DNA from: Acetobacter nitrogenifigens DSM 23921 = NBRC 105050
GTDB lineage: Bacteria > Pseudomonadota > Alphaproteobacteria > Acetobacterales > Acetobacteraceae
DNA length: 64,000 bases
Assembly: GCF_000429165.1 (NCBI RefSeq)
Contig: NZ_AUBI01000006.1
Span: forward strand, 62,001-126,000
Direction: 5' to 3'
This document shows, in pieces, positions 1 to 64,000 of this stretch. The position numbers were made by a program, and so were the translations under genes. Within the stretch, counting starts at the first letter, position 1. Every line of letters begins with the position of its first letter. The notes beneath the pieces are model-generated. The model was not told the DNA's origin. It did not search any database and saw only the letters and a list, made by a program, of their open reading frames with translations.

Positions 1-1
1 T

Positions 2-409
2 GGCGGGCGACATCGCTCCGTCACGCTTGTGGAAGCGCTGGCGCGCCGCTTGACGGAAGAAGGCGTGCGCCGCGCCGAAGAAGACGAGGAGCGGTGTCTG
101 GCGGCCGGCGACTGGCCCATAGCGGTGGCGCATCGGGAACTCGCCCGGCTGGGCGTGGGCGGCACGAGCGGCGGCTGGCGTTGGGCGCGCGAGCCGACCG
201 ATGGAATTTCGGATGCGCATGAATCGGGCGCTGGCGATGCGCCGTCCATAGACCGTGCGTCCGGGGAGGCCTCTCCCTCGGCTGGCGCCGACGTCGCATC
301 GAGGCATGACGAGTCTGCAACGGCCTCTGCCGAACGATTGACGAGCGGGTCGCGGCGTGCTTCGTCCGAAGCAGACGCACTACGTTGCATAACGCAAGGA
401 AACGCATGA
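2..409 (+). CDS. rapZ: RapZ family nucleotide-binding protein, C-terminal part
   Basis: Only the 3' end is in the window, so the P-loop domain cannot be seen. The frame opens with G-G-R-H-R-S-V-T-L-V-E-A-L-A, which matches the conserved GG(K/Q)HRSV segment of RapZ (formerly YvcJ/YhbJ), a nucleotide-binding adaptor that in enterobacteria steers RNase E to the glmZ sRNA. After V-A-H-R-E-L the protein continues about 85 residues into a low-complexity Ala/Ser/Gly/Asp tail that looks disordered and is longer than I expect for the family. The stop overlaps the next start as ATGA (406-409), so it is translationally coupled to the PTS genes. A rapZ next to EIIA-Man and HPr is a known alphaproteobacterial arrangement. 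The identification rests on one motif plus context. Confidence 0.75.
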   Translation, partial: GGRHRSVTLVEALARRLTEEGVRRAEEDEERCLAAGDWPIAVAHRELARLGVGGTSGGWRWAREPTDGISDAHESGAGDAPSIDRASGEASPSAGADVASRHDESATASAERLTSGSRRASSEADALRCITQGNA

Positions 410-981
410 TCGGTATTGTTTTGGTCACGCAAGGATCTCTTGGCGTGGCCCTGCGCGAGACGATGGAGCATGTGGTCGGTCCGCAGACGCAGATCGCAAC
501 GGTCAGCGTTGGCGCGGATGACGATCTGGCGGCGCGTCGGGCTGAACTGAGCGCGCGCGTAGACGATGTGAACACTGGCGATGGTGTGGTGCTGGTCACC
601 GACATGCTCGGCAGCACGCCGTCCAATCTGGCGGTGGCGATGAGCTGCGCGGGTAAAATTGAGGTTCTGGGCGGCGCCAACCTGCCCATGCTGGTGAAGC
701 TCGCCAAAATGCGCGACCACCGCAACCTTACTGAATGCACGACGCTGGCGGAGCAGGCTGCCCACAAATACATCGCGTGTTCCTCCCACCTGCCGCAGCA
801 ATGTCTGGAAGGTGCGCGGAGATGCGCGGAGAGCGCGACGGTCAGGCTTGTTTCGGACGCCCCGGTTGAGCAGGCGGCCGGTGTGCCCGACTGCGTTCAG
901 AAACAGCCCGTGTTACAGTCTCCTGACGCAGGGGCGGCTCTCCGTCCGTCGCTGCGGTCCGTCGACCGTAAGGCTGGATGA
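406..981 (+). CDS. PTS EIIA component, mannose family, with phospho-His replaced by Gln
   Basis: The first 130 residues resemble EIIA of the mannose/sorbose PTS family: M-I-G-I-V-L-V-T-Q-G at the N-terminus, then V-L-V-T-D-M-L-G-S-T-P and V-L-G-G-A-N-L-P-M-L. In active family members the N-terminal motif reads V/G-T-H-G and that His (His10 in E. coli ManX) takes the phosphate from HPr. Here codon 9 is CAA (Gln), so the phospho-acceptor appears to be missing. The start at 406 is fixed by the ATGA overlap with rapZ; a longer in-frame start at 385 would lie inside rapZ. The protein is 191 aa, about 50 longer than usual, with a poorly ordered C-terminal tail. No EIIB, EIIC or EIID gene is nearby, so a regulatory rather than transport role is likely. 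Confidence 0.85.
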   Translation: MIGIVLVTQGSLGVALRETMEHVVGPQTQIATVSVGADDDLAARRAELSARVDDVNTGDGVVLVTDMLGSTPSNLAVAMSCAGKIEVLGGANLPMLVKLAKMRDHRNLTECTTLAEQAAHKYIACSSHLPQQCLEGARRCAESATVRLVSDAPVEQAAGVPDCVQKQPVLQSPDAGAALRPSLRSVDRKAG

Positions 982-1271
982 TGCCCGACGGCGCGGTGGG
1001 CGAGGTGACGCGATCCGTTGCCGTCGTCAACGCCAAAGGCCTTCACGCCCGCGCTTCAGCCCGCTTTGTCGCCCTTGCGGAGACCTTCGACGCCCAAGTC
1101 ACGGTTGATTATGGAGAAGAGAGCGTTCCCGGCCAATCGATCATGGGATTGATGATGCTCGGTGCCGGCAAGGGCGCGGAAATTCAGTTGCGCGCCACCG
1201 GTCCTGATGCATCAGCCGCGCTGGACACGTTGGTGGCGTTGATTGCCAGCGGCTTCGGAGAAGACGACTGA
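978..1271 (+). CDS. ptsH: HPr phosphocarrier protein
   Basis: A 97-aa protein with both HPr phosphorylation sites. The EI-dependent histidine is His23 in N-A-K-G-L-H-A-R-A-S-A, the alphaproteobacterial form of GLHARP. The HPr-kinase site is Ser54 in G-Q-S-I-M-G-L-M-M-L. HPr accepts phosphate from EI on His and normally passes it to EIIA. The start overlaps the EIIA stop (ATGATG at 978-983; either Met could be used), so the three genes rapZ, EIIA and HPr are translationally coupled. With a conserved Ser site an HPr kinase (HprK) is expected elsewhere, probably just upstream of this window. Confidence 0.95.
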   Translation: MMPDGAVGEVTRSVAVVNAKGLHARASARFVALAETFDAQVTVDYGEESVPGQSIMGLMMLGAGKGAEIQLRATGPDASAALDTLVALIASGFGEDD

Positions 1272-1304
1272 CCCTGTAGACAGGCGCGCGGCGTCTGGCG
1301 CAAC

Positions 1305-3212
1305 ATGGCGTTACAAACACAGATCGCGGCCATGAAACACTCGAAACAAGGGACGGAACGGGCGACAGCGGATAGCGGTCGACGAGCTCACACGAAGGAG
1401 CGCCCGCATTCGCTGGAGACCAGAACCGAGCAGGTTCTGACCGGCGAGTCGATCGGGGTCGGCGTTGCGATAGGGCCGGCGTTTGTCGTGCGAGAAGATC
1501 CGGCTCCGGATCTGCGGGAGCGATTAAGTTCGCTAGACCGAGACGAGGAAGAGGGGCGTTTCCGCGACGCCGTCATCCGGTCGATCTCGCAACTCGGAAA
1601 ACTGCAGGCGAGACTGGCGTTGTTGCCGGAAGACAGTCAGTTCGAAATCGGGTCACTGCTTGACGTCTATCGGCGGATGTTGGGACCGTCGCGTCTGCAA
1701 CGCGGGGTGATCCGGCGCATCGCGGAAGGCCTGTCTGCAGAGGTGGCGGTCTTTGAAGAAACGGAGGCTCTTGCGCAGGCGTCGCATCCGCCACAGGGCG
1801 CAAGAGCGGGCAGTGGCGAAGACGCTGCTGCTGCCAGAAGGCGGGCTGACGAGTTTCGCGAAATCGGGCGTCGCCTTCTGCGCAATCTGACGCGGACGCC
1901 TTTTCTGACGTTGCGGGGCATGCCTGACGGCGCGATCCTGGTTACTGAATCGTTGCGTCCCTCTGACGCTGCGTTGATCGACCCGTCGCGGGTCGCCGCC
2001 GTCGTCAGTGAAGAGGGTGGCGCGACCGGCCACACGGCGATCATGCTTCGGGCGCTGGGCATTCCCGCTGTCCTCGCCGTAGCGGGGGCGCTCGACGCGG
2101 TGGCCGGTGGGGCGCAGGTGGTGGTTGATGGAGATCGCGGGCGTATCGTCGTCGATCCGGCCCACGACACTCTTGTGGAGGCGAGAGGGGCTGTCGCGAC
2201 CTATGCACAGGATCGGCAGAAGCTTGGACGGATGCGCCGACTTTCGTCCAAGCTGGCGAGCGGCGAGAAAGTCTTGTTGCAGGCCAATCTGGAATTACCC
2301 GCAGAACTGCCGTTGATTGCGCAGTCCGGCGCCGCGGGGATCGGTCTGTTGCGTACGGAGTTTCTATTCATCAACTCCGAAGAACTACCGGATGAAACGA
2401 CGCAGTTCGAGCTTTACGCCAGTCTGGTCGAGGCGATGGGCGCGGATACGACCACGATCCGCGTGCTCGACTGGGGCGGTGAAAAACCGAGTGAGGCGCT
2501 GGAGCGGGCGGGGCTGTCTACGCTGGGGGAGACGCCGAATCCGGCGCTCGGGCTGCGGGGGATACGCTTGTTGCTAAAGCATCCGGCGCTGCTGGAGACC
2601 CAGCTTGCCGCGATCCTTCGCGCGTCGGCGGTCGGCCCGCTGCAGGTTCTGTTACCGATGGTGACGGTTGCGGAGGAAATTACGGCCGCGCGGGATATTT
2701 ACGAGCGCGTGGCCCGCAGGCTGCGGCGCAAAGGGGTCGCCCTCGCGGAAACTCTGCCGCCGTTCGGCGCCATGATCGAAACGCCTGCCGCAGCGCTTAC
2801 GGCAGGCGTGCTTGCGCATCACGCCGATTTTCTGGCGATCGGAACCAATGACCTCACCATGTACGCCCTGGCGGCCGACCGTGCGTCCGCCGATGCCGCG
2901 TCGCTTTATGACGCGCGGCATCCTGCCGTGCTGCGCATGATTGCGGACGTGGTGAACGCCGCCTTGCAGCACCGCACGCCCGTTTCCCTGTGTGGGGAGA
3001 TTGCCGGGGACCCCGCTCTTGCGCCATTGCTGGTCGGGTTGGGGTTACGGTCGCTGTCGATGACGGCCTCGGCCGTGCCGCGCGTCAAACAGGTCATCCG
3101 CTCCGTGCGTTACGAAGAGTGCGTGCGTCTCGGGCGCCGCGTGTTGGCGGAAACCGACAGTAGAGCGATCATGAAAGTGTTGCAGGAATTCGGAAACGCC
3201 GAGGTAGGGTAG
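1305..3212 (+). CDS. ptsI: PTS enzyme I (phosphoenolpyruvate-protein phosphotransferase)
   Basis: EI moves phosphate from PEP to HPr. Visible landmarks are the phospho-His motif G-G-A-T-G-H-T-A-I-M-L-R (His243), the PEP-binding TIM barrel with G-L-L-R-T-E-F-L-F and I-G-T-N-D-L-T-M-Y, and the active-site cysteine in S-L-C-G-E-I-A-G-D-P (Cys563). There is no N-terminal GAF domain, so this is PtsI and not the nitrogen-type PtsP. As called it is 635 aa, about 50 longer than usual; residues 1-45 are low-complexity, and the true start may be Met11 (1335) or later. It lies 33 bp after ptsH in the same operon. It should donate phosphate to HPr, but no intact PTS acceptor is visible in this window because the neighbouring EIIA lacks its His. 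Confidence 0.95.
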   Translation: MALQTQIAAMKHSKQGTERATADSGRRAHTKERPHSLETRTEQVLTGESIGVGVAIGPAFVVREDPAPDLRERLSSLDRDEEEGRFRDAVIRSISQLGKLQARLALLPEDSQFEIGSLLDVYRRMLGPSRLQRGVIRRIAEGLSAEVAVFEETEALAQASHPPQGARAGSGEDAAAARRRADEFREIGRRLLRNLTRTPFLTLRGMPDGAILVTESLRPSDAALIDPSRVAAVVSEEGGATGHTAIMLRALGIPAVLAVAGALDAVAGGAQVVVDGDRGRIVVDPAHDTLVEARGAVATYAQDRQKLGRMRRLSSKLASGEKVLLQANLELPAELPLIAQSGAAGIGLLRTEFLFINSEELPDETTQFELYASLVEAMGADTTTIRVLDWGGEKPSEALERAGLSTLGETPNPALGLRGIRLLLKHPALLETQLAAILRASAVGPLQVLLPMVTVAEEITAARDIYERVARRLRRKGVALAETLPPFGAMIETPAAALTAGVLAHHADFLAIGTNDLTMYALAADRASADAASLYDARHPAVLRMIADVVNAALQHRTPVSLCGEIAGDPALAPLLVGLGLRSLSMTASAVPRVKQVIRSVRYEECVRLGRRVLAETDSRAIMKVLQEFGNAEVG

Positions 3213-3225
3213 TTTTTTGTGATTG

Positions 3226-3251
3226 TTTTCTGAAGAGAAAAGAGTTTTTCT
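3226..3251 (+). terminator. Possible weak terminator after ptsI
   Basis: Fourteen bases after the ptsI stop, TTTTCT and AGAAAA form a 6-bp stem with a GAAG tetraloop (3226-3241), followed by GAG and a run of five T. The stem is AT-only apart from one pair, so it would be weak. Position and T run fit an intrinsic terminator for the PTS operon, but folding energy was not computed. Confidence 0.35.
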
Positions 3252-3696
3252 AAATTTTCTTGATCGGCGGGCTAACATCCGGGCAATGAGTCGGAGCCGT
3301 AGCCGCGAGCCAGTATGAAGGGCAAAGTTTCAGTCGAGTCGAGTGGCGTGGCTTTCGTCCAAAAACCAAAAGCGCACCGGACAGGGGGGAAAGCTGCAAG
3401 CTCGTCCGGGCCGACGCCGTGGGGTCGTCAAATGGACAGTTAATCGTGTTTTGAGGATTTTCTCCGATTTGCAATGAGATTTTTGCCGTTAGAAAGGTAA
3501 TTTCCAAGGAGTCTATCGCTAAATAGGCGCGGTTTTCTGGTGGCGGACGGAGGCTCAGCGCTGATGCGAGGTTTGTGATGCGCCTCGATTTCAAGACGAA
3601 CTTTCTTCGGCGTGCAGCCCTCAGCATACGCCACCCGGTCCGAGGCGCAGCTTACGCCGCTCTCGTAACCCACAGGCTATGATGGCGGATATATCA
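3252..3696. other. Intergenic stretch without a recognisable gene
   Basis: About 450 bases between the PTS operon and the convergent peptidase gene. Short open frames exist here on the minus strand, but none has a recognisable domain, a ribosome binding site or the codon pattern of the neighbours. I see no tRNA cloverleaf, direct-repeat array or insertion-sequence end. It could hide a small RNA, but nothing in the bases shows it. Confidence 0.4.
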
Positions 3697-3740
3697 GACG
3701 GCGGCGTTCGTATTGCCGCCGTCCGGGCGTTTACGCCCGG
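3697..3740 (-). terminator. Tandem GC-rich hairpins downstream of the M1 peptidase gene
   Basis: Two adjacent perfect stems: CCGGGCG/CGCCCGG (3723-3729 and 3734-3740, 4-nt loop) and GACGGCGGC/GCCGCCGTC (3697-3705 and 3715-3723, 9-nt loop). They share one base at the junction. They lie 14 bases past the minus-strand stop at 3754. The minus strand has no T tract after them, so termination is inferred from position and stem strength only. On the plus strand the first stem is followed by TTTGT. Confidence 0.5.
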
Positions 3741-3753
3741 TTTGTCCGACGCC

Positions 3754-5853
3754 TCAGTGCTGCTGAGGCGCCGCGGTCGGGACTGCGCCGTATGAATTAT
3801 CTGCACGATTGACGTCCGGAATGGCGCGGTCCGGATCGAGAACCGCAGTGCGGATCTGTTGTGAACCGGGGATCTGCAGCGTAATTTCGTTGCGCAGCAT
3901 CCATGTTTCCGTGGGCAGCGTCATACGTGCGGAGCTTCCGTCCGCCCAGGTGATCTGTAGTACGACAGGCAGGGGCAGCCATCCATGGTTGGCGACCTGA
4001 ACAAGGGCGCCCTTCTTTGGATCTCCATCGACGTAGCTAACTTGTTTGACGGCGTAGTCGGGCGCCCAGTTGTTAAAGTACCAGCCGCGCCAGAACCATG
4101 AGAGGTCCTCGCCTGCCTCGCTGTCCATCAGACGGAAGAAATCGGATGGCGTGGGATGGTGGTACGCCCAGAGTGAGATATAGCGTCTGAACGCCCGGTC
4201 GAAACGGTCGGGGCCGAGAATCTGTTCTCTCAACAACGTCAAACCGTAAGCGGCTTTGAAGTAGGTGATGGGATGGCGATATTTTTCCGACACCACTTCG
4301 CTGGGCGCCATCAGGACCGGGGCGTCAGGGTCCTTAAGAACTTTGATGATGTCGTCTGCTGGTTTTCCTGTATCCGGCGCGTATTCAGAATCATGCTTTG
4401 GCGCGAATTCGCCGTGGTTGAAGTGATCCGACGCAAGGGCATCGATAAAAGTGTTGAAACCTTCATCCATAAACGCATTGCGGCGTTCGTTCGAGCCGAC
4501 AATCATCGGGAACCAGCCGTGGCCGAGTTCATGCGTGGTGATCCAGAAAAGCATCGGGTCGCGATCCTGCATGCCGTCGAAGACGATGCCAGGATATTCC
4601 ATGCCCGCGCCATGGCCGCCGACGTTGATGGCGTTTGGCCAAGGATACGGGTACCACTTTTCGGAGAAATATTCGATGGCGTGCTTGACGTAACTGGTTG
4701 AGCGATCCCACCCGTGCGACCCAATGCCCTCGACCGGATAGACTGACATGGCGAGGCGTGGCGCAGGAGGTTTGCCCGGCGCCGGCGCGACGGGCGGCAG
4801 GTCCAGCTTCGCCGCATCCCACAGAAGCGCGGCTGAGGCGACGAACGCGACGTCGCGGCTATCGCTCATGTGGAAGCGCCACGTCTTGGTCGTGGGGGCC
4901 TTGTCAGGTTTGGCCTCGGCCTTTGCGTCCGGTTTGGCAGGAGACGGGGTCGCGGTGACGGGAGCAGGCGGTGGCGCTATTGCGGCTTCTACGTCCGCCT
5001 GCGTGCGGATCATCACGCGCTGGTCGCTCTTCGACGCCGTCACCAGACGGTCGCGCTGCTCCTGCGACAGGACCTCCGCAGGATTGGCAAGGGCGCCGGA
5101 GCCAACGACGATGAAATTCGCCGGGACCGTCACACTGTAATCGAAATCGCCGTAATCGAGGTAGAATTCCTGACCGAGATAGGGCGCTGTGTCCCATCCG
5201 CGAATGTCGTCATAGACAGCCATACGGGGATAGAACTGGGCGATCTCGTAAATGTCGCCGTTCTTGCTGGGCGTCACTGATGTACGGCCGCCCCATGGGC
5301 CCGGCACGGTGTAGTGCCATGTGATACGGAGCTTGATCTTGCCGCCCTTCGGCAGAGGCTGGGGCAACGGCGTCTGCATGCGGGTGTCGGAGACGAGGGG
5401 TTGGATCGGGGTCGTATGCCCGTCGTCGCCGACTGAGACGCTTTCAATGGAAAAACCGTCCGTGTGGTTCGCGTGCCGTTCGGGCGACGAGAAATCCGCA
5501 CGAGCGCCCTCCTTGTAGATATTCTGGTCGAGTTGCACCCACAGCGTATCAAGATCGCCTGGGCTGTTGTTGGTGTACGTGATGACCTCGCTACCCGTGA
5601 CGGTCTTGTTGGTCGGGTCGATCGACACCTTGATGTCGTAATCGGCCCCGTTCTGCCATGCCAGCGGGCCGGGAGCGCCGGAGCCGGACCGGTAAGCGTT
5701 GACTGGCTGAGGGGAGGCGAGTGGCGCGAAGATCCGTGCAGGTTCAGGCGGAGGAGCGCCGGCGGGCGTCTGATCCGCTGCGCGCGCCGAAAGCCCCGGG
5801 CATGTGGTCGCGACCAGCGCGGCGCAGGCGAGAAGCGCCAGCCGTTGGCTCAC
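3754..5853 (-). CDS. Secreted M1-family zinc metallopeptidase
   Basis: A zinc aminopeptidase-type protein exported from the cytoplasm. The gluzincin site is clear: T-T-H-E-L-G-H-G-W-F-P gives the HExxH pair, and 18 residues later F-M-D-E-G-F-N-T-F supplies the third ligand, the M1 layout. An N-terminal beta domain and a C-terminal beta-rich part flank it; a Pro/Ala/Lys-rich insert sits mid-protein. I chose the GTG at 5853: GGAAGG lies just upstream, and the protein then begins M-S-Q-R-L-A-L-L-A-C followed by a hydrophobic segment and A-R-A-A, a normal signal peptide. The frame stays open to 6051, but that would put about 66 unrelated residues before the signal. The substrate is unknown. It is divergent from the adenosine deaminase gene. 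Confidence 0.85.
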   Translation of the reverse strand: MSQRLALLACAALVATTCPGLSARAADQTPAGAPPPEPARIFAPLASPQPVNAYRSGSGAPGPLAWQNGADYDIKVSIDPTNKTVTGSEVITYTNNSPGDLDTLWVQLDQNIYKEGARADFSSPERHANHTDGFSIESVSVGDDGHTTPIQPLVSDTRMQTPLPQPLPKGGKIKLRITWHYTVPGPWGGRTSVTPSKNGDIYEIAQFYPRMAVYDDIRGWDTAPYLGQEFYLDYGDFDYSVTVPANFIVVGSGALANPAEVLSQEQRDRLVTASKSDQRVMIRTQADVEAAIAPPPAPVTATPSPAKPDAKAEAKPDKAPTTKTWRFHMSDSRDVAFVASAALLWDAAKLDLPPVAPAPGKPPAPRLAMSVYPVEGIGSHGWDRSTSYVKHAIEYFSEKWYPYPWPNAINVGGHGAGMEYPGIVFDGMQDRDPMLFWITTHELGHGWFPMIVGSNERRNAFMDEGFNTFIDALASDHFNHGEFAPKHDSEYAPDTGKPADDIIKVLKDPDAPVLMAPSEVVSEKYRHPITYFKAAYGLTLLREQILGPDRFDRAFRRYISLWAYHHPTPSDFFRLMDSEAGEDLSWFWRGWYFNNWAPDYAVKQVSYVDGDPKKGALVQVANHGWLPLPVVLQITWADGSSARMTLPTETWMLRNEITLQIPGSQQIRTAVLDPDRAIPDVNRADNSYGAVPTAAPQQH

Positions 5854-6079
5854 ACGCCTTCCGTTCGGATGTCGTTGATCGGGTTCAAGATCGAAGGGAG
5901 CGGTCGTCGGGATGATGTGCCGGGGCAAGGAGCATAACCTTTCGCAATCGGCGCCCATAGCGGCAGGCGCTTCGTTCGTCATGGTGGTGTAAGGTGCAGC
6001 CGAACCAGCCTTCGCCGTCAAGCCGCCGCCCGTCTCGATCAGCATTGCCAAGCTGTGCGGGAGAGAACACGATACCGCA

Positions 6080-7672
6080 ATGACGATCCGAAGCTCGCTT
6101 TTCGCCCTCGCTCTCTCTGCAACGCTTGCTCACGCCGCGTTGGCTGCTGCTTACGCTGCCTCTCCTGCGTCGGCGGTCTCGTCGGCGGATCACGATTTCG
6201 ACGTAACGGCGTCGCGTTTTGACGAAATCCGCACTAACCCTGCCCGGCTGCGCCCTTTCATGCAGGCGTTTCCCAAGGGCGCCGACCTGCATAACCATCT
6301 CGTCGGCGCGATCTACGCCGAGCATATGCTCGATTGGGCGGCGCGCGACCAACTCTGCGTGTCGGTCGGCGGCGCAATCACATCCGCGCATTGCGCCGCC
6401 GGCGGCCATGACGTCAAAAGCGGTGGTTTGCCAGCCGCTGCCGTAATTGCAGATCCAGCACTCTACGCGCGCTCCATTGACGCCCTGTCGATGCGGGATT
6501 TCGTGCCGACCCCGGAAGACCGGTCGGGGCATGACCATTTCTTCGCAACGTTCGATCGTTTCATGCCCGCCACATACGCGCATGAGCCGGACATGCTCGC
6601 CGATGCGTTGAACCAGGCGGCCATGGATCATGTCCGCTATGTTGAACTGATGATTTCGCCGCAACTGATGCCGGTCGCGGGCCTTGGTGCTAATGCTCAG
6701 GTCGAGGACGACGCCGCGCTCAACCGCACATTGGCCTCGGTGTCGCCACGGTTTGCGTCGCTCGTCTCCGCCGCCAGCGCGGAGACCGACAAGATGGAGG
6801 CAGGCGCGCGGCAGATCATGCGGTGCGGGTCGCCAGACGCTGCGCCGGGATGTGGCGTCAGCGTCCGTTACCTGTATCAAACGGTGCGTGTGCTTCCGCC
6901 CGGTATGGTGTTCAGCCAGCTCGCCTTTGGCTATGCGCTGGCGGAGGCTGATCCACGTTTTGTCGGGATCAACATCGTGGCGCCGGAAGACAATCCCGTG
7001 GCCATGCGCGATTATGCGCTTCACATGCGGATGTTCCACTTCCTGTCCGCCCGCCATCCAACGGTGAAGCTGTCTTTACATGCGGGCGAATTGACGGGCG
7101 GTCTCGTACCCCCGGAAGGTTTGCGCGACCATATCCGCCAGGCTGTCGAGGTCGCTGGCGCCAGTCGCATCGGTCACGGCGTTGATGTTCTGTCGGAACG
7201 CGATCCGGACGGTTTGCTGGCGGAACTGGCGCAGCGTGGCGTCATGGTCGAGATCAATCTGACCAGCAACGATCAGATTCTCGGCGTGCGCGGCGATGCG
7301 CACCCTTTCATGACCTACCGGGCGCATGACGTTCCGGTCGCTTTGTCCACGGATGACGAAGGCGTGTCGCGGGGATCGCTGACGAACGAATATCTGCGTG
7401 CGGCCCTGACTTACCCGCTGTCCTACACCAACCTGCGCGACCTTTCCCGTACGGGGCTGGAGCACGCCTTCGCGCCGGGGCGGAGCCTCTGGGCGCAAAT
7501 GACGCCGTTCAGGATCGAGAGCGCGTGTGCGGGAATTGCGCCCGGTTCCGATGCCGCCGCCGGGCCTTGTCACGATTTGCTCGCCAGTAGCGAGAAGGCG
7601 CGCCTGCAATGGGCTCTGGAGGGCGATTTTATTCGTTTCGAACACAACGTGGCTGCTGAAAAGCCGCTCTGA
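6080..7672 (+). CDS. Secreted adenosine deaminase family protein
   Basis: Deaminates adenosine or a related purine nucleoside. Metal and active-site motifs of the adenosine deaminase superfamily are all present: G-A-D-L-H-N-H-L (His71, His73), S-L-H-A-G-E, S-R-I-G-H-G-V-D and V-A-L-S-T-D-D-E-G. At 530 aa it is longer than cytosolic Add (about 330) and begins with a signal peptide (about residues 1-27, ending A-Y-A-A-S), so it resembles the ADGF/CECR1-like exported group. It is followed after 29 bp by a NUP-family gene on the same strand, suggesting extracytoplasmic processing of purine nucleosides. The start ATG gives the signal sequence directly. Confidence 0.88.
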   Translation: MTIRSSLFALALSATLAHAALAAAYAASPASAVSSADHDFDVTASRFDEIRTNPARLRPFMQAFPKGADLHNHLVGAIYAEHMLDWAARDQLCVSVGGAITSAHCAAGGHDVKSGGLPAAAVIADPALYARSIDALSMRDFVPTPEDRSGHDHFFATFDRFMPATYAHEPDMLADALNQAAMDHVRYVELMISPQLMPVAGLGANAQVEDDAALNRTLASVSPRFASLVSAASAETDKMEAGARQIMRCGSPDAAPGCGVSVRYLYQTVRVLPPGMVFSQLAFGYALAEADPRFVGINIVAPEDNPVAMRDYALHMRMFHFLSARHPTVKLSLHAGELTGGLVPPEGLRDHIRQAVEVAGASRIGHGVDVLSERDPDGLLAELAQRGVMVEINLTSNDQILGVRGDAHPFMTYRAHDVPVALSTDDEGVSRGSLTNEYLRAALTYPLSYTNLRDLSRTGLEHAFAPGRSLWAQMTPFRIESACAGIAPGSDAAAGPCHDLLASSEKARLQWALEGDFIRFEHNVAAEKPL

Positions 7673-7701
7673 TCCGTCCTGCTCGACAAAGGTTTTGTTC
7701 C

Positions 7702-8781
7702 ATGCGTTTTCGTGCCGCTCTTTTTTCCGCCGCAGCGTTGTCAGCGGTAGTTTCATCCGTCGCAAGCGCCGCGGAGCCTCAGCTTCCGGTTCGCGTCGTC
7801 GTGGTGACGACTTTCGAGATCGGTAAGGATTCGGGCGATGTGCCCGGCGAATTTCAGACATGGGTCGAAAAACTGCCGCTCAGCCAGGAACTGGCTGCGC
7901 CCGGCACCGATCATGGTCTGATGCGCTACAATCCAGACCTTCAGGTGTTGGGCGTTGTCACGGGAGAGGGGCCTGAGCATATGGCGTCCGCGATGACCGC
8001 GCTCGTGCTCGATCCGCGTTTCGATTTGCGAAAGACCTATTTCGTATTGGCGGGAATTGGGGGCATCGATCCGAAATTCGGTTCGGTGGGGTCTGCCGTC
8101 TGGGCGCCGCGCGTGATCAATGGCGGTCTCGCGCATCTGATTGACGCCCGGGAGATACCGAAAAGCTGGCCAGACGGTTTCACCCCTGTGATGGGGGCGA
8201 CGCCGACGGATAAACCGACGCCGCCTTTGCATTCGCAATGGGGTGACATGGCCTACACGCTGGACCCTGCTTTGGTCTCGTGGGCTTATGGTCTGACGCG
8301 CGACGTGGCGCTGCAGGACACGGACGGCTTACGGGCCAGCCGGGAGCGTTACCGTGGTTATGCGCACGCCCAGAAGCCTCCACGGGTCATGCTGGGCGAC
8401 ACTCTTTCGTCCGAGACGTTCTGGATTGGCGCGCGTATGAACGCCTGGGCGGAGCGCTGGGTGGCATATTGGACTGAAGGCAAAGGTGTATTCGCCACCA
8501 CGGCAGAAGAAGATGTTGGCTTTATGCAGGCCCTGACGGCGCAGGCCCGAGCTGGGCGCGTCGATATCAACCGCGTCCTAATTCTGCGTACGGCCAGTAA
8601 CTACGACATGCCTCCGCCGGGTAAAAGCGCAGCCGATTTGCTGGCTGAGGAGGCGCATGAGTCAGGTTTCTCCGGCTTCCTCCCTTCGCTCGACGCCGCA
8701 TACCAGGTCGGTTCGGTTGTGGTTAGGGAACTGGCCATGCATTGGGGCAAATATCGTGACGCAGCGCCAAAAGGGAACTGA
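7702..8781 (+). CDS. Purine nucleoside permease (NUP) family protein, exported
   Basis: A 359-aa protein with an N-terminal signal peptide (cleavage near A-S-A-A-E, residue 23). The body matches the NUP family named after the Candida purine nucleoside permease: V-V-V-T-T-F-E, a G-E-G-P-E-H segment, V-L-A-G-I-G-G-I-D-P, G-D-T-L-S-S-E-T-F-W and R-T-A-S-N-Y-D. The family fold resembles nucleoside phosphorylases, and no membrane segments are visible after the signal, so a soluble periplasmic nucleoside-binding or -cleaving enzyme is more plausible than a channel. It probably forms one transcription unit with the deaminase upstream. The family is clear; the biochemical activity is an inference. 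Confidence 0.85.
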   Translation: MRFRAALFSAAALSAVVSSVASAAEPQLPVRVVVVTTFEIGKDSGDVPGEFQTWVEKLPLSQELAAPGTDHGLMRYNPDLQVLGVVTGEGPEHMASAMTALVLDPRFDLRKTYFVLAGIGGIDPKFGSVGSAVWAPRVINGGLAHLIDAREIPKSWPDGFTPVMGATPTDKPTPPLHSQWGDMAYTLDPALVSWAYGLTRDVALQDTDGLRASRERYRGYAHAQKPPRVMLGDTLSSETFWIGARMNAWAERWVAYWTEGKGVFATTAEEDVGFMQALTAQARAGRVDINRVLILRTASNYDMPPPGKSAADLLAEEAHESGFSGFLPSLDAAYQVGSVVVRELAMHWGKYRDAAPKGN

Positions 8782-8974
8782 TAGACCGAAGAAGCGCAAT
8801 TGATCGTCAGTGAGATGAGATTGCGCCGTTTTAGAGGCCTTCTCGCTATGCCAGGCGAAAGGTGTGGTCACGGGCGCCATTGCGTTCGTGACGCTTGAGT
8901 TCGTCTTCGGGGCAGTGGAGAGGCGCCAGTTTTTTAGCCTCCACACCCTACGATGAGAACGTCGCCGCCTGTTC
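8782..8974. other. Convergent intergenic region
   Basis: About 190 bases between two converging genes. A 9-bp stem with one G-U pair (8952-8960 with 8971-8979, GATGAGAAC and GTTCTTATC) straddles the stop of the HemAT-like gene and may serve as a shared terminator, but neither strand has a following T run. No gene is seen. Confidence 0.3.
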
Positions 8975-10486
8975 TTATCCCCGGGAAATGCGCTGCCGTC
9001 GCTTCTGCTCATGAACTTTGAAGTTCATGACCAACTGCATCAGGTGAGTGGAATTTCTTGCAAGCTCGTGGCTTACCCCCGTGGTTCGTCGCATCATGGC
9101 TGCGTTACTTCTCATCTCGCGCTCCAGCGTAACTACACCGGCATTGATCTCGTCAATTCGAAGGGCCTGCTCCTCGGCTGCCTCGGCGATTTCGCCAACC
9201 AGCCCTCCGGCGTCCACAACCGATCGCGAAATACTCTCGAGCGCAACGCCGGTTTCGTTCACCAGCTTTACACCCTTTGTGACGTCTTCACCGATAGTTG
9301 TGATCAGGGCTCTCGTTTCTTTTGCCGCGCCTGCCGAGCGTTGCGCCAGAGCGCGGACCTCCTTTGCGACGACCGAAAAACCCCGCCCAGCGTCGCCCGC
9401 GCGCGACGCCTCCACTCCCGCATTCAAGGCCAGGAGATTGGTCTGAAGCGCGATTTCTTCGATGAGCCCAATTATTTGGCTTATCTTTCCACAAGATTCG
9501 GCGATCTGATCAACCGCTGCTATCGTTTCCGCAACTACCGTCCGGCTTTGTCGCGCCTCCCGACCGCAAAGAGAAACAGCAGCATCGGCGCTCTTTGCTC
9601 GTTGAGCAACAGATTTTACCGAATCCGCCAGTGGGCCGATGGTGTTGCAGACCGATTGAGGGCCTGTAGTTTGCTCAGAAATTCTCTGCAATACCTCTTC
9701 ACTCGCTTTGCGAATTTCGCGAGCGCCAACCTCTACCGATTCGGAGGAATGTCTTACTTCAAGGATGATCTCGCTGAGGCCGTTGATGACGTTGGCGAAA
9801 GCCCCTTCCAAACGCCCTCCGTCATGTGACAAGGCCTCATAGTCGCCGAGTAGAAGGTCTCCCTCCGCGACGCGATCCAAAGCAGAGGCGAGCGTGTCGA
9901 GACTTGCTATCCTGGCTTCCTGCGCTCGAACTCTTGCGCCCTCCAGATTCTCCAGATAGGTCGAAATCGCTAAATCCATATCCAGAAGGACAACCTTGAT
10001 CAGAAGCGCGATTTGCTCGCCCAGTTCCTCCCCTTCGCTCTTCGGAACGGGCGCGGAGAATAAGGATCGCTTGGCGGACGGCCATGCGTTTTTGATCGCG
10101 CTGCGAACGACTTCTCCCAAAAGGACACTGTAGCCGGCAATATACCAGCCGGGATTTAATCCAAGCTTGGCATGCATGTTCCCGATTGCGGTAACTGCGG
10201 AAATGTAATCCGATCCGAATTTTGCGTCGGTGACAGAATGCCAATGGCTTTTTTGGCGTCCTTTTGCAGATTTTATATGTTCTGAATTCTCAAAAAAATT
10301 TGAAAGTTCGGAAACTTGTAAAATTTTTTCATAGAAGAGATCCAGACCTGCTGGTATTGCTTTCATAATGTCTGGTTGGGCGGAGCGAATGATATCGCAC
10401 TCGCGTGTTCCTAACCCTAAGAACTGAAGCTTGCGTTGTATGTCGTCATGTAAATTATTCACGCTGGAATCCCGTCGAAAAGGCAA
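8975..10486 (-). CDS. Globin-coupled (HemAT-like) soluble chemotaxis transducer
   Basis: Residues 15-175 look like the protoglobin sensor domain of HemAT: D-L-F-Y-E-K-I-L, then I-G-N-M-H-A-K-L-G-L-N-P-G-W-Y-I-A-G-Y, where His105 is the expected proximal heme ligand. Residues 190-490 are a methyl-accepting coiled-coil signalling domain with the conserved hairpin tip [17 protein letters not shown] and G-R-G-F-S-V-V-A-K-E-V-R. There is no transmembrane segment, so it is a cytoplasmic gas sensor, probably for O2. It lacks a C-terminal W-x-x-F tether. It is transcribed divergently from the chemotaxis operon starting 200 bp away, which provides CheA/CheW partners. The first about 90 codons are AT-rich like that operon. 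Confidence 0.88.
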   Translation of the reverse strand: MPFRRDSSVNNLHDDIQRKLQFLGLGTRECDIIRSAQPDIMKAIPAGLDLFYEKILQVSELSNFFENSEHIKSAKGRQKSHWHSVTDAKFGSDYISAVTAIGNMHAKLGLNPGWYIAGYSVLLGEVVRSAIKNAWPSAKRSLFSAPVPKSEGEELGEQIALLIKVVLLDMDLAISTYLENLEGARVRAQEARIASLDTLASALDRVAEGDLLLGDYEALSHDGGRLEGAFANVINGLSEIILEVRHSSESVEVGAREIRKASEEVLQRISEQTTGPQSVCNTIGPLADSVKSVAQRAKSADAAVSLCGREARQSRTVVAETIAAVDQIAESCGKISQIIGLIEEIALQTNLLALNAGVEASRAGDAGRGFSVVAKEVRALAQRSAGAAKETRALITTIGEDVTKGVKLVNETGVALESISRSVVDAGGLVGEIAEAAEEQALRIDEINAGVVTLEREMRSNAAMMRRTTGVSHELARNSTHLMQLVMNFKVHEQKRRQRISRG

Positions 10487-10687
10487 TAAAACAGATTAAA
10501 GACCATAATTTAAAAATAATGCCGAATATATTACCAAAAAGTTGACGAAGGGTGCCGACGCTCTTTAATGCGTCTGGTAACCATTTTTTATCAAAATAGG
10601 GCGTTTACTACGTTCGATGGGGCCGTGTGAACGGGATTAGTATTGCGGAGTCAATTCATTTTTCGGCCCGCCAATGAAAGTGGAAAA

Positions 10688-12163
10688 ATGCGCCTGTTTC
10701 GTTCTTCTTTGGAGAGTTTTGTTTCGGCGTACATAAGCTGTATGATAATTTTCTTTTGTGCTTTTTCTATGATGTTGCGGTTAGACGGTAGTGAGTTTTC
10801 GCCATTTTTAATTGGATTTACGTGTCTCCTATTTTTATTTTCTACTTTCCCCGTGGTTGTTTTTGTTGTCAAAAAAATAATATCGCCGATTCGTGAAATA
10901 ATTCAGTCTATTAATCAGGTAAGTTCCACATCTAAAATAAATATTTATTCCACCTCTGTTAAATTTGGTATAATAAAAGATTTGTGTCAAGCTGTAGATT
11001 GCGCTAACTCGAAGTTCGCCGATCGCGTGGATCATTTAAAAAAAGAATTGAAAAACGAAAATGTAGCAAAAAATAATATTCAACTACGTTTGGATTTAGC
11101 AGAGAAAGAGAGGGATTCAGCGAACCACGCTCTGGAGCAGATGGTGGACGCGATGAAGAAGCTCGCCTCTGGTGATTTTAGGTGCCGTTCTTCAAATATT
11201 ATAGACAATAAATATCAAATTCAAAGAAATATATTCGATAAGTCAATTGAAAAATTAGCCGAAATATTTGGGAGAGTTGCGTCAAGTGTAGCGACTATAG
11301 CGTCGGGTTCATCGGAAATTGCGCTAGCGTCTGATGATCTGGCCCGTCGCACTGAAAGGCAGGCCGCCAATCTCGGTGAGACAGCCGCGTCCGTAAATAC
11401 AGTTACTGTTGGGGTCCAGAAAACAGCTCAGGCTGCCCTTGACGCTAGAAAAGCGGCGGGCGGCGCTCGTGACGAGGCCACGGAGTCCGGTGCGGTGATG
11501 AAGTCCACTATAGAAGCGATGCGCGAAATAGAGGATTCTTCAAAAAAAGTCGCAGATATATTGGGAGTTATAGACGAAATTGCATTTCAAACAAATCTAC
11601 TTGCGCTAAACGCGGGGGTGGAGGCGGCAAGGGCCGGCGATGCAGGGCGTGGCTTCGCAGTTGTTGCGACGGAGGTTAGATCGCTTGCACAGCGCTCTGC
11701 GGCTTCCGCAAAAGACGTCAAGGAACTTATCCTATTATCAGGACGCCAGGTTTCACGCGGGGTGACGTTGGTGACACAGACCAGCGCGGCGCTGTCGAAG
11801 ATATCACACAACGTAGGAACCATATCGTCCCTGATCGAAGACATCTCGTCGTCTGCACATCAACAAGCGGAGAATTTGACAGAAATTAACAGAGCTATTA
11901 GTGAAATGGACCAGACGACGCAGCAGAATGCCGCGATGGTAGAGCAAACAACGGCAGCAAGCCACAATCTTACCAGAGAAACGAGGGATCTTGAAAATCT
12001 CGTGGGTGATTTTCATATGAAAGATCATATTCGCAACCTCAGTAAAAAAACACAACAAACAAAATCTTTGGTTTCTTTCGATAAAATAGAACAAAAAAAC
12101 TATCAAAATACAAAAAATAAGGAAAATAAAATATCGTCAGATGAGGGATGGGAAGATTTTTGA
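10688..12163 (+). CDS. Methyl-accepting chemotaxis protein without a periplasmic domain
   Basis: From the ATG at 10688 the protein is 491 aa. Two hydrophobic segments (about 12-30 and 38-60) are separated by only about seven residues (R-L-D-G-S-E-F), so there is no room for a periplasmic ligand domain. A HAMP-like stretch follows, then [10 protein letters not shown] (a second HAMP-like motif), methylation helices and the signalling tip [23 protein letters not shown]. The last residues are E-G-W-E-D-F, fitting the x-W-x-x-F pentapeptide that tethers CheR and CheB in major receptors. An upstream TTG (10643) is possible but adds nothing conserved. First gene of the che operon. Confidence 0.9.
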
Positions 12164-12191
12164 AATTCACAGATTTATGGAAATTAAAAAA

Positions 12192-12569
12192 ATGTCGAAT
12201 ATTATTGTCATAGTTGACGACTCACGCACTATAAGAAATTTATTAAGTAAAACTCTGCACGCTGCGGGCTATACAGTGCGGCAGGCGGCCGACGGCGTAG
12301 AGGGCGTTCAATTGGTAAAATCGCTCGTTGAAGCTCCCGCCGCAATAATAACAGACCTTAACATGCCCCGCATGGATGGGTATAATTTCATAAGTAAAAT
12401 TAGAATATTGGAGTTAACAAAAAGAACTCCGATACTCGTTCTTACGACAGAAACGAGTCAAGACAAGAAAATTCTTGCGCGAAATGCGGGAGCTACAGGT
12501 TGGATAGTCAAGCCGTTTACTCCTGAAGTTCTTGTGCGGGTTGTCAATCGTATAATTTTCGAAAAATAG
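12192..12569 (+). CDS. cheY: CheY-type response regulator (first copy)
   Basis: A single receiver domain of 125 aa with no output domain. The acidic pair is in I-V-D-D-S (Asp9, Asp10), the phosphorylation site is Asp55 in I-T-D-L-N-M-P-R-M-D-G, the switch Thr is in L-T-T-E-T, and the conserved Lys is in I-V-K-P-F. The ATG at 12192 starts directly before the first beta strand (M-S-N-I-I-V-I-V-D-D); an in-frame start at 12141 would overlap the MCP gene and add unrelated residues. It sits between mcp and cheA, the place of cheY1 in the alphaproteobacterial che1 order. It may be the motor regulator or a phosphate sink. Confidence 0.93.
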   Translation: MSNIIVIVDDSRTIRNLLSKTLHAAGYTVRQAADGVEGVQLVKSLVEAPAAIITDLNMPRMDGYNFISKIRILELTKRTPILVLTTETSQDKKILARNAGATGWIVKPFTPEVLVRVVNRIIFEK

Positions 12570-12579
12570 GAGTAAATTT

Positions 12580-14502
12580 ATGGATGATTTCGATTCCATA
12601 AAAAATATATTTTTCGAGGAGTGCCACGAACTCCTAAGCGAACTTGAACGAAGTTTGGAGATAATTGAAAGTGGCGACTTTACCGACGAAATTGTCAATG
12701 CGGCATTCAGATCTGTTCATTCTGTAAAAGGTGGAGCTGGCTCATTCGGGATGCCGGACCTCGTGCGCTTTGCGCATGTATTTGAGACGGCTCTTGATCT
12801 TTTGCGTTCAAAAACGCTCCATATTGATTCCGGCGTCATAAAAATATTTCTTAGAGCAACCGATGTTCTTAGTGATTCATTACAAGCGGAGCGCGAAGGG
12901 GCCGCCCACCCCTTTGAGAGGCAGAATCAAAGTATCAAAGAGCTTATCTCTCTTGGTTGCGATAATTCATTAAGTGCAGATAAATTTCTGAATCGAGATG
13001 ATAACCTGCGAGAGTTAGACGGGGAAGAAAAGTCTTTATCTTTGTTTTCCCCGGTTTCCATAGAGTTGTCAGATATTGATAATGCCTCTGGTGAGGAATT
13101 GGATATTGCTTTTGAAATATTCGAAGATAGTGAAGGTAATTCATCGCCTAACGGCGCGGACAAATCAGAAAAATCCCGGAAAAAAAATCTCAATAATGAA
13201 ATTAATGAGGGAGAGTCAGAAAACGCTCCGACCATAATTAAAGTAAGTCCACAAAATAATAATGTAACTATTAGAGTGGATCTGGAAAGAATAGACAAGC
13301 TTGTAGATTTAGTAGGAGAGTTAGTAATCGGGCAAGCAACATTGCGAGAAAGGTATGAAAAAAATCATTGGGGACGAGCAGAGCCGGTATCGATAGAAAA
13401 CGCGTTGAGTGATATTGATCAACTCACAAGAAACATCCAGGATGCCGTAATGGCTGTCAGAGCGCAACCATTGCGCACAGTTTTCCAGAGAATGCAAAGA
13501 GTTGTGCGTGAGGCGGCTCACGCGACTGGAAAATCAATTCAGTTAGTGATGGATGGCGAGGATACAGAAATCGATCGAAGTCTGATTGAAAGATTAACAG
13601 ATCCTCTCACGCATATGCTTCGGAATGCAGTTGATCACGGAGTAGAGTCGACGGAAGATCGGTTAAAAAATGGAAAAAGTGCCGACGGAGTAATTCGCCT
13701 ATCTGCAATTCAAAAATCTGGAAGAATTATAATTACGGTCGCGGATGACGGTGCTGGGATTAATAGAGAGCGAGTAAAATCAATTGCAATCAAGAAGGGA
13801 ATTATAAATTCCCAGGCGAATTTAAGTGAAAATGAAATAGATAATTTGATATTTTTTCCCGGCTTTTCAACATCGTCGACAGTCAGTGATTTGTCCGGTA
13901 GAGGAGTGGGTATGGATGTCGTAAAAAAAGCGATACTTGATGTTGGCGGGCGTGTGACGATCTTTTCCGAGAAAGGTGTCGGTTCTACTTTTCTCTTGAG
14001 TTTACCATTGACGCTTGCGGTAATAGAGGGAATGGCGATAACCTCCTGCGAACAGACGCTTATTCTTCCAGTTTCGTGCATAGTGGAAACTATGTTGTTT
14101 AATTACAAAGATGTATTTGTGATGGGTGACGGCGTCTCTGCCCTTTCCATACGCGGCGTATTTATGCCGTTACTCGATATAAGCGTTGTTTTAGGATTTT
14201 CAACAGGTGAAAATTTCCAGGATCGTGAAGTTATTTTAGTTGTTGAAGATGATGATGGAAACAGGGTCGCGTTGTTAGCTGATGGCATAGACGGACAGAT
14301 GCAGGTTGTAAGCAAGAACGTAGAGAAGAATTTTCGTGCGACTCGAGGCATCTCAGCCGCGACTATTTTGGGAAACGGCAATGTCGCACTGGTTTTGGAT
14401 GCGGCGTCGATAATTCACATGGGCTCGGAAAACGTATGTAGATTGCCATATCCGAGTGGACTTGCGGGCATTGAACGTCGCTCGCCGGAGTGGGCGACAT
14501 GA
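12580..14502 (+). CDS. cheA: Chemotaxis histidine kinase CheA
   Basis: 640 aa with the P1-P3-P4-P5 layout. P1 (Hpt) carries the phosphorylated His47 in S-V-H-S-V-K-G-G-A-G-S-F-G. Residues 130-225 are an acidic, low-complexity linker where a P2 domain might be; no clear P2 is seen. P3 (R-I-D-K-L-V-D-L-V-G-E-L-V-I-G) dimerises, P4 is the ATPase with L-R-N-A-V-D-H-G, D-D-G-A-G-I, F-F-P-G-F-S-T and G-R-G-V-G-M-D-V-V, and P5 is CheW-like. The gene is 10 bp after cheY, with an AGGAG ribosome site (12569-12573), and its stop overlaps cheW as ATGA. Confidence 0.96.
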   Translation: MDDFDSIKNIFFEECHELLSELERSLEIIESGDFTDEIVNAAFRSVHSVKGGAGSFGMPDLVRFAHVFETALDLLRSKTLHIDSGVIKIFLRATDVLSDSLQAEREGAAHPFERQNQSIKELISLGCDNSLSADKFLNRDDNLRELDGEEKSLSLFSPVSIELSDIDNASGEELDIAFEIFEDSEGNSSPNGADKSEKSRKKNLNNEINEGESENAPTIIKVSPQNNNVTIRVDLERIDKLVDLVGELVIGQATLRERYEKNHWGRAEPVSIENALSDIDQLTRNIQDAVMAVRAQPLRTVFQRMQRVVREAAHATGKSIQLVMDGEDTEIDRSLIERLTDPLTHMLRNAVDHGVESTEDRLKNGKSADGVIRLSAIQKSGRIIITVADDGAGINRERVKSIAIKKGIINSQANLSENEIDNLIFFPGFSTSSTVSDLSGRGVGMDVVKKAILDVGGRVTIFSEKGVGSTFLLSLPLTLAVIEGMAITSCEQTLILPVSCIVETMLFNYKDVFVMGDGVSALSIRGVFMPLLDISVVLGFSTGENFQDREVILVVEDDDGNRVALLADGIDGQMQVVSKNVEKNFRATRGISAATILGNGNVALVLDAASIIHMGSENVCRLPYPSGLAGIERRSPEWAT

Positions 14503-14969
14503 CAGGCTTTTTGCGACAAGAAATCGATGATGGAGCAAATAAAGTAATATCTTTTCAGGTAGGAAAACAAGAATATTGCATTGACATATTGAAGGTAAGA
14601 GAGATACGCGGTTGGCTCGGGGCGACGCCGATCCCATTCGCTCCCGATTTTGTCAGTGGAGTGATCAATCTTAGAGGGATTGTGCTTCCCGTTATAAACA
14701 TGCGTCAGCTTCTGGGCAACTCCGTAGATCAAGACGGGGGACGTGACGTTGTTATGGTAGTCGAGATTTCTGACAAAATTTTTGGATTTTTAGTGAACAG
14801 TGTCTCTGATATAATCGATGTCAAAAAGTCGATGGTTCAGGGCGTTCCAAATGTTGCTTCCGATAGGGAGAAAGGATTTGTGTCTGGCCTCATCTCGATT
14901 AATGATCGAATGGTGGGAGTTCTAAGCTTGGAGGTGGTCGCAGCGACGATACTGGAGTCGGTAGCGTGA
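14499..14969 (+). CDS. cheW: Chemotaxis coupling protein CheW
   Basis: 156 aa. It couples CheA to receptors and is all CheW domain: V-I-S-F-Q-V-G-K-Q-E-Y-C-I-D-I at the start, then G-V-I-N-L-R-G-I-V-L-P-V-I-N-M-R and V-M-V-V-E-I. I chose the ATG at 14499, which overlaps the cheA stop (ATGA); a GTG nine bases upstream would add three residues. The stop overlaps cheR as GTGA. It shares the AT-rich base composition of the operon. Confidence 0.95.
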   Translation: MTGFLRQEIDDGANKVISFQVGKQEYCIDILKVREIRGWLGATPIPFAPDFVSGVINLRGIVLPVINMRQLLGNSVDQDGGRDVVMVVEISDKIFGFLVNSVSDIIDVKKSMVQGVPNVASDREKGFVSGLISINDRMVGVLSLEVVAATILESVA

Positions 14970-15823
14970 GACATAGCGTCGGATTCGACGATGAATTTTC
15001 TGATGTGCCTTACTGCCAGGACGACATAAGAAATATACAGGATATAGTTTGCGAAAAGTGTGGGTACTCCAGAGATAGATTAAGTAAAACCTTAGTCTAC
15101 TCACGAGTGTCTCGACGCGTTCGGTTTTGTAATTTTTTAGATTTCTCGACTTACATAAAATTTGTGACCAGCCCGACAGGAGTTGATGAACTCGATCGAA
15201 TGATTGACGCGCTGACGACAAATGTTACGGGTTTTTTTCGAGAAAATCATCACTTCAAGCATATGAATCGCGTAGTAGTGCCAGAGCTAATTTCCCGCGC
15301 TCGACGTGGCGTTCCAGTCAGGATATGGTCCTCGGCATGCTCATCAGGCGAAGAGGCTTACTCGATTGCAATAACGATATTAAGCGCATTTCCTGAGGCT
15401 CACAGTTGCGATGTGAAAGTGTTGGCAACGGATATAAACACGGAAATGATTGATATTGCGAAAACAGGTATGTACTCTAGATATAAAGTAGAAAAATTAT
15501 CGGACGATACAAGGCGACGCTGGTTCTTTCCAATAAACGAGCATTTTTCTGTTGTTAAACAAGTGAAAGATATAGTCAGTTTTCGACGTCTCAATCTCCT
15601 GTCAAATTGGCCGTTTAGTCGAGATTTTTTGGTTATATTTTGTAGGAATGTCACCATATATTTTGATGAAGATAGGAAAAATTTTGTGTGGAGTAGGCTC
15701 TTTTCCTGCCTTTCCCCGGGTGGATATTTATATCTCGGGCACTCTGAGAAAATTCCGGAGCATTTGCTTATCGCAGCACGGAGCGATTCTTGCCCGACTA
15801 CCTATCGCAAGAGCGTGAAATGA
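14966..15823 (+). CDS. cheR: Chemotaxis protein methyltransferase CheR
   Basis: 285 aa. It methylates receptor glutamates using S-adenosylmethionine. The N-terminal helical domain is followed by the N-V-T-G-F-F-R-E substrate segment, the SAM-binding S-S-A-C-S-S-G-E-E-A-Y-S and the F-C-R-N-V-T-I-Y-F-D motif. The GTG start overlaps the cheW stop (GTGA). The MCP at the head of the operon ends in a W-x-x-F pentapeptide that could recruit this enzyme. The stop overlaps cheB. Confidence 0.94.
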   Translation: MRHSVGFDDEFSDVPYCQDDIRNIQDIVCEKCGYSRDRLSKTLVYSRVSRRVRFCNFLDFSTYIKFVTSPTGVDELDRMIDALTTNVTGFFRENHHFKHMNRVVVPELISRARRGVPVRIWSSACSSGEEAYSIAITILSAFPEAHSCDVKVLATDINTEMIDIAKTGMYSRYKVEKLSDDTRRRWFFPINEHFSVVKQVKDIVSFRRLNLLSNWPFSRDFLVIFCRNVTIYFDEDRKNFVWSRLFSCLSPGGYLYLGHSEKIPEHLLIAARSDSCPTTYRKSVK

Positions 15824-16875
15824 GCGGGATAATTCGTGTTTTAGTTGTTGATGACTCACGTACTGGCAGAGCGTTAATTGCTGCTGCTCTTCGGCGTGAC
15901 TCAGCCATCAGAATAACGGGAATGGCGAACGACCCGCTGGAAGCGCGCGACATGATAATCGCCGACCAGCCGGATGTAATCACGTTGGATGTCGAAATGC
16001 CAGCGATGAACGGCCTACAATTTCTCGAGAAAATCATGCGTCTTCGTCCCATTCCGGTTGTAATGGTGTCGGGTTTTACCCGGAACGGTGCTGATCTTTC
16101 GATAGAGGCGTTGCGTTTAGGTGCCTTTGATTGCTTCCCAAAACCCTCTGCCGGGGAAGGGATTGTTGGGTACGCGCGGTTGGTCCCGATCGTAAAGCAG
16201 GCAGCGGCTTTTGGCGTACCGCAAAGGCGCAATCCTCTCGCGGTGCCAAAATTGCGGAATGAGACTTTACCGAACATTTTGAGGCCTGAGATTGAGGCCA
16301 TTTTTATTGGCGCCTCCACCGGTGGAGTGGAGGCGCTCGGGGAAATCCTCCCGGCGTTGGCGGTCGACGCACTGCCTGTAGTGGTTACGCAACATATGCC
16401 ACGGCTTTTCACGGCCAGCCTTGCCTCAAGGTTGAATCGATTATGTGGCGTTACAGTTGTCGAGGCGAGTCAAGGGGATGTCCTTCGTTCCGGCACGGTC
16501 TATATTGCGCCGGGAGGTGATCGACACCTTCGAATCGACCGCAGTGCGGGGAGATTTGTTTGTGACCTTGCTCCGGGCGGGTCTGTAAACGGTCATTGTC
16601 CTTCTATTGATGAGTTGTTTTATTCAGCGGCAGAAAATTTTGGTCCACGCTGCCTGGGAATCATTTTGACTGGAATGGGGTCTGACGGGGCCGCCGGATT
16701 GGGCGCGATGCGTAAAGCTGGAGCTTTAACTATTGGGCAGGACGAAGCAAGTTGTGTCGTTTATGGCATGCCGCGGGTGGCTGCGGAAAGGGGATCGGTG
16801 GCACGTGTGATGTCTTTACCTGAAATAGCGTCGGTGATGGCGGAGTTTCGATCCATTGAACCGGGAGTAGTGTGA
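15820..16875 (+). CDS. cheB: CheB receptor methylesterase/glutamine deamidase
   Basis: 351 aa. The N-terminal receiver domain has V-V-D-D-S and the phospho-acceptor Asp in L-D-V-E-M-P-A-M-N-G; a linker follows, then the methylesterase domain with the catalytic triad Ser (G-A-S-T-G-G-V-E-A), His (T-Q-H-M-P) and Asp (G-M-G-S-D-G-A-A-G). It removes methyl groups added by CheR when phosphorylated by CheA. The ATG at 15820 overlaps the cheR stop (ATGA); an earlier in-frame start at 15790 would begin inside cheR. Confidence 0.95.
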   Translation: MSGIIRVLVVDDSRTGRALIAAALRRDSAIRITGMANDPLEARDMIIADQPDVITLDVEMPAMNGLQFLEKIMRLRPIPVVMVSGFTRNGADLSIEALRLGAFDCFPKPSAGEGIVGYARLVPIVKQAAAFGVPQRRNPLAVPKLRNETLPNILRPEIEAIFIGASTGGVEALGEILPALAVDALPVVVTQHMPRLFTASLASRLNRLCGVTVVEASQGDVLRSGTVYIAPGGDRHLRIDRSAGRFVCDLAPGGSVNGHCPSIDELFYSAAENFGPRCLGIILTGMGSDGAAGLGAMRKAGALTIGQDEASCVVYGMPRVAAERGSVARVMSLPEIASVMAEFRSIEPGVV

Positions 16876-16877
16876 TA

Positions 16878-17270
16878 ATGCCCGCCGCGTCGGCAATCCG
16901 AGTCTTGATCGTTGATGATCAGACATCAATACGTACTCTATTAAGAAATAGTCTCGCTCAATTGGGAGTATTTCAGGTTTCTGAACGACGTAATGGTAAG
17001 GAAGCTTTGGATTTTTTTTCAGAAAATCAGGCGCATCTCATTATTTCGGATTTCAATATGCCGGAAATGAATGGTCTTGATTTGTTGAAAAACATAAGAG
17101 CGACACCCAAAACAGCGAAAATCGCCTTTATTATTTTGACGGGGGAAGCGAGTAAAGATTTGGTGCAAGAGGCGATAAAGCACGGCGTGAATAATCTGCT
17201 GGCCAAACCCTACACTGTTGGAAAATTGAAAACCGCAATTGAGGCAGTATTCGGTGTCATTACGGTTTGA
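16878..17270 (+). CDS. cheY: CheY-type response regulator (second copy)
   Basis: A lone receiver domain of about 130 aa: I-V-D-D-Q, phospho-Asp58 in I-S-D-F-N-M-P-E-M-N-G, I-L-T-G-E and A-K-P-Y. It differs clearly from the first copy, so it is not a recent duplication. The position after cheB and before cheD is that of cheY2 in Sinorhizobium-type operons, where CheY2 is the regulator acting on the motor. The GTG at 16872 overlaps the cheB stop and is an alternative start two codons earlier. Confidence 0.93.
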   Translation: MPAASAIRVLIVDDQTSIRTLLRNSLAQLGVFQVSERRNGKEALDFFSENQAHLIISDFNMPEMNGLDLLKNIRATPKTAKIAFIILTGEASKDLVQEAIKHGVNNLLAKPYTVGKLKTAIEAVFGVITV

Positions 17271-17817
17271 CGTGATTTCACGTGGTGCCCTGCCGTATCA
17301 GATTACCGGCGCCATGTTGGGACAAATTCGGATATCTTGCGATTCTCGCGAGATATTCGTTGCCATTCTAGGATCATGTGTGTCGGTTTGCTTATTTGAT
17401 AGGTGCGCCAAAATAGGCGGTATGAATCATTTTCTTCTACCGCACTCAGCGTTTATTCCCTCACAGTCAAAATTTTCTTCTGGCGTGTACGCCAAGGAGT
17501 CTTTGGTAGACGGCCTTCTTTTGTATGGCGCTCGCCGGGGCAATTTGCAGTGTAAAGTATTTGGCGGCGCGACGGTACAGCCGCGATTGGGCGATATTGG
17601 GAATCGAAATTCTGAATTCATTAGAGAATATCTTTCTTCTGAGGGAATTATTTGTGTGGCGTTTAGTCTGGGGGGATCAAAAGGACGTCGGATAAGATTT
17701 TGGCCGGTGAGTGGTCGGGCGCAACACGCCTGGATGCGTGACGCCGGTGACGGAATTATGGTAAATCATACAAATAGAAATAAAATTCCAGTTCCTGCGC
17801 GTGTTGCGGATATGTGA
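17254..17817 (+). CDS. cheD: Chemotaxis protein CheD (receptor glutamine deamidase)
   Basis: About 187 aa. CheD family hallmarks are present: the catalytic Cys in I-L-G-S-C-V-S-V-C-L-F-D, then G-G-M-N-H-F-L-L-P with the catalytic His, and V-F-G-G-A. It deamidates receptor glutamines. The start is uncertain: GTG at 17254 overlaps the end of cheY, and TTG 17239 or GTG 17272 are possible. The domain proper begins near I-R-I-S (about 17325), so all are compatible. The stop overlaps the next gene. Confidence 0.9.
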   Translation: MSLRFDVISRGALPYQITGAMLGQIRISCDSREIFVAILGSCVSVCLFDRCAKIGGMNHFLLPHSAFIPSQSKFSSGVYAKESLVDGLLLYGARRGNLQCKVFGGATVQPRLGDIGNRNSEFIREYLSSEGIICVAFSLGGSKGRRIRFWPVSGRAQHAWMRDAGDGIMVNHTNRNKIPVPARVADM

Positions 17818-17819
17818 TT

Positions 17820-18173
17820 ATGGATTCTGACATATCTTTGAGCGCTGTGCTGGAGCGAATCAGTAAACTGACTTCGGCTTTGGGAGCTAAACTCGAGAGC
17901 TTGCAGGGGGTGGTGGAGGAAATCGAGGCTCCTGAAGGCAATGACGCATTGGCGATTGAATTTCAGGCGCTGGATTACGCTACTCAAATGGCGTTCGTGT
18001 TGGGGGGGGTCATCGGGCGTATTGCCAAGTGTCCAGCCGTTATCGAACGGCATGTAGAGCTCAATCTGTCTCCGATACTGGATTGCGTCACGCTTGGCGA
18101 AATTGCCATGTTCTTGCGCGAAGGCGAAACTGTGCGGCGTGATGAAGCATCGGTGGAACCGGAGATTTTTTGA
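17820..18173 (+). CDS. Small CheT-like protein with a CheZ-type D-x-x-x-Q motif
   Basis: 117 aa from the ATG at 17820 (GTG at 17814 overlaps the cheD stop and is an alternative). I recognise no annotated domain from sequence alone. It is mostly helical in character. The helix at residues 46-60 reads F-Q-A-L-D-Y-A-T-Q; the D-x-x-x-Q spacing matches the catalytic Asp/Gln motif of the CheY-P phosphatase CheZ (D-L-T-G-Q). Gene order mcp-cheY-cheA-cheW-cheR-cheB-cheY-cheD-X is the same as in Sinorhizobium meliloti, where X is CheT, a small protein linked to signal termination. No CheZ gene is seen here. A phosphatase role is thus a reasoned inference. Confidence 0.6.
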   Translation: MDSDISLSAVLERISKLTSALGAKLESLQGVVEEIEAPEGNDALAIEFQALDYATQMAFVLGGVIGRIAKCPAVIERHVELNLSPILDCVTLGEIAMFLREGETVRRDEASVEPEIF

Positions 18174-18203
18174 CGGTCCAGTTCCACGGAAATTCTTTTT
18201 CTT
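18153..18203 (+). terminator. Possible terminator of the che operon
   Basis: GTGGAAC (18153-18159) pairs with GTTCCAC (18181-18187) around a 21-nt loop in which CCG and CGG can form an inner helix. A T-rich stretch (TTCTTTTTCTTTATT) follows. It overlaps the last codons of the CheT-like gene. The loop is large, so strength is uncertain; the convergent aroA gene ends at 18206. Confidence 0.45.
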
Positions 18204-18205
18204 TA

Positions 18206-19459
18206 TTAAGCGACATCGACCCCGAGATTTCGTAGGGCATCCCAGAACCCCGGATAGGTCTTGCCGACGCATGATGGATCAAGGATTTCTATCCCCTCGA
18301 TCATCAAGCCTGCAAGAGCGAAGGCCATGGCGATGCGATGATCCGCGTAAGTCTCGATTTGCGTCGGGAGCGATGTCCCTGCGAGTGAGGGATCTCCGTT
18401 TACAATCAGATCGTCGCCCTCTTCGGATGCCAGACCCTGACGGATGCGGTTCAGTTCTGTGGAAAGTGCGTTGATGCGATCGCACTCTTTCACGCGAAGA
18501 TTCCGAATGCCGCAAAAACGAACCGGCGTTGCATTGAACGCAGCCATGACTGCAAGTGTCGGAATTGCGTCCTGCATCTGAGAACCGTCGATCTGTGACG
18601 GCATATGCGGGAACGCTCGTATCATCTCGTAAGCGCGCGCATCGGGTTGTGAGAATGCTTCGGGCGCCAGTCCGACGTCGATGACGCCTCCCGTAAGCGC
18701 GCCAGCGGCCCACAGGTAAGTCGCGGCGGACGCATCGGGTTCAATGACAAGATCACACGCAACGTAGCGTGCTGGTTCGACACGCCAGCTCATAGGCCCG
18801 GTTTGTTCGACCGCACCGCCGAAGGCGCGCATCGCGGTCAACGTCAGATCCACGTAACCTCGGGCGTCAAGCCCAGAACCTTGCAACTGGATTTCGACCG
18901 GCGCATCGGCTTTGCCTGCAGCCATGAGGATCGCAGAAACGTATTGGCTCGAAAGTCCGGCGTCGATCGTCACGAGCCCGCCTGAGAGACGTCCAAAGCC
19001 CTGCACCGTTACTGGCGGACATCCCGTTGGCGCAGCTGCGTCCACGCCCAGCGCAGTCAGGGCGGCGATAAGTGGCGCAATGGGGCGCTTGTGCATATGT
19101 GCATCGCCATCCAGCACAACCATGCCGGGCACGTAAGGCGCTATGCCGGTAAGGAAGCGAACGGCTGTGCCAGCATTGCCCAGAAACAGCGGAGCGTCGG
19201 GGCGCTTCAGGTTTCCGGTTCCGGTGACGACGAAAGTCGTGTCGTCGGGTTCTTGCACGTCGACGCCCATTTGGCGTAGTGCGGCAGCCATATATCGCGT
19301 GTCGTCGCTCTTGAGCGCCCCGGTCAGACGGCTCACGCCCTCAGACAATGCGGCCAGAGGCAGCGCGCGGTTCGTGATCGACTTCGAGCCGGGCGGCGTG
19401 ACGTGCCCAAACAGGGGCCGGTTGGGGGGCGTGACGCGCGCCGCAGAAGCGATGACCAT
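18206..19459 (-). CDS. aroA: 3-phosphoshikimate 1-carboxyvinyltransferase (EPSP synthase)
   Basis: Makes EPSP from shikimate-3-phosphate and PEP in the aromatic amino acid pathway. The 417-aa protein has P-P-G-S-K-S-I-T-N-R-A near the start, G-N-A-G-T-A-V-R-F-L-T (the LGNAG(T)AxR motif), V-T-I-D-A-G-L-S-S-Q-Y and R-V-K-E-C-D-R-I-N. I chose the ATG at 19459 because GGAGG lies a few bases upstream; the frame is open to 19684 but that part has no family resemblance. It resembles class I (AroA) enzymes. A gap of 77 bp separates it from the upstream dehydrogenase gene on the same strand. Confidence 0.95.
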   Translation of the reverse strand: MVIASAARVTPPNRPLFGHVTPPGSKSITNRALPLAALSEGVSRLTGALKSDDTRYMAAALRQMGVDVQEPDDTTFVVTGTGNLKRPDAPLFLGNAGTAVRFLTGIAPYVPGMVVLDGDAHMHKRPIAPLIAALTALGVDAAAPTGCPPVTVQGFGRLSGGLVTIDAGLSSQYVSAILMAAGKADAPVEIQLQGSGLDARGYVDLTLTAMRAFGGAVEQTGPMSWRVEPARYVACDLVIEPDASAATYLWAAGALTGGVIDVGLAPEAFSQPDARAYEMIRAFPHMPSQIDGSQMQDAIPTLAVMAAFNATPVRFCGIRNLRVKECDRINALSTELNRIRQGLASEEGDDLIVNGDPSLAGTSLPTQIETYADHRIAMAFALAGLMIEGIEILDPSCVGKTYPGFWDALRNLGVDVA

Positions 19460-19536
19460 GGAACCTCCGCCATTTCGTGGATCGCCGCCTTTACCACGAA
19501 ATGGCGATGGCGCCTCCCCTGTCCGGGCGGTGTTGG

Positions 19537-20463
19537 TCAGTACCGTTTCGAGCGGTCGACGAGGCCCTCCGGAGGCTGACCGGAGCGATGGCGGCGGATA
19601 TTGGCGATGATGCTGGCGACGCCGGTGTCCGGGCGGGTGTTGCTGGCGATATGAGGCGTGATGACGACTTGTGGGTGATCCCACAGCGGATCGCTCTCGG
19701 GCAAGGGCTCAGGGTCCGTCACATCCAGAATGGCCCACTTCAAATGGCCGGAATCAAGCGCCTCGATGAGATCCTCGCCGACGACCTGAGGGCCGCGGCC
19801 TGCGTTTATCAGGGTCGCGCCAGCGGGAAGTTTCGCGAACAGAGTTCGGTTGAACATGCCGCGGGTTTCATCGGTCAGCGGCAGAAGGCAGACAAGGATA
19901 TCGGTCTGGGCAAGGAATGCGTCGAGGGTGTCGGCACCGTGAAAGACCTGAACTCCGTCAATATCGCGCGGACTACGATTCCAGCCGAGAGTCGGAAAGC
20001 CAAGGTTTGCGATCGCCTGCGCGCAAGGGACGCCGAGAGTTCCAAGTCCCATGATCCCGACCCGCGTTTGCGCAGCTTGCCGCTCTGGCCACGTACGCCA
20101 CACTTGGCCGCGCTGCTGCTGTGCATAGAGCGGAAGATCGCGATGTGCGGACAGCACGAAAGCGACGACATACTCGATCATCCCCTGCGTCAGGCCGGGT
20201 TCGATCATGCGCACCAGGCCGACATGGTCGGGCAGCGTGGACAGGTCGAACTGATCGACCCCAGCCCCCAGGGAGAAGACGAGTTTCAGATTTGGGAAAC
20301 GTGTGGCCAGGTCCGCTTCCGGTTTCCAGAGCGCGACATACTCCACTTGCTCGGGATCGCCGTATTCCGGCCAGTTATGGAATTCCATTTCAGGCATCTG
20401 TTCATGGAACAGCTCCCGCCACGTATTTTCGCGATCCTGAAAGGCCTTGAGAACGAAAGACAT
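19537..20463 (-). CDS. D-2-hydroxyacid dehydrogenase, GhrA-like (glyoxylate/hydroxypyruvate reductase)
   Basis: 308 aa from the ATG at 20463, preceded by GGGGAAGAAG. The NAD(P)-binding loop is G-I-M-G-L-G-T-L-G, and the catalytic residues of the family are visible as Arg in N-A-G-R-G-P, the acid in D-V-T-D-P-E-P and His in T-P-H-I-A-S. The short N-terminal substrate domain with L-V-F-S-L-G-A-G-V-D-Q resembles the GhrA subgroup, which reduces glyoxylate and hydroxypyruvate. The substrate is inferred from subgroup resemblance. A longer start at 20526 is open but lacks conserved residues. Confidence 0.85.
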   Translation of the reverse strand: MSFVLKAFQDRENTWRELFHEQMPEMEFHNWPEYGDPEQVEYVALWKPEADLATRFPNLKLVFSLGAGVDQFDLSTLPDHVGLVRMIEPGLTQGMIEYVVAFVLSAHRDLPLYAQQQRGQVWRTWPERQAAQTRVGIMGLGTLGVPCAQAIANLGFPTLGWNRSPRDIDGVQVFHGADTLDAFLAQTDILVCLLPLTDETRGMFNRTLFAKLPAGATLINAGRGPQVVGEDLIEALDSGHLKWAILDVTDPEPLPESDPLWDHPQVVITPHIASNTRPDTGVASIIANIRRHRSGQPPEGLVDRSKRY

Positions 20464-20595
20464 AATCGACGCTTCTTCCCCTGATGATGCGATGACGAAA
20501 CGAGCAACATAGCCTCGTTCCGTCAAGGGCGCCTGTTTCAGGGAATGTCGAGGCGGAGGTCCCGGAACGTCTCCGAGCCCCTGCCGCCTTAGCGT

Positions 20596-21624
<1,029 letters not shown>

Positions 21625-21822
21625 TTCCACTCCTCGAACCCCGACCGCGACGACGGGTCGCGCCGTCGCCGCCAGTCTCGGCGCCTCCAGCGTCATAACT
21701 GCGCTGTCCGCTGACTCTCTCATAAGCCCAGCCCTCCTCGCAATGCGTCCGGCGAGAATTCATCCGCGTCCGCTGCGTGCGACATGCCTCGTTAACTATT
21801 TGTTCGCTTCTGTTCTCTTTTG

Positions 21823-21837
21823 GAACAAAAAAAGAAC
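21823..21837 (-). promoter_or_regulatory. LexA (SOS) box upstream of recA
   Basis: On the minus strand the bases read GTTC-N7-GTTC with seven T in the spacer. GTTC-N7-GTTC is the established LexA operator of Alphaproteobacteria, and recA is its classic target. The site is 100 bp before the longest possible recA frame and about 200 bp before the preferred start. A nearby GTTC-N6-GTTC on the plus strand (21802-21815) has the wrong spacing. Confidence 0.8.
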
Positions 21838-21874
21838 AAAGACAAGCGAAATGTCGATGAATGCCGAGCGTGGC

Positions 21875-22513
21875 TCAGCCGTGCTTCCAGGCCGCTCCCG
21901 TATAGAAAAACCTGCCCAGCCCGATGGTGAAGATCAGGCAGCCGTAGAGACTGTGTTCGATGCACGCCACCCGCAGATCCCGATGTCGCGCATAGTCTCT
22001 CGCGAACAGCAGGCCGCCGATCGTCGTCATGGCTATGGCGATCCAGTTAAGGAACAGAATATGGGCGAAACCGAACGCCAGAGCGCTGGCGGCGACTGTC
22101 CCCCTGTCGCCGCCAAACAGCCCGCCATAGCGTCGGAACAGAAACGATCGGTACAGCATCTCCTGCGGCCAGACGGACAGCAGCGGATAAAGAACCATGA
22201 TCACGAGCCAGAAACCCGGCTTTTCTCGCGGGAGGATGAACAGGGTCTGTGGCGACCAGATCCAGGCGGCGCCCGTGATGAGCGGCGCGAGGACGATGAA
22301 ACGCAGCAAAGGCGTACGCAATGCGGCGTCGAGTGTCTCATCAGACTGGGGGGCGGATGCACCGCGCTGGCCGAGCCAGGCGAGAGCTGCTGCAGCCCAC
22401 AGCAGCCCGAACAGAACGCCCGCGCGATGAAGCGCGAGGATCGCCAGAGGTCCTCCGACGAACAGCAACAGGAATTCAGCCGCCCGGCGAATACGCCAGG
22501 GTATGCCCGTCAT
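21875..22513 (-). CDS. CPBP-family intramembrane protease-like protein
   Basis: 212 aa with about six hydrophobic segments. The CPBP (Abi/CAAX protease) motifs are recognisable: W-P-Q-E-M-L-Y-R-S-F in place of the usual E-E-x-x-x-R, F-G-F-A-H-I-L-F for the FxxxH motif, and C-I-E-H-S-L-Y-G near the C-terminus for the last histidine helix. The first Glu of the double-Glu motif is Gln here; I believe a P-Q-E variant exists in related proteins, but activity cannot be assumed. It ends 38 bp before the SOS box, reads in the same direction as recA and lies upstream of it. Function unknown. Confidence 0.75.
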   Translation of the reverse strand: MTGIPWRIRRAAEFLLLFVGGPLAILALHRAGVLFGLLWAAAALAWLGQRGASAPQSDETLDAALRTPLLRFIVLAPLITGAAWIWSPQTLFILPREKPGFWLVIMVLYPLLSVWPQEMLYRSFLFRRYGGLFGGDRGTVAASALAFGFAHILFLNWIAIAMTTIGGLLFARDYARHRDLRVACIEHSLYGCLIFTIGLGRFFYTGAAWKHG

Positions 22514-22635
22514 TGCCCGGCCGCCGGCGCAGCGTAATCATTCGCGTACAGGCCACACGAACACGTCCACACAATACGCCCGACCAGAGACCCAATTTCA
22601 GACGATCTGCATCGCGGCATCCCGAAGCTCTCCCG

Positions 22636-23985
22636 TTAAATTCTCCCCGACGCCCGCTCCGGCGTCTCGCCACGCGTCGCCGCCATCGCCCACCCAGCGA
22701 TCAGGAACACCCACCCACCCGAAGGCAGCGAAAACAGGGCGCTGGTGCTCGCGATCGGCCAGATCGTCACGACGCAGGCCACGAACAGCATTGCGTTCTC
22801 TGGCGTCGGGGCGGCGGCGGGCGTGATTCTGGACATGCGCTCTGCGCCGCGTGAAGGCAGGAACGGACGTGCGATCAGGCGCAGCCAGCACAGGATCATC
22901 GCCACGAGCAACGCCAGCCCCGGAAGCCCTGCCGCAGTCGCGACCTGCAGATAGTAATTATGCGGATGGATGTTGCAGCCGTTTTCCGCAGGTCCGACGA
23001 AGGGAATGTCGAACTGCGGCAGGCCATGGAAATACTGCGGGTCAAGGCAATGAAACCGGAACCCGTCGAACCCGACGCCCAGCATGGGGTGCTCGGCGAC
23101 CATCACGGCCGCGCGCGTATAGATCTGACCATAGGGGCTGGCTGTGAAGTGACTGATCTGATCGGCGAATTTTATGACCAGCTTACTATAGGTCGGTGGG
23201 GAGATCACCGGCAGCGCCGCCAGCACGACGCCGCCGAGACCGAGGGCGGCGATCACGGGCAGACGCATGCGACGTACGAGCAACGCTGTCAGCAGCAGCC
23301 CGGCCACCATCAGCAGATTCGCCATGCGCTGTCCGATCAGGATCATGGTGGCGATGAGCAGCAATAGCCCGGTGAGGCCGACCAACCTTGATCGCCATGT
23401 ATCACGAGCCAGAAGCCGCAACATCACCGGCATCGCGCCGGGAAACATCACCATCAGCAGGGCGTTGCCCGCGCGCGGCTTCAGAAACGGCCCGGTCAGG
23501 GCTCCGTCGCCCCAGCGGCCGTAGCCAAGGGCATTGTACCCGGTCAGGTACTGCTGCCAGCATTCCAGCACGGTCCAGCCGGCCAGCGCCGCGCAGACGC
23601 CTGCCGCAGCGCCGCGCGCCCTGCGCCCGGCCAGAGTCCAGAAGGAAGCTGCTGCGGCGAACAGAAAGAACCGGACGCTCAGGACGCCCTGAATCGCTGA
23701 GGACGCAGGCCCTGCCAGAACCGACGACACGACGATCACGCCCCAGAGCGCCAGCCCGAATTGCAGCCAGCGAGCCCGCAGCCATGACCAGTCGCGCAAA
23801 GCTGCGCTTCGCAGTACGAAAAGAACGGTGACGACGGAGACTACCGCATCCGACAGGGCGCGGGTGCGAAACAGCAGGATCGGCAACAGGATTGTCGCTG
23901 GAATAGCGATAACCCCGAGTAACCGTGAGAGCCCGACTGCTATAGGGCCGGGCGAGGATCGATCTGGTCTGAACGTCGCTCTCAT
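22636..23985 (-). CDS. O-antigen ligase / polymerase family membrane protein
   Basis: 449 aa with ten or more hydrophobic helices. A large periplasmic loop in the second half contains H-P-H-N-Y-Y-L-Q and H-P-M-L-G-V-G-F-D-G-F, the pattern of the Wzy/WaaL (O-antigen ligase) superfamily, in which the H-N-x-x-L segment is functional. It probably joins or polymerises a surface polysaccharide on lipid A or another carrier. No other glycan genes are adjacent, so the substrate cannot be told. Same strand as the CPBP and tldD genes but spaced by more than 100 bp from each. Confidence 0.8.
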   Translation of the reverse strand: MRATFRPDRSSPGPIAVGLSRLLGVIAIPATILLPILLFRTRALSDAVVSVVTVLFVLRSAALRDWSWLRARWLQFGLALWGVIVVSSVLAGPASSAIQGVLSVRFFLFAAAASFWTLAGRRARGAAAGVCAALAGWTVLECWQQYLTGYNALGYGRWGDGALTGPFLKPRAGNALLMVMFPGAMPVMLRLLARDTWRSRLVGLTGLLLLIATMILIGQRMANLLMVAGLLLTALLVRRMRLPVIAALGLGGVVLAALPVISPPTYSKLVIKFADQISHFTASPYGQIYTRAAVMVAEHPMLGVGFDGFRFHCLDPQYFHGLPQFDIPFVGPAENGCNIHPHNYYLQVATAAGLPGLALLVAMILCWLRLIARPFLPSRGAERMSRITPAAAPTPENAMLFVACVVTIWPIASTSALFSLPSGGWVFLIAGWAMAATRGETPERASGRI

Positions 23986-24151
23986 GACCGTTTGTCAGCC
24001 GCGATATCCGGCGCAAAAGAGAGCGAATGGATCATGGATAACGTGGCTCCGGCTGCGGAGAAATTGCCGAGACGCGGGACGGCGAAGCAACGCCATCCCG
24101 TCTAGGTGGAAAGTTTGCAGGAGAAAGGAAACCGAAAAGACGGCCGGCCTG

Positions 24152-25654
24152 TCAGCCGACGGTGCCGCCGACGGTAAGCCCCGTCATCTTCAACGTCGGT
24201 TGTCCGACGCCGACAGGCACGCCCTGCCCGGACTTGCCGCATGTGCCGATCCCGGGATCGAGCGCGACATCGGAGCCGATCATCGACACTTTGGTCATGG
24301 CGTCCGCGCCGTTGCCGATCAGCGTCGCGCCACGGACTGGGGCCGTCACCTTGCCGTCCTCGATCAGATAGGCCTCGGATGTGGCGAACACGAACTTGCC
24401 CGAGGTGATGTCCACCTGCCCACCGCCGAAATTGACGGCGTAGAGCCCGCGCTTGACCGAGCGGATCATGTCTTCGGTCGTCGCGTCGCCGCCCAACATC
24501 AACGTGTTGGTCATGCGCGGCATCGGGGAGTAGGCGTATGACTGCCTCCGTCCGTTGCCGGTCGGCGCGACGCCCATCAGACGCGCGTTCATGCGGTCTT
24601 GAATGAAGCCGGTCAGGATGCCGTCCTCGATCATGACGGTGCGCCCGGACGGCGTGCCTTCGTCATCAACGGTCAGGCTGCCGCGACGATCAGGCAGCGT
24701 GCCGTCGTCGATCACCGTGACGCCTGGGCTTGCGACGCGCTTGCCGACCAGTCCGGCGAACATAGAGGTGCCCTTGCGGTTGAAGTCGCCCTCAAGGCCG
24801 TGACCGACGGCTTCGTGCAGAAGAATGCCCGGCCAGCCGGAACCGAGCACGATCTCCATTTCACCGGCCGGCGCCGGACGCGCGTCGAGATTGACCAGCG
24901 CCATCCGCAGCGCTTCGTCCACCGCGTCGCGCCAGACATTGGGCGTGAGCACCCGCGTGATGTCGAAGCGGCCGCCCTGCCCGTGGGAGCCGCTCTCGCG
25001 TCGTCCGTCCTTCTCCACAACCACGGAGACGTTCAACCGAACCAGAGGCCGCAGGTCGGCCACGCGCTGTCCGTCGGCGCGGATGATCTGCACCGCCTGC
25101 CACTCGGCGCTGAGAGACGCCATGACCTGCACGACCCGGGAGTCCTTGCCGCGCGCATAAGCGTCGATCTCGCTCAGAACTCCGGCGCGCACGCTGAAAT
25201 CGGTGTCGTGCAGCGGGTTAAGGTCGCTGTACAGGCGCGTGTTGGTGGCGCGCGGGGGATCGGCGCGGACGCCGGAGCGGCCTGCACGCACCGCGCGGAC
25301 CGTCTCGCCCGCGCGCAGCAGCGACTCTTCACTGATTTCATCGGAATGCGCGAAACCGGATTCTTCGCCCAGCACGCTGCGCAGCCCGAAACCGGCGCTG
25401 GTGTTGAAGGATGCGGTGCGGATGACGCCATCTTCGAGCGATACGCCCTCGCTCTCGCGGTATTCGAGGAAGAGTTCCCCGTCGTCCATGCCTTCCAGCG
25501 CGCTCGCCGTGAGCGTTTCTGCGGCTGAACGATCCAGTCTGGCGCCTGCCCGCTCGAAAAACAGACGGTCGGTCGTGGCCAGCGCGCCGAGAGGGTCGGT
25601 TCGGTTCACGGAGCGACCGCTATCCGGGTTCGGGCTTGAAGATGCGGATGACAT
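24152..25654 (-). CDS. tldD: TldD metalloprotease
   Basis: 500 aa. TldD pairs with TldE/PmbA to degrade unfolded peptides and mature some peptide modifications. The zinc motif is H-E-A-V-G-H-G-L-E-G-D (HExxxH), with the conserved C-terminal C-G-K-S-G-Q-G-V-P-V-G-V-G-Q-P. The ATG at 25654 has GGGAG at suitable distance. No tldE is in the window; the partner is often encoded apart. The gene is divergent from the trehalase gene, with about 280 bp between them. Confidence 0.93.
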   Translation of the reverse strand: MSSASSSPNPDSGRSVNRTDPLGALATTDRLFFERAGARLDRSAAETLTASALEGMDDGELFLEYRESEGVSLEDGVIRTASFNTSAGFGLRSVLGEESGFAHSDEISEESLLRAGETVRAVRAGRSGVRADPPRATNTRLYSDLNPLHDTDFSVRAGVLSEIDAYARGKDSRVVQVMASLSAEWQAVQIIRADGQRVADLRPLVRLNVSVVVEKDGRRESGSHGQGGRFDITRVLTPNVWRDAVDEALRMALVNLDARPAPAGEMEIVLGSGWPGILLHEAVGHGLEGDFNRKGTSMFAGLVGKRVASPGVTVIDDGTLPDRRGSLTVDDEGTPSGRTVMIEDGILTGFIQDRMNARLMGVAPTGNGRRQSYAYSPMPRMTNTLMLGGDATTEDMIRSVKRGLYAVNFGGGQVDITSGKFVFATSEAYLIEDGKVTAPVRGATLIGNGADAMTKVSMIGSDVALDPGIGTCGKSGQGVPVGVGQPTLKMTGLTVGGTVG

Positions 25655-25922
25655 AGGCGAGACTCCCGAACTGCTGACCGACGCCGCGATCCGTCACGTC
25701 GGACGTCCGAGGCTGGGGGGCGAATGCAAATCATAGCCGCTTTCGCCGATCTCGGAAGACCTGTCGCGGAAAGCGCCCCCTGTATGCGCAAGCGAACCCG
25801 GCGCCGGCTTTCAGCGCTCGCTGGATGCAACTCTACGATCATCGACTCATTGTTTCGTAACATGCATATGAGCGGCGAGATCTCGCCATGCAAGATTCGG
25901 TTCTTGTTCGGGCTGGCGGAAT
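25655..25922. other. Divergent promoter region between tldD and trehalase
   Basis: About 270 bases that should hold the promoters of both genes. I see no convincing -35/-10 pair, inverted repeat or small gene. A possible ATG-rich stretch at 25861-25875 is not linked to a ribosome site in any long frame. Confidence 0.3.
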
Positions 25923-25936
25923 AAGGAGTCCTTTTG
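25923..25936 (+). promoter_or_regulatory. Ribosome binding site fixing a TTG start
   Basis: AAGGAG (25923-25928) lies five bases before TTG (25934-25936). No ATG is in frame before the signal peptide, so this site supports TTG initiation of the trehalase. An ATG at 25975 is in another frame. Confidence 0.7.
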
Positions 25937-28213
25937 ACAGTCAGACTCTTCGGACGTTCAGTTCCCTCACAAACATGCGTATCCCCCGCCCGCATTGCGC
26001 TACGCGCAACCCTGCAGGCGTGCCTGCTGGCCGGGGGCGTTTTTGCGCTGGACGCCACCTTGGGATCGGTATACGCGAACGCCGCGCCGACAGACGACCC
26101 TAGCGACGCCCGGAATGCCTCTCGCGCCGACGTATCCGCCACGCCGTCCACAGACTTTTCTCAAACACAGGTCGCTCCGGACGGAACGCCCCGTTCGTCA
26201 AATGGTAACGATGCTTCCGGCAGGCTGACGCCGGGAAATAACCCGACAACATTCACTGCCCCCGAGATTGAGCCGCCCATGGAGCAAACCCGTGAGAAAG
26301 ACAGCGCAACCGGGGACGGTCCCGCCTCCGCGTATCCGCACCTTTCGTCTCGCGGAGCTCCCTCAAGTCAAAACCAGCCGCCTTCCACGCAAGATGACGA
26401 AGTCCTGCTGATACATCCGACAATCATCCCCGCGCCGCAATCGACGACGCATGTCGATGCGCAGCAGGATTTGCGTCCGCCGTCCATCGCGCTGGACGGG
26501 CTGTTCGCCGCGATCGGTCAGGCCCGGATTTTCACTGACGCCAAGGCCGCCGCCGACGCTTATCCAAACCATCCGCCTTCAGAGATTTTGAAAGCCTGGC
26601 GTGAGCAGAGGGACGAGCCGGGTTTCGATCTCAAGACCTTCGTCGCAACCTATTTCACGACGCCGGAGTTCACCTCGGCGGCTTATCAGCGTACGCCGGG
26701 CGAAAACGTGCGGGATTATATCTCCGGCATGTGGAACGTTCTGACCCGCGAGCCAGACCGGCAGATTCCATGGTCGTCGCAGTTGCCGCTGCCGAAGAAA
26801 TACGTGGTGCCCGGAGGGCGTTTCAGCGAAATCTATTACTGGGACAGCTACTTCACGATGATCGGCCTGTACGAGGACGGTCGGATCGATCTGATGCGCT
26901 CGACCCTTGAAGATCTGGCCTCGTTGATTGATCGTTACGGCCACATCCCGAACGGCAGCCGAACCTATTATCTCAGCCGCTCGCAGCCGGCTTTCTTCGC
27001 CATCATGCTGGATCTGCTGGCCGGCCATGATGGGCAGGTCGTTTACACGCGTTTTCTGCCTGAACTGCAGCGCGAATACGATTACTGGACAGACGGAGCT
27101 TCGACTTTGGAGCCCGGCCACGCCTGGCGGCATGCAGTTCGCCTTCCCGACGGCACGTTGATGGTGAGGCCGTGGGACGATCTCGACACCCCGCGCGACG
27201 AGAGTTACCCCGAAGACATCGCCACGGCTGCGTCTACGTCTCGTCCATCGCACGAAGTGTGGCGAGATCTTCGCGCAGGCGCTGAAACCGGCTGGGATTA
27301 CTCTGCCCGCTGGCTCGCCGATCACCACACGCTGTCCACGATCCACACCACGGATCTGGTGACCATCGAGATGAACTGCACCGTGGCGCATCTCGCGCAG
27401 ACGCTGGCCCACGCCTACGAACTTGCGGGCGATCAGGGAAAAGCCACCCGTTATGGCGCTGACGCCAAGGCGCGTGTCACCGCTCTCAGGAAATATCTGT
27501 GGGATCCGGAGCGCGAAGCTTTCTACGACTATGACTGGAAGCAAGGGAAGCGGACAGACGTTCTTTCAGCCGCGACCGCTATGCCGTTGTTCCTGCATCT
27601 GGCGACTGACGAGCAGGCTCACGCCGTGGCCCACACATTGCGGACGAAACTGCTGAAGGTTGGCGGCCTCGTCGCGACGGATATCACCAGCGGCCAGCAA
27701 TGGGACGCTCCGAACGGTTGGGCGCCGCTGCAATGGATGGCGGTAAAGGGGCTTAATCAATACGGGGAAGAGGCGCTTGCGGAGGATATCGCCCGCCGCT
27801 GGATGGCCCGTGTAATCGGGACGTATGAAAAAAGCGGCGTTCTTTTGGAGAAATACGACGTCGTGGCCCCAGAGATCAGTCCTACTGGGGGAGCGGGCGG
27901 TGGTGAGTATCCCATGCAAGTCGGCTTTGGGTGGACCAACGGCACCCTGCTCGGTTTGATGAACCGCTACCCCCGGAACGCGCGGCAGGTTCTCGACAGG
28001 AATCCGCTGTCGGACCAGATGTCGAAAGCGGCTGAAACGTCTGGCGGCGTGGCGACCGAGACGCCGTCGATCAAGACCGAGGCCAAACCGACGCTCAAGA
28101 AGGTGGGGACGCCGGAAGAGCGGGCGCATGCCGAAATGCATCCCGTCGCAGGAGTTCCGCCCAGTCATGAAGCGCGGGAGAGGTTGGGTGATGGACCGTC
28201 CTCCGGTCCGTGA
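25934..28213 (+). CDS. treA: Periplasmic trehalase (GH37)
   Basis: 759 aa. Splits trehalose to two glucose units. Both family signatures are present: P-G-G-R-F-S-E-I-Y-Y-W-D-S-Y-F and Q-W-D-A-P-N-G-W-A-P-L-Q. The N-terminus has a basic start and a hydrophobic stretch ending Y-A-N-A-A-P, a signal peptide. Residues about 50-160 are an Asp/Ser/Thr/Pro-rich stretch that looks disordered, and a basic 60-residue tail follows the catalytic domain, so the protein is about 200 aa longer than E. coli TreA. The start is TTG, supported by the ribosome site directly upstream. It is convergent with dnaJ. Confidence 0.93.
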   Translation: MTVRLFGRSVPSQTCVSPARIALRATLQACLLAGGVFALDATLGSVYANAAPTDDPSDARNASRADVSATPSTDFSQTQVAPDGTPRSSNGNDASGRLTPGNNPTTFTAPEIEPPMEQTREKDSATGDGPASAYPHLSSRGAPSSQNQPPSTQDDEVLLIHPTIIPAPQSTTHVDAQQDLRPPSIALDGLFAAIGQARIFTDAKAAADAYPNHPPSEILKAWREQRDEPGFDLKTFVATYFTTPEFTSAAYQRTPGENVRDYISGMWNVLTREPDRQIPWSSQLPLPKKYVVPGGRFSEIYYWDSYFTMIGLYEDGRIDLMRSTLEDLASLIDRYGHIPNGSRTYYLSRSQPAFFAIMLDLLAGHDGQVVYTRFLPELQREYDYWTDGASTLEPGHAWRHAVRLPDGTLMVRPWDDLDTPRDESYPEDIATAASTSRPSHEVWRDLRAGAETGWDYSARWLADHHTLSTIHTTDLVTIEMNCTVAHLAQTLAHAYELAGDQGKATRYGADAKARVTALRKYLWDPEREAFYDYDWKQGKRTDVLSAATAMPLFLHLATDEQAHAVAHTLRTKLLKVGGLVATDITSGQQWDAPNGWAPLQWMAVKGLNQYGEEALAEDIARRWMARVIGTYEKSGVLLEKYDVVAPEISPTGGAGGGEYPMQVGFGWTNGTLLGLMNRYPRNARQVLDRNPLSDQMSKAAETSGGVATETPSIKTEAKPTLKKVGTPEERAHAEMHPVAGVPPSHEARERLGDGPSSGP

Positions 28214-28346
28214 TAGGCCTTTGTCCTGGATGAAGCTGAATCTGTAGCGATGCTCTCGCGATTCGGTTGATTGTCTGGTGAAGGTCGTGATCAGAAGTTA
28301 TTTTTTGGTTTTCCCGAAAGCTCGACTGCGTATTGCAGTTGCATGA

Positions 28347-28377
28347 GGGCTGGAACGCCTGCAATGCGCTCCAGCCC
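28347..28377 (-). terminator. Hairpin beside the dnaJ stop
   Basis: GGGCTGGA (28347-28354) pairs with TCCAGCCC (28370-28377), with CGC/GCG pairing inside after a one-base mismatch. It starts eight bases after the dnaJ stop. No T run follows on either strand, so it may be a 3'-end stabiliser or a weak two-way terminator between dnaJ and trehalase. Confidence 0.45.
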
Positions 28378-28384
28378 ATCTGCC

Positions 28385-29524
28385 TCAGCCCTTCGTCCCG
28401 TCGAAAAAATCCTTCACGCGACTGAAGAAACCTGCATGCTCGGGGCTGCCCTTCGTATGTTCGCCCGCCTCGGTCTCGAACTCCTCAAGCAGTTCACGTT
28501 GGCGTTTGGTGAGGTTTTGCGGCGTTTCCACCGACACCTGGATATACATATCGCCGCGCGACGAGGAGCGGAGCACCGAAAATCCCTTGCCGCGCAGACG
28601 AAAATGCTCGCCATTCTGCGTTCCCGCCGGGATTTTCACGCTGGCGCGGCCACCGTCGATCACCGGAACCTCTATGTCCGCGCCAAGCGCCGCCTGCGCC
28701 ATGCGCAACGGCACGCGGCAATAGATATTCGAGCCGTCACGCTGGAAAAGTTCGTGCTGGGCGACGCTGATATGAACATACAGATCGCCCGGAGCGACGC
28801 CCTTGCCGCCTGACTCGCCTTCGCCGGTCATGCGGATACGGGTGCCGTCTTCGACGCCGGCCGGAATGGCGACGTCAAGCGTGCGGGCGCGCTGCACCGT
28901 ACCGGCGCCATGGCAGGAAACGCAGGGGTCTTTCACGACACGTCCGGCGCCATGGCAGGTCGGGCAGGGGCGCTCGACAACGAAGAAGCCCTGCTGCGCG
29001 CGAACCTTGCCTGCGCCGTGGCAGCTAGGACAGGTTTCGACGCCTGCTTCGCGGTCTTTGGAGCCGGTGCCCTCACAGGCTTCGCACACCACGCGGGTGG
29101 TGACAGTGACAGTCTTTTTCACGCCAGAGAACGCTTCGGCGAGCGTAATTTCGACCTGAGTCTGGATGTCCGCGCCAGCGCGCTTGGCGCGGCGTCCGCC
29201 GCCCATCATGTCGCCGAACATCTGCTCGAAGATGTCGCCAAGGCCGCCTGCGCCGAACCCGCCGCCGCCATTGAAGTCGAATCCGCCCCCGCCGCCTTCG
29301 AACGCGGCGTGGCCATAGCGATCGTAGGCCGAACGCTTCTGGTCGTCTTTCAGGATGTCGTAGGCTTCACTGATCTCTTTGAAGCGATTTTCAGCCGATG
29401 CGTCCCCGGGATTGCGGTCCGGGTGGTATTTCATGGCCAGCCGCCGGTACGCTTTCTTCAGCTCGTCCCCGGACGCCTCTCGGGTGACTTCCAGAACGGC
29501 GTAATAATCCAGTTTAGTGGCCAT
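28385..29524 (-). CDS. dnaJ: Co-chaperone DnaJ (Hsp40)
   Basis: 379 aa, type I. The J domain has the H-P-D triad (K-Y-H-P-D-R-N-P), followed by a Gly/Phe-rich region (residues about 75-110), four zinc-binding repeats of C-x-x-C-x-G-x-G type (C-E-A-C, C-P-S-C, C-P-T-C, C-V-S-C) and the C-terminal substrate domains. It stimulates DnaK ATPase and delivers clients. It lies 174 bp after dnaK with a strong hairpin between, so it may have its own promoter or read-through expression. Confidence 0.97.
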
Positions 29525-29579
29525 AGGATCCTCGTGGGGTCCTCCCTCTTCCGGCTCGATACGGCGGCGAGGGATTGAA

Positions 29580-29620
29580 TGGGATAAAAAAGAAGCGTCC
29601 GCCCCGACCGGAGCGGACGC
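29580..29620 (-). terminator. Rho-independent terminator after dnaK
   Basis: GCGTCCGC (29595-29602) and GCGGACGC (29613-29620) form a perfect 8-bp stem with a 10-nt loop. On the minus strand it is followed by TTCTTTTTTATCCC. This is the classic layout and lies about 80 bases after the dnaK stop, ahead of dnaJ, so it may lower dnaJ relative to dnaK. Confidence 0.8.
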
Positions 29621-29698
29621 CTTGAACCATGCCGTCGGCGAGCGTCGGCTGGGGCGGCCGACCGGGTCGAAACCCGGTCGATATCAAGACGAACCCGC

Positions 29699-31600
<1,902 letters not shown>

Positions 31601-31706
31601 GAACTCAATCTCCTCTCAGCGGCGCCCTCCGGCCCGAAGCACCGGATGTCGCCCTTATGATTGCTGTGGCCCGTCCGTAATGCGGCGGACCGTTCAAGCT
31701 ATTGCG

Positions 31707-31735
31707 ATGTAAGATCGGTTGAGGGGCCTTGCAAG
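31707..31735 (-). promoter_or_regulatory. Candidate heat-shock sigma (RpoH) promoter for dnaK
   Basis: On the minus strand CTTG is followed after 18 bases by CTTACAT. Alphaproteobacterial RpoH promoters use a CTTG-type -35 and a CYTAT-type -10. The site is about 107 bp before the dnaK ATG. The match is partial, but the grpE gene has a CTTG-N18-CCTAAT pair of identical spacing, which supports both. Confidence 0.4.
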
Positions 31736-31803
31736 GGCGACGCCGACGGAAAACCTGTCGAAAATCGCCGCACGACGCCTCCAGCCGCTTCCACCGTGGG
31801 TGA

Positions 31804-32430
31804 TTACTGCCCGGCTTCCGGCGTCGCCGGAGCGGCACCGTCGCCTTTCGCGACGACGACCATGGCGGGCTTGAGCAGCCGTCCATGGAGCGTCCACGCA
31901 GGGGTCCACGCCTGAATCACCGTACCGGGCTCATGCTCGGCGCTCGGCTGCTCGGCCATCGCCTGATGCAGGTTGGCGTCGAACGGCTTGCCAGCGGCGT
32001 CGTGACCGACCACGCCATGGCGTTCGAGGATGGAGATGAAGGACCGCTCCGTGCTCTCGATGCCTTCGCGCATCTTGGTAAGGATGCCGTCTTCGCCTTC
32101 CGTGGCCGGAGGCAGGCTTGCAAGCCCGCGCCGCAGGTTCTCCGCCGCCTCGACGACGTCGCGGGCGAATTTCTGCACCGCGTACTGCCGGGCGTCGTCC
32201 ACTTCCCGCTTCGCGCGGGCGCGGAGATTCTGCATTTCAGCCTCGGAGCGGAGCCACTTGTCATGGGCCTCCGCCACTTCGGCCTCCAGCGCCTTGATGC
32301 GGGCGGCGGCGGCGTTCATCACGTCATCGCCTGTCTCTGCGGCGGCGTGGGGCTGATCATGTTCTGTGCGGTCGGATTCCGCCTGCTCGGCCGGAGAGCC
32401 GACCCCGAAGGTGTCTGCTGTGTTGGTCAT
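31804..32430 (-). CDS. grpE: Nucleotide exchange factor GrpE
   Basis: 208 aa from the ATG at 32430. GrpE releases ADP from DnaK. An acidic, disordered start leads to a long coiled coil (residues about 38-90, A-R-I-K-A-L-E-A-E-V-A-E-A-H-D-K) and the beta domain with G-K-P-F-D-A-N-L-H-Q-A-M and V-I-Q-A-W-T-P-A-W-T-L-H-G-R-L-L-K-P-A-M-V-V-V, the family's C-terminal signature. An extra C-terminal tail is Ala/Gly/Pro-rich. The frame is open to 32550 but has no conserved residues there. hrcA, its common neighbour, is not present. Confidence 0.94.
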   Translation of the reverse strand: MTNTADTFGVGSPAEQAESDRTEHDQPHAAAETGDDVMNAAAARIKALEAEVAEAHDKWLRSEAEMQNLRARAKREVDDARQYAVQKFARDVVEAAENLRRGLASLPPATEGEDGILTKMREGIESTERSFISILERHGVVGHDAAGKPFDANLHQAMAEQPSAEHEPGTVIQAWTPAWTLHGRLLKPAMVVVAKGDGAAPATPEAGQ

Positions 32431-32439
32431 GGTGCAAGA

Positions 32440-32467
32440 ATTAGGCATCCTCACCGCGCTCGGCAAG
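32440..32467 (-). promoter_or_regulatory. Candidate RpoH promoter for grpE
   Basis: On the minus strand CTTG is followed after 18 bases by CCTAAT, ending about 10 bases before the grpE ATG. If used, the mRNA would have almost no leader. The spacing equals that of the dnaK candidate; the sequence match alone is weak. Confidence 0.3.
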
Positions 32468-32662
32468 GCGCATGAAGCTCCGAAAACGTGACGAATTCGC
32501 GGCGCTCCATTGCGATACCGTCGCGCGCCGCGTTCTCGGGCGCACTCCAAGGTTGCTTCTTAGTAACGAGGCCCCCCATGGTCCATGCGTCCGCGTGCGG
32601 CTATGGTCAACCGCAATAGCGGAGGATTGGCCGCGCGGTTTGCGGCCGGGAGATGAGGATAC

Positions 32663-33376
32663 GTGACGGAGACGACGAAGCAGACGATCGCGCTGGTGGA
32701 CGACGACAGGAACATTCTCGCCTCCGTGCAGATGACTCTGGAGGCGGAAGGATACCAGGTCCGCACCTACACCGACGGGGAGCAGGCGTTGCAGGGAATG
32801 GCGGCGCGGCCGGTCGATCTCGCCGTGCTCGACATCAAGATGCCGCGTATGGACGGCATGGAGCTCCTGCAGCGTCTGCGCGCGCGTTCGAATCTGCCGG
32901 TGATCTTCCTCTCTTCCAAGGACGAGGAAGTCGATCAGCTGATGGGCCTCAGGCTGGGCGCGGACGACTATATTACCAAGCCGTTTTCCCAACGTCTGCT
33001 GATCGAGCGCATCCGCGCGCTGCTGCGGCGCAAGGAGGTCAACCGCGCTGAGGCCGCCGGGGAGAGCGCAGGCAGCACGCTCGTACGCGGCAGCCTGACG
33101 CTTGATGAACTGCGTCATCGCTGCCAGTGGCGCGGCGCCGAAATACCTCTCACGGTGACGGAGTTCCTGCTGGTCAAGGCGCTGGCCGCCCGGACGGGTC
33201 TGGTAAAGTCCCGTGACCAGCTGATCGACGCCGCCTATGGCGACAATATCTACGTCGATGACCGCACTATCGACAGCCACATCAAGCGTCTGCGCAAGAA
33301 ATTTCGACAGGTAGACGAGGATTTCAACCAGATCGAGACGCTTTACGGCATCGGCTACCGTTACAAGGAAGACTGA
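32663..33376 (+). CDS. chvI: ChvI-like OmpR-family response regulator
   Basis: 237 aa. The receiver domain has V-D-D-D and phospho-Asp in [12 protein letters not shown], with S-S-K-D and T-K-P-F. The C-terminal winged helix (residues about 140-235) ends [15 protein letters not shown] and G-I-G-Y-R-Y-K. The closeness to ChvI is clear from these segments and from the histidine kinase gene directly after it. ChvG/ChvI systems respond to acid and envelope stress in Rhizobiales. The start is GTG. It is divergent from grpE. Confidence 0.88.
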
Positions 33377-33379
33377 GGC

Positions 33380-35233
33380 ATGGACGCGCCGCGCCCGGGC
33401 GGCGACGGCGCCGGTCCGGAGAGGGGCGAACTGGGCGCGCCGGTCCGATCCTCGGCGCGGTCGTCCTCTTTCACCGGGCCGCTTCGCGCCCTGACGAATC
33501 TGCTGCGTAAACAATTCTCATCGCGCTCGATAACGCGCCGACGATCGGACCGGCGGGCGGCCGAAGCGCTGGAGGCGTCCGAGCGTCGCCTCGTGTCTCC
33601 CCTGATGCGGCGAATACTGTTTGCGAACATGCTGCCGCTGGTCGTCTTTGGCCTGACGCTGCTGTTCCTGAATGAGTTCCGTAACAGTCTGCTGACGGGC
33701 GAGGTGCAGGCGCTCCGAGAGCAGGCGCGCATCTACGCTGGAGCGCTCGGTGAGAGCGCCGTCACGCACGCGCCGCGTCCCCGCGGTCGTGGCGGGCGCG
33801 ACGAGGACGGCGCGACGCCGCTTGGCGAAACCTATCTGCTCGAACCATCTCTGGTCCGGCCGCTGTTGTTGCGTCTGACGGAGCCCAGCCCCAGCGCCGA
33901 GGCGCGTATCTACGCGCCGGACGGGCGGCTAGTGGCCGACAGCCGGCAGGAAAAACTGGCGCACCGCGCGCCGGGCAGTCCGCCCTTGCCGCCTGACGAG
34001 CAGGACGCGCCGCCCCTGCATCGCAGTTTGCTGGAACGGTTGATAAATTCGGTGATCGGAGAAGCCGACGACGGGCCGCTGACCGAAGACCGCGCTGCTG
34101 GAAAATCTGGAACTCGCCCCGGCGCCGACAGCGCGCATGACGAGGTGGAGACGCCGCCTTATATCAGACGCACCGCCAACCGCACGCTGGTCGTAACTGT
34201 CGCAGAGCCGGTGATGCATGAGGGGCAGACCGTTGGCGTGATCCAGCTTACCCGCACGGGCGAGGCGGTCGACACGTCTCTGTTCGAGATACGGTCGTCG
34301 ATCCTGTCGCTGTTCCTGTTGGCGATGGCGATCATGGTGTTGCTGTCCTGGTATCTCTCCCTGACCATCGCGCGTCCGTTGTTGCGGCTGGCGGCGTCCG
34401 CGCACGTGATGCGGGAAAGTTCCGGTCGTGCAGGCGCTGTGCCGGGCTGGCTTCTGAACCGCGGCGACGAGATTGGAGACGTCGGGCGCGCCCTGCAGGA
34501 CAGCGCGCAGGCGCTGTGGGCGCGGATGGACGCGATCGAGCGGTTCGCGGCGGACGTGTCGCACGAAATCAAAAACCCCCTGACCTCGATCCGCTCGGCG
34601 ATCGAAACGCTCGGCCGCGTCGAGGATGCGGAGCGCCGCCGCCGTCTGCTGACCATCATCGGCGACGACGTGCGTCGACTCGACAGGCTGATCACCGATA
34701 TTTCGGACGCCAGTCGGCTCGACGCCGAGATGTCGCGCGTCCAGCCTTCTCCGATCGCGGTGGCGCCGCTCCTGTCGTTGCTGGCCGAAATCAATCAATC
34801 GACCCGCAAGCCGGGGCAGCCGGAGATCGACGTCTCCGTGGTGGACGACGATCCGGCGCGTCCCCTGCGCGCGCTCGCCGTCGAGGATCGGCTGGTGCAG
34901 GTACTTCGCAACCTGATCGGAAACGCCATCTCCTTTTCGCCGCCCGACGGGCATATTCTTCTCGAGGCGAACGCAGCTGGCGCGATGGTGGAAATCGCCG
35001 TGTCGGACGAAGGCCCCGGCATCCCGCAGGCAAAACTCGACTCGATTTTCGACCGGTTCTACTCGGAGCGCCCCCAAACCGAGAATTTCGGCCAGCATTC
35101 CGGGTTGGGGCTGTCGATCAGCCGTCAGATCATTCAGGCGCTGCGCGGGACGATCCACGCCGATAATCGCGTCGCTTCGGACGGCCGCGTACTTGGGGCC
35201 CGGTTCGTCATCCGCTTGCCACGCGTGTCCTGA
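33380..35233 (+). CDS. chvG: ChvG-like sensor histidine kinase
   Basis: 617 aa. A basic cytoplasmic start (1-75), a transmembrane helix (about 84-102), a periplasmic sensor domain with a variable Gly/Arg/Asp-rich loop, a second membrane helix (about 305-330), HAMP, then the kinase core: H-box D-V-S-H-E-I-K-N-P-L-T-S-I-R, N-box L-I-G-N-A-I-S-F-S, G1 D-E-G-P-G-I-P and G2 G-L-G-L-S-I-S. It begins four bases after the chvI stop, so the two are cotranscribed. In many relatives the next gene is hprK; here that link is broken and ureE follows at a distance. Confidence 0.88.
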   Translation: MDAPRPGGDGAGPERGELGAPVRSSARSSSFTGPLRALTNLLRKQFSSRSITRRRSDRRAAEALEASERRLVSPLMRRILFANMLPLVVFGLTLLFLNEFRNSLLTGEVQALREQARIYAGALGESAVTHAPRPRGRGGRDEDGATPLGETYLLEPSLVRPLLLRLTEPSPSAEARIYAPDGRLVADSRQEKLAHRAPGSPPLPPDEQDAPPLHRSLLERLINSVIGEADDGPLTEDRAAGKSGTRPGADSAHDEVETPPYIRRTANRTLVVTVAEPVMHEGQTVGVIQLTRTGEAVDTSLFEIRSSILSLFLLAMAIMVLLSWYLSLTIARPLLRLAASAHVMRESSGRAGAVPGWLLNRGDEIGDVGRALQDSAQALWARMDAIERFAADVSHEIKNPLTSIRSAIETLGRVEDAERRRRLLTIIGDDVRRLDRLITDISDASRLDAEMSRVQPSPIAVAPLLSLLAEINQSTRKPGQPEIDVSVVDDDPARPLRALAVEDRLVQVLRNLIGNAISFSPPDGHILLEANAAGAMVEIAVSDEGPGIPQAKLDSIFDRFYSERPQTENFGQHSGLGLSISRQIIQALRGTIHADNRVASDGRVLGARFVIRLPRVS

Positions 35234-35631
35234 ACTCCGGTGACTGGCCGTTCCGGTCAGCGTTACACGAGGCGACGCCGTGTCGTGCAGCCCTGAACGG
35301 CGCGCAGAACATGACGGCGGTGCCTCGGGCGCGGCTACTGTGCTGGTACCGGAGTTCCCGCTGTCCCGGCGAGGCAATATGGCGCTCTCGTGATGCGTGA
35401 TCCTGTCACAGAGGGCTTGCCAGTCTCCTGAATTGCGCGAACGCTTCGCTACGTTCCGGGCGAATGAAGCCGAAGGCAGGGGATCCTCGTTTACGTTCAA
35501 GCCGTGCGGCGTGGTCGCGCGCCGCTGTTTGGCGGGTCTAACTGCGGACGCCGCGAAACGACGAGTGCGTACCGTCAGGACGGCGCTTTGAAGTCTCGTT
35601 CTGTTCTTCTTGTGGAGGTTGCGTTCTGACT
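35234..35631. other. Intergenic stretch, no gene recognised
   Basis: About 400 bases between chvG and ureE. A stem with one G-U pair (CTGGCC/GGTCAG near 35243-35259) just after chvG may slow transcription. A 64-codon open frame at 35397-35591 has no ribosome site or recognisable motif. The ureE promoter should be here but is not identifiable by eye. Confidence 0.35.
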
Positions 35632-36096
35632 ATGCGCTGCACGACGATTCTTCCAGCCGGCTCCTGGGACGCCGCCACGGCGATCGATGTCTTCACCGCT
35701 GATTACGAGGGGCGTCATCGGCGGCGGATGATGCTCGATCTCGACTCAGGTTCTCGCATGTTGCTGGATCTGGAGCATACCCGCCACCTCAAGGACGGCG
35801 ATGGTCTCAAGCTCGAAACTGGCGGGATAGTGCTTGTCTCGGCGCTGCCGGAATACCTGCTTCGGGTGACGGCGGATACGGCGCATGATTTGCTTCGGGT
35901 GTCCTGGCACCTGGGCAACCGGCACCTTCCGGCGGCCATCAGTACCGACGTCATCCTGATCCGCGACGACCACGTCATCGCCGACGTGATCCGTGGCTTG
36001 GGGGGCAAGGTGGAGGCGGTGGTCGGCCCGTTCGATCCCGAAACTGGCGCTACGCCCGGGCGCGGCGAGTCCGGGCAGGCGGTTTCAGGACCATGA
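35632..36096 (+). CDS. ureE: UreE-like nickel metallochaperone, solitary
   Basis: 154 aa. UreE hands nickel to urease during activation. Matches are the N-terminal domain with Y-E-G-R-H-R-R-R and L-L-D-L-E-H-T-R-H-L-K-D-G-D-G-L, and the metal-binding domain V-S-W-H-L-G-N-R-H-L-P-A-A-I, whose His93 corresponds to the essential metal ligand, then R-D-D-H-V-I-A-D-V-I-R-G-L-G and F-D-P-E-T-G-A. There is no His-rich C-terminal tail. No other urease gene lies within the window, so it either serves a distant urease locus or has been kept for another metal. It is convergent with ctaA. Confidence 0.82.
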   Translation: MRCTTILPAGSWDAATAIDVFTADYEGRHRRRMMLDLDSGSRMLLDLEHTRHLKDGDGLKLETGGIVLVSALPEYLLRVTADTAHDLLRVSWHLGNRHLPAAISTDVILIRDDHVIADVIRGLGGKVEAVVGPFDPETGATPGRGESGQAVSGP

Positions 36097-36118
36097 GGCG
36101 AGTCTGAAGCCCGCGCCC

Positions 36119-37231
36119 TCAGGACGCGCGGCCGACGCCGCGCAGTGCGTGCAGGGTGAACACCGCGACGCTGAGCAGCACCGCTGCAAAAGTCTGGTGC
36201 AACGTCGCCACCGGAACCGGCACGACCAGCAGCAGGGTAGTTACGCCCAGCGCATACTGGGCCAGCACGGCCCAGCCCAGCAGAATGACGCCCCGGTGGG
36301 CGCGTTCGCCCAGATTGGCGCGAGCCCCGATCAGCAGGACAAGTCCGACGCATAGCGCCGTCAGGGTCGCGAGCAGTCGATGGTCGAATTGCACCGCCGG
36401 GATATTGGCGATCCAGTTGAACCAGAACGGCGAGAGCTTTCCATAGCCCTCCGGGATCAACCGCCCCTCCATGAGAGGGAACGTGTTGTAGGAGAATCCG
36501 GCATGCGTCCCGGCCGTGAATCCGCCAGCTATGATCGTAAGCGAGATCAGTCCGATGGCCACGGCAAGGATCGCACGCGCGCGACGCCCGGCCTGCCGGT
36601 CCGGAATGATCGACGGGCGCGGGAAGCGGATCGACAGCGCTGTCCACAGGATGGCGACGTAGAGGATGAACGCTGCGCTCAGATGCAGCACAAGCCGCAC
36701 CGGCTCTACGGCCGTGCTGTCCGCGCGAAAGCCCGATGCGACCATGAACCAGCCGATGGCGCCTTGCAGGCCGCCGAGTACGAAAAACAGGGCCAGACGC
36801 AGGATCAGGGCGCGGGTCAGGACGCCTGTGGCTGCGAACCAGACCAGCCGAAGCAGCAGATACAGACCGATCATCCGCCCCCAGAAACGATGGGTCCACT
36901 CGGCCCAGAAGATTTTCTGGAAGCCGGCGAGCCCGAACCCGTCATGCAGGATTTTGTACTGGGGAATGCCCTTGTAGAGTTCGAACTGTCTTTCCCACTC
37001 GGCATGGCTGAGCGGCGGGAGAATTCCCGTGACAGGACGCCAGTCCATGATGGACAGACCGGAGCCCGTGAGCCGCGTCGCGCCGCCAAGCGCGATCATG
37101 CCGAGCAGCATGACGCAGATGGTTAACAGCCAGTTCGATACACGTCTTCGGTCGCGCGGCGTCATGCCGTCGAGAGGGATCGAGTCTGAGTCCTGAGCCT
37201 TCACGGAGAAGGCGGCTGCTGCGTCGGGCAT
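36119..37231 (-). CDS. ctaA: Heme A synthase CtaA (COX15 type)
   Basis: 370 aa with about eight membrane helices. It oxidises heme O to heme A for aa3-type oxidases. Family motifs include [54 protein letters not shown] and T-L-H-Q-T-F-A, holding the conserved heme-ligand histidines. The long form with a cytoplasmic N-terminus is typical of Alphaproteobacteria. It is divergent from the TVP38 gene, about 40 bp apart. Confidence 0.93.
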
Positions 37232-37270
37232 GAGGCCCTTTACTCCCGCCTTGCAAGCGCGGGCAAGCCG

Positions 37271-38041
37271 ATGCTACGGCGCAGCATGACCAGACCGCCC
37301 GACGCGCTCCGCGTCCCACGTCCGGCCGCAGGCCCCGCCGGTCCGCGCGTGCTGCTGCGTCCCGCTCTCATGCTTCTGGCGTTGACCGTCGGCGCGGTCC
37401 TGCTGCGTGAGTTTCCGTCGGCCCGCCATATTCTCGACAGTCCGGCGCTTCTGCGCGCCGGCGTCTCTGGACGCGTCGCATTCCTGCTATGCGGCGCGGT
37501 CTGGTGTGCGTTCGGGCTCCCCCGTCAGGCGCTCTGTTTCGCCGGAGGGGTCGCCTATGGCGTATGGGAAGGGTCCGTTCTCAGCGTCGCGGCGACTCTG
37601 GTCGGGTGCGTGCTTGCGTTTGGCTGGGCGCGCTGGGGCGGCCGGGAGGCTGCGGCGCGCTGGCTTTCCTCTCATGATCCGGCCGCTGCGTCGCAGGGCG
37701 GCGGCCTGCGCGCCCGCGTATCGCGCATGGATCGTGCGATCCAGACGCATCCCTTCACGACGATCCTAACGCTTCGGCTGTTGCCGGTCGGCTCCTCCCT
37801 TTTGCTCAATATTCTTGCCGGTCTCTCGGGCGCGCGGGTCTTGCCGTTCGCTGCGGCGACAGCGTTGGGGGCGGCGCCGCAAACCGTTGTGTTCGTGTTG
37901 CTCGGAGCGGGCGCACAGATTGGGGGCGGCGGTCGGATCGCCGTCGGCTGTTTCCTGTTTGCGGCGTCGGGGCTGCTCGGGTTATGGCTGTTGCGCAGTG
38001 TGGGCGAGACGGATCGTCGGGCCCTGAGTTCAGACGTCTGA
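37271..38041 (+). CDS. TVP38/TMEM64 (DedA superfamily) membrane protein
   Basis: 256 aa with about six hydrophobic segments. The VTT-domain signatures are [12 protein letters not shown], followed by [19 protein letters not shown] and [13 protein letters not shown]. Related proteins are linked to phospholipid scrambling or undecaprenyl-phosphate flipping, but the exact role here is unknown. The first Met is at 37271; Met6 (37286) is an alternative. A second DedA-type gene is at 48.9 kb. Confidence 0.82.
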
Positions 38042-38062
38042 TCCCTTTGAGGCCGCCATCAC

Positions 38063-38091
38063 TCGCGCCACAGTCTGGCGCGATAGCGTTT
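38063..38091 (+). terminator. Terminator-like hairpin after the TVP38 gene
   Basis: TCGCGCC (38063-38069) and GGCGCGA (38077-38083) form a perfect 7-bp stem with a 7-nt loop, 21 bases after the stop, followed by TAGCGTTTTGA. The T run is short and offset. Confidence 0.5.
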
Positions 38092-38305
38092 TGAGGCGTC
38101 CGGCCGCAGGAGAATCGATGAATCGGTTCATTGCATCCAGTCCGTTGGGGAGGCGTTGCGCGTGAAGTCTTGCGCTGTGTCCCTGCGCGGCTACGCCAGT
38201 TCGGCGCGACGGTAAGGCGCCAGCGTCCGCTAGTCGGCGGTTTTTCCGCCCGTCGAATACTTTCCAGCCATATCGCCCAGACCGAGATTATTCCGGAGCC
38301 TGTAC

Positions 38306-39571
38306 ATGGCCTCTCCCGTTCAGTCGCCATACACGAAGGTCGGCGGCGCATACGAGCCTCCGTCAAGCACGCCGGGATGGATGCCGATCCTGCTTGGCGT
38401 GCTGACTGCTGTTGGGCCAATCTCGACGGATATCTATCTTCCTGCGTTCCCGGCGATGGTGCGTTCGCTCCATACGACGCTGGGTTCAGTGCAGATGACC
38501 CTGTCGATCTGGTTCGTCGGTCTCGCCATAGGACAACTCACCGTGGGCCCGCTTTCCGACCGCTACGGTCGTCGCGCGCCCCTGGTCGCGGGCAACGCGA
38601 TCTTCGCGCTGGCGTCCGTTGTGTGCGCCATTGCGCCGAACGTCGCCGTGTTCTCGGTCGCGCGCTTCGTGGCTTCCCTCGCCGCCTCGGCAAGCCTTGT
38701 CGTACCGACGGCCTGCGTGCGCGATCTTGTTCCTGATCGCAATGCGGGCGCGCGAATGATGTCGAAGCTGGTGATGGTGATGGGCGTAGTGCCAATTCTC
38801 GCGCCGATGCTCGGCGGGCTGGTGGTCACTTTCGCATCCTGGCGGACGATCTTCTGGGCGTCGGCCGTCTATGGCGCGATTTGCGCCCTGCTTGTGCTGC
38901 GCGTGCTGCCAGAGACGTTGCCGCGCCGCAGGCGCCAGCGCCTTTCGTCGATAATTCTGGTGAGCCGATATCTCCTGCTTCTGAGGCATCGGGGGTTCCT
39001 GACCCACGCGCTGATTGGCGGTTTTTCGACGTTCATGTCGTTCAGCTACCTGACCGCCGCGTCCCCGGTCTTTATCGTCGGTTTTGGGTTCTCGCCCCTG
39101 CACTTCTCAATGCTGTTTGGCGTTTTTGCGGTCTTCATGATTGGAGCCTCGCAGGTCAACGGCATGCTGGTCGGCCGCGTCGACGCCGGGCGTATCCTGA
39201 CGGGATCGGTCCTGCTGGCGGTGGTCGGGGCGCTGTCCCTGCTGGCGGTCTCCATCTGGTCGCTGCACCTCCCGGCGCATCGTCACGATCATGGGGCGTC
39301 GTTGGTTGTCATTCTCACGATCTGCACGATGGCGGTGGCGCTGGGCGCCACCGGATTGATCTATCCCAACGCGACGATGGGCGCGCTTGCGGACCACGCG
39401 CACATGGCCGGCGCCGCGTCGGCGTTGACGGGCACGATGCAGTATGCGTTCGGGGCGCTCGCCGGAGCCTTGCTGGGCGTGCTGCCTTCTGGGACTGCGT
39501 TGCCAATGGCGGGGGGCATGTTGCTCGGCTCGCTCATGATGCTGGCGACGTTACCGTTCAGGCCGCGCTGA
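38306..39571 (+). CDS. Bcr/CflA-type multidrug efflux transporter (MFS)
   Basis: 421 aa with twelve predicted membrane helices. The drug:H+ antiporter layout of the Bcr/CflA group is visible: G-P-I-S-T-D-I-Y-L-P-A-F-P in helix 1, G-Q-L-T-V-G-P-L-S-D-R-Y-G-R-R (motif A) and A-P-M-L-G-G-L (motif C region) in helix 5. The closest functional analogues export bicyclomycin, sulfonamides or chloramphenicol. The substrate is not inferable. It stands alone on its strand with about 260 bp upstream containing no gene. Confidence 0.88.
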   Translation: MASPVQSPYTKVGGAYEPPSSTPGWMPILLGVLTAVGPISTDIYLPAFPAMVRSLHTTLGSVQMTLSIWFVGLAIGQLTVGPLSDRYGRRAPLVAGNAIFALASVVCAIAPNVAVFSVARFVASLAASASLVVPTACVRDLVPDRNAGARMMSKLVMVMGVVPILAPMLGGLVVTFASWRTIFWASAVYGAICALLVLRVLPETLPRRRRQRLSSIILVSRYLLLLRHRGFLTHALIGGFSTFMSFSYLTAASPVFIVGFGFSPLHFSMLFGVFAVFMIGASQVNGMLVGRVDAGRILTGSVLLAVVGALSLLAVSIWSLHLPAHRHDHGASLVVILTICTMAVALGATGLIYPNATMGALADHAHMAGAASALTGTMQYAFGALAGALLGVLPSGTALPMAGGMLLGSLMMLATLPFRPR

Positions 39572-39830
39572 GCCTCGCCTTGATCGGGTGCCGCCGCAGG
39601 GACGGCTCAAGGCCCCCATTTCGCCCTCTGACGCTCTCCGCTGGATGTTTGCTCCGCTCTGTCGCCTGAAACGGGGCATGCAGCGCAGCTGACAGACGGC
39701 GCCGCGTCCGTGGCGAAGCTTTTCCTGTGGGTTGTTTCGCGTCAAAAAATAGTTGGGCGTCCAGGTTGGGCTTGACGTTCGGCGTGGATGAGAGCCGTAT
39801 CTTGCCGCGAACTACCCCATGGGAGGAGCG

Positions 39831-42068
39831 ATGGCGCGTCATCCGGCAAAGCGAGCGCATATGCTTGCTCTCCTTGGCGCCGCGCTTTTGATCGTGACGT
39901 TCGGAACATTGGCCATGCAGCTCGGCAACGAGATGGCGCGGCATGGCCAGCTCGACAGCCAGAGCGCGGGTTCCGACCAGTATCTTCGCAACCTTAATCG
40001 GCAAGTGAGCGACGCGCGGATCTGCCATTTCGCCTGGCTTGCCGAGCATTCCCCCACCGACGCTGCGTGTTTCGCCGACGCGGTGGGCAAGCTCTTGGCG
40101 GCCCGTGTCGATTTCCCCGATTTTGCGGCGACGCAACGTCGCCTCGATCCCGAACATGATCGCAGCGTCGAGCAGCTCCGACAGGCGCTGGGCCGTGTCG
40201 CGGCCTGGAAGCCGGACGCCGCCCACGCGCTGGGCGCCCCTGACGCCGACGCCACGCTTGTCTCCCTTGACGGCGCCCTGTCGCAGTTGAGCCACGCGGA
40301 CACCATGGAGCGTGCGGGACGGCTGGCCGACATGCTGCGAAACACCAGCTGGCAGAAGCGCCTGGACGCGCTCGGCATTGTCATCGGCGTCCTGATCATG
40401 ATCACCGCTGGCTGGATTCTTGATCGCACGTCGCTTGCGGCCGCGCGGGCGGAGGCGAGCAGCCGCAATCTGGCGGCGCAGATGCGCGCGGTGCTGGACA
40501 GCCTGACGATTGGCGTCGCCGTCTTCGGCACGGACGGTCAGCTCCGGCACTGGAACGATCGGCTGGGCGCCATACTGGGTTTGGAAGAGGGCGTCCTGCG
40601 GCCGGGTCTGCGGTACGACGATCTCAGCTCGGCCCTGATCGTTGGGGGAGCGCCGCTGCTTGAGCCGTTCGCGCATGTTGAACGGGCGCTTCGCCGGGGC
40701 GAGCTCGCCCCGCCGGTGATGGTGGAATGCAAGGGCGTTAACGGCGCGGATCTCGAATTGTGCCGCACGGTGTTCTTCGCGCCCGATGGCGCGTTGGGTT
40801 CGGAGGACAGGCGCGGTTTCGTGCTGACTGCAAACGACATTACCCTGCGCCTGCGGAGCGAGCGGGCTCTGGGCGAGGCGCAGAAGCTGCGGGCCGTCGG
40901 GCAGCTTACTGCGGGGATCGCGCACGATTTTAAAAACCTGCTGACCGTCATTCTTGGCAATCTGGAGCTTGCCGGGGAGGCTGGCGAGGTTGGCGATGGC
41001 GAGCGTGGCCGACGCTGTCTGGACTCCGCAGTTCACGCAGCGCGTCGGTCGGAGGCGCTGACCGGTCAGCTTCTGTCCTTCATGCGACGCGACAAACCCG
41101 CGTCGGACATGGTGGCGCTGGCCGATATATTTCTCCACGTCAGCGGCCTTCTGGCGCGTGTGATCGGTCCGCGCATCATCGTGGATTGCGGCGAGGCGAC
41201 GACTGTCTGGCCCGTGCATGTGAACGCCGCGCAGCTTGAAAGCGCGCTTCTCAATCTTGCGATCAACGCGCGCGATGCGATGCCGAAGGGCGGGACTCTT
41301 GCAATTCGGGCCGCGAACGTGACCTTTCCGGCGGGCGTCGATTTGTTGAGTCTGCCGGTCGAGGAAGAGCGTGGGTTACGCGTGTCGTCGGAAAAGACGC
41401 CGCTTCCGGCTGGGTCGTGGATACGGATCGACGTCGCCGATAGCGGCTGCGGCATGGGGCCGGAGATTCTGCATCAACTGTTTGAGCCCTTCTTCACCAC
41501 CAAGGAGGACGGCGCCGGGACCGGCCTCGGCATGGCCATGGTCGTCAGCTTCGCGCATCAGTCTGGAGGGCGCGTCGTGGTTTCCTCTGCGCCGCAACGG
41601 GGCGCGCAGGTCACGGTATGGTTGCCGCGCGCGAAAGCGGAGTTCATTTCCGCCCCGGTCCTGGCGACGCCTTCCTCCGAGCCAAAGAGCAGGCGGGCGC
41701 TTGTCGTCGAGGACGATCCCGCCATCCGTGACATCGTGGCTACGATCCTGGGTCTGGCCGGGTATCGGGTGCGGGAGGCGGCGGATGGGGAGTCGGCGTT
41801 TGATGCATTGGCTGACGCTGGAGACGGCATCGATCTTCTGGTGACAGACGTGCAGCTTCCAGGACCGCTCGACGGTTTCTCGCTCGCGCGGGTGCTGAAG
41901 GAGCGTTACCCGGAGTTGGGCGTCGTCTGCATGTCCGGTGATTTTACCGCCGACGCGCCGCGACCTGCGGCCGCTCCCCCCGATGCGCGCCTGCTGCCGA
42001 AACCGTTCCGGCGCGACGGGTTTCTGAAGGTTGTGGCGTCTGCGATGGGCGACGCTATTCCGGTTTGA
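39831..42068 (+). CDS. Hybrid sensor histidine kinase with C-terminal receiver
   Basis: 745 aa from the ATG at 39831, which has GGGAGGAG just upstream; an ATG at 39819 is part of that ribosome site. Two membrane helices (about 12-30 and 178-198) flank an about 150-residue periplasmic region. A PAS-like segment with G-V-A-V-F-G-T-D-G-Q-L follows, then the kinase H-box G-I-A-H-D-F-K-N-L-L (His365), N-box L-L-N-L-A-I-N-A-R-D-A-M and G-T-G-L-G-M-A-M-V, and a receiver with V-V-E-D-D and L-V-T-D-V-Q-L-P-G. The F-K-N-L-L type H-box places it with blue-light/FixL-like kinases. No partner regulator is adjacent. Confidence 0.88.
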   Translation: MARHPAKRAHMLALLGAALLIVTFGTLAMQLGNEMARHGQLDSQSAGSDQYLRNLNRQVSDARICHFAWLAEHSPTDAACFADAVGKLLAARVDFPDFAATQRRLDPEHDRSVEQLRQALGRVAAWKPDAAHALGAPDADATLVSLDGALSQLSHADTMERAGRLADMLRNTSWQKRLDALGIVIGVLIMITAGWILDRTSLAAARAEASSRNLAAQMRAVLDSLTIGVAVFGTDGQLRHWNDRLGAILGLEEGVLRPGLRYDDLSSALIVGGAPLLEPFAHVERALRRGELAPPVMVECKGVNGADLELCRTVFFAPDGALGSEDRRGFVLTANDITLRLRSERALGEAQKLRAVGQLTAGIAHDFKNLLTVILGNLELAGEAGEVGDGERGRRCLDSAVHAARRSEALTGQLLSFMRRDKPASDMVALADIFLHVSGLLARVIGPRIIVDCGEATTVWPVHVNAAQLESALLNLAINARDAMPKGGTLAIRAANVTFPAGVDLLSLPVEEERGLRVSSEKTPLPAGSWIRIDVADSGCGMGPEILHQLFEPFFTTKEDGAGTGLGMAMVVSFAHQSGGRVVVSSAPQRGAQVTVWLPRAKAEFISAPVLATPSSEPKSRRALVVEDDPAIRDIVATILGLAGYRVREAADGESAFDALADAGDGIDLLVTDVQLPGPLDGFSLARVLKERYPELGVVCMSGDFTADAPRPAAAPPDARLLPKPFRRDGFLKVVASAMGDAIPV

Positions 42069-42215
42069 CGAACCTTGCAGGGCGGCGGCGAGCAAGTTAG
42101 TGTCCCGCCCGGTTTGGCGGCAGGCGATGTTTCCCGAAAAAAATACAGTTCTATCAAGTGGATAGATGAATTTCGGCGCCGGTGCGGCTGGTATTCCTAC
42201 GCGGGCGGGGACACA

Positions 42216-42740
42216 ATGCAGGACATCGATCTCAAACAGTATATTCGTGGCATTCCGGACTTTCCGAAGCCCGGCATCCTGTTCTACGACATTTCGACGT
42301 TGCTGCGGAACGCCGACGCTTGGCAGCTTGCTACGGCGCGTATGGCGCGCGCCGTAGGTCCGTGGCAGCCGGATCAACTGGCGGCCATCGAATCCCGTGG
42401 CTTTCTGACCGCCGCTCCGCTTGCGACGCGCCTGGGCTGCGGCATTGTCATGCTGCGCAAGCCCGGCAAGCTGCCAGGCGACACGATTTCGCTCAGCTAT
42501 GATCTCGAATACGGCACGGATAGTCTGCATATTCAGGCGGACGCAATAAAGCCTGGTCAGCGTGTGGTCGTCACTGACGATCTTCTTGCGACGGGTGGAA
42601 CGCTTGCGGCTTCGGTCGCATTGCTTCGCAAGGCAGGGGCCGACGTTGTTGGCGCATCGGTGCTGATCGAACTGACGGCGCTGGGCGGGCGGAACAAGCT
42701 GGACGTGCCGGTCCACTCTCTGCTGTCTTATGAGGAGTAG
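42216..42740 (+). CDS. apt: Adenine phosphoribosyltransferase
   Basis: 174 aa. Makes AMP from adenine and PRPP. The start at 42216 gives the canonical N-terminus ([19 protein letters not shown]). The PRPP-binding loop is [13 protein letters not shown], and R-K-P-G-K-L-P-G is the typical adenine-site segment. It completes purine salvage in the cytoplasm, which fits with the exported deaminase and NUP proteins encoded at 6-9 kb, although these are not in one operon. The open frame extends to 42075 without similarity. Confidence 0.95.
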
Positions 42741-42959
42741 TTTTCTTTCCACGATTGGCGACGCTCTCCGGAGCGCATGGCCGCCGCGCGTTTGAGATCG
42801 TTCAACCGGGCGCGCAATCGGTCATGTGGGTTTTTAAAGCCGCCATCCGCGGGTTTTCGAATGAAGCGGGAGACGGGGAGTGCGCGCATGCCGGACCGGG
42901 AAGAGAGTTATTCGCGGTCGTTCGAGGTTTATCCGCGCGTTCTGTTCTAACCGGAAATA

Positions 42960-45239
42960 ATGACGTTTCGTGCAGGCAGAGCCGCCGGATTGCACCGCCT
43001 TGTGGCGGAGGCGTGGCAGGCAGTTTCGCGACTTGGCGGACATGGGGCGACCGCATGCGGCCGTCGCGCCCTTGCCGTTCTTTCCGGCGAGGGCGTTTTC
43101 AACCGGGTGCGCTGGCTGATCGCCCCGGATGCAATGGCTTTCGGCTATGCGCTGAGAACCACGCTCGCTTCCCTTCTGGCGCTTGGTATAGCCCTCTGGT
43201 GGGAACTGGGCAGCCCGCAATGGGCCGCGCTGACTGTCTGGATGATCGCACAGGGCACGCGTGGCAAGTCGATCGCCAAGGCGCGATGGCATCTGTTCGG
43301 TATGGTCGTCGGTGGAATAGCCGGCGTGGCGCTGGTCGCCGCGTGCCCGCAGCAGCCTGCGCTTTTCATTCTGTTGCTTGCCGCGTGCGTAGGCGGTTTC
43401 TGCTTTGTGGGAACGCTGCTTCCCGGTCCGCCGACGATGACCAATTACCGTATTCACGGAATGCGGGCGAGCGGCTTCACCTGCGTGATTATCTCGCTGG
43501 ACGGCATCGCCGCCCCTGAACGGATTTTCGACGTCGCCATGGCGCGCCTTACGTACATCACGCTGGGCGTGGTCATCGAAACGGTTGTGTCATCCCTGTT
43601 CCAGTATCGTCTGCAGGATCGCGCGCGATCGCGGCTGGCGGACAATTTCATCACGGCGATCGGGCGCACGACCGGCCTGCTCAGGCGCATGTTGTCGGGC
43701 GAAGAGGCGGCGTTACGTTCATCCGCAGACCTTTTGGCGACGCTTGCTTCGATGGGCGATCAGGTCGAGTTCGCCGAAGTTGAACTCGGCGGGCGCCGTG
43801 GCCACGAAGGCGACCATGCACGGGCTGCGATGGCGGCCGTGACAGCTCTTTTCGCCCGGGGGCTGGACCTTCAGGCTCTGCTTGCCGACCCCGCTTCTTA
43901 TGGGGAGGCATGGAAGCGACTTTCGGCGCAGACTTGCGATTTTCTTGAGCCGCTCGCGGAACGCCTGCACGCGGCTGACGGCTTTGCGGCAGTCATGGCC
44001 GATCTCGCGGCCTTGCGCGCTGCGATTCGTATCGAGGCGGCGACCTGTCTTGAAGCGGAGATGAAGATCGTCACCAGTCCGCCGGTCGATGTCGGGCGGG
44101 AAGTTTCGATCACCAGGCAGGGGCAGGCGCTGCATACGCTTGGCCAGATGTGCGACGAACTCGACTACGCGCTGACCCAGTTCGACCTGAGTCGTAATCC
44201 GCAACCTCACGACACGTTCCACTATGCCATGCGCACCTGGCGTGACTGGCGGGTCGCGGGCGGCAACAGTTTGCGTGCTTCGGTCAGCGTGTTCATCGCC
44301 GGCATGATCTGGGTGGCTACGGCGTGGCCGGACGGGCTGACGTTTCTGATGTTCGTAGGCATCGTCTCAAGCCTGTTTTCGACGCTGGAGACGCCAGCGA
44401 TGGCGACCCGAGCCTTTCTCCACGGGGCGCTCTGCGTGTCCGTCGTGGCGATGGTCGTCGCGTTCTATGTCGTTCCTGCGGTCACGACGTATGAACTTCT
44501 CGCCGCAAGTCTGGTCGTGCCGATGATGGTTGGAGGGCTGGCCTTCGCCAATCCCGCGATGGTCCTCGGCGCTGTCGCCTACAACCTCTTCCTCACTATT
44601 CTTGTCGGTCCGCTGAATGGCGGTCGTCTTGATGAAATTACTTTCTTCAACACTGCTGTCCCGCTGGTTCTGGCGATGGCATTCTGCACCTGGATGTATC
44701 GGGTGTTTCTGCCGCTGGATCCGGACGGGGTGCGTTGGGATATGCGGCGTCGCATTCTGGGCACCCTGCGTCGCCTGGCCAGTCGTCGCCTGCCGATGGC
44801 TCGGGCTGATCTGATTGGCCTGACGGTGGAGCGGATGCTGAAGCTGCTCAATACCTCAGGAGGCGAACGGGGGCCGGTGGTCGACGCCTATCTTGGCGGG
44901 GTGCTGTCCGGAATGACGGTCGGCATGGCGATCATCAACCTGCGCGCCATTTTGGCGCGCGGCATGACGCCGCCGGACGTGCAGCGCGCCCTGCGCCAGA
45001 CATTGGCGCGCATGGCGCGTTTCAGCGGGCGCTATGGCGGGCAGTACGGGCGGACGGCGCGGGCCACCGATCTGGCGGTGGCGCTTCTTGTCCGAAAGGA
45101 GCAGCACGAGGCGAACCTGACACAGCGGGTCGAGATCCTGCGTGCGCTGGCCAGTCTTCGGGTCATTGCAGCGGAGCTGCAGTCCAGCCGATCTTTCTTC
45201 GACGCATCCAGCCCTTATCTGGACCGGGTCTATCGGTGA
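42960..45239 (+). CDS. FUSC-family membrane transporter (AaeB-like)
   Basis: 759 aa. Two hydrophobic blocks of about six helices each (residues about 58-200 and 430-570) are separated by a soluble helical domain, the layout of the fusaric-acid-resistance/aromatic acid exporter family. Typical segments are A-L-R-T-T-L-A-S-L-L-A-L and P-Q-W-A-A-L-T-V-W-M-I-A-Q-G-T-R-G in the first block. Such exporters usually act with a membrane-fusion protein (AaeA) and an outer membrane factor, but neither gene is next to it. The C-terminal 190 residues are cytoplasmic and helical. Confidence 0.85.
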   Translation: MTFRAGRAAGLHRLVAEAWQAVSRLGGHGATACGRRALAVLSGEGVFNRVRWLIAPDAMAFGYALRTTLASLLALGIALWWELGSPQWAALTVWMIAQGTRGKSIAKARWHLFGMVVGGIAGVALVAACPQQPALFILLLAACVGGFCFVGTLLPGPPTMTNYRIHGMRASGFTCVIISLDGIAAPERIFDVAMARLTYITLGVVIETVVSSLFQYRLQDRARSRLADNFITAIGRTTGLLRRMLSGEEAALRSSADLLATLASMGDQVEFAEVELGGRRGHEGDHARAAMAAVTALFARGLDLQALLADPASYGEAWKRLSAQTCDFLEPLAERLHAADGFAAVMADLAALRAAIRIEAATCLEAEMKIVTSPPVDVGREVSITRQGQALHTLGQMCDELDYALTQFDLSRNPQPHDTFHYAMRTWRDWRVAGGNSLRASVSVFIAGMIWVATAWPDGLTFLMFVGIVSSLFSTLETPAMATRAFLHGALCVSVVAMVVAFYVVPAVTTYELLAASLVVPMMVGGLAFANPAMVLGAVAYNLFLTILVGPLNGGRLDEITFFNTAVPLVLAMAFCTWMYRVFLPLDPDGVRWDMRRRILGTLRRLASRRLPMARADLIGLTVERMLKLLNTSGGERGPVVDAYLGGVLSGMTVGMAIINLRAILARGMTPPDVQRALRQTLARMARFSGRYGGQYGRTARATDLAVALLVRKEQHEANLTQRVEILRALASLRVIAAELQSSRSFFDASSPYLDRVYR

Positions 45240-45243
45240 CGAT

Positions 45244-45275
45244 CGCCCGCCGGACGCCTGTCGTGTCGGCGGGCG
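45244..45275. terminator. Bidirectional terminator-like hairpin between FUSC gene and leuB
   Basis: CGCCCGCCG (45244-45252) pairs perfectly with CGGCGGGCG (45267-45275), loop of 14 bases. It fills the 42-bp gap between two convergent genes. T tracts are absent on both sides, so it would act by its 9-bp GC-only stem or with Rho. Confidence 0.5.
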
Positions 45276-45281
45276 TAAGGT

Positions 45282-46385
45282 TCACATCTTGTCGAGTTCA
45301 CGGACGATGGCCTCGCCCATGACGTCGGTGCCGACGCGTGCGAGTCCGGGGCTCATGATGTCGGCAGTGCGCAGGCCTGTGGCGAGGACCGCCGCGACCG
45401 CCGCCTCGATCATGTCAGCTTCGGTCTGCAGGTCGAACGAATAGCGCAGCAGCATCGCGAACGACAGGATCTGTGCGATCGGGTTCGCAATCCCCTGCCC
45501 TGCGATGTCGGGCGCGCTGCCGTGGATCGGCTCATAAAGCGCTGGGCGGCGACCGTCTTCCTGCACCGCGCCGAGCGTTGCTGAGGGGAGCATGCCGAGG
45601 CTGCCGGTCAACATGGACGCCAGATCGGACAGCAGGTCGCCGAAAAGGTTGCCGGTGACGATCACGTCGAACTGGGCCGGGTTGCGGACCAGCTGCATGG
45701 CGCAGTTGTCGGCCAGCATGTGCGACAGCTTCACGTCGGAATATTCGCGGGCGTGGAGATCGGTCACGACCTCTTTCCATAGCAGGCCGCTTTCCATGAC
45801 GTTGCACTTCTCGACCGAGCAGACCGAGTTGTTGCGCTTGCGAGCCAGATCGAAAGCCACGCGCGCGACGCGCTCGATCTCGCTGGTCGTATAGACCTCG
45901 GTGTTGATCCCGCGCTTTTCGCCGTTGGGCAGGGTCTCGATCCCGCGCGGTTCGCCGAAGTAGATGCCGCCCACAGTCTCGCGGACGATCATGATGTCCA
46001 GCCCCTTGATGACGTCGGCCTTCAGGGTGCTGGCGTCCACCAGCGCGTCGAAGACCTTGGCGGGACGCAGGTTGGCGAACAGGCCCAGTTCCTGACGGAG
46101 CTTGAGGATCGCCACTTCCGGACGCTTGTCGAAGCCGACATGCGACCACGCCGGATCGCCCACGGAGCCGAACAGCACGGCGTCGGCGGTGCGCGCTTTC
46201 TCGATCACCTCGTCGCGGATCGGCACGCCGTATTCGGCGAGAGACGCGCCGCCGACAAGGTCTTCATCGATTTCGAAGGTGATGTCCCGCTTGCGGCTCA
46301 ACCATGCCGTGACGCGCGCGACCTCGCGCATGACTTCGGGGCCGATGCCGTCGCCGGGCAGAATCAGTAGTTTCTTGGTGCTCAT
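45282..46385 (-). CDS. leuB: 3-isopropylmalate dehydrogenase
   Basis: 367 aa from the ATG at 46385. Third step of leucine biosynthesis, NAD-dependent. The N-terminus [12 protein letters not shown] is diagnostic; the substrate residues R-P, R and [10 protein letters not shown] and the metal site N-L-F-G-D-L-L-S-D follow, ending in [14 protein letters not shown]. These features distinguish it from isocitrate and tartrate dehydrogenases. Other leu genes are not in the window. The frame open to 46493 has no family resemblance. Confidence 0.96.
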
Positions 46386-46610
46386 GATCGTCTCCGGCCT
46401 TGGCTGTCCCGCTCGGGATCGTGGTCCGCGTCCGACGGCGGTCGGCGCGCACATTTCGTTCTTTCTGGAAACGCATCTTTCGCCCGGAAACATGGCGTCT
46501 CCGGCCCGCGCGAACAGACGGTTTGAAGTCCGCGTGCTTACCAGCGGTCACCCCAAGTTTCAATGTGCAGCGGCGGTAGGCCGCCGCGCGCAGAGTTTGT
46601 GGCGCGAAAA

Positions 46611-47777
46611 TCAGGGTGGCGGTGGCGGGGTCCGGCTGGTCGGCAGGAACGGGTCCGCGTCGAGCGGCAGCGCCCCCGGCGCGTCGCCGCCGGGCAGAAA
46701 GCGGGTCTGGGGGAAGGCTTCGGGACAGTTCTCGCGGATCCACGAGACGATCCCCTCGCGCAGCGCGCAGCGGAGATCCCAGCTTCTTACGGCGGTGCGC
46801 GCGCCGGCCGTGATGCGGATCATGATCGTACGGTCCGTCGCGTCGGCGACCTGCACGCTGAAATCCTTGCCGTTCCATTCGGGGCATGTCCGCACGATTT
46901 CGGCAAGTCGCGTGCGGATGCGGTCCATCGGGGCGACGAAGTCGAGATAGAGATAGACCGCGCCGACCAGTTCGGCGGAGTTGTAGGTCCAGTTCTCGAA
47001 CGGATTATCCAGGAAGTAGGAAAGCGGGACGATCCTGCGGCGCTTGTCCCAGGCGCGCAGCACGACATACGTGGCGTTGATTTCCTCCACCCACGTCCAG
47101 TCTCCGTTGAAGGAGATCATGTCGCCCATGCGAATGGGCTGCGTCACCGCGATCTGTACGCCGGCGATCAGGTTGGAGAGCACGGAACGGGCGGCCAGAC
47201 CGACGATGATCGAGGCTGCCCCCGCCGAGGCCAGCAGGCTTAGTCCGTATTGGCGCACCGGCTCGAAAGTCATCAGCGCCGCGCCGACGGTCAGCACGCC
47301 GATGACGATTTCCGCCATGCGCTGCATCAGGCGGACCTGCGTCAGGTGCTTGCGTCCCTGGATATCTTCTTCCCGGTCGTCGCCCGAGGCGCTCCAGCGT
47401 GTGGTGTAGGCCGAGGCGGTGATGCGCGCGCCGAGACCAAGGCCGAGGCCGAGCGAGATCACCAGCACGACCCCGAGCAGATGCGCCAGTCGCTCGAGCA
47501 TGATCGCCGAGAAATCCAGCGCCGGCAGCGCCGAGAGCATTACTGTAGAGGCTATGACAAGCTGGATCGGGCGGCGGAGCCCGTTGGCGAAGGCGTGGAT
47601 AAACGCGCCTCGGCGCTGACCCTTCAGGCGGGCGAGGATGCGGTTGGCGACGACGCCGCAGGCCAGCGCGGAGAGGCCGCCGAGACCAAAGAGGATGAGG
47701 AGGGAGGCGAAGACGGGAGGAAGCCAGTCGAACATGCGGCGAAGATCTGTAAGCGCCGAGATGTAGTCATGCCTCAC
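46611..47777 (-). CDS. MscS-family mechanosensitive channel-like protein
   Basis: 388 aa with four N-terminal hydrophobic helices (about residues 20-45, 65-80, 90-115, 155-175), then the pore helix A-S-A-G-A-A-S-I-I-V-G-L-A-A-R-S-V-L-S-N-L-I-A-G and the beta domain I-R-M-G-D-M-I-S-F-N-G-D-W-T-W-V-E-E-I. The C-terminal domain ends in a Pro-rich tail. This is the MscS/YnaI layout with extra N-terminal helices. It would release osmolytes on hypo-osmotic shock. Same strand as leuB but with about 220 bp between. Confidence 0.85.
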   Translation of the reverse strand: MRHDYISALTDLRRMFDWLPPVFASLLILFGLGGLSALACGVVANRILARLKGQRRGAFIHAFANGLRRPIQLVIASTVMLSALPALDFSAIMLERLAHLLGVVLVISLGLGLGLGARITASAYTTRWSASGDDREEDIQGRKHLTQVRLMQRMAEIVIGVLTVGAALMTFEPVRQYGLSLLASAGAASIIVGLAARSVLSNLIAGVQIAVTQPIRMGDMISFNGDWTWVEEINATYVVLRAWDKRRRIVPLSYFLDNPFENWTYNSAELVGAVYLYLDFVAPMDRIRTRLAEIVRTCPEWNGKDFSVQVADATDRTIMIRITAGARTAVRSWDLRCALREGIVSWIRENCPEAFPQTRFLPGGDAPGALPLDADPFLPTSRTPPPPP

Positions 47778-47882
47778 GCAATCGCTCTCCTTGACGGGGC
47801 CTCAACAGGCGGTGGTTTGCTGTGACGCCGGAAAAAACGGCCTGGCGTCGGCGTCTGTCCCGCACTCGGCTGCGGGTTTTCA

Positions 47883-48815
47883 TCAGGCGAACGTTACGCC
47901 TGTCAATCGCTCGGATACGTCCCATAGGCGGCGGGCGATCGCCGTGCCCCTCGCCGAAGGCGGGATAATCGCGAGGCCCGGCGGTCCGCGCCGTTCGCCC
48001 CGGTCGGTGGGGCCGTAATACAACCCGTCTTCTGCTTTTGGCGACGCCGCAGCATAGATGAGGGGGCGGGCGCCGTCCCCCGCCGATTGGCCTAACGCAC
48101 TGAACGCGAGCGAGATCACTCGCTCCGACAGTTTCGCCCGCAACGCTGTCGCGCCGAGCGAAGGGCCGTTGAGGCCGATGCTGGTGCGTGACCACCCAGG
48201 GTGCGCCGCCCGTACGTGCAGGGGCAATCCGTTTGCATGGGCCTTGCGCGCGAGTTCTGTCGCGAACAGGAGGTTCGCCAGCTTGCTTTGGCGGTATGCG
48301 GTGAAGGCGCTGTAGTTATAGCGGGATTGCAGGTCGTCGAACTGGATGCGTCCGCGCCATGCGGCAAGGCTCGCGACCGGGACGACCGTGGCGCCGCCCG
48401 ATGCGGCGCGTAGAAGCGGCATCAGACGTGCGGCCAGCGCGAAGTGCCCCAGGTGGTTGACGCCGAGTTGCAGTTCGAAGCCGTCAGCGGTTTCCTGCCG
48501 CACCGGTGGAGCCATGACGCCCGCGTTGTTGACGAGGATGTCGAGCGCGGCCTCTTTCCCGGAGAAAGCGTTGGCGAAGGTCGCCACGTCCTCAAGCGAG
48601 GCCAGGTCAAGGAAAGCCGTCTCTGCCTGTGCGTGCGGGATCCGGGCTTTCAGGCGAGCCAGCGCTTCCTCGTTACGTGTCGGATTGCGTGCGGCGAGGA
48701 CCACGCGAGCGCCCAGAGCAGCCAGGCCGCAGGCGACCTCGAAGCCGAGGCCGCTGTTGGCGCCGGTCACCAGAGCCAGCTTGCCGTCAAGGCGCGTCAT
48801 CTCGGGTTGCATCAT
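47883..48815 (-). CDS. Short-chain dehydrogenase/reductase
   Basis: 310 aa. The nucleotide loop is V-T-G-A-N-S-G-L-G, with N-N-A-G-V-M-A-P and the catalytic Y-R-Q-S-K (YxxxK) preceded by the S-L-A-A-W region where the catalytic Ser belongs. The size and the motif N-H-L-G-H-F-A-L resemble the retinol-dehydrogenase/WW-domain-oxidoreductase-like group. The substrate is unknown. GAGGT precedes the double ATG start. Just past its stop, CCCGCA/TGCGGG (47859-47876) forms a small stem, the only terminator candidate. Confidence 0.85.
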   Translation of the reverse strand: MMQPEMTRLDGKLALVTGANSGLGFEVACGLAALGARVVLAARNPTRNEEALARLKARIPHAQAETAFLDLASLEDVATFANAFSGKEAALDILVNNAGVMAPPVRQETADGFELQLGVNHLGHFALAARLMPLLRAASGGATVVPVASLAAWRGRIQFDDLQSRYNYSAFTAYRQSKLANLLFATELARKAHANGLPLHVRAAHPGWSRTSIGLNGPSLGATALRAKLSERVISLAFSALGQSAGDGARPLIYAAASPKAEDGLYYGPTDRGERRGPPGLAIIPPSARGTAIARRLWDVSERLTGVTFA

Positions 48816-48874
48816 CGCCGCACCTCGTCGTGTGGCGCCGTGAGCGCCGCCGTTATCCGTCGCCGGACGGTCTG

Positions 48875-49513
48875 TCAGTGTTTCAGGCTGGCGTCCTTCT
48901 CGGCCGCCTCCTGGGCTTCTGCGATCAGCCGATGCTCGTTCTTCTTCAGAAAGAAGAACCCTCCGGCGATCCCGGCGACCGCGAGGGCCGCGGCGCCATA
49001 AGCGATCGGGCCGGACAACTGGAGCACTTCATGCCCGAGGTAGTATGTGCACAGCGAATAGCCGCCGGCCCAAAGGATGCCGCCGAGAGCGTTGTAGAAC
49101 AGGAACGTATGCCAGGGCATGTGGTTCGCCCCGGCGAGCAGCGCGACGAAAACGCGCAGCACGGCGATGAAGCGGCCAAAGAATACGACCACGCCGCCGT
49201 GCCGTCGGAAGATATAACGTCCGACCAGCAGACGCTCAGGCGTCAGACCGACCTTCCCACCGTATCGGCGCAGCATTCTGAAGCCGAGAGCCTTGCCGAT
49301 GAGAAAGCCGAAATTGTCGCCCATGATGGCGCCGATCACCGCAGCCCCGGCGACCCAGTAAATGTCGAGCTTGTGCGTCGTGGCGCAGTAGAGCGCAGCG
49401 GTGATGATCAGGCTCTCGGCTGGCAGCGGCAGGCCCATGCTCTCCAGCATGACGACGACGCCTATCACGCCGTAGCCGTATTGAGAGAAGAGCGAATCCA
49501 GAAAATGTAACAG
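48875..49513 (-). CDS. dedA: DedA-family membrane protein, non-standard start
   Basis: DedA proteins are inner-membrane transporters linked to undecaprenyl-phosphate or lipid flipping and membrane potential. The motifs are E-S-M-G-L-P-L-P-A-E-S, G-D-N-F-G-F-L-I-G-K, F-F-G-R-F-I-A-V-L-R-V-F-V-A-L-L-A-G and N-A-L-G-G-I-L-W-A. The family N-terminus, L-H-F-L-D-S-L-F-S-Q-Y-G-Y-G-V-I-G, is encoded, but the frame has no ATG, GTG or TTG between an in-frame TGA (49565-49567) and the GTG at 49468, which lies after this conserved stretch. I place the start at the CTG at 49513; the GTG at 49468 would make a 197-aa truncated form. Confidence 0.85.
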   Translation of the reverse strand: MLHFLDSLFSQYGYGVIGVVVMLESMGLPLPAESLIITAALYCATTHKLDIYWVAGAAVIGAIMGDNFGFLIGKALGFRMLRRYGGKVGLTPERLLVGRYIFRRHGGVVVFFGRFIAVLRVFVALLAGANHMPWHTFLFYNALGGILWAGGYSLCTYYLGHEVLQLSGPIAYGAAALAVAGIAGGFFFLKKNEHRLIAEAQEAAEKDASLKH

Positions 49514-49812
49514 CGTCAGGCGCCCCGTGCTGGTCGAGCGAAGCGCCTGAGGAACCTTCTGCGCTCACCCGTGTCAAGTCCGGACAGCCTTTCTGCGGAA
49601 CCGGAGGTGGCGAGCCAGACGCCCGGAACGTTGCGCGGCGGATAGAGTGTGGCGGCCTGAGCGAACTGATCTGGCCCGCTTGTGGGTCATCGGCTGTGGA
49701 AGGCGCCGTCAGCGCCTCCGAGACAGGGCGGCTTGCAGGAACCACTCCCCATGGCCAACCATAGGGGGGATCCGGGGGGCGTCGCCCGACCTGCCGGAAT
49801 GAAGGAGGCCCG

Positions 49813-51792
49813 ATGCCAAAACACCCGACGCCCTGTGGCGCGTGGCCGTCCCCGGTGACGGCGGCGCTGGCTGCGGGCAAAACCGTGACTCTCTCCTCCG
49901 TGACCGCTTGCGCGGGCGGGGTGTTCTGGCTTGAGCGGCGACCGGCCAATGGCGGGCGAACGACGCTCGTGGGCTGGCGCGAGGGCGAGGCTCCTCGGGA
50001 TCTGACCTCACCCGGCTTCGACGTCGCGACGCGCGTCCATGAATACGGCGGCGGCGCATATAGCGTCGCCGGGCGGCGGGCGGTTCTCAGCCATCGTGGC
50101 GACGGCGGCGTCTACATGCTGACGCTGGAGGAAGGCGGAACGACGCCGAATCCTGTGCTTCTCGCCGCCGGCGATGAATTGCGTTACGCAGATTTTGCGG
50201 TCGACCCGTGTGGCGACTGGATTGTCGCGGTGCGTGAGGATCACGGCGTCGAGGGCGAACCGGAGAACACGCTGACGCTCCTGCCCGCGTCGCCGAACGC
50301 CGTCGTTGATGGCGGAACGGCGATTGCGCGTGGCGCGGATTTCTACGCGTCGCCCCGATTTTCGCCCGACGGTCGCTATCTGGCGTGGGTCGAGTGGAAC
50401 CACCCATCCATGCCGTGGGATGAAACGCGGCTTCGGGTGGCGTGGGTGGTGCGCGCAGATGGAACGTTGCGGCTCGAAAAAATGCGGACACTGTCTGGCG
50501 ACGAAGAATCCGTCGTCGAGCCACGATGGCTGGACGACCGGACGCTGCTCGCGGCGACAGATCGTGACGGCTGGTGGAACCTTCACCGCTTTGATGTCGC
50601 GACTGGAGAGAGGCGCGTTTTTTACGCTGCGACGGAGGAAATCGGGCAGCCGCACTGGGTGTTCGGGCAACAGAGCTTTTCTATTTTGCCAGATGGCCGT
50701 GTCATCGCGCTCAGCGTTCGTGACGGTCGGGCGCGCATGCTTCTGCTTTCCCCGGGGGCGGAGGACGATGCGACGGCGCGTGAAATGGATCTTGGCGCTC
50801 CGGAACAATGTCCGGTCCTCGTCGCCGATGGGTCGCCGCCGGTTTTCGTCTGGCTGGACGCGCCCCCCGACGGCCCGGCGGCGGTCGTCGTCGGGCGCGA
50901 AGGTGAACGGCCGCGCCTGTTGCGGGCGGCGACGACGCTGCCATTCGAAGCGGACGACATTGCCGTCGCGCAGGAGATTCGTTTTTCGTTGCCGGACGGC
51001 GTCAAAGGGCATGCGCTGTTCTATCGCCCGACCAATGCGCGTTATACGGCGTCCGAGGGCGAGCGGCCGCCGATGATCGTCACGGCGCATGGCGGTCCTA
51101 CGGCGCGAGCGAGCGAGGCGTTCTCCTTCAAGGTTCAGTGGTGGACCAGCCGCGGGTTCGCCGTGCTTGACGTCAATTACAGTGGGTCGACAGGGTTCGG
51201 GCGGGCGTATCGCAAGCGGCTTGATCTGGAGTGGGGCGTCCTGGATGTCGCGGATTGTGTGGCGGCGGCCCGGCATGTTGCGAAGAGTGGCGTGGTCGAT
51301 CCGGAGCGGATCGCGATACGGGGCTCCAGCGCAGGAGGGCTGACCGTTCTGGCGGCGCTGGCGATGTCCGACGTCTTCGCTGCGGGCGTCAGTCTTTACG
51401 GCGTGACTGACCTGCGGGCGCTGGCGCAGGAAACGCACAAGTTCGAGGCGCGTTATCTCGACGGGCTTGTCGGGCCGTGGCCGGAGGCGGAGGCGGTGTA
51501 TCGTGCGCGTTCGCCTCTGTTCATGGCTGATCGCATTCGCGCGCCGGTTCTTCTTCTTCAGGGGCTGGAGGACAAGGTGGTGCCTCCGGGACAGGCGCGT
51601 GCGATGGTTGAAGCGTTGCGTGCTGAGGGCACACCGTGCGCCCTCTATGAGTTTCCGGGAGAGGGGCACGGTTTTAGAGACGAGGCCACGATCGCGAGAG
51701 TCTTTCAAATCGAGCTGGATTTTTACGGGAGGGTTTTCGGTTTCGAGCCTTCGGGGCTTACGCTCGCCGTTGAGGATAGGGTCGCGCTCTAG
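49813..51792 (+). CDS. S9-family prolyl oligopeptidase-like serine peptidase
   Basis: 659 aa. An N-terminal beta-propeller-like part (residues about 30-400, repeated F-S-P-D-G-R-Y-L-A-W type blades) leads to an alpha/beta hydrolase domain with the triad Ser (R-G-S-S-A-G-G), Asp (G-L-E-D-K-V-V-P-P) and His (G-E-G-H-G-F). The G-x-S-x-G motif appears as G-S-S-A-G, as in dipeptidyl/acylaminoacyl peptidases of S9C. There is no signal peptide, so it is probably cytosolic. It follows a short gap after dedA's divergent start region. Confidence 0.9.
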   Translation: MPKHPTPCGAWPSPVTAALAAGKTVTLSSVTACAGGVFWLERRPANGGRTTLVGWREGEAPRDLTSPGFDVATRVHEYGGGAYSVAGRRAVLSHRGDGGVYMLTLEEGGTTPNPVLLAAGDELRYADFAVDPCGDWIVAVREDHGVEGEPENTLTLLPASPNAVVDGGTAIARGADFYASPRFSPDGRYLAWVEWNHPSMPWDETRLRVAWVVRADGTLRLEKMRTLSGDEESVVEPRWLDDRTLLAATDRDGWWNLHRFDVATGERRVFYAATEEIGQPHWVFGQQSFSILPDGRVIALSVRDGRARMLLLSPGAEDDATAREMDLGAPEQCPVLVADGSPPVFVWLDAPPDGPAAVVVGREGERPRLLRAATTLPFEADDIAVAQEIRFSLPDGVKGHALFYRPTNARYTASEGERPPMIVTAHGGPTARASEAFSFKVQWWTSRGFAVLDVNYSGSTGFGRAYRKRLDLEWGVLDVADCVAAARHVAKSGVVDPERIAIRGSSAGGLTVLAALAMSDVFAAGVSLYGVTDLRALAQETHKFEARYLDGLVGPWPEAEAVYRARSPLFMADRIRAPVLLLQGLEDKVVPPGQARAMVEALRAEGTPCALYEFPGEGHGFRDEATIARVFQIELDFYGRVFGFEPSGLTLAVEDRVAL

Positions 51793-52326
51793 AGGGGCGT
51801 CCCAGTGCGCCGGATCAGGATCGCGCATCCTTGCCGTATGTCCATCTTTTTTCTTCAGCAGGATAGGGTTTTATACGTTTGCTCCTGCGGGTGTTGTCGT
51901 CTGACCGGAGATTTTCGCCTGAGTAAGGCGCTGTCTGGCAAGGGGACCATTGGGCTGCGGAGGAGAGGCTTTTTGGAGGATCAAAGAATCCGGCGCTTTG
52001 TCGTTTGAAGTGGTGTTCAGTCATTGACACTGGATGGTGCTCGGAAAATTCTTTTCGTTCCTTTTTCCTCGAAAAGTCAGCACTGTGGTGGCGCAGGGGC
52101 GCCTGAAGCTTCGCGCGAAAGGCTGGCGCGGTAAGGTCGCCGCAACTCTTTCGGAGGGAGATTTTTCTTTTCCTTTCCCGCTTCCACCAAAAAGAATCTG
52201 CAGTGGAAGTTCTGTTTCGACGCGGAAAGGACGTTTCGTTGTAGCGAAGCATCGGCATGTTTTCGTTACGATCAATAATAGCGAACGCACGGCGTTGCGT
52301 TTAGAAAAAGATCGGATTCTGGACGG
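51793..52326. other. Intergenic stretch before the sugar porter
   Basis: About 530 bases. TTGACA at 52024-52029 is a good -35, but the bases 17 nt later (AATTCT) are a poor -10. An open frame at 52034-52330 (98 codons, basic) ends just inside the next gene; it has no ribosome site or known domain, so I do not call it. No hairpin, tRNA or repeat is seen. Confidence 0.35.
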
Positions 52327-53670
52327 ATGAATGACAGTCTTCTCGTCGGAGTGATCGCCGTCGTCGCGGCTACCGGCGGTCTTCTTTTCGGTTACGACAC
52401 CGGGATCATCTCGGCAGCGTTGTTGCAGATCACCCACGTCTTTTCCCTGTCCGTGCCCGGACAACAGATCGTGACGGCCGCGATCGTCGCCGGGGCGTTG
52501 GTCGGGTGCGTCGGCGCGGCGCCGTTTTCGGACCGGTTTGGTCGGCGGCGGACGATCATGCTGGCGGCGGCGATCTTTCTTGTCGGAACCATCGGCGCGG
52601 CTGCTGCGCCGGGCACGACGGTCCTGACCTTGTCGCGTTTCGTGCTTGGTCTGGCGGTTGGCGCGTCGTCTCAGATCGTGCCTGTCTACATCGCCGAGAT
52701 TGTTCCAGCCAACCGGCGTGGGCGGCTGGTCGTCCTGTTTCAGATGGCGGTGGTCACGGGCATCACTGTGTCATTCGTCGCCGGGTATTTCCTGCGCGAT
52801 CATTCGTGGCGGCTGATGTTCGGGCTTGGCGCCATTCCGGCGGTCGTGCTGCTGGTCGGGATGCTGTTCCTGCCGAACAGCCCTCGCTGGTCGGCGCTTC
52901 GGGGCGACTTTCCTGCGGCGCGCGCGGTGTTGAGGCAGGTTCGATCCACCGATGACGAGGCCGAGCGCGAGCTTACGGAGATCATAAACGCGCATGATGC
53001 GGAAGCTGGCTGGAAGGAACTGGCCAAACCCTGGCTGCGGCCTGCGATCGTGGCGTCTGTCGGCGTGGCTCTTCTCTGCCAGCTGACCGGAATCAACGCC
53101 GTGTTGTATTATGCGCCGACGATTTTTTCCGGCGTCGGGTTCGGCGAAGGGTCGGCGCTGCTCGCCTCGATCCCCATAGGGTTCGCGATGGTCGTCGCGA
53201 CTGTTTTCGGAAGCTGGGCCGTTGATTCATGGGGACGGCGCAAGCTGATGCTCGTGTTCCTTCCGTTCGCGGCGTTGTCGCTCGTCGTGCTTGGGTTTGT
53301 CTTCATGATGGGCGCGACGCAGGGCGCTAATCCGTGGGTCGCTGTCGGCGCGCTGGTCGCATATGCAATTTTCAACGCGGGGAGCCTGTCGGTCGCAATC
53401 TGGTTGATCGGCGCCGAGGTGTATCCGTTGTCAGTGCGTAGCAAGGGTATGAGCCTTGTCGCGGCCAGTCATTGGGGTGCCGATCTTATAGTCTCGCTGG
53501 TGACGCTGTCGTTGATCCAGTTCATGGGGCCGTCCGGCACGTTCTGGCTGTTCGCCGGGGTCAACGCTGCTGCCGCCGTGTTCGTGTATTTCTGCGTGCC
53601 GGAAACGCGGGGACGCTCGCTTGAAGAGATCGAGGCAAGCCTGAGGGAGCATCGGTTCACGGAAGCCTGA
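52327..53670 (+). CDS. Sugar porter family MFS transporter
   Basis: 447 aa with twelve membrane helices. Sugar-porter signatures: G-G-L-L-F-G-Y-D-T-G-I-I-S in helix 1, F-S-D-R-F-G-R-R-R-T motif, P-V-Y-I-A-E-I-V-P at helix 4-5, Q-L-T-G-I-N-A-V-L-Y-Y-A-P in helix 7 and P-E-T-R-G-R-S-L-E-E-I-E near the C-terminus. It is a likely proton symporter for a hexose or pentose such as galactose, xylose or arabinose. It is not next to any sugar catabolic gene, so the substrate is unknown. Confidence 0.92.
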   Translation: MNDSLLVGVIAVVAATGGLLFGYDTGIISAALLQITHVFSLSVPGQQIVTAAIVAGALVGCVGAAPFSDRFGRRRTIMLAAAIFLVGTIGAAAAPGTTVLTLSRFVLGLAVGASSQIVPVYIAEIVPANRRGRLVVLFQMAVVTGITVSFVAGYFLRDHSWRLMFGLGAIPAVVLLVGMLFLPNSPRWSALRGDFPAARAVLRQVRSTDDEAERELTEIINAHDAEAGWKELAKPWLRPAIVASVGVALLCQLTGINAVLYYAPTIFSGVGFGEGSALLASIPIGFAMVVATVFGSWAVDSWGRRKLMLVFLPFAALSLVVLGFVFMMGATQGANPWVAVGALVAYAIFNAGSLSVAIWLIGAEVYPLSVRSKGMSLVAASHWGADLIVSLVTLSLIQFMGPSGTFWLFAGVNAAAAVFVYFCVPETRGRSLEEIEASLREHRFTEA

Positions 53671-53688
53671 AAGCTGCTGGGCGCTTGC

Positions 53689-55056
53689 TCAGCGGGCGCT
53701 TCTGTCGGTTTGGTCGTCTGGTTTCCAATTATCGGTCAGGGTGCGCAGAAAGGCTGCGATGTCGTCGACATCCGCATCGGTCAGATGCGGGGCGTCTCCC
53801 GGTTTGCCGCCGAACGGTGGATCGTAGTTGATGTTGATCCAATAACGACGAGGCAGGTCGTCATAGGGTCGTATGCCGCGTGGTCCATGCGGGTACCAGT
53901 GCGCGGGATCGGTGTCCCGCGTCGCGTAAAACGCGATTGCGTCGCGCAGGTTATTCATGACGCCGTTGTGAAAAAAGCTCGATCGCAGAGCTACGTTACG
54001 CAGGGACGGCGTACGGAAAAGGCCACAGTATTCGGAGCGGTCGAGGAAATCTTTCCGCAGGGGACCGCAGAGTCCGAGATCATGGAACTGCGGGTCGCGG
54101 TTCGCCGGTATGGCGCGGTTCCTGGGAACCGCAAGCGCGATCATGCCGAAATCGGAAAACAGCGGCGGCGCCCCGTCCTTGCGGGGTTCGCTGATGTGGC
54201 AGGACGCGCAATTGCCTTTAGCCGGGTCTTCGAACGCGGCGAGGCCGCGCGTCTCCGCAGGAGACAGCCGCGCCTTTCCGGCCAGATAGAGATCATATTT
54301 GCTGTTGAACGGATAAAACGTCTTCCAGTCCTGTTCGTACGCCTCGAACGCGTCCTGCGCGACGGACAGGCGCGATTGCAACGCGCCCGACCGGATCGGC
54401 AGTCGGAGTGCGTCCAGTTCAGAGCGGTAACCGGCGCCGACCAGACGCGCCTCGGCGTCCTGCGGCGTTCGGTTCGCCATTTCGTCAGGGGAAAGTAGCG
54501 GGATAAGCGACTGAGCCGCCCCCGTGTCGACGCGCCCGTCCCAGGTCAGGCCCCCGGTCGGCCCGTTGTCGATGCTCTCGTCGGCCTCGTCTTCAGAGTC
54601 GAAGGCATGTTCGGTGAAGCGTGGAACGGCGGCGAGATAGGTCAGGGACGGCGGGGCGCGAAAGCTGAACCGGGTCATCGCGTCGCCACCGGGCTCGACG
54701 GCGCGGGCGTCCGGCGGCGCGAAGCCATGGGCCGGGTCATGGCATGAGGCGCAGGACTGGCGACCGGAGGCGGAAAGGCGGGGATCTCGAAACAGACGCG
54801 CGCCCAGATTCGACAGCGTTTCTACGCGCTTGAAGGCGTTTTCACGGGACAGGGCGGCAGCGGACGCGTCGCGGCTGATGGGCATTGCGAGTCCGGCCAG
54901 AACAAGTCCTGCCGTAATGTGGCGGGGCAGAGCGATGCGTGCAGCCGCGCCTGTGACTGTCACGCGCGTCAGAGCGGGCTTCGCTGGCGCGTGTTGTTTT
55001 GGCGGCGAGGTGGTTGGCCGCAGTTTTCGCTTCCGATACATTGCCTTCGCACCCAT
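53689..55056 (-). CDS. Diheme cytochrome c peroxidase family protein (CcpA/MauG-like)
   Basis: 455 aa, two c-type heme sites C-A-S-C-H-D and C-A-S-C-H-I, in the layout of bacterial diheme cytochrome c peroxidases. A hydrophobic stretch ending D-A-S-A-A-A (residues 46-68) is the signal peptide; the basic 45-residue part before it suggests that translation may begin later, e.g. at the GTG at 54963. It would reduce H2O2 with electrons from cytochrome c, or modify a partner protein like MauG. It is divergent from the AcpA-like gene, with about 50 bp between starts; I recall this pairing in other proteobacteria. Confidence 0.85.
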   Translation of the reverse strand: MGAKAMYRKRKLRPTTSPPKQHAPAKPALTRVTVTGAAARIALPRHITAGLVLAGLAMPISRDASAAALSRENAFKRVETLSNLGARLFRDPRLSASGRQSCASCHDPAHGFAPPDARAVEPGGDAMTRFSFRAPPSLTYLAAVPRFTEHAFDSEDEADESIDNGPTGGLTWDGRVDTGAAQSLIPLLSPDEMANRTPQDAEARLVGAGYRSELDALRLPIRSGALQSRLSVAQDAFEAYEQDWKTFYPFNSKYDLYLAGKARLSPAETRGLAAFEDPAKGNCASCHISEPRKDGAPPLFSDFGMIALAVPRNRAIPANRDPQFHDLGLCGPLRKDFLDRSEYCGLFRTPSLRNVALRSSFFHNGVMNNLRDAIAFYATRDTDPAHWYPHGPRGIRPYDDLPRRYWININYDPPFGGKPGDAPHLTDADVDDIAAFLRTLTDNWKPDDQTDRSAR

Positions 55057-55103
55057 CGACGCGGCGTCGCCTCGTTCGAAAATCAGCCGAGGAGACTGAC
55101 AAT

Positions 55104-56648
55104 ATGCGCCGCACCCCGCAAGCCGGGCTAGCCCTGCTGGCCGCCTGCGCTCTTGCGCCGCCCCCGGCGACGGGCGCGACTGCCGCTGCAGACCACGGTC
55201 TTGAGCAGATTCAGACGGTCGTCGTCATTTACGACGAGAACCGCTCGTTCGACAGCCTCTACGGGCGGTTTCCTGGCGCCGAGGGGCTGGCGCAGGCGCC
55301 GGAGTCCGCGCGTCTGCAACGTGACCGCAATGGTGAGGTCCTGCCGGAACTGCCGCCTGTATGGGGCGGCGTGACGATGCCCGGCGTTACGCCTCCGGTG
55401 ACGCAGGCCATGAGCGCGCATCTGCCAAATGCGCCGTTTTCGGTTGACGGCAAGAGCGGTTTGAACGTTCCCGATTCAGCTGTGACGGCGGATCTGTGGC
55501 ATCGGTTCTATCAGAACCAGATGCAGATCGACGGCGGTCTGAATGACAAGTTCGTGGCGTGGTCCGACGTCGGCGCCATGCCGATGGGGAACTGGGACGG
55601 CTCCCACATGAAGATGTGGGGGATAGCGCGGCGTTACACGCTGGCGGATCATTTCTTCATGGGAGCGTTCGGCAGCTCCTTCATGAATCATCAGTGGCTG
55701 ATCTGTTCTTGCGTTGCGTTTTATCCGCACGCGGATCAAAGCCCGGCCCAACCTTTGATCGCGGTGACGACAGCCGACGGACGGGCCTTGCAGGTAGCGG
55801 CGAACGCGCCTGAGTCTGCTCTGGGCGGGCCACCGAAGTTTGTACATGACGGCAATCTGACGCCGGATTTCTACGCCGTGAACACGATGCAGCCGCCGTA
55901 CCAGCCGAGCGAAAACCCACCTGCGCCGGGCGGCGATCCGGCGCTGGCCGACCCCGCGAAGAAGACGACGCTGCCTCCGCAGACCGCGCCGACGATAGGC
56001 GACGTCATGACTCGCGCAGGCGTCAGCTGGGCCTGGTATTCGGGCGGGTGGGACTATGTTCTGACTCACGGGTTGCGGTCGCGCGAGGTGCAGTTTCAGA
56101 CGCATCACCAGCCGTTCAACTACTTTCTCGCCTACGCTCCGGGCACGGCGGCTCGGCGAGAGCATCTGCGCGACGGCGGGATGGCGGGCGCGGCGTTGCT
56201 CGCCGACATCGACGCCGGGCGTCTGCCGCAGGTTGCGTTCTACAAGCCGCAGGGGACGTTGAACGAGCATTCCGGTTATGCGGACATCATGTCGGGCGAC
56301 GCCCATCTGGCGAACCTGATTGAACATCTCGAGCGGAGCCCGCAATGGGGTCATATGCTCGTTATCGTCACGTATGACGAGAACGGCGGCCTGTGGGACC
56401 ACGTGGCTCCGCCCAGGGGCGATCGCTGGGGGCCGGGCTCCCGCGTGCCGGCGATCATCATCTCGCCCTTCGCAAAACGGGGCTTCGTCGATCACACGCC
56501 GTATGACTCTGGTTCCATTCTGCGGTTTTTGACCCGCAGGTTCGGTCTGGACGTGCTGCCGGGGCTGCAGGCGCGCGACGCTGCTATCGCGGCGCACGGC
56601 AATGCGCCGTTGGGGGACTTGAGCAACGCGCTGGCGCTGGGGAAATGA
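55104..56648 (+). CDS. Secreted AcpA-like phosphoesterase (phospholipase C superfamily)
   Basis: 514 aa from the ATG at 55104, with GGAG nine bases upstream and a signal peptide (A-L-L-A-A-C-A-L-A ... T-G-A). The phosphoesterase/PLC-like domain has V-V-V-I-Y-D-E-N-R-S-F-D-S-L-Y-G (nucleophile region), A-D-H-F-F-M-G-A-F-G-S-S-F-M-N-H-Q and the metal site T-Y-D-E-N-G-G-L-W-D-H-V. AcpA-type proteins are acid phosphatases rather than true phospholipases. Metal ligands are preserved. The stop nearly overlaps the DsbA-like frame. Confidence 0.88.
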   Translation: MRRTPQAGLALLAACALAPPPATGATAAADHGLEQIQTVVVIYDENRSFDSLYGRFPGAEGLAQAPESARLQRDRNGEVLPELPPVWGGVTMPGVTPPVTQAMSAHLPNAPFSVDGKSGLNVPDSAVTADLWHRFYQNQMQIDGGLNDKFVAWSDVGAMPMGNWDGSHMKMWGIARRYTLADHFFMGAFGSSFMNHQWLICSCVAFYPHADQSPAQPLIAVTTADGRALQVAANAPESALGGPPKFVHDGNLTPDFYAVNTMQPPYQPSENPPAPGGDPALADPAKKTTLPPQTAPTIGDVMTRAGVSWAWYSGGWDYVLTHGLRSREVQFQTHHQPFNYFLAYAPGTAARREHLRDGGMAGAALLADIDAGRLPQVAFYKPQGTLNEHSGYADIMSGDAHLANLIEHLERSPQWGHMLVIVTYDENGGLWDHVAPPRGDRWGPGSRVPAIIISPFAKRGFVDHTPYDSGSILRFLTRRFGLDVLPGLQARDAAIAAHGNAPLGDLSNALALGK

Positions 56649-56701
56649 GGCCGGGTCGTGCGACATTCACAAACATAACCGGCTGGGTTACAGGATCGAA
56701 T

Positions 56702-57469
56702 ATGACGCGCTTCCCAAGGCTTCGCCTCTCTTTGCTCACCGCCGCGCTCGCTGGCGGTCTTGCGGTTTTTCCGGCTGGCTCATCCCGGGCGGAGGGCAGC
56801 TTTACGCCAGCGCAGCGGCAGGAAATCGTCGCCATCGTGCGCAATGCGCTCAAGACAGATCCGACGATCCTCGCCGACGCGATCACCGCGATGCGGGCGG
56901 AGACGGAGGCGCAGCAACAGGCTAAGGGTCTGCAGGCCGTGCGCGCCAATCGCGCCAAGCTTGCGGGATCGTCCGGCGACATCGTCTTGGGCAACCCTAA
57001 AGGGTCCCTGTCGGTCGTGGAGTTCTATGATCCGCGGTGTCCGTATTGCCGCAAGGTGCTGCCGGATCTCGACAGGCTGGTGTCGGCTGAGCCCGACCTG
57101 CGTCTGGTTGAGAAAGTCGTCCCTGTTCTTGGGCCGGCAAGTCAAATGGAGGCTGAGGCTATTGCAGCCGCAGGGTTGCAGGGCGGTTACCTCAAGCTGC
57201 AACAGGCGCTCATGAGCGATTCCCAACCCGCTTCGGTGGCGCGGATACGGGCTTTGGCGACTGCCACCGGTCTGGATGCGGACAGGCTTGAGCGGGATAT
57301 GAAGGGACCGGACGTCGCTGCGATCCTGCACGAAAACATGGACCTGGCACGTCAGGTTGGGCTTGAAGGCACGCCGACATTCCTGATCGGCGAGAAGGCG
57401 ATCATCCCGGGGGCGGCGTCGTTCGAGGACCTGAAGTCGGAAGTGGACAGTCTGCGCAAGCCAAGTTGA
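56702..57469 (+). CDS. Periplasmic DsbA-like thiol:disulfide protein
   Basis: 255 aa from the ATG at 56702, starting M-T-R-F-P-R-L-R-L-S-L-L and a signal peptide ending S-R-A-E-G. An N-terminal helical region (about 40-95) resembles the trimerisation stalk of ScsC/Com1-type proteins. The thioredoxin fold has the active site D-P-R-C-P-Y-C-R-K and a cis-Pro in G-T-P-T-F-L. C-P-Y-C is common in oxidative DsbA types. The frame starting at 56645 overlaps the upstream stop but puts extra residues before the signal. It is the last host gene before the phage module. Confidence 0.88.
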   Translation: MTRFPRLRLSLLTAALAGGLAVFPAGSSRAEGSFTPAQRQEIVAIVRNALKTDPTILADAITAMRAETEAQQQAKGLQAVRANRAKLAGSSGDIVLGNPKGSLSVVEFYDPRCPYCRKVLPDLDRLVSAEPDLRLVEKVVPVLGPASQMEAEAIAAAGLQGGYLKLQQALMSDSQPASVARIRALATATGLDADRLERDMKGPDVAAILHENMDLARQVGLEGTPTFLIGEKAIIPGAASFEDLKSEVDSLRKPS

Positions 57470-57519
57470 GCTTTCAGACGTATCCGATGGTTTCGCGAAA
57501 TCGAAGTTCGGGGCGTTCT

Positions 57520-58095
57520 TTAGTCAGTCGCCTCCATTATCCTGTAAAAGACGTCCACGCCTTCGGCTTTCGTATCGACGATTGTCGCTTTCAGCGCGCC
57601 TGAGTCGGTTCCGGCCGGCGCCTCGACAAAGACGGTGGCAGGAGACGTTCGTGAGCCATAACGGCGTTTCGTCGCGTTGTAGCCGTCGCGCCCATAGCAT
57701 CCGCTATCCGGTGCGCGCCACGGTTCGAAAATGGTCACATCTGGCGCAACACCCTGAAGCTTGCTGACAAGAGCTGGTCTGGTGTTGCGAGGAGCTATGA
57801 GCGTCTGCTGGATTCGCGTGATATATGCTGCGTCCGTTTCGGAAGTAATTCGTACGAGATCGCTTCCAAAGTAATCTGCGGCTGCAGCGTCAATAAAATT
57901 TCCTGTACTGCTTTGCAGACGCGCCTGATTCGCAGTGTAGGCGAGCAGCGCGTGCAATTGAGCCCAGGGCCACGCGAACCCGGTCAGCAGGCCGTCCAGA
58001 ACGGGCGTGCTGTTTTCTTCGGTTGACGGAAACCATCCTTGCGGCAGCACTGCGCGGATACGCGCGGCCATATCGTCAAGATCGCCGATCGCCAT
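57520..58095 (-). CDS. Phage tail protein in the gp48 position
   Basis: 191 aa, no membrane segment. The stretch I-F-E-P-W-R-A-P-D-S-G-C-Y-G-R-D-G-Y-N is like one I know from tail proteins next to baseplate J in alphaproteobacterial prophages. An N-terminal part with L-P-Q-G-W-F-P and W-P-W-A-Q-L-H matches the same group. It follows gp47 by 38 bp and is the last gene of the element before host DNA. In Mu, gp48 connects the baseplate to the tail fibre; here no fibre gene follows. Confidence 0.65.
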   Translation of the reverse strand: MAIGDLDDMAARIRAVLPQGWFPSTEENSTPVLDGLLTGFAWPWAQLHALLAYTANQARLQSSTGNFIDAAAADYFGSDLVRITSETDAAYITRIQQTLIAPRNTRPALVSKLQGVAPDVTIFEPWRAPDSGCYGRDGYNATKRRYGSRTSPATVFVEAPAGTDSGALKATIVDTKAEGVDVFYRIMEATD

Positions 58096-58133
58096 GAGTT
58101 TTCAGATCCTGTACTGGTATATATTCCGAATAA

Positions 58134-59276
58134 TCACGAACTGATCAGTGTGACCGTCACCGATGCGGCGCGCACGACACTTCCTGTGTCGCCGCCGATG
58201 TCCGCTGCAGCTCCATTGACGGTAACAATCCCCACACTCTTTACGAGGGTTCCCGCCGCCGTAAGTGCAGCGCTGGAGATTCTTGTGTAACTGCAGGTGG
58301 CGCCGACCGCGAGGGCGTTGACGTATGCGAGAACGCCACTTTCCACGGAGGTTTGCACAGACGCCAGCACGACGCCGTCGGCGAGCGTGACAGGCACGAC
58401 GATTACCGCCGGAACCAGCGCTGCGCGGATGGTGGCCGTCTCGACGCCACAGGCGCGTTGCGCTTCGATCGCCGCCTCGACGCTTGCTACGGTGGCGTCC
58501 GGAGCGTCACCAGAGCCGTCGTCGATCGCTGCGAAGAAAAACCCAGGACGATAGACACTATTGGGCGTAGTATTTTCGATGACCTGATAAGTCAGGTTAG
58601 ACGATACGCCAGCGATGGCGCCCTCAACGGCCTTCAGGGTCGCGGAAGACAGGGACGCGAACCAAAGAGTCACGCGCGCTTTCACAGCCGCGTCGCTCTC
58701 CTGATTGGATCCGTTTGTGGCGGCTGCGAGATTGGAACAGGTGTCGATACCAGAGATCTGCGTGCCCAGGAGATTGAGCACGCCTGCTGTCACGTTCCCT
58801 GTTGTTCCAGTGGCCAAACATTGAACCGGGCAGGTGATGGACGCCACTCCCTTTGCCCGGATATATCCGCCGGCGGACGTCGACCAGTAAGGATTCGACG
58901 TGTCGGATACTACGGAAAATGAAATTGTTCCATCTGAGGATTTTACGATCGCTCCGACGGGCACGACGGCGGACGAACTCTGTGGCGCGAGGCAGATGAA
59001 TGTCTCGGTGGTGGTAGCGGCAGTCGCGCCCAATCTGCTCATGCCGAACTGGGCGATCCATGAATCGACATCGTCGCCATAAGAAGACGCCAGACGCGTC
59101 GTGGCCAGCACCTGGAGCAGAAGGTATTGAAGCCACAATGCGACTGTCGCATTGGCTTCCATCAGGGAGCGTGAGACAGAACCAGTTGTAAAGTCGAGAA
59201 GGGACTTACAGGCGCCCTGAGCGGCGGCTGCAGCGTTAGACACCATGGTCGAAAAATTCTGGAGTGAGGGGGTCAT
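58134..59276 (-). CDS. Baseplate J-like protein (Mu gp47 / P2 gpJ)
   Basis: 380 aa. The N-terminal part (G-S-V-S-R-S-L-M-E-A-N-A and W-L-Q-Y-L-L-L-Q) and S-Y-G-D-D-V-D-S-W-I-A-Q-F-G-M-S-R fit the baseplate J/gp47 family. A repeated A-T/S-rich beta region follows with V-V-P-V-G-A-I-V-K-S, and C-terminal helices E-A-A-I-E-A-Q-R-A-C-G-V-E-T. It forms the wedge arms of the contractile baseplate. It is separated by one base from the gp46 gene upstream. Confidence 0.88.
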   Translation of the reverse strand: MTPSLQNFSTMVSNAAAAAQGACKSLLDFTTGSVSRSLMEANATVALWLQYLLLQVLATTRLASSYGDDVDSWIAQFGMSRLGATAATTTETFICLAPQSSSAVVPVGAIVKSSDGTISFSVVSDTSNPYWSTSAGGYIRAKGVASITCPVQCLATGTTGNVTAGVLNLLGTQISGIDTCSNLAAATNGSNQESDAAVKARVTLWFASLSSATLKAVEGAIAGVSSNLTYQVIENTTPNSVYRPGFFFAAIDDGSGDAPDATVASVEAAIEAQRACGVETATIRAALVPAVIVVPVTLADGVVLASVQTSVESGVLAYVNALAVGATCSYTRISSAALTAAGTLVKSVGIVTVNGAAADIGGDTGSVVRAASVTVTLISS

Positions 59277-59277
59277 G

Positions 59278-59634
59278 TCAAAGTTCCAGCGCGACCGTGC
59301 CGCCTGTTTCTGTGTTGGTGTAGGTGATCGAAATACGCGTACTGCCTTGCCGCGGCCTAGTGACGGCTATGATCGGCGCGGGCGTCGAAGAAACCGATGC
59401 CTCAAGCTGGATCTGTTGGGAAATCAATGTTTCCAGATCAGCCGGAACGTCCGCGCCCCCTACTCGACCAGGAAGCCCGGCGCCATAATCGAGAGAAAAT
59501 ATGTAATCTCCCGCATTCGTCGCAAGACGGCGAAGAATTCTCTGGTTCGAAGCGTCAACACCTGACGCCACCGCAATGTCGCCCGAAGAACCCAGCGTCA
59601 GATCCGAACCGGGGACATGATAGACGTCAGGCAT
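59278..59634 (-). CDS. Baseplate wedge protein gp46/gp25-like (GPW family)
   Basis: 118 aa. D-L-T-L-G-S-S-G-D-I-A-V-A-S-G, then N-Q-R-I-L-R-R-L-A-T-N-A-G-D-Y-I-F and Y-G-A-G-L-P are typical of the gpW/gp25 lysozyme-like wedge proteins of contractile tails. It precedes gpJ in the standard order. Confidence 0.82.
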   Translation of the reverse strand: MPDVYHVPGSDLTLGSSGDIAVASGVDASNQRILRRLATNAGDYIFSLDYGAGLPGRVGGADVPADLETLISQQIQLEASVSSTPAPIIAVTRPRQGSTRISITYTNTETGGTVALEL

Positions 59635-59673
59635 GTTTTCGTTCCGATCATTTGATGTGCGTGTGAAGCGGTG

Positions 59674-60222
59674 TCATTCCGAAACCGGAGTGCCGGAGAG
59701 GCTTGATCCACTTTGTACGCCACGGTGAATATGCTGTTCCAGGCTAACCCCAGAAGTAGAAATATCGCCTTGAGCGCTGATTGTTCCATGAACGGAAAGA
59801 TTTCCGCGGATGACGAGGGGGCCTACGACGGTGATTCCGTTTTCAGAAACTACAAATTCAGTATCGGCAATTTTTATGCCAAATTGCCCTGCCTGAAGCA
59901 CGGCGCCTCCAAGCGCCGAAAAAGCAGGCGGCATTGAGACGGCGTCGAAAATTCTTGTTACTACAATATAGTTGTCCCCATCGCCCTGCACTGTCTCAAT
60001 AAGGACATGAGACCCCAGTTCCGAGGGCGCGTAGCAGACAGTCGCACCCACGGCGATCGCTGCATCACAGATCCAGCCCGTTTCGGTGTTCTCAGGTTGA
60101 AGCCTTACCTTGACCAGTCCTGAAGACGGATCGACGGCGCTCACGACGCCAAGTCGAGCGCGCCCAATCCTGCTGGCATGCGCGTGCATTTGCATGTCGA
60201 GAACGCTACGTAAACTATTCAC
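59674..60222 (-). CDS. Baseplate spike protein gp45/gpV-like
   Basis: 182 aa. An N-terminal OB-fold-like part with G-V-V-S-A-V-D-P-S-S-G-L-V-K-V-R-L is followed by a beta-helical region and the C-terminal motif L-E-Q-H-I-H-R-G-V-Q-S-G-S-S-L-S-G, in which the H-x-H pair is the iron-binding tip of P2/Mu-type membrane-piercing spikes. The start overlaps the gp44 stop by four bases (ATGA at 60219-60222). Confidence 0.87.
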   Translation of the reverse strand: MNSLRSVLDMQMHAHASRIGRARLGVVSAVDPSSGLVKVRLQPENTETGWICDAAIAVGATVCYAPSELGSHVLIETVQGDGDNYIVVTRIFDAVSMPPAFSALGGAVLQAGQFGIKIADTEFVVSENGITVVGPLVIRGNLSVHGTISAQGDISTSGVSLEQHIHRGVQSGSSLSGTPVSE

Positions 60223-61331
60223 GAGACGTTCCCCAGATTGCTTCTGTTCCTGAGCGTAATACTTTGCGTCACGCGAGGCCCGCTCAATGAAAAAATAACG
60301 TCATCGACGGTGTAAGGAACTCCGTCAAACGAAGTGCCGGTTCCTTGAAGGATCACGCGTTGGCGCGGTGATATGGACAGAGAGGGATGGACGTTCATGG
60401 ACAACGTTCTCGCGTGAGCCATGGTTTCATTATATTTCTGTCGCGCCAGAGCGGCGCATTCATCCAGTGTTGTGCCAACAGCGGCCGTATAAGCATAGCG
60501 TGGACCGCCGGTTGATATGTCCGACGGGTAGGTCGCGGAGTGAGACGTTCTTTGCCGGGCGTCCCAAGCAGAAACGGTTACTGCAGTGCTGTCAGAATAG
60601 GCGATCCTTCGAGAAAGCGCGAGATTCCACACAGACGAAACGGGGTATTTTGTTTCTGAATCGGCCTGCTTCCAATTCAAATATAAAATTTCATCGTTTT
60701 CGTTCGGGGCTTTGAAGTAAAGAGTGTTGCCGTCGACCCATAGGTCGTAACCATACCGTCGCTGCATTCCGACGCAGAAATCCCATGCCGTCTGAAATCG
60801 GTGCATGCCTCGAAGGCCGTGAGCTTTGTGCTCGTACTGATAAAATTGCCCGACGAGGCCGGATGTCGTGTCCACGTCCGGTGTCAGGCCAACGTCCATG
60901 GCTAACTGAGCAATTGCCTCTGAGGCCGTAAAATTTAGAAACGACTGCCCCGAAAGTTCACGCTCGATGAGTCGCGCTGATCGGTCTCTGCCGGAGACGA
61001 TCACGCTATTACCTGCTGGAGTATAGTGTGCGTGATCGACAACGCCTCCAAAGAGCAGAGAATAGGGCTGGGTTCCCTCATTTTGGCCGAGTGGGAGGAA
61101 TCCCAGATAAATCTCTATGGGTAGTTCAAATGTGCCGACATCAGGATCGAACCAGTACGGAGATGACGCCTCCACCGGAAAAGTTACGGAAAATGTTCCA
61201 GATTCAGACAATCTGCTCTTTTTAATATGAACATTTGAGGCGGTAGGCAACGCTGTTCCGTTAGTCATGACCAGAAGGCGGGGCTGCGCCACTGAATCGC
61301 CTACGGTTGCGGGCAGGTTTAATGTAAGCAT
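60219..61331 (-). CDS. Tail hub protein gp44/gpD-like (late control D family)
   Basis: 370 aa. V-I-V-S-G-R-D-R-S-A-R-L-I-E-R-E-L and D-F-C-V-G-M-Q-R-R-Y-G-Y-D-L-W-V-D-G-N-T-L-Y-F are the kind of segments seen in gpD/gp44 hubs, which form the central ring holding the spike. The gene is transcribed between the LysM gene and the spike. Length and order agree with Mu gp44 (379 aa). Confidence 0.85.
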   Translation of the reverse strand: MLTLNLPATVGDSVAQPRLLVMTNGTALPTASNVHIKKSRLSESGTFSVTFPVEASSPYWFDPDVGTFELPIEIYLGFLPLGQNEGTQPYSLLFGGVVDHAHYTPAGNSVIVSGRDRSARLIERELSGQSFLNFTASEAIAQLAMDVGLTPDVDTTSGLVGQFYQYEHKAHGLRGMHRFQTAWDFCVGMQRRYGYDLWVDGNTLYFKAPNENDEILYLNWKQADSETKYPVSSVWNLALSRRIAYSDSTAVTVSAWDARQRTSHSATYPSDISTGGPRYAYTAAVGTTLDECAALARQKYNETMAHARTLSMNVHPSLSISPRQRVILQGTGTSFDGVPYTVDDVIFSLSGPRVTQSITLRNRSNLGNVS

Positions 61332-61415
61332 GGCTCGCCTCTCGTGATGTAGGGTGGCGTGTGGATTCCACGCTAATTGTGTTGTGCAGTGATCCGAGAA
61401 TCAGACATCACATAA

Positions 61416-61610
61416 TCATACCTGATCGACGCCTCCGGACTGGGTCGCATCAACTGGCGGCACTGCTATGGTTATGATCTGAGGAATCCAGATGTCGGTA
61501 AGTCCATTTAGGCTCATTATTCTGTTGGCTTGGGTTGCATCGCCGAGTAGGCGAGCAGCGACATGCCACAAAGATATATCAGAAGGGCCAATAGTTCGGA
61601 TGTTCGCCAT
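61416..61610 (-). CDS. Small LysM-type tail protein (tail X-like)
   Basis: 64 aa. S-L-W-H-V-A-A-R-L-L-G-D-A-T-Q-A-N-R-I-M-S-L-N-G-L-T-D plus W-I-P-Q-I-I-T-I-A-V-P-P is a LysM fold as in P2 gpX and other inner-tube cap proteins. It starts two bases after the gp43-like stop. Too short to be certain beyond the family. Confidence 0.72.
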   Translation of the reverse strand: MANIRTIGPSDISLWHVAARLLGDATQANRIMSLNGLTDIWIPQIITIAVPPVDATQSGGVDQV

Positions 61611-61612
61611 AG

Positions 61613-62542
61613 TCAGGGTGTAGTCGTCAAATTTGATGCGCCAGTTGCAATGTTTACATTTGCGGTTGCGCGACTGACGTAGGCGTTGGTAGAGGCGACG
61701 GATGCTATGATGCCGGAATGTCCTACGGCAGCCGATAGGGCGCTCATGCCGCCGACGACATCGGGTCCTGAGTTTTCTGCGATAGAAGAAAGTTCCTGCC
61801 CTGATAGACCCATCATGGAATACAAAGATGAACTGAGAGAACTCAATTGTTCTCCGACGTTGTTGATAGACGACGTAGAACTCGTGGACGAAAGGCCTCC
61901 CGCAACCGTTGCTACGCCGGTTAACTGACTATACAGCGTCGCCATCGAATTCCCCGTTCCAAAGAGACTCGCTAGAGGGGTTATTTGACCGGCATAGACG
62001 CCTATTGCTGACGTTACCGCTGCGGCATATGAAGTGAGGGAACTCATTGCGGCAGAGAGCGTCGATACTGCAGTCGCGCCGTCGGAGCCGATAAGGTTGG
62101 CCAGCGCCGATTTTGTGCCGTTAAGCGGGTTTGGAACTGAGCGTAAGACCTCACATCGTATGTTGTATGGAACAATGTTTCCATTTTCTGTGTATATAGC
62201 TTGAAACGACGTGATTATCACTTGCCTAGACAACGCGGCGCCAGCAAATGAAAGCACGTTACCCGACCGCGCCATGGTTTCAAGGGCTTGGGCGCGTGCT
62301 ACTGCATTATACCCACGGAAAATGCCACTCCACTCCAAGGGTGCGTCGAAATATCCTTCTAGCGATATAGTCTTGGTTCCGCCGGAACTCCACGAGACTG
62401 AGGCGTTCTGAATTCCTCCCCAAGGTAAAAAAGAGGGAACCTCAGTGTCAAGAAAGGCGAAGGAACCGAGGGTAAACGCACGTGCACTTGATAGGGATGC
62501 GACAGCCGAGGCCGTCCTCAGGAGATTCGTCATGCGTGCCAT
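61613..62542 (-). CDS. gp43-like tail protein (DNA circularisation N-domain type)
   Basis: 309 aa. The first about 130 residues (T-L-G-S-F-A-F-L-D-T-E-V-P-S-F-L-P-W-G-G, S-L-E-G-Y-F-D-A-P-L) are like the N-terminal domain of Mu gp43 (DNA circulation protein). The C-terminal 170 residues are Ser/Ala/Thr/Gly-rich, low-complexity and with no clear fold. The start is ATG 62542 or ATG 62533; it overlaps the end of the AT-rich gene upstream, implying translational coupling. Confidence 0.7.
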   Translation of the reverse strand: MARMTNLLRTASAVASLSSARAFTLGSFAFLDTEVPSFLPWGGIQNASVSWSSGGTKTISLEGYFDAPLEWSGIFRGYNAVARAQALETMARSGNVLSFAGAALSRQVIITSFQAIYTENGNIVPYNIRCEVLRSVPNPLNGTKSALANLIGSDGATAVSTLSAAMSSLTSYAAAVTSAIGVYAGQITPLASLFGTGNSMATLYSQLTGVATVAGGLSSTSSTSSINNVGEQLSSLSSSLYSMMGLSGQELSSIAENSGPDVVGGMSALSAAVGHSGIIASVASTNAYVSRATANVNIATGASNLTTTP

Positions 62543-63387
62543 CCTGGATAACTAGGTACCGCTTGTGGCCATGACAGGGTGGAGTTTGTTGGCGCGGCAG
62601 ATAGTCCATTAATCAGATGAGAGGTCACTGCGTCAGCAAATTCGCTTATACTCGGCTGGTAGACTGTTGAAAATTTTTGGTTTTGAAAATTCGAATGTTC
62701 CATGTGCATGATTTGTGGAAAATTATAACTATTTCTAAGAAATTCGTGGGAAATTTTAGGATTGATCGTCTTTAGGTCATCTGTTGCCCGTAACTGAGAT
62801 GTGCTGTAAGCAAGGGGTTGGTACGGAATCGGAGCGAAATGATCTCGTGTCGTACGTAATTTATTTCTGAAAATAGATGAAAAAATCGATGAGTTCTTCT
62901 GTTTTGTGGTGGTAGATTTTTTATATGTCGCACGAGATGCTCGGATTCGTTTAATTACCCTGGGTATCACGGTGAGATGTTTGTCAAAGAGATGAATGGG
63001 AAGTTGAACATTTCTTTTTTGAATAACATAGTCTGCGAAAGATCGTGTTAAAGAAGAGAGATATAAAAATTTTTTTGGAGTCACGTAGTTAATGTTTGAT
63101 TTTTTGTGTGGAATTGAGTGTTTAAATATTTTTATAGAATTCGATTTTTTGTTTTCGAAAAAATTTTTATGTTGAAATTGTAAGTGGTTTTTTTTCAGAA
63201 AAAACGGAGCTTTCTTTAGGGTAGCGTTTTCCTGTGGACGCGCACCCTGTGCAAAATTACTTGTCGTGTAGAGAATGTTTGCGCGTAACTTACTCAGCGT
63301 CGGTATATTTTTTTTGATAAAAATTGAATTGTGTAGGGGGGGGGTAATATTTCTTAGAATGTGAAGAATTTTTTGAATGCGAGCCAT
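62530..63387 (-). CDS. AT-rich basic protein, downstream frame (tape-measure slot)
   Basis: 285 codons if read from its own ATG at 63387, but the likely gene enters this frame from the upstream one at the C9 tract (63336-63344). The protein is rich in Lys, Arg, His, Asn, Phe and Ser, with no membrane or coiled-coil segment and no known domain. The last 45 residues (E-F-A-D-A-V-T-S-H-L-I-N-G-L-S-A) are less basic and look folded. At about one-third GC stops are frequent, so 285 open codons suggest true coding. It overlaps gp43 by 13 bases. In the Mu order this is the tape-measure (gp42) place. I do not recognise it. Confidence 0.55.
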   Translation of the reverse strand: MARIQKILHILRNITPPLHNSIFIKKNIPTLSKLRANILYTTSNFAQGARPQENATLKKAPFFLKKNHLQFQHKNFFENKKSNSIKIFKHSIPHKKSNINYVTPKKFLYLSSLTRSFADYVIQKRNVQLPIHLFDKHLTVIPRVIKRIRASRATYKKSTTTKQKNSSIFSSIFRNKLRTTRDHFAPIPYQPLAYSTSQLRATDDLKTINPKISHEFLRNSYNFPQIMHMEHSNFQNQKFSTVYQPSISEFADAVTSHLINGLSAAPTNSTLSWPQAVPSYPGWHA

Positions 63388-63850
63388 GTTGTCTTGAGTA
63401 TTGGGCGTGGAGAGGTGACAAATGCACGACAGGGGCGGCTTTATAATTTTCGAATTTTCCGAGATATCGAGGATTTTGTGAATGCTGTTTATGGAGAATT
63501 TCCTGAAATGTAGCCTTTTGGAATTTAGTTTTTTTTATATGTTTTTTTTCGAAATTTAAAGAAAATGGAAATGGCTTTGTAATTTGATTTATAGATATTT
63601 TTGATTTTTGTAATGATTGGCGGGCGATATTTGCGTCGCGTGCCTGTTTTTGATATCTTGCTACTGTTTTCACTTTAGGGTAAATGAAAATTTCCCGTAA
63701 TTTTGCACTATGTAAGATATTAAATTTACTGTTAGATTGTTTTTGTATGATTTTTTGCAATATAGTTGAAGAGTCATTATGAAAAAAAGCTAAATTATTT
63801 TTAAAATTTCTGTTGAGGTCGCGAGGTCTAGAAAATTTAATTGAAGACAC
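63290..63850 (-). CDS. AT-rich basic protein, upstream frame
   Basis: 186 codons from a GTG at 63850; an in-frame TAA lies two codons before, so no earlier start exists. The product is basic, rich in Lys, Asn, Gln, Ser and Phe, without a known domain. The frame ends at 63290, past the C9 tract; if one C were absent from the tract, the ribosome would pass into the downstream frame, giving one protein of about 440 residues ending at 62530. Ribosome site GAGG lies eight bases before the GTG but within an inverted repeat. Composition is far from that of the gp43-gp48 genes. No function can be named. Confidence 0.5.
   Translation of the reverse strand: MSSIKFSRPRDLNRNFKNNLAFFHNDSSTILQKIIQKQSNSKFNILHSAKLREIFIYPKVKTVARYQKQARDANIARQSLQKSKISINQITKPFPFSLNFEKKHIKKTKFQKATFQEILHKQHSQNPRYLGKFENYKAAPVVHLSPLHAQYSRQHGSHSKNSSHSKKYYPPPTQFNFYQKKYTDAE
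63336..63344. repeat. G9/C9 homopolymer tract in the overlap of two frames
   Basis: Nine G on the plus strand, read as nine C in the mRNA of the AT-rich locus. The upstream frame reads Y-P-P-P-T and the downstream frame T-P-P-L across it. Loss of one base (or gain of two) fuses them. Confidence 0.85.
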
Positions 63851-63869
63851 AGTTTAGACCTCGCGACCT
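63816..63869. repeat. Perfect 15-bp inverted repeat around the start of the AT-rich gene
   Basis: AGGTCGCGAGGTCTA (63816-63830) and its exact complement TAGACCTCGCGACCT (63855-63869), 24 bases apart. On the minus-strand mRNA the loop holds the GTG start and the 5' arm holds the GAGG ribosome site. Each arm is an imperfect direct repeat of GAGGTC with GC between. It stands out in an AT-rich surrounding. Confidence 0.85.
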
Positions 63870-64000
63870 GTAATATTAGTACAAATTGAATTATTGTCGG
63901 GGTAAGATAATTTTTCCATGAATGAAATATTATTTCATATATTTATCAATAAATTTATATGACACAAGAAAATGCGCTAAGTGCCTGCGCCGTCTGCCCA
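63870..64000. other. Window end, AT-rich leader region
   Basis: About 130 bases of AT-rich DNA before the GC-rich final bases. No start or stop of an upstream tail gene can be assigned. Confidence 0.3.

Follow-up and report, generated by a model that had tools for sequence, protein, structure and literature searches.

Tape-measure proteins are, as a rule, long, helical and in part hydrophobic; a helical chain spans about 0.15 nm per residue and an extended one about 0.3 nm, and the control of tail length and membrane passage are usually jobs of one protein. For the tape measure of phage TP901-1, the C-terminal ~60 residues, 154 N-terminal residues and the first hydrophobic region are reported to be required, the C terminus for assembly, and when parts of the body are deleted, the tail becomes shorter, roughly in proportion (PMC5099701). 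In phiCbK and many dsDNA phages, the tape-measure gene comes after a frameshifted gene pair with AAAAAAC or GGGAAAC (PMC3556154), and according to one review, phage tube lumens are negatively charged, with lambda as an exception (PMC8718954). In the Komagataeibacter phage phiKX1, whose particles have tails of 98.9 nm by transmission electron microscopy (TEM) (PMC8566455), the tape measure (742 aa; annotated as hypothetical, BCZ76066.1) follows the sheath, tube and chaperone genes. Classical tape measures of other Acetobacteraceae phages (P0003-P0019; phrog_28 group) are placed before a gp43-like gene. The literature that we searched, mainly freely accessible, contained no disordered or condensed tape measure and no Acetobacteraceae gene transfer agent that we recognised.

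The window analysed here is a stretch of 64,000 nucleotides, bases 62001-126000 of contig 6 in the 4.27-Mb genome of Acetobacter nitrogenifigens. At one end of it, a small contractile-tail phage element lies on the minus strand. In the adjoining extract L002 (contig 6, 122000-141999), its genes run in the order terminase large subunit, portal, scaffold, major capsid protein, head or neck genes, sheath, tube and chaperone; these are followed by the gene studied here, by the gp43-like gene with which it overlaps, by a LysM-like gene and by the baseplate genes down to window position 57520 (Table 1). We refer to the place between chaperone and gp43-like gene, which is also that of the phiKX1 tape measure, as the slot. 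Gene roles were taken from PHROG matches, some being assigned by order only, and the Mu-like character of the element was judged solely from the order and PHROG matches of its tail and head genes. Relatives of the gp43-like gene occur in 120 of 299 family genomes. Upstream of the sheath, the N-terminal part of a 643-aa protein (L002 6698-8629) is phage-like (phrog_13532, residues 7-278); its long C-terminal part resembles, by eye and from a motif, a glycoside hydrolase, and a Pfam scan matched no family. We looked for a typical tape measure upstream combined with noncoding DNA in the slot and found no such combination among the element proteins scanned. These gave no match to a tape-measure PHROG outside the slot (gp46, 59278-59634, gp47, 58134-59276, and a helix-turn-helix [HTH] ORF, L002 15584-15904, lay outside the scan), which leaves the slot gene as the sole candidate, among the proteins scanned, for the tape measure of this tail module.

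Table 1. Features of the slot and its neighbours (window positions unless marked otherwise)
Feature	Position	Strand	Remarks
N-terminal slot piece	63290..63850	-	186 aa, pI 10.4, GTG start; aligns with the intact sister protein over its residues 1-191
C-terminal slot piece	62530..63387	-	285 aa, pI 10.6; frame stays open 49 codons further upstream
C9 homopolymer (coding strand)	63336..63344	-	Within the overlap of both slot frames
RNA hairpin, 15 bp	63816..63869	-	GTG start in loop; GAGG in 5' arm; -27.2 kcal/mol, z -7.2 in window
gp43-like gene	61613..62542	-	309 aa; downstream of slot; matches a PHROG of unknown function
LysM-like small tail gene	61416..61610	-	64 aa; Pfam LysM match under cut-off
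Tail protein phrog_52	60219..61331	-	370 aa
Baseplate genes (182, 118, 380, 191 aa)	57520..60222	-	Final genes of the element at that end
Chaperone gene	L002 4154-4480 (window 64153-64479 by extension, outside window)		Ends A AAA AAC TGA; 59-aa -1 extension

A sequence-only reading had placed an AT-rich gene of about 440 open codons in this slot. Its location and composition held up: the coding strand of 62530-63850 is G-poor (A 0.378, C 0.237, G 0.116, T 0.269), with a GC content of 0.35 compared with about 0.5 in the neighbouring genes. The open codons proved to be coding, as their length had been taken to indicate, but they do not form one ORF, being divided between two overlapping frames of 186 and 285 codons. 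On the coding strand, the longest open run extends over 334 codons, whereas the longest in 1,000 dinucleotide-preserving shuffles was 223; the two longest runs sum to 520 codons, and no such sum in 500 shuffles exceeded 277. The region is a real, coding gene whose frame is broken in this strain, at least in the assembly. The frame likely changes at the C9 run, and the window copy is either inactive or read by slippage, or else the break is a sequencing error. The C-terminal piece is best conserved at its very end, ..SWPQAVPSYPGWHA, and shares 13 bases with the start of the gp43-like gene. Around the GTG start of the N-terminal piece, a hairpin encloses the initiation region as though translation were gated, and the GAGG in its 5' arm is a possible ribosome-binding site; the hairpin is far weaker in the sister elements L053 (z -1.8) and L054 (z -1.1).

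In a sheath tree built by a quick method, the window element is closest to the elements of Acetobacter sacchari TBRC 11175 (L054) and Acetobacter sp. DsW_063 (L062). The latter is apparently the same element as the viral contig L053, which carries a single intact ORF of 445 codons in the slot, so that the search for the same locus in related elements, proposed from the sequence, did yield slot orthologues. Both window pieces align in order with the 445-aa sister protein at identities of 39% and 37%, while fourteen neighbouring genes are 82 to 99% identical between the two elements. The corresponding dN/dS values are 0.48 and 0.46 for the slot pieces and 0.01 to 0.19 for the neighbours, as obtained by a counting method with Jukes-Cantor correction that is rough at such distances. 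In A. sacchari, the slot (about 9653-10926) is divided into four frame segments, so that of the three closest elements two have a broken frame. Runs of at least seven A's are present in the slots of the window, L053 and L054 and are frequent in L054; the breaks may represent sequencing errors, decay, or changes tolerated through slippage. As a query in 299 family genomes, the 285-aa piece found only itself (1/299); a search of about 5.8 billion proteins recovered, besides the piece itself, a single relative, P0002, which matches nothing in 50,697 phage records.

With an alignment of ten sheath proteins as the query, a scan of genome contigs yielded at least 79 named loci. Matches to both tube and gp43 were present in 64 of the 79 loci listed; among these 64, 60 carried one short slot ORF of 240 to 500 aa, two carried a classical protein of about 700 aa (L087 and L114), and two were frame-broken (L054 and L132). 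A gp43 match was missing in the other 15 listed loci, five of which (L070, L072, L073, L082, and L111) encode proteins of 713 to 826 aa, taken as classical tape measures by position and length; the remaining ten were cut by a contig end, interrupted or unclear. Sister phages carry a classical tape measure of about 630 to 830 aa in the same slot. The suggestion that the gene is a DNA- or RNA-binding cargo insertion is not supported, a short gene of the same type being present in 60 of the 64 listed loci with both flanking genes. Natural slot ORFs vary in length between genera, with 254 aa in Neokomagataea, about 285 aa in Gluconobacter, about 350 aa in Asaia and 373 to 500 aa in Komagataeibacter. 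The pI was 9.9 to 12.0 in 59 of the 60 short slot ORFs listed, L117 being the exception (pI 6.0), with a 262-aa slot ORF used for L091. In three classical loci (L072, L082, and L046) a gene of about 170 aa lies between chaperone and tape measure; by eye, we did not see such a gene in short-slot loci. Some short slot proteins contain tandem repeats, such as SN and NHG repeats (L061 9523-10545) and units of about 13 residues (L049, 302 aa), as expected if the body is free to expand.

We also examined the chaperone gene upstream of the slot. An in-frame slippery heptamer was present near the chaperone stop codon in all 63 listed loci with a chaperone match, window included. Its sequence was A AAA AAC in 59 of them; three Acidisoma-type loci had GGGAAAC/T, and L114 had A AAA AAA. 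The -1 frame extends the chaperone by 49 to 61 aa in 62 of the 63 loci and by 111 aa in L054, and the extension in L129 differs from all others. Judged from these sequences, the heptamer and the -1 extension probably constitute a programmed frameshift of the G/GT type. The slot follows directly after the tube gene and this frameshifted pair, in the window as elsewhere, which is the position expected of a tape-measure gene and bears out its original placement before gp43.

We then compared the slot proteins with classical tape measures. The proteins of L087, L114, and L046 matched tape-measure PHROGs, and none of eight short slot proteins scanned matched a PHROG at an E value of ≤0.1. One of the window pieces gave a match of 0.055 to a family of unknown function; apart from sub-threshold matches of the 285-aa piece at chance level, no short slot protein scanned matched a PHROG or Pfam family. 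A hidden Markov model (HMM) built solely from 16 classical tape measures, each represented by its last 62 residues, detected 25 of 57 short slot proteins at an E value of <0.01 and 44 of 57 after iteration, compared with none of 114 reversed or C-terminally shuffled decoys. The set of 57 omits the window N-terminal piece, the slots of L054 and L132, both classical loci and, in Komagataeibacter, six slot genes ending 188 to 1275 bases before gp43 (L076, L080, L086, L095, L102, and L126), and counts both L053 and L062. When 5,364 other ORFs were searched, the first round gave five matches, all of them tape-measure slot genes (the classical protein of L087 and four of these six short slot genes, which the distance filter had dropped), and the second round added one opposite-strand ORF of L118 at an E value of <0.01. 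The 44 proteins are all but one of the 45 non-Acetobacter members, the miss being L091, which was represented by a wrong-frame ORF. The resemblance is also apparent by eye, for example, between the C termini of phiKX1 (..FRATGTAPDPKQSVQLPGRAIGR) and of the short Komagataeibacter forms (..HRATGTAPDGIQHVQLPGRSVGI). These sequence comparisons show that the non-Acetobacter short slot proteins share descent with classical tape measures. Classical forms differ in having a folded-looking N terminus (MADIYKIGVSIGMKDNAS..) and a hydrophobic body, both of which the short forms lack, although by eye the N terminus of Acidisoma-type short forms is partly like the classical one.

None of the 12 Acetobacter-clade slot proteins was detected by the classical C-terminal HMM at an E value of <0.01. 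Profile-profile comparison of this clade gave a probability of 59% with Gluconobacter-type ends and 9% with classical ends, and 0 of 60 column shuffles scored equally high for either target. A probability of 95% for this clade was rejected, as L062, an Acetobacter copy, was present in the other alignment. Given the missing HMM match and the weak profile score, the case for tape-measure descent of the window gene comes mainly from its position, from which we infer common descent of its Acetobacter clade with tape measures. Classical loci are scattered on the sheath tree, which has some long branches, with seven changes of state, at least four of them forced by starred branches; the tree therefore does not establish a single origin of the short state.

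In their physical character, the short slot proteins depart from the classical type. A 19-residue window with a mean hydropathy of at least 1.6 was present in 16 of 16 classical proteins, in 1 of 56 short ones and in neither window piece; the very basic protein free of hydrophobic stretches foreseen from the sequence is what the two pieces encode. TP901-1 requires its first hydrophobic region, whereas the short slot proteins, with this one exception, show none, and phiKX1 has a near-neutral protein with a hydrophobic segment. For want of this feature in the short family, we treat the slot protein as tape-measure-like in working and not as a full family member. The median net charge per residue is 0.009 in classical and 0.098 in short proteins, the net charge being positive in 55 of the 56 short proteins measured. 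None of the 16 classical proteins lies on the disordered side of a charge-hydropathy plot, compared with 27 of 56 short proteins and all 12 of the Acetobacter clade (in this set of 16, the phiKX1 protein replaces the partial P0018 of the HMM set). An AlphaFold2 model of the L053 protein, calculated from a shallow 12-row alignment, has a mean pLDDT of 42; among its five helices, the C-terminal one (407-423) alone lies in blocks near pLDDT 80, and with so few rows, the low pLDDT would fit disorder without proving it. The chain is probably unstructured.

Positive charge and missing hydrophobic segments would also be expected if a basic nucleic-acid-binding protein (a plug, a DNA-end binder or cargo) had replaced the tape measure, with tail length set in another way. 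We consider this unlikely, as most members have their C terminus in common with classical tape measures, no DNA-binding family was matched among those scanned, and the charge may in part be a by-product of composition.

The composition of the slot follows that of the lineage. Slot GC rises with sheath GC3 with a slope of 0.77 (r = 0.93, n = 54), compared with 0.12 for sheath positions 1 and 2, and the slopes of GC2 against the GC3 of tube plus gp43 (n = 56) are 0.60 for the slot, 0.09 for gp43 and 0.00 for tube. Lineage bias can thus produce AT-rich slots here and GC-rich slots in Komagataeibacter, and no foreign origin is needed. The window C-terminal piece has GC contents of 0.40, 0.38, and 0.34 at codon positions 1 to 3 (reference GC3, 0.47), and the window gene and L053 are AT-richer than the trend. 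This excess, the GC difference from the neighbours and the missing PHROG or Pfam family would suit a foreign or noncoding AT-rich insertion between tail genes. Such an origin is highly improbable: it is already contradicted by the orthologues that sister elements carry in this position, the open frames exceed those of every shuffle, and slot GC tracks lineage GC3. The earlier idea of a foreign gene is accordingly not upheld.

Slot dN/dS was below 1 in all 24 computable pairs of 25 tried, close ones included, with a median of 0.52 compared with 0.09 for gp43; the pairs were hand-picked and share loci and so are not independent. These ratios suggest that the slot body codes under weak constraint. 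In a gap test over pairs, which is sensitive to the choice of start codon, the squared net length change divided by the summed gap squares was 2.0, indicating no compensation. Net length change is thus not below the gap-based expectation, which counts against a strict ruler. A dN/dS of about 0.5, the frame breaks in the window and A. sacchari, and this lack of length conservation are what one would see if the tape measure had been lost and the slot gene were its remnant, decaying in elements that no longer make tails. We regard this as rather unlikely, given that a single open ORF is kept in 60 of the 64 listed loci across many genera, that dN/dS stays below 1 throughout, that the HMM-found members retain the C-terminal motif, and that the flanking tail genes are strongly conserved.

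Reported tail sizes permit a rough comparison of length. For phiKX1, 98.9 nm over 742 aa corresponds to 0.13 nm per residue. TEM gave tails of 71.8 to 94.6 nm for Gluconobacter frateurii and G. cerinus, 75.3 nm for Acidomonas methanolica, and 56 to 60 nm for two strains of Komagataeibacter xylinus (PMC8566455). If these particles came from short-slot elements (strains differ and other prophages exist), the 262- to 299-aa slots of the first three species would correspond to about 0.24 to 0.33 nm per residue, as expected of an extended chain, and the 373- to 378-aa slot of K. xylinus would correspond to about 0.15 nm per residue.

The window element adjoins a tRNA-Pro gene, and from our reading of the ORFs the host genes beside it are presumably fabH, plsX, and ihfA. 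This host site was absent from the stretches examined in 12 other genomes. Assuming that both genes are on one contig there, fabH lies 11.7 kb from the sheath gene in the window, A. sacchari and DsW_063. Upstream host flanks are common to G218, G279, and G250 and to G079, G037, G048, and G054, and downstream flanks are common to G218, G250, G079, and G048. Together the flanks (L134-L143 and L146-L155) tie seven Gluconobacter-type genomes to one chromosomal place, which suggests long residence or one preferred site. Vertical inheritance at a fixed host locus is a trait of gene transfer agents, as is the packaging of random host DNA; these seven genomes share one place, and the element of the window lies elsewhere.

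We conclude that the slot region is probably a condensed form of the tape-measure gene, carried by a small phage element with a contractile tail in acetic acid bacteria. The conserved slot, the C-terminal homology of the non-Acetobacter members, the classical tape measures that sister phages have in this slot and the lack of any other tape-measure match among the element proteins scanned support the novel short tape measure that the sequence-only reading had offered as one option. Sequence comparison across the slot shows the hydrophobic, structured body replaced by a mostly positive, weakly constrained chain of 240 to 500 aa with a short conserved C terminus. Its function as a ruler is our inference. 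In the mechanism that we propose, the slot chain would be coated by the tail chaperone together with the product of the -1 frameshift, the C terminus of the chain would sit in the baseplate hub, the basic body would lie along the negatively charged tube bore as a spacer, and tube polymerisation would stop once the chain is covered. Such a spacer would need to keep mainly length and charge and not sequence, and the missing hydrophobic region implies that the short family would use another membrane route or has lost DNA delivery.

More tentatively, the slot protein could be a ruler that is nearly free of sequence requirements and of membrane segments, an unstructured basic chain acting by contour length and charge and perhaps extended (>0.15 nm per residue), in a contractile cluster which several acetic acid bacterial genera keep at one chromosomal place and which is possibly a gene-transfer or killing particle. 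As its composition follows the lineage, annotation shows such a gene as unrelated-looking hypothetical genes, AT-rich or GC-rich by species. If true, a sequence-free ruler would separate the control of tail length from membrane passage. The natural series from about 700 aa to 240 to 500 aa, in one slot and with one C terminus outside Acetobacter, makes it testable which features a ruler needs and whether membrane passage is dispensable.
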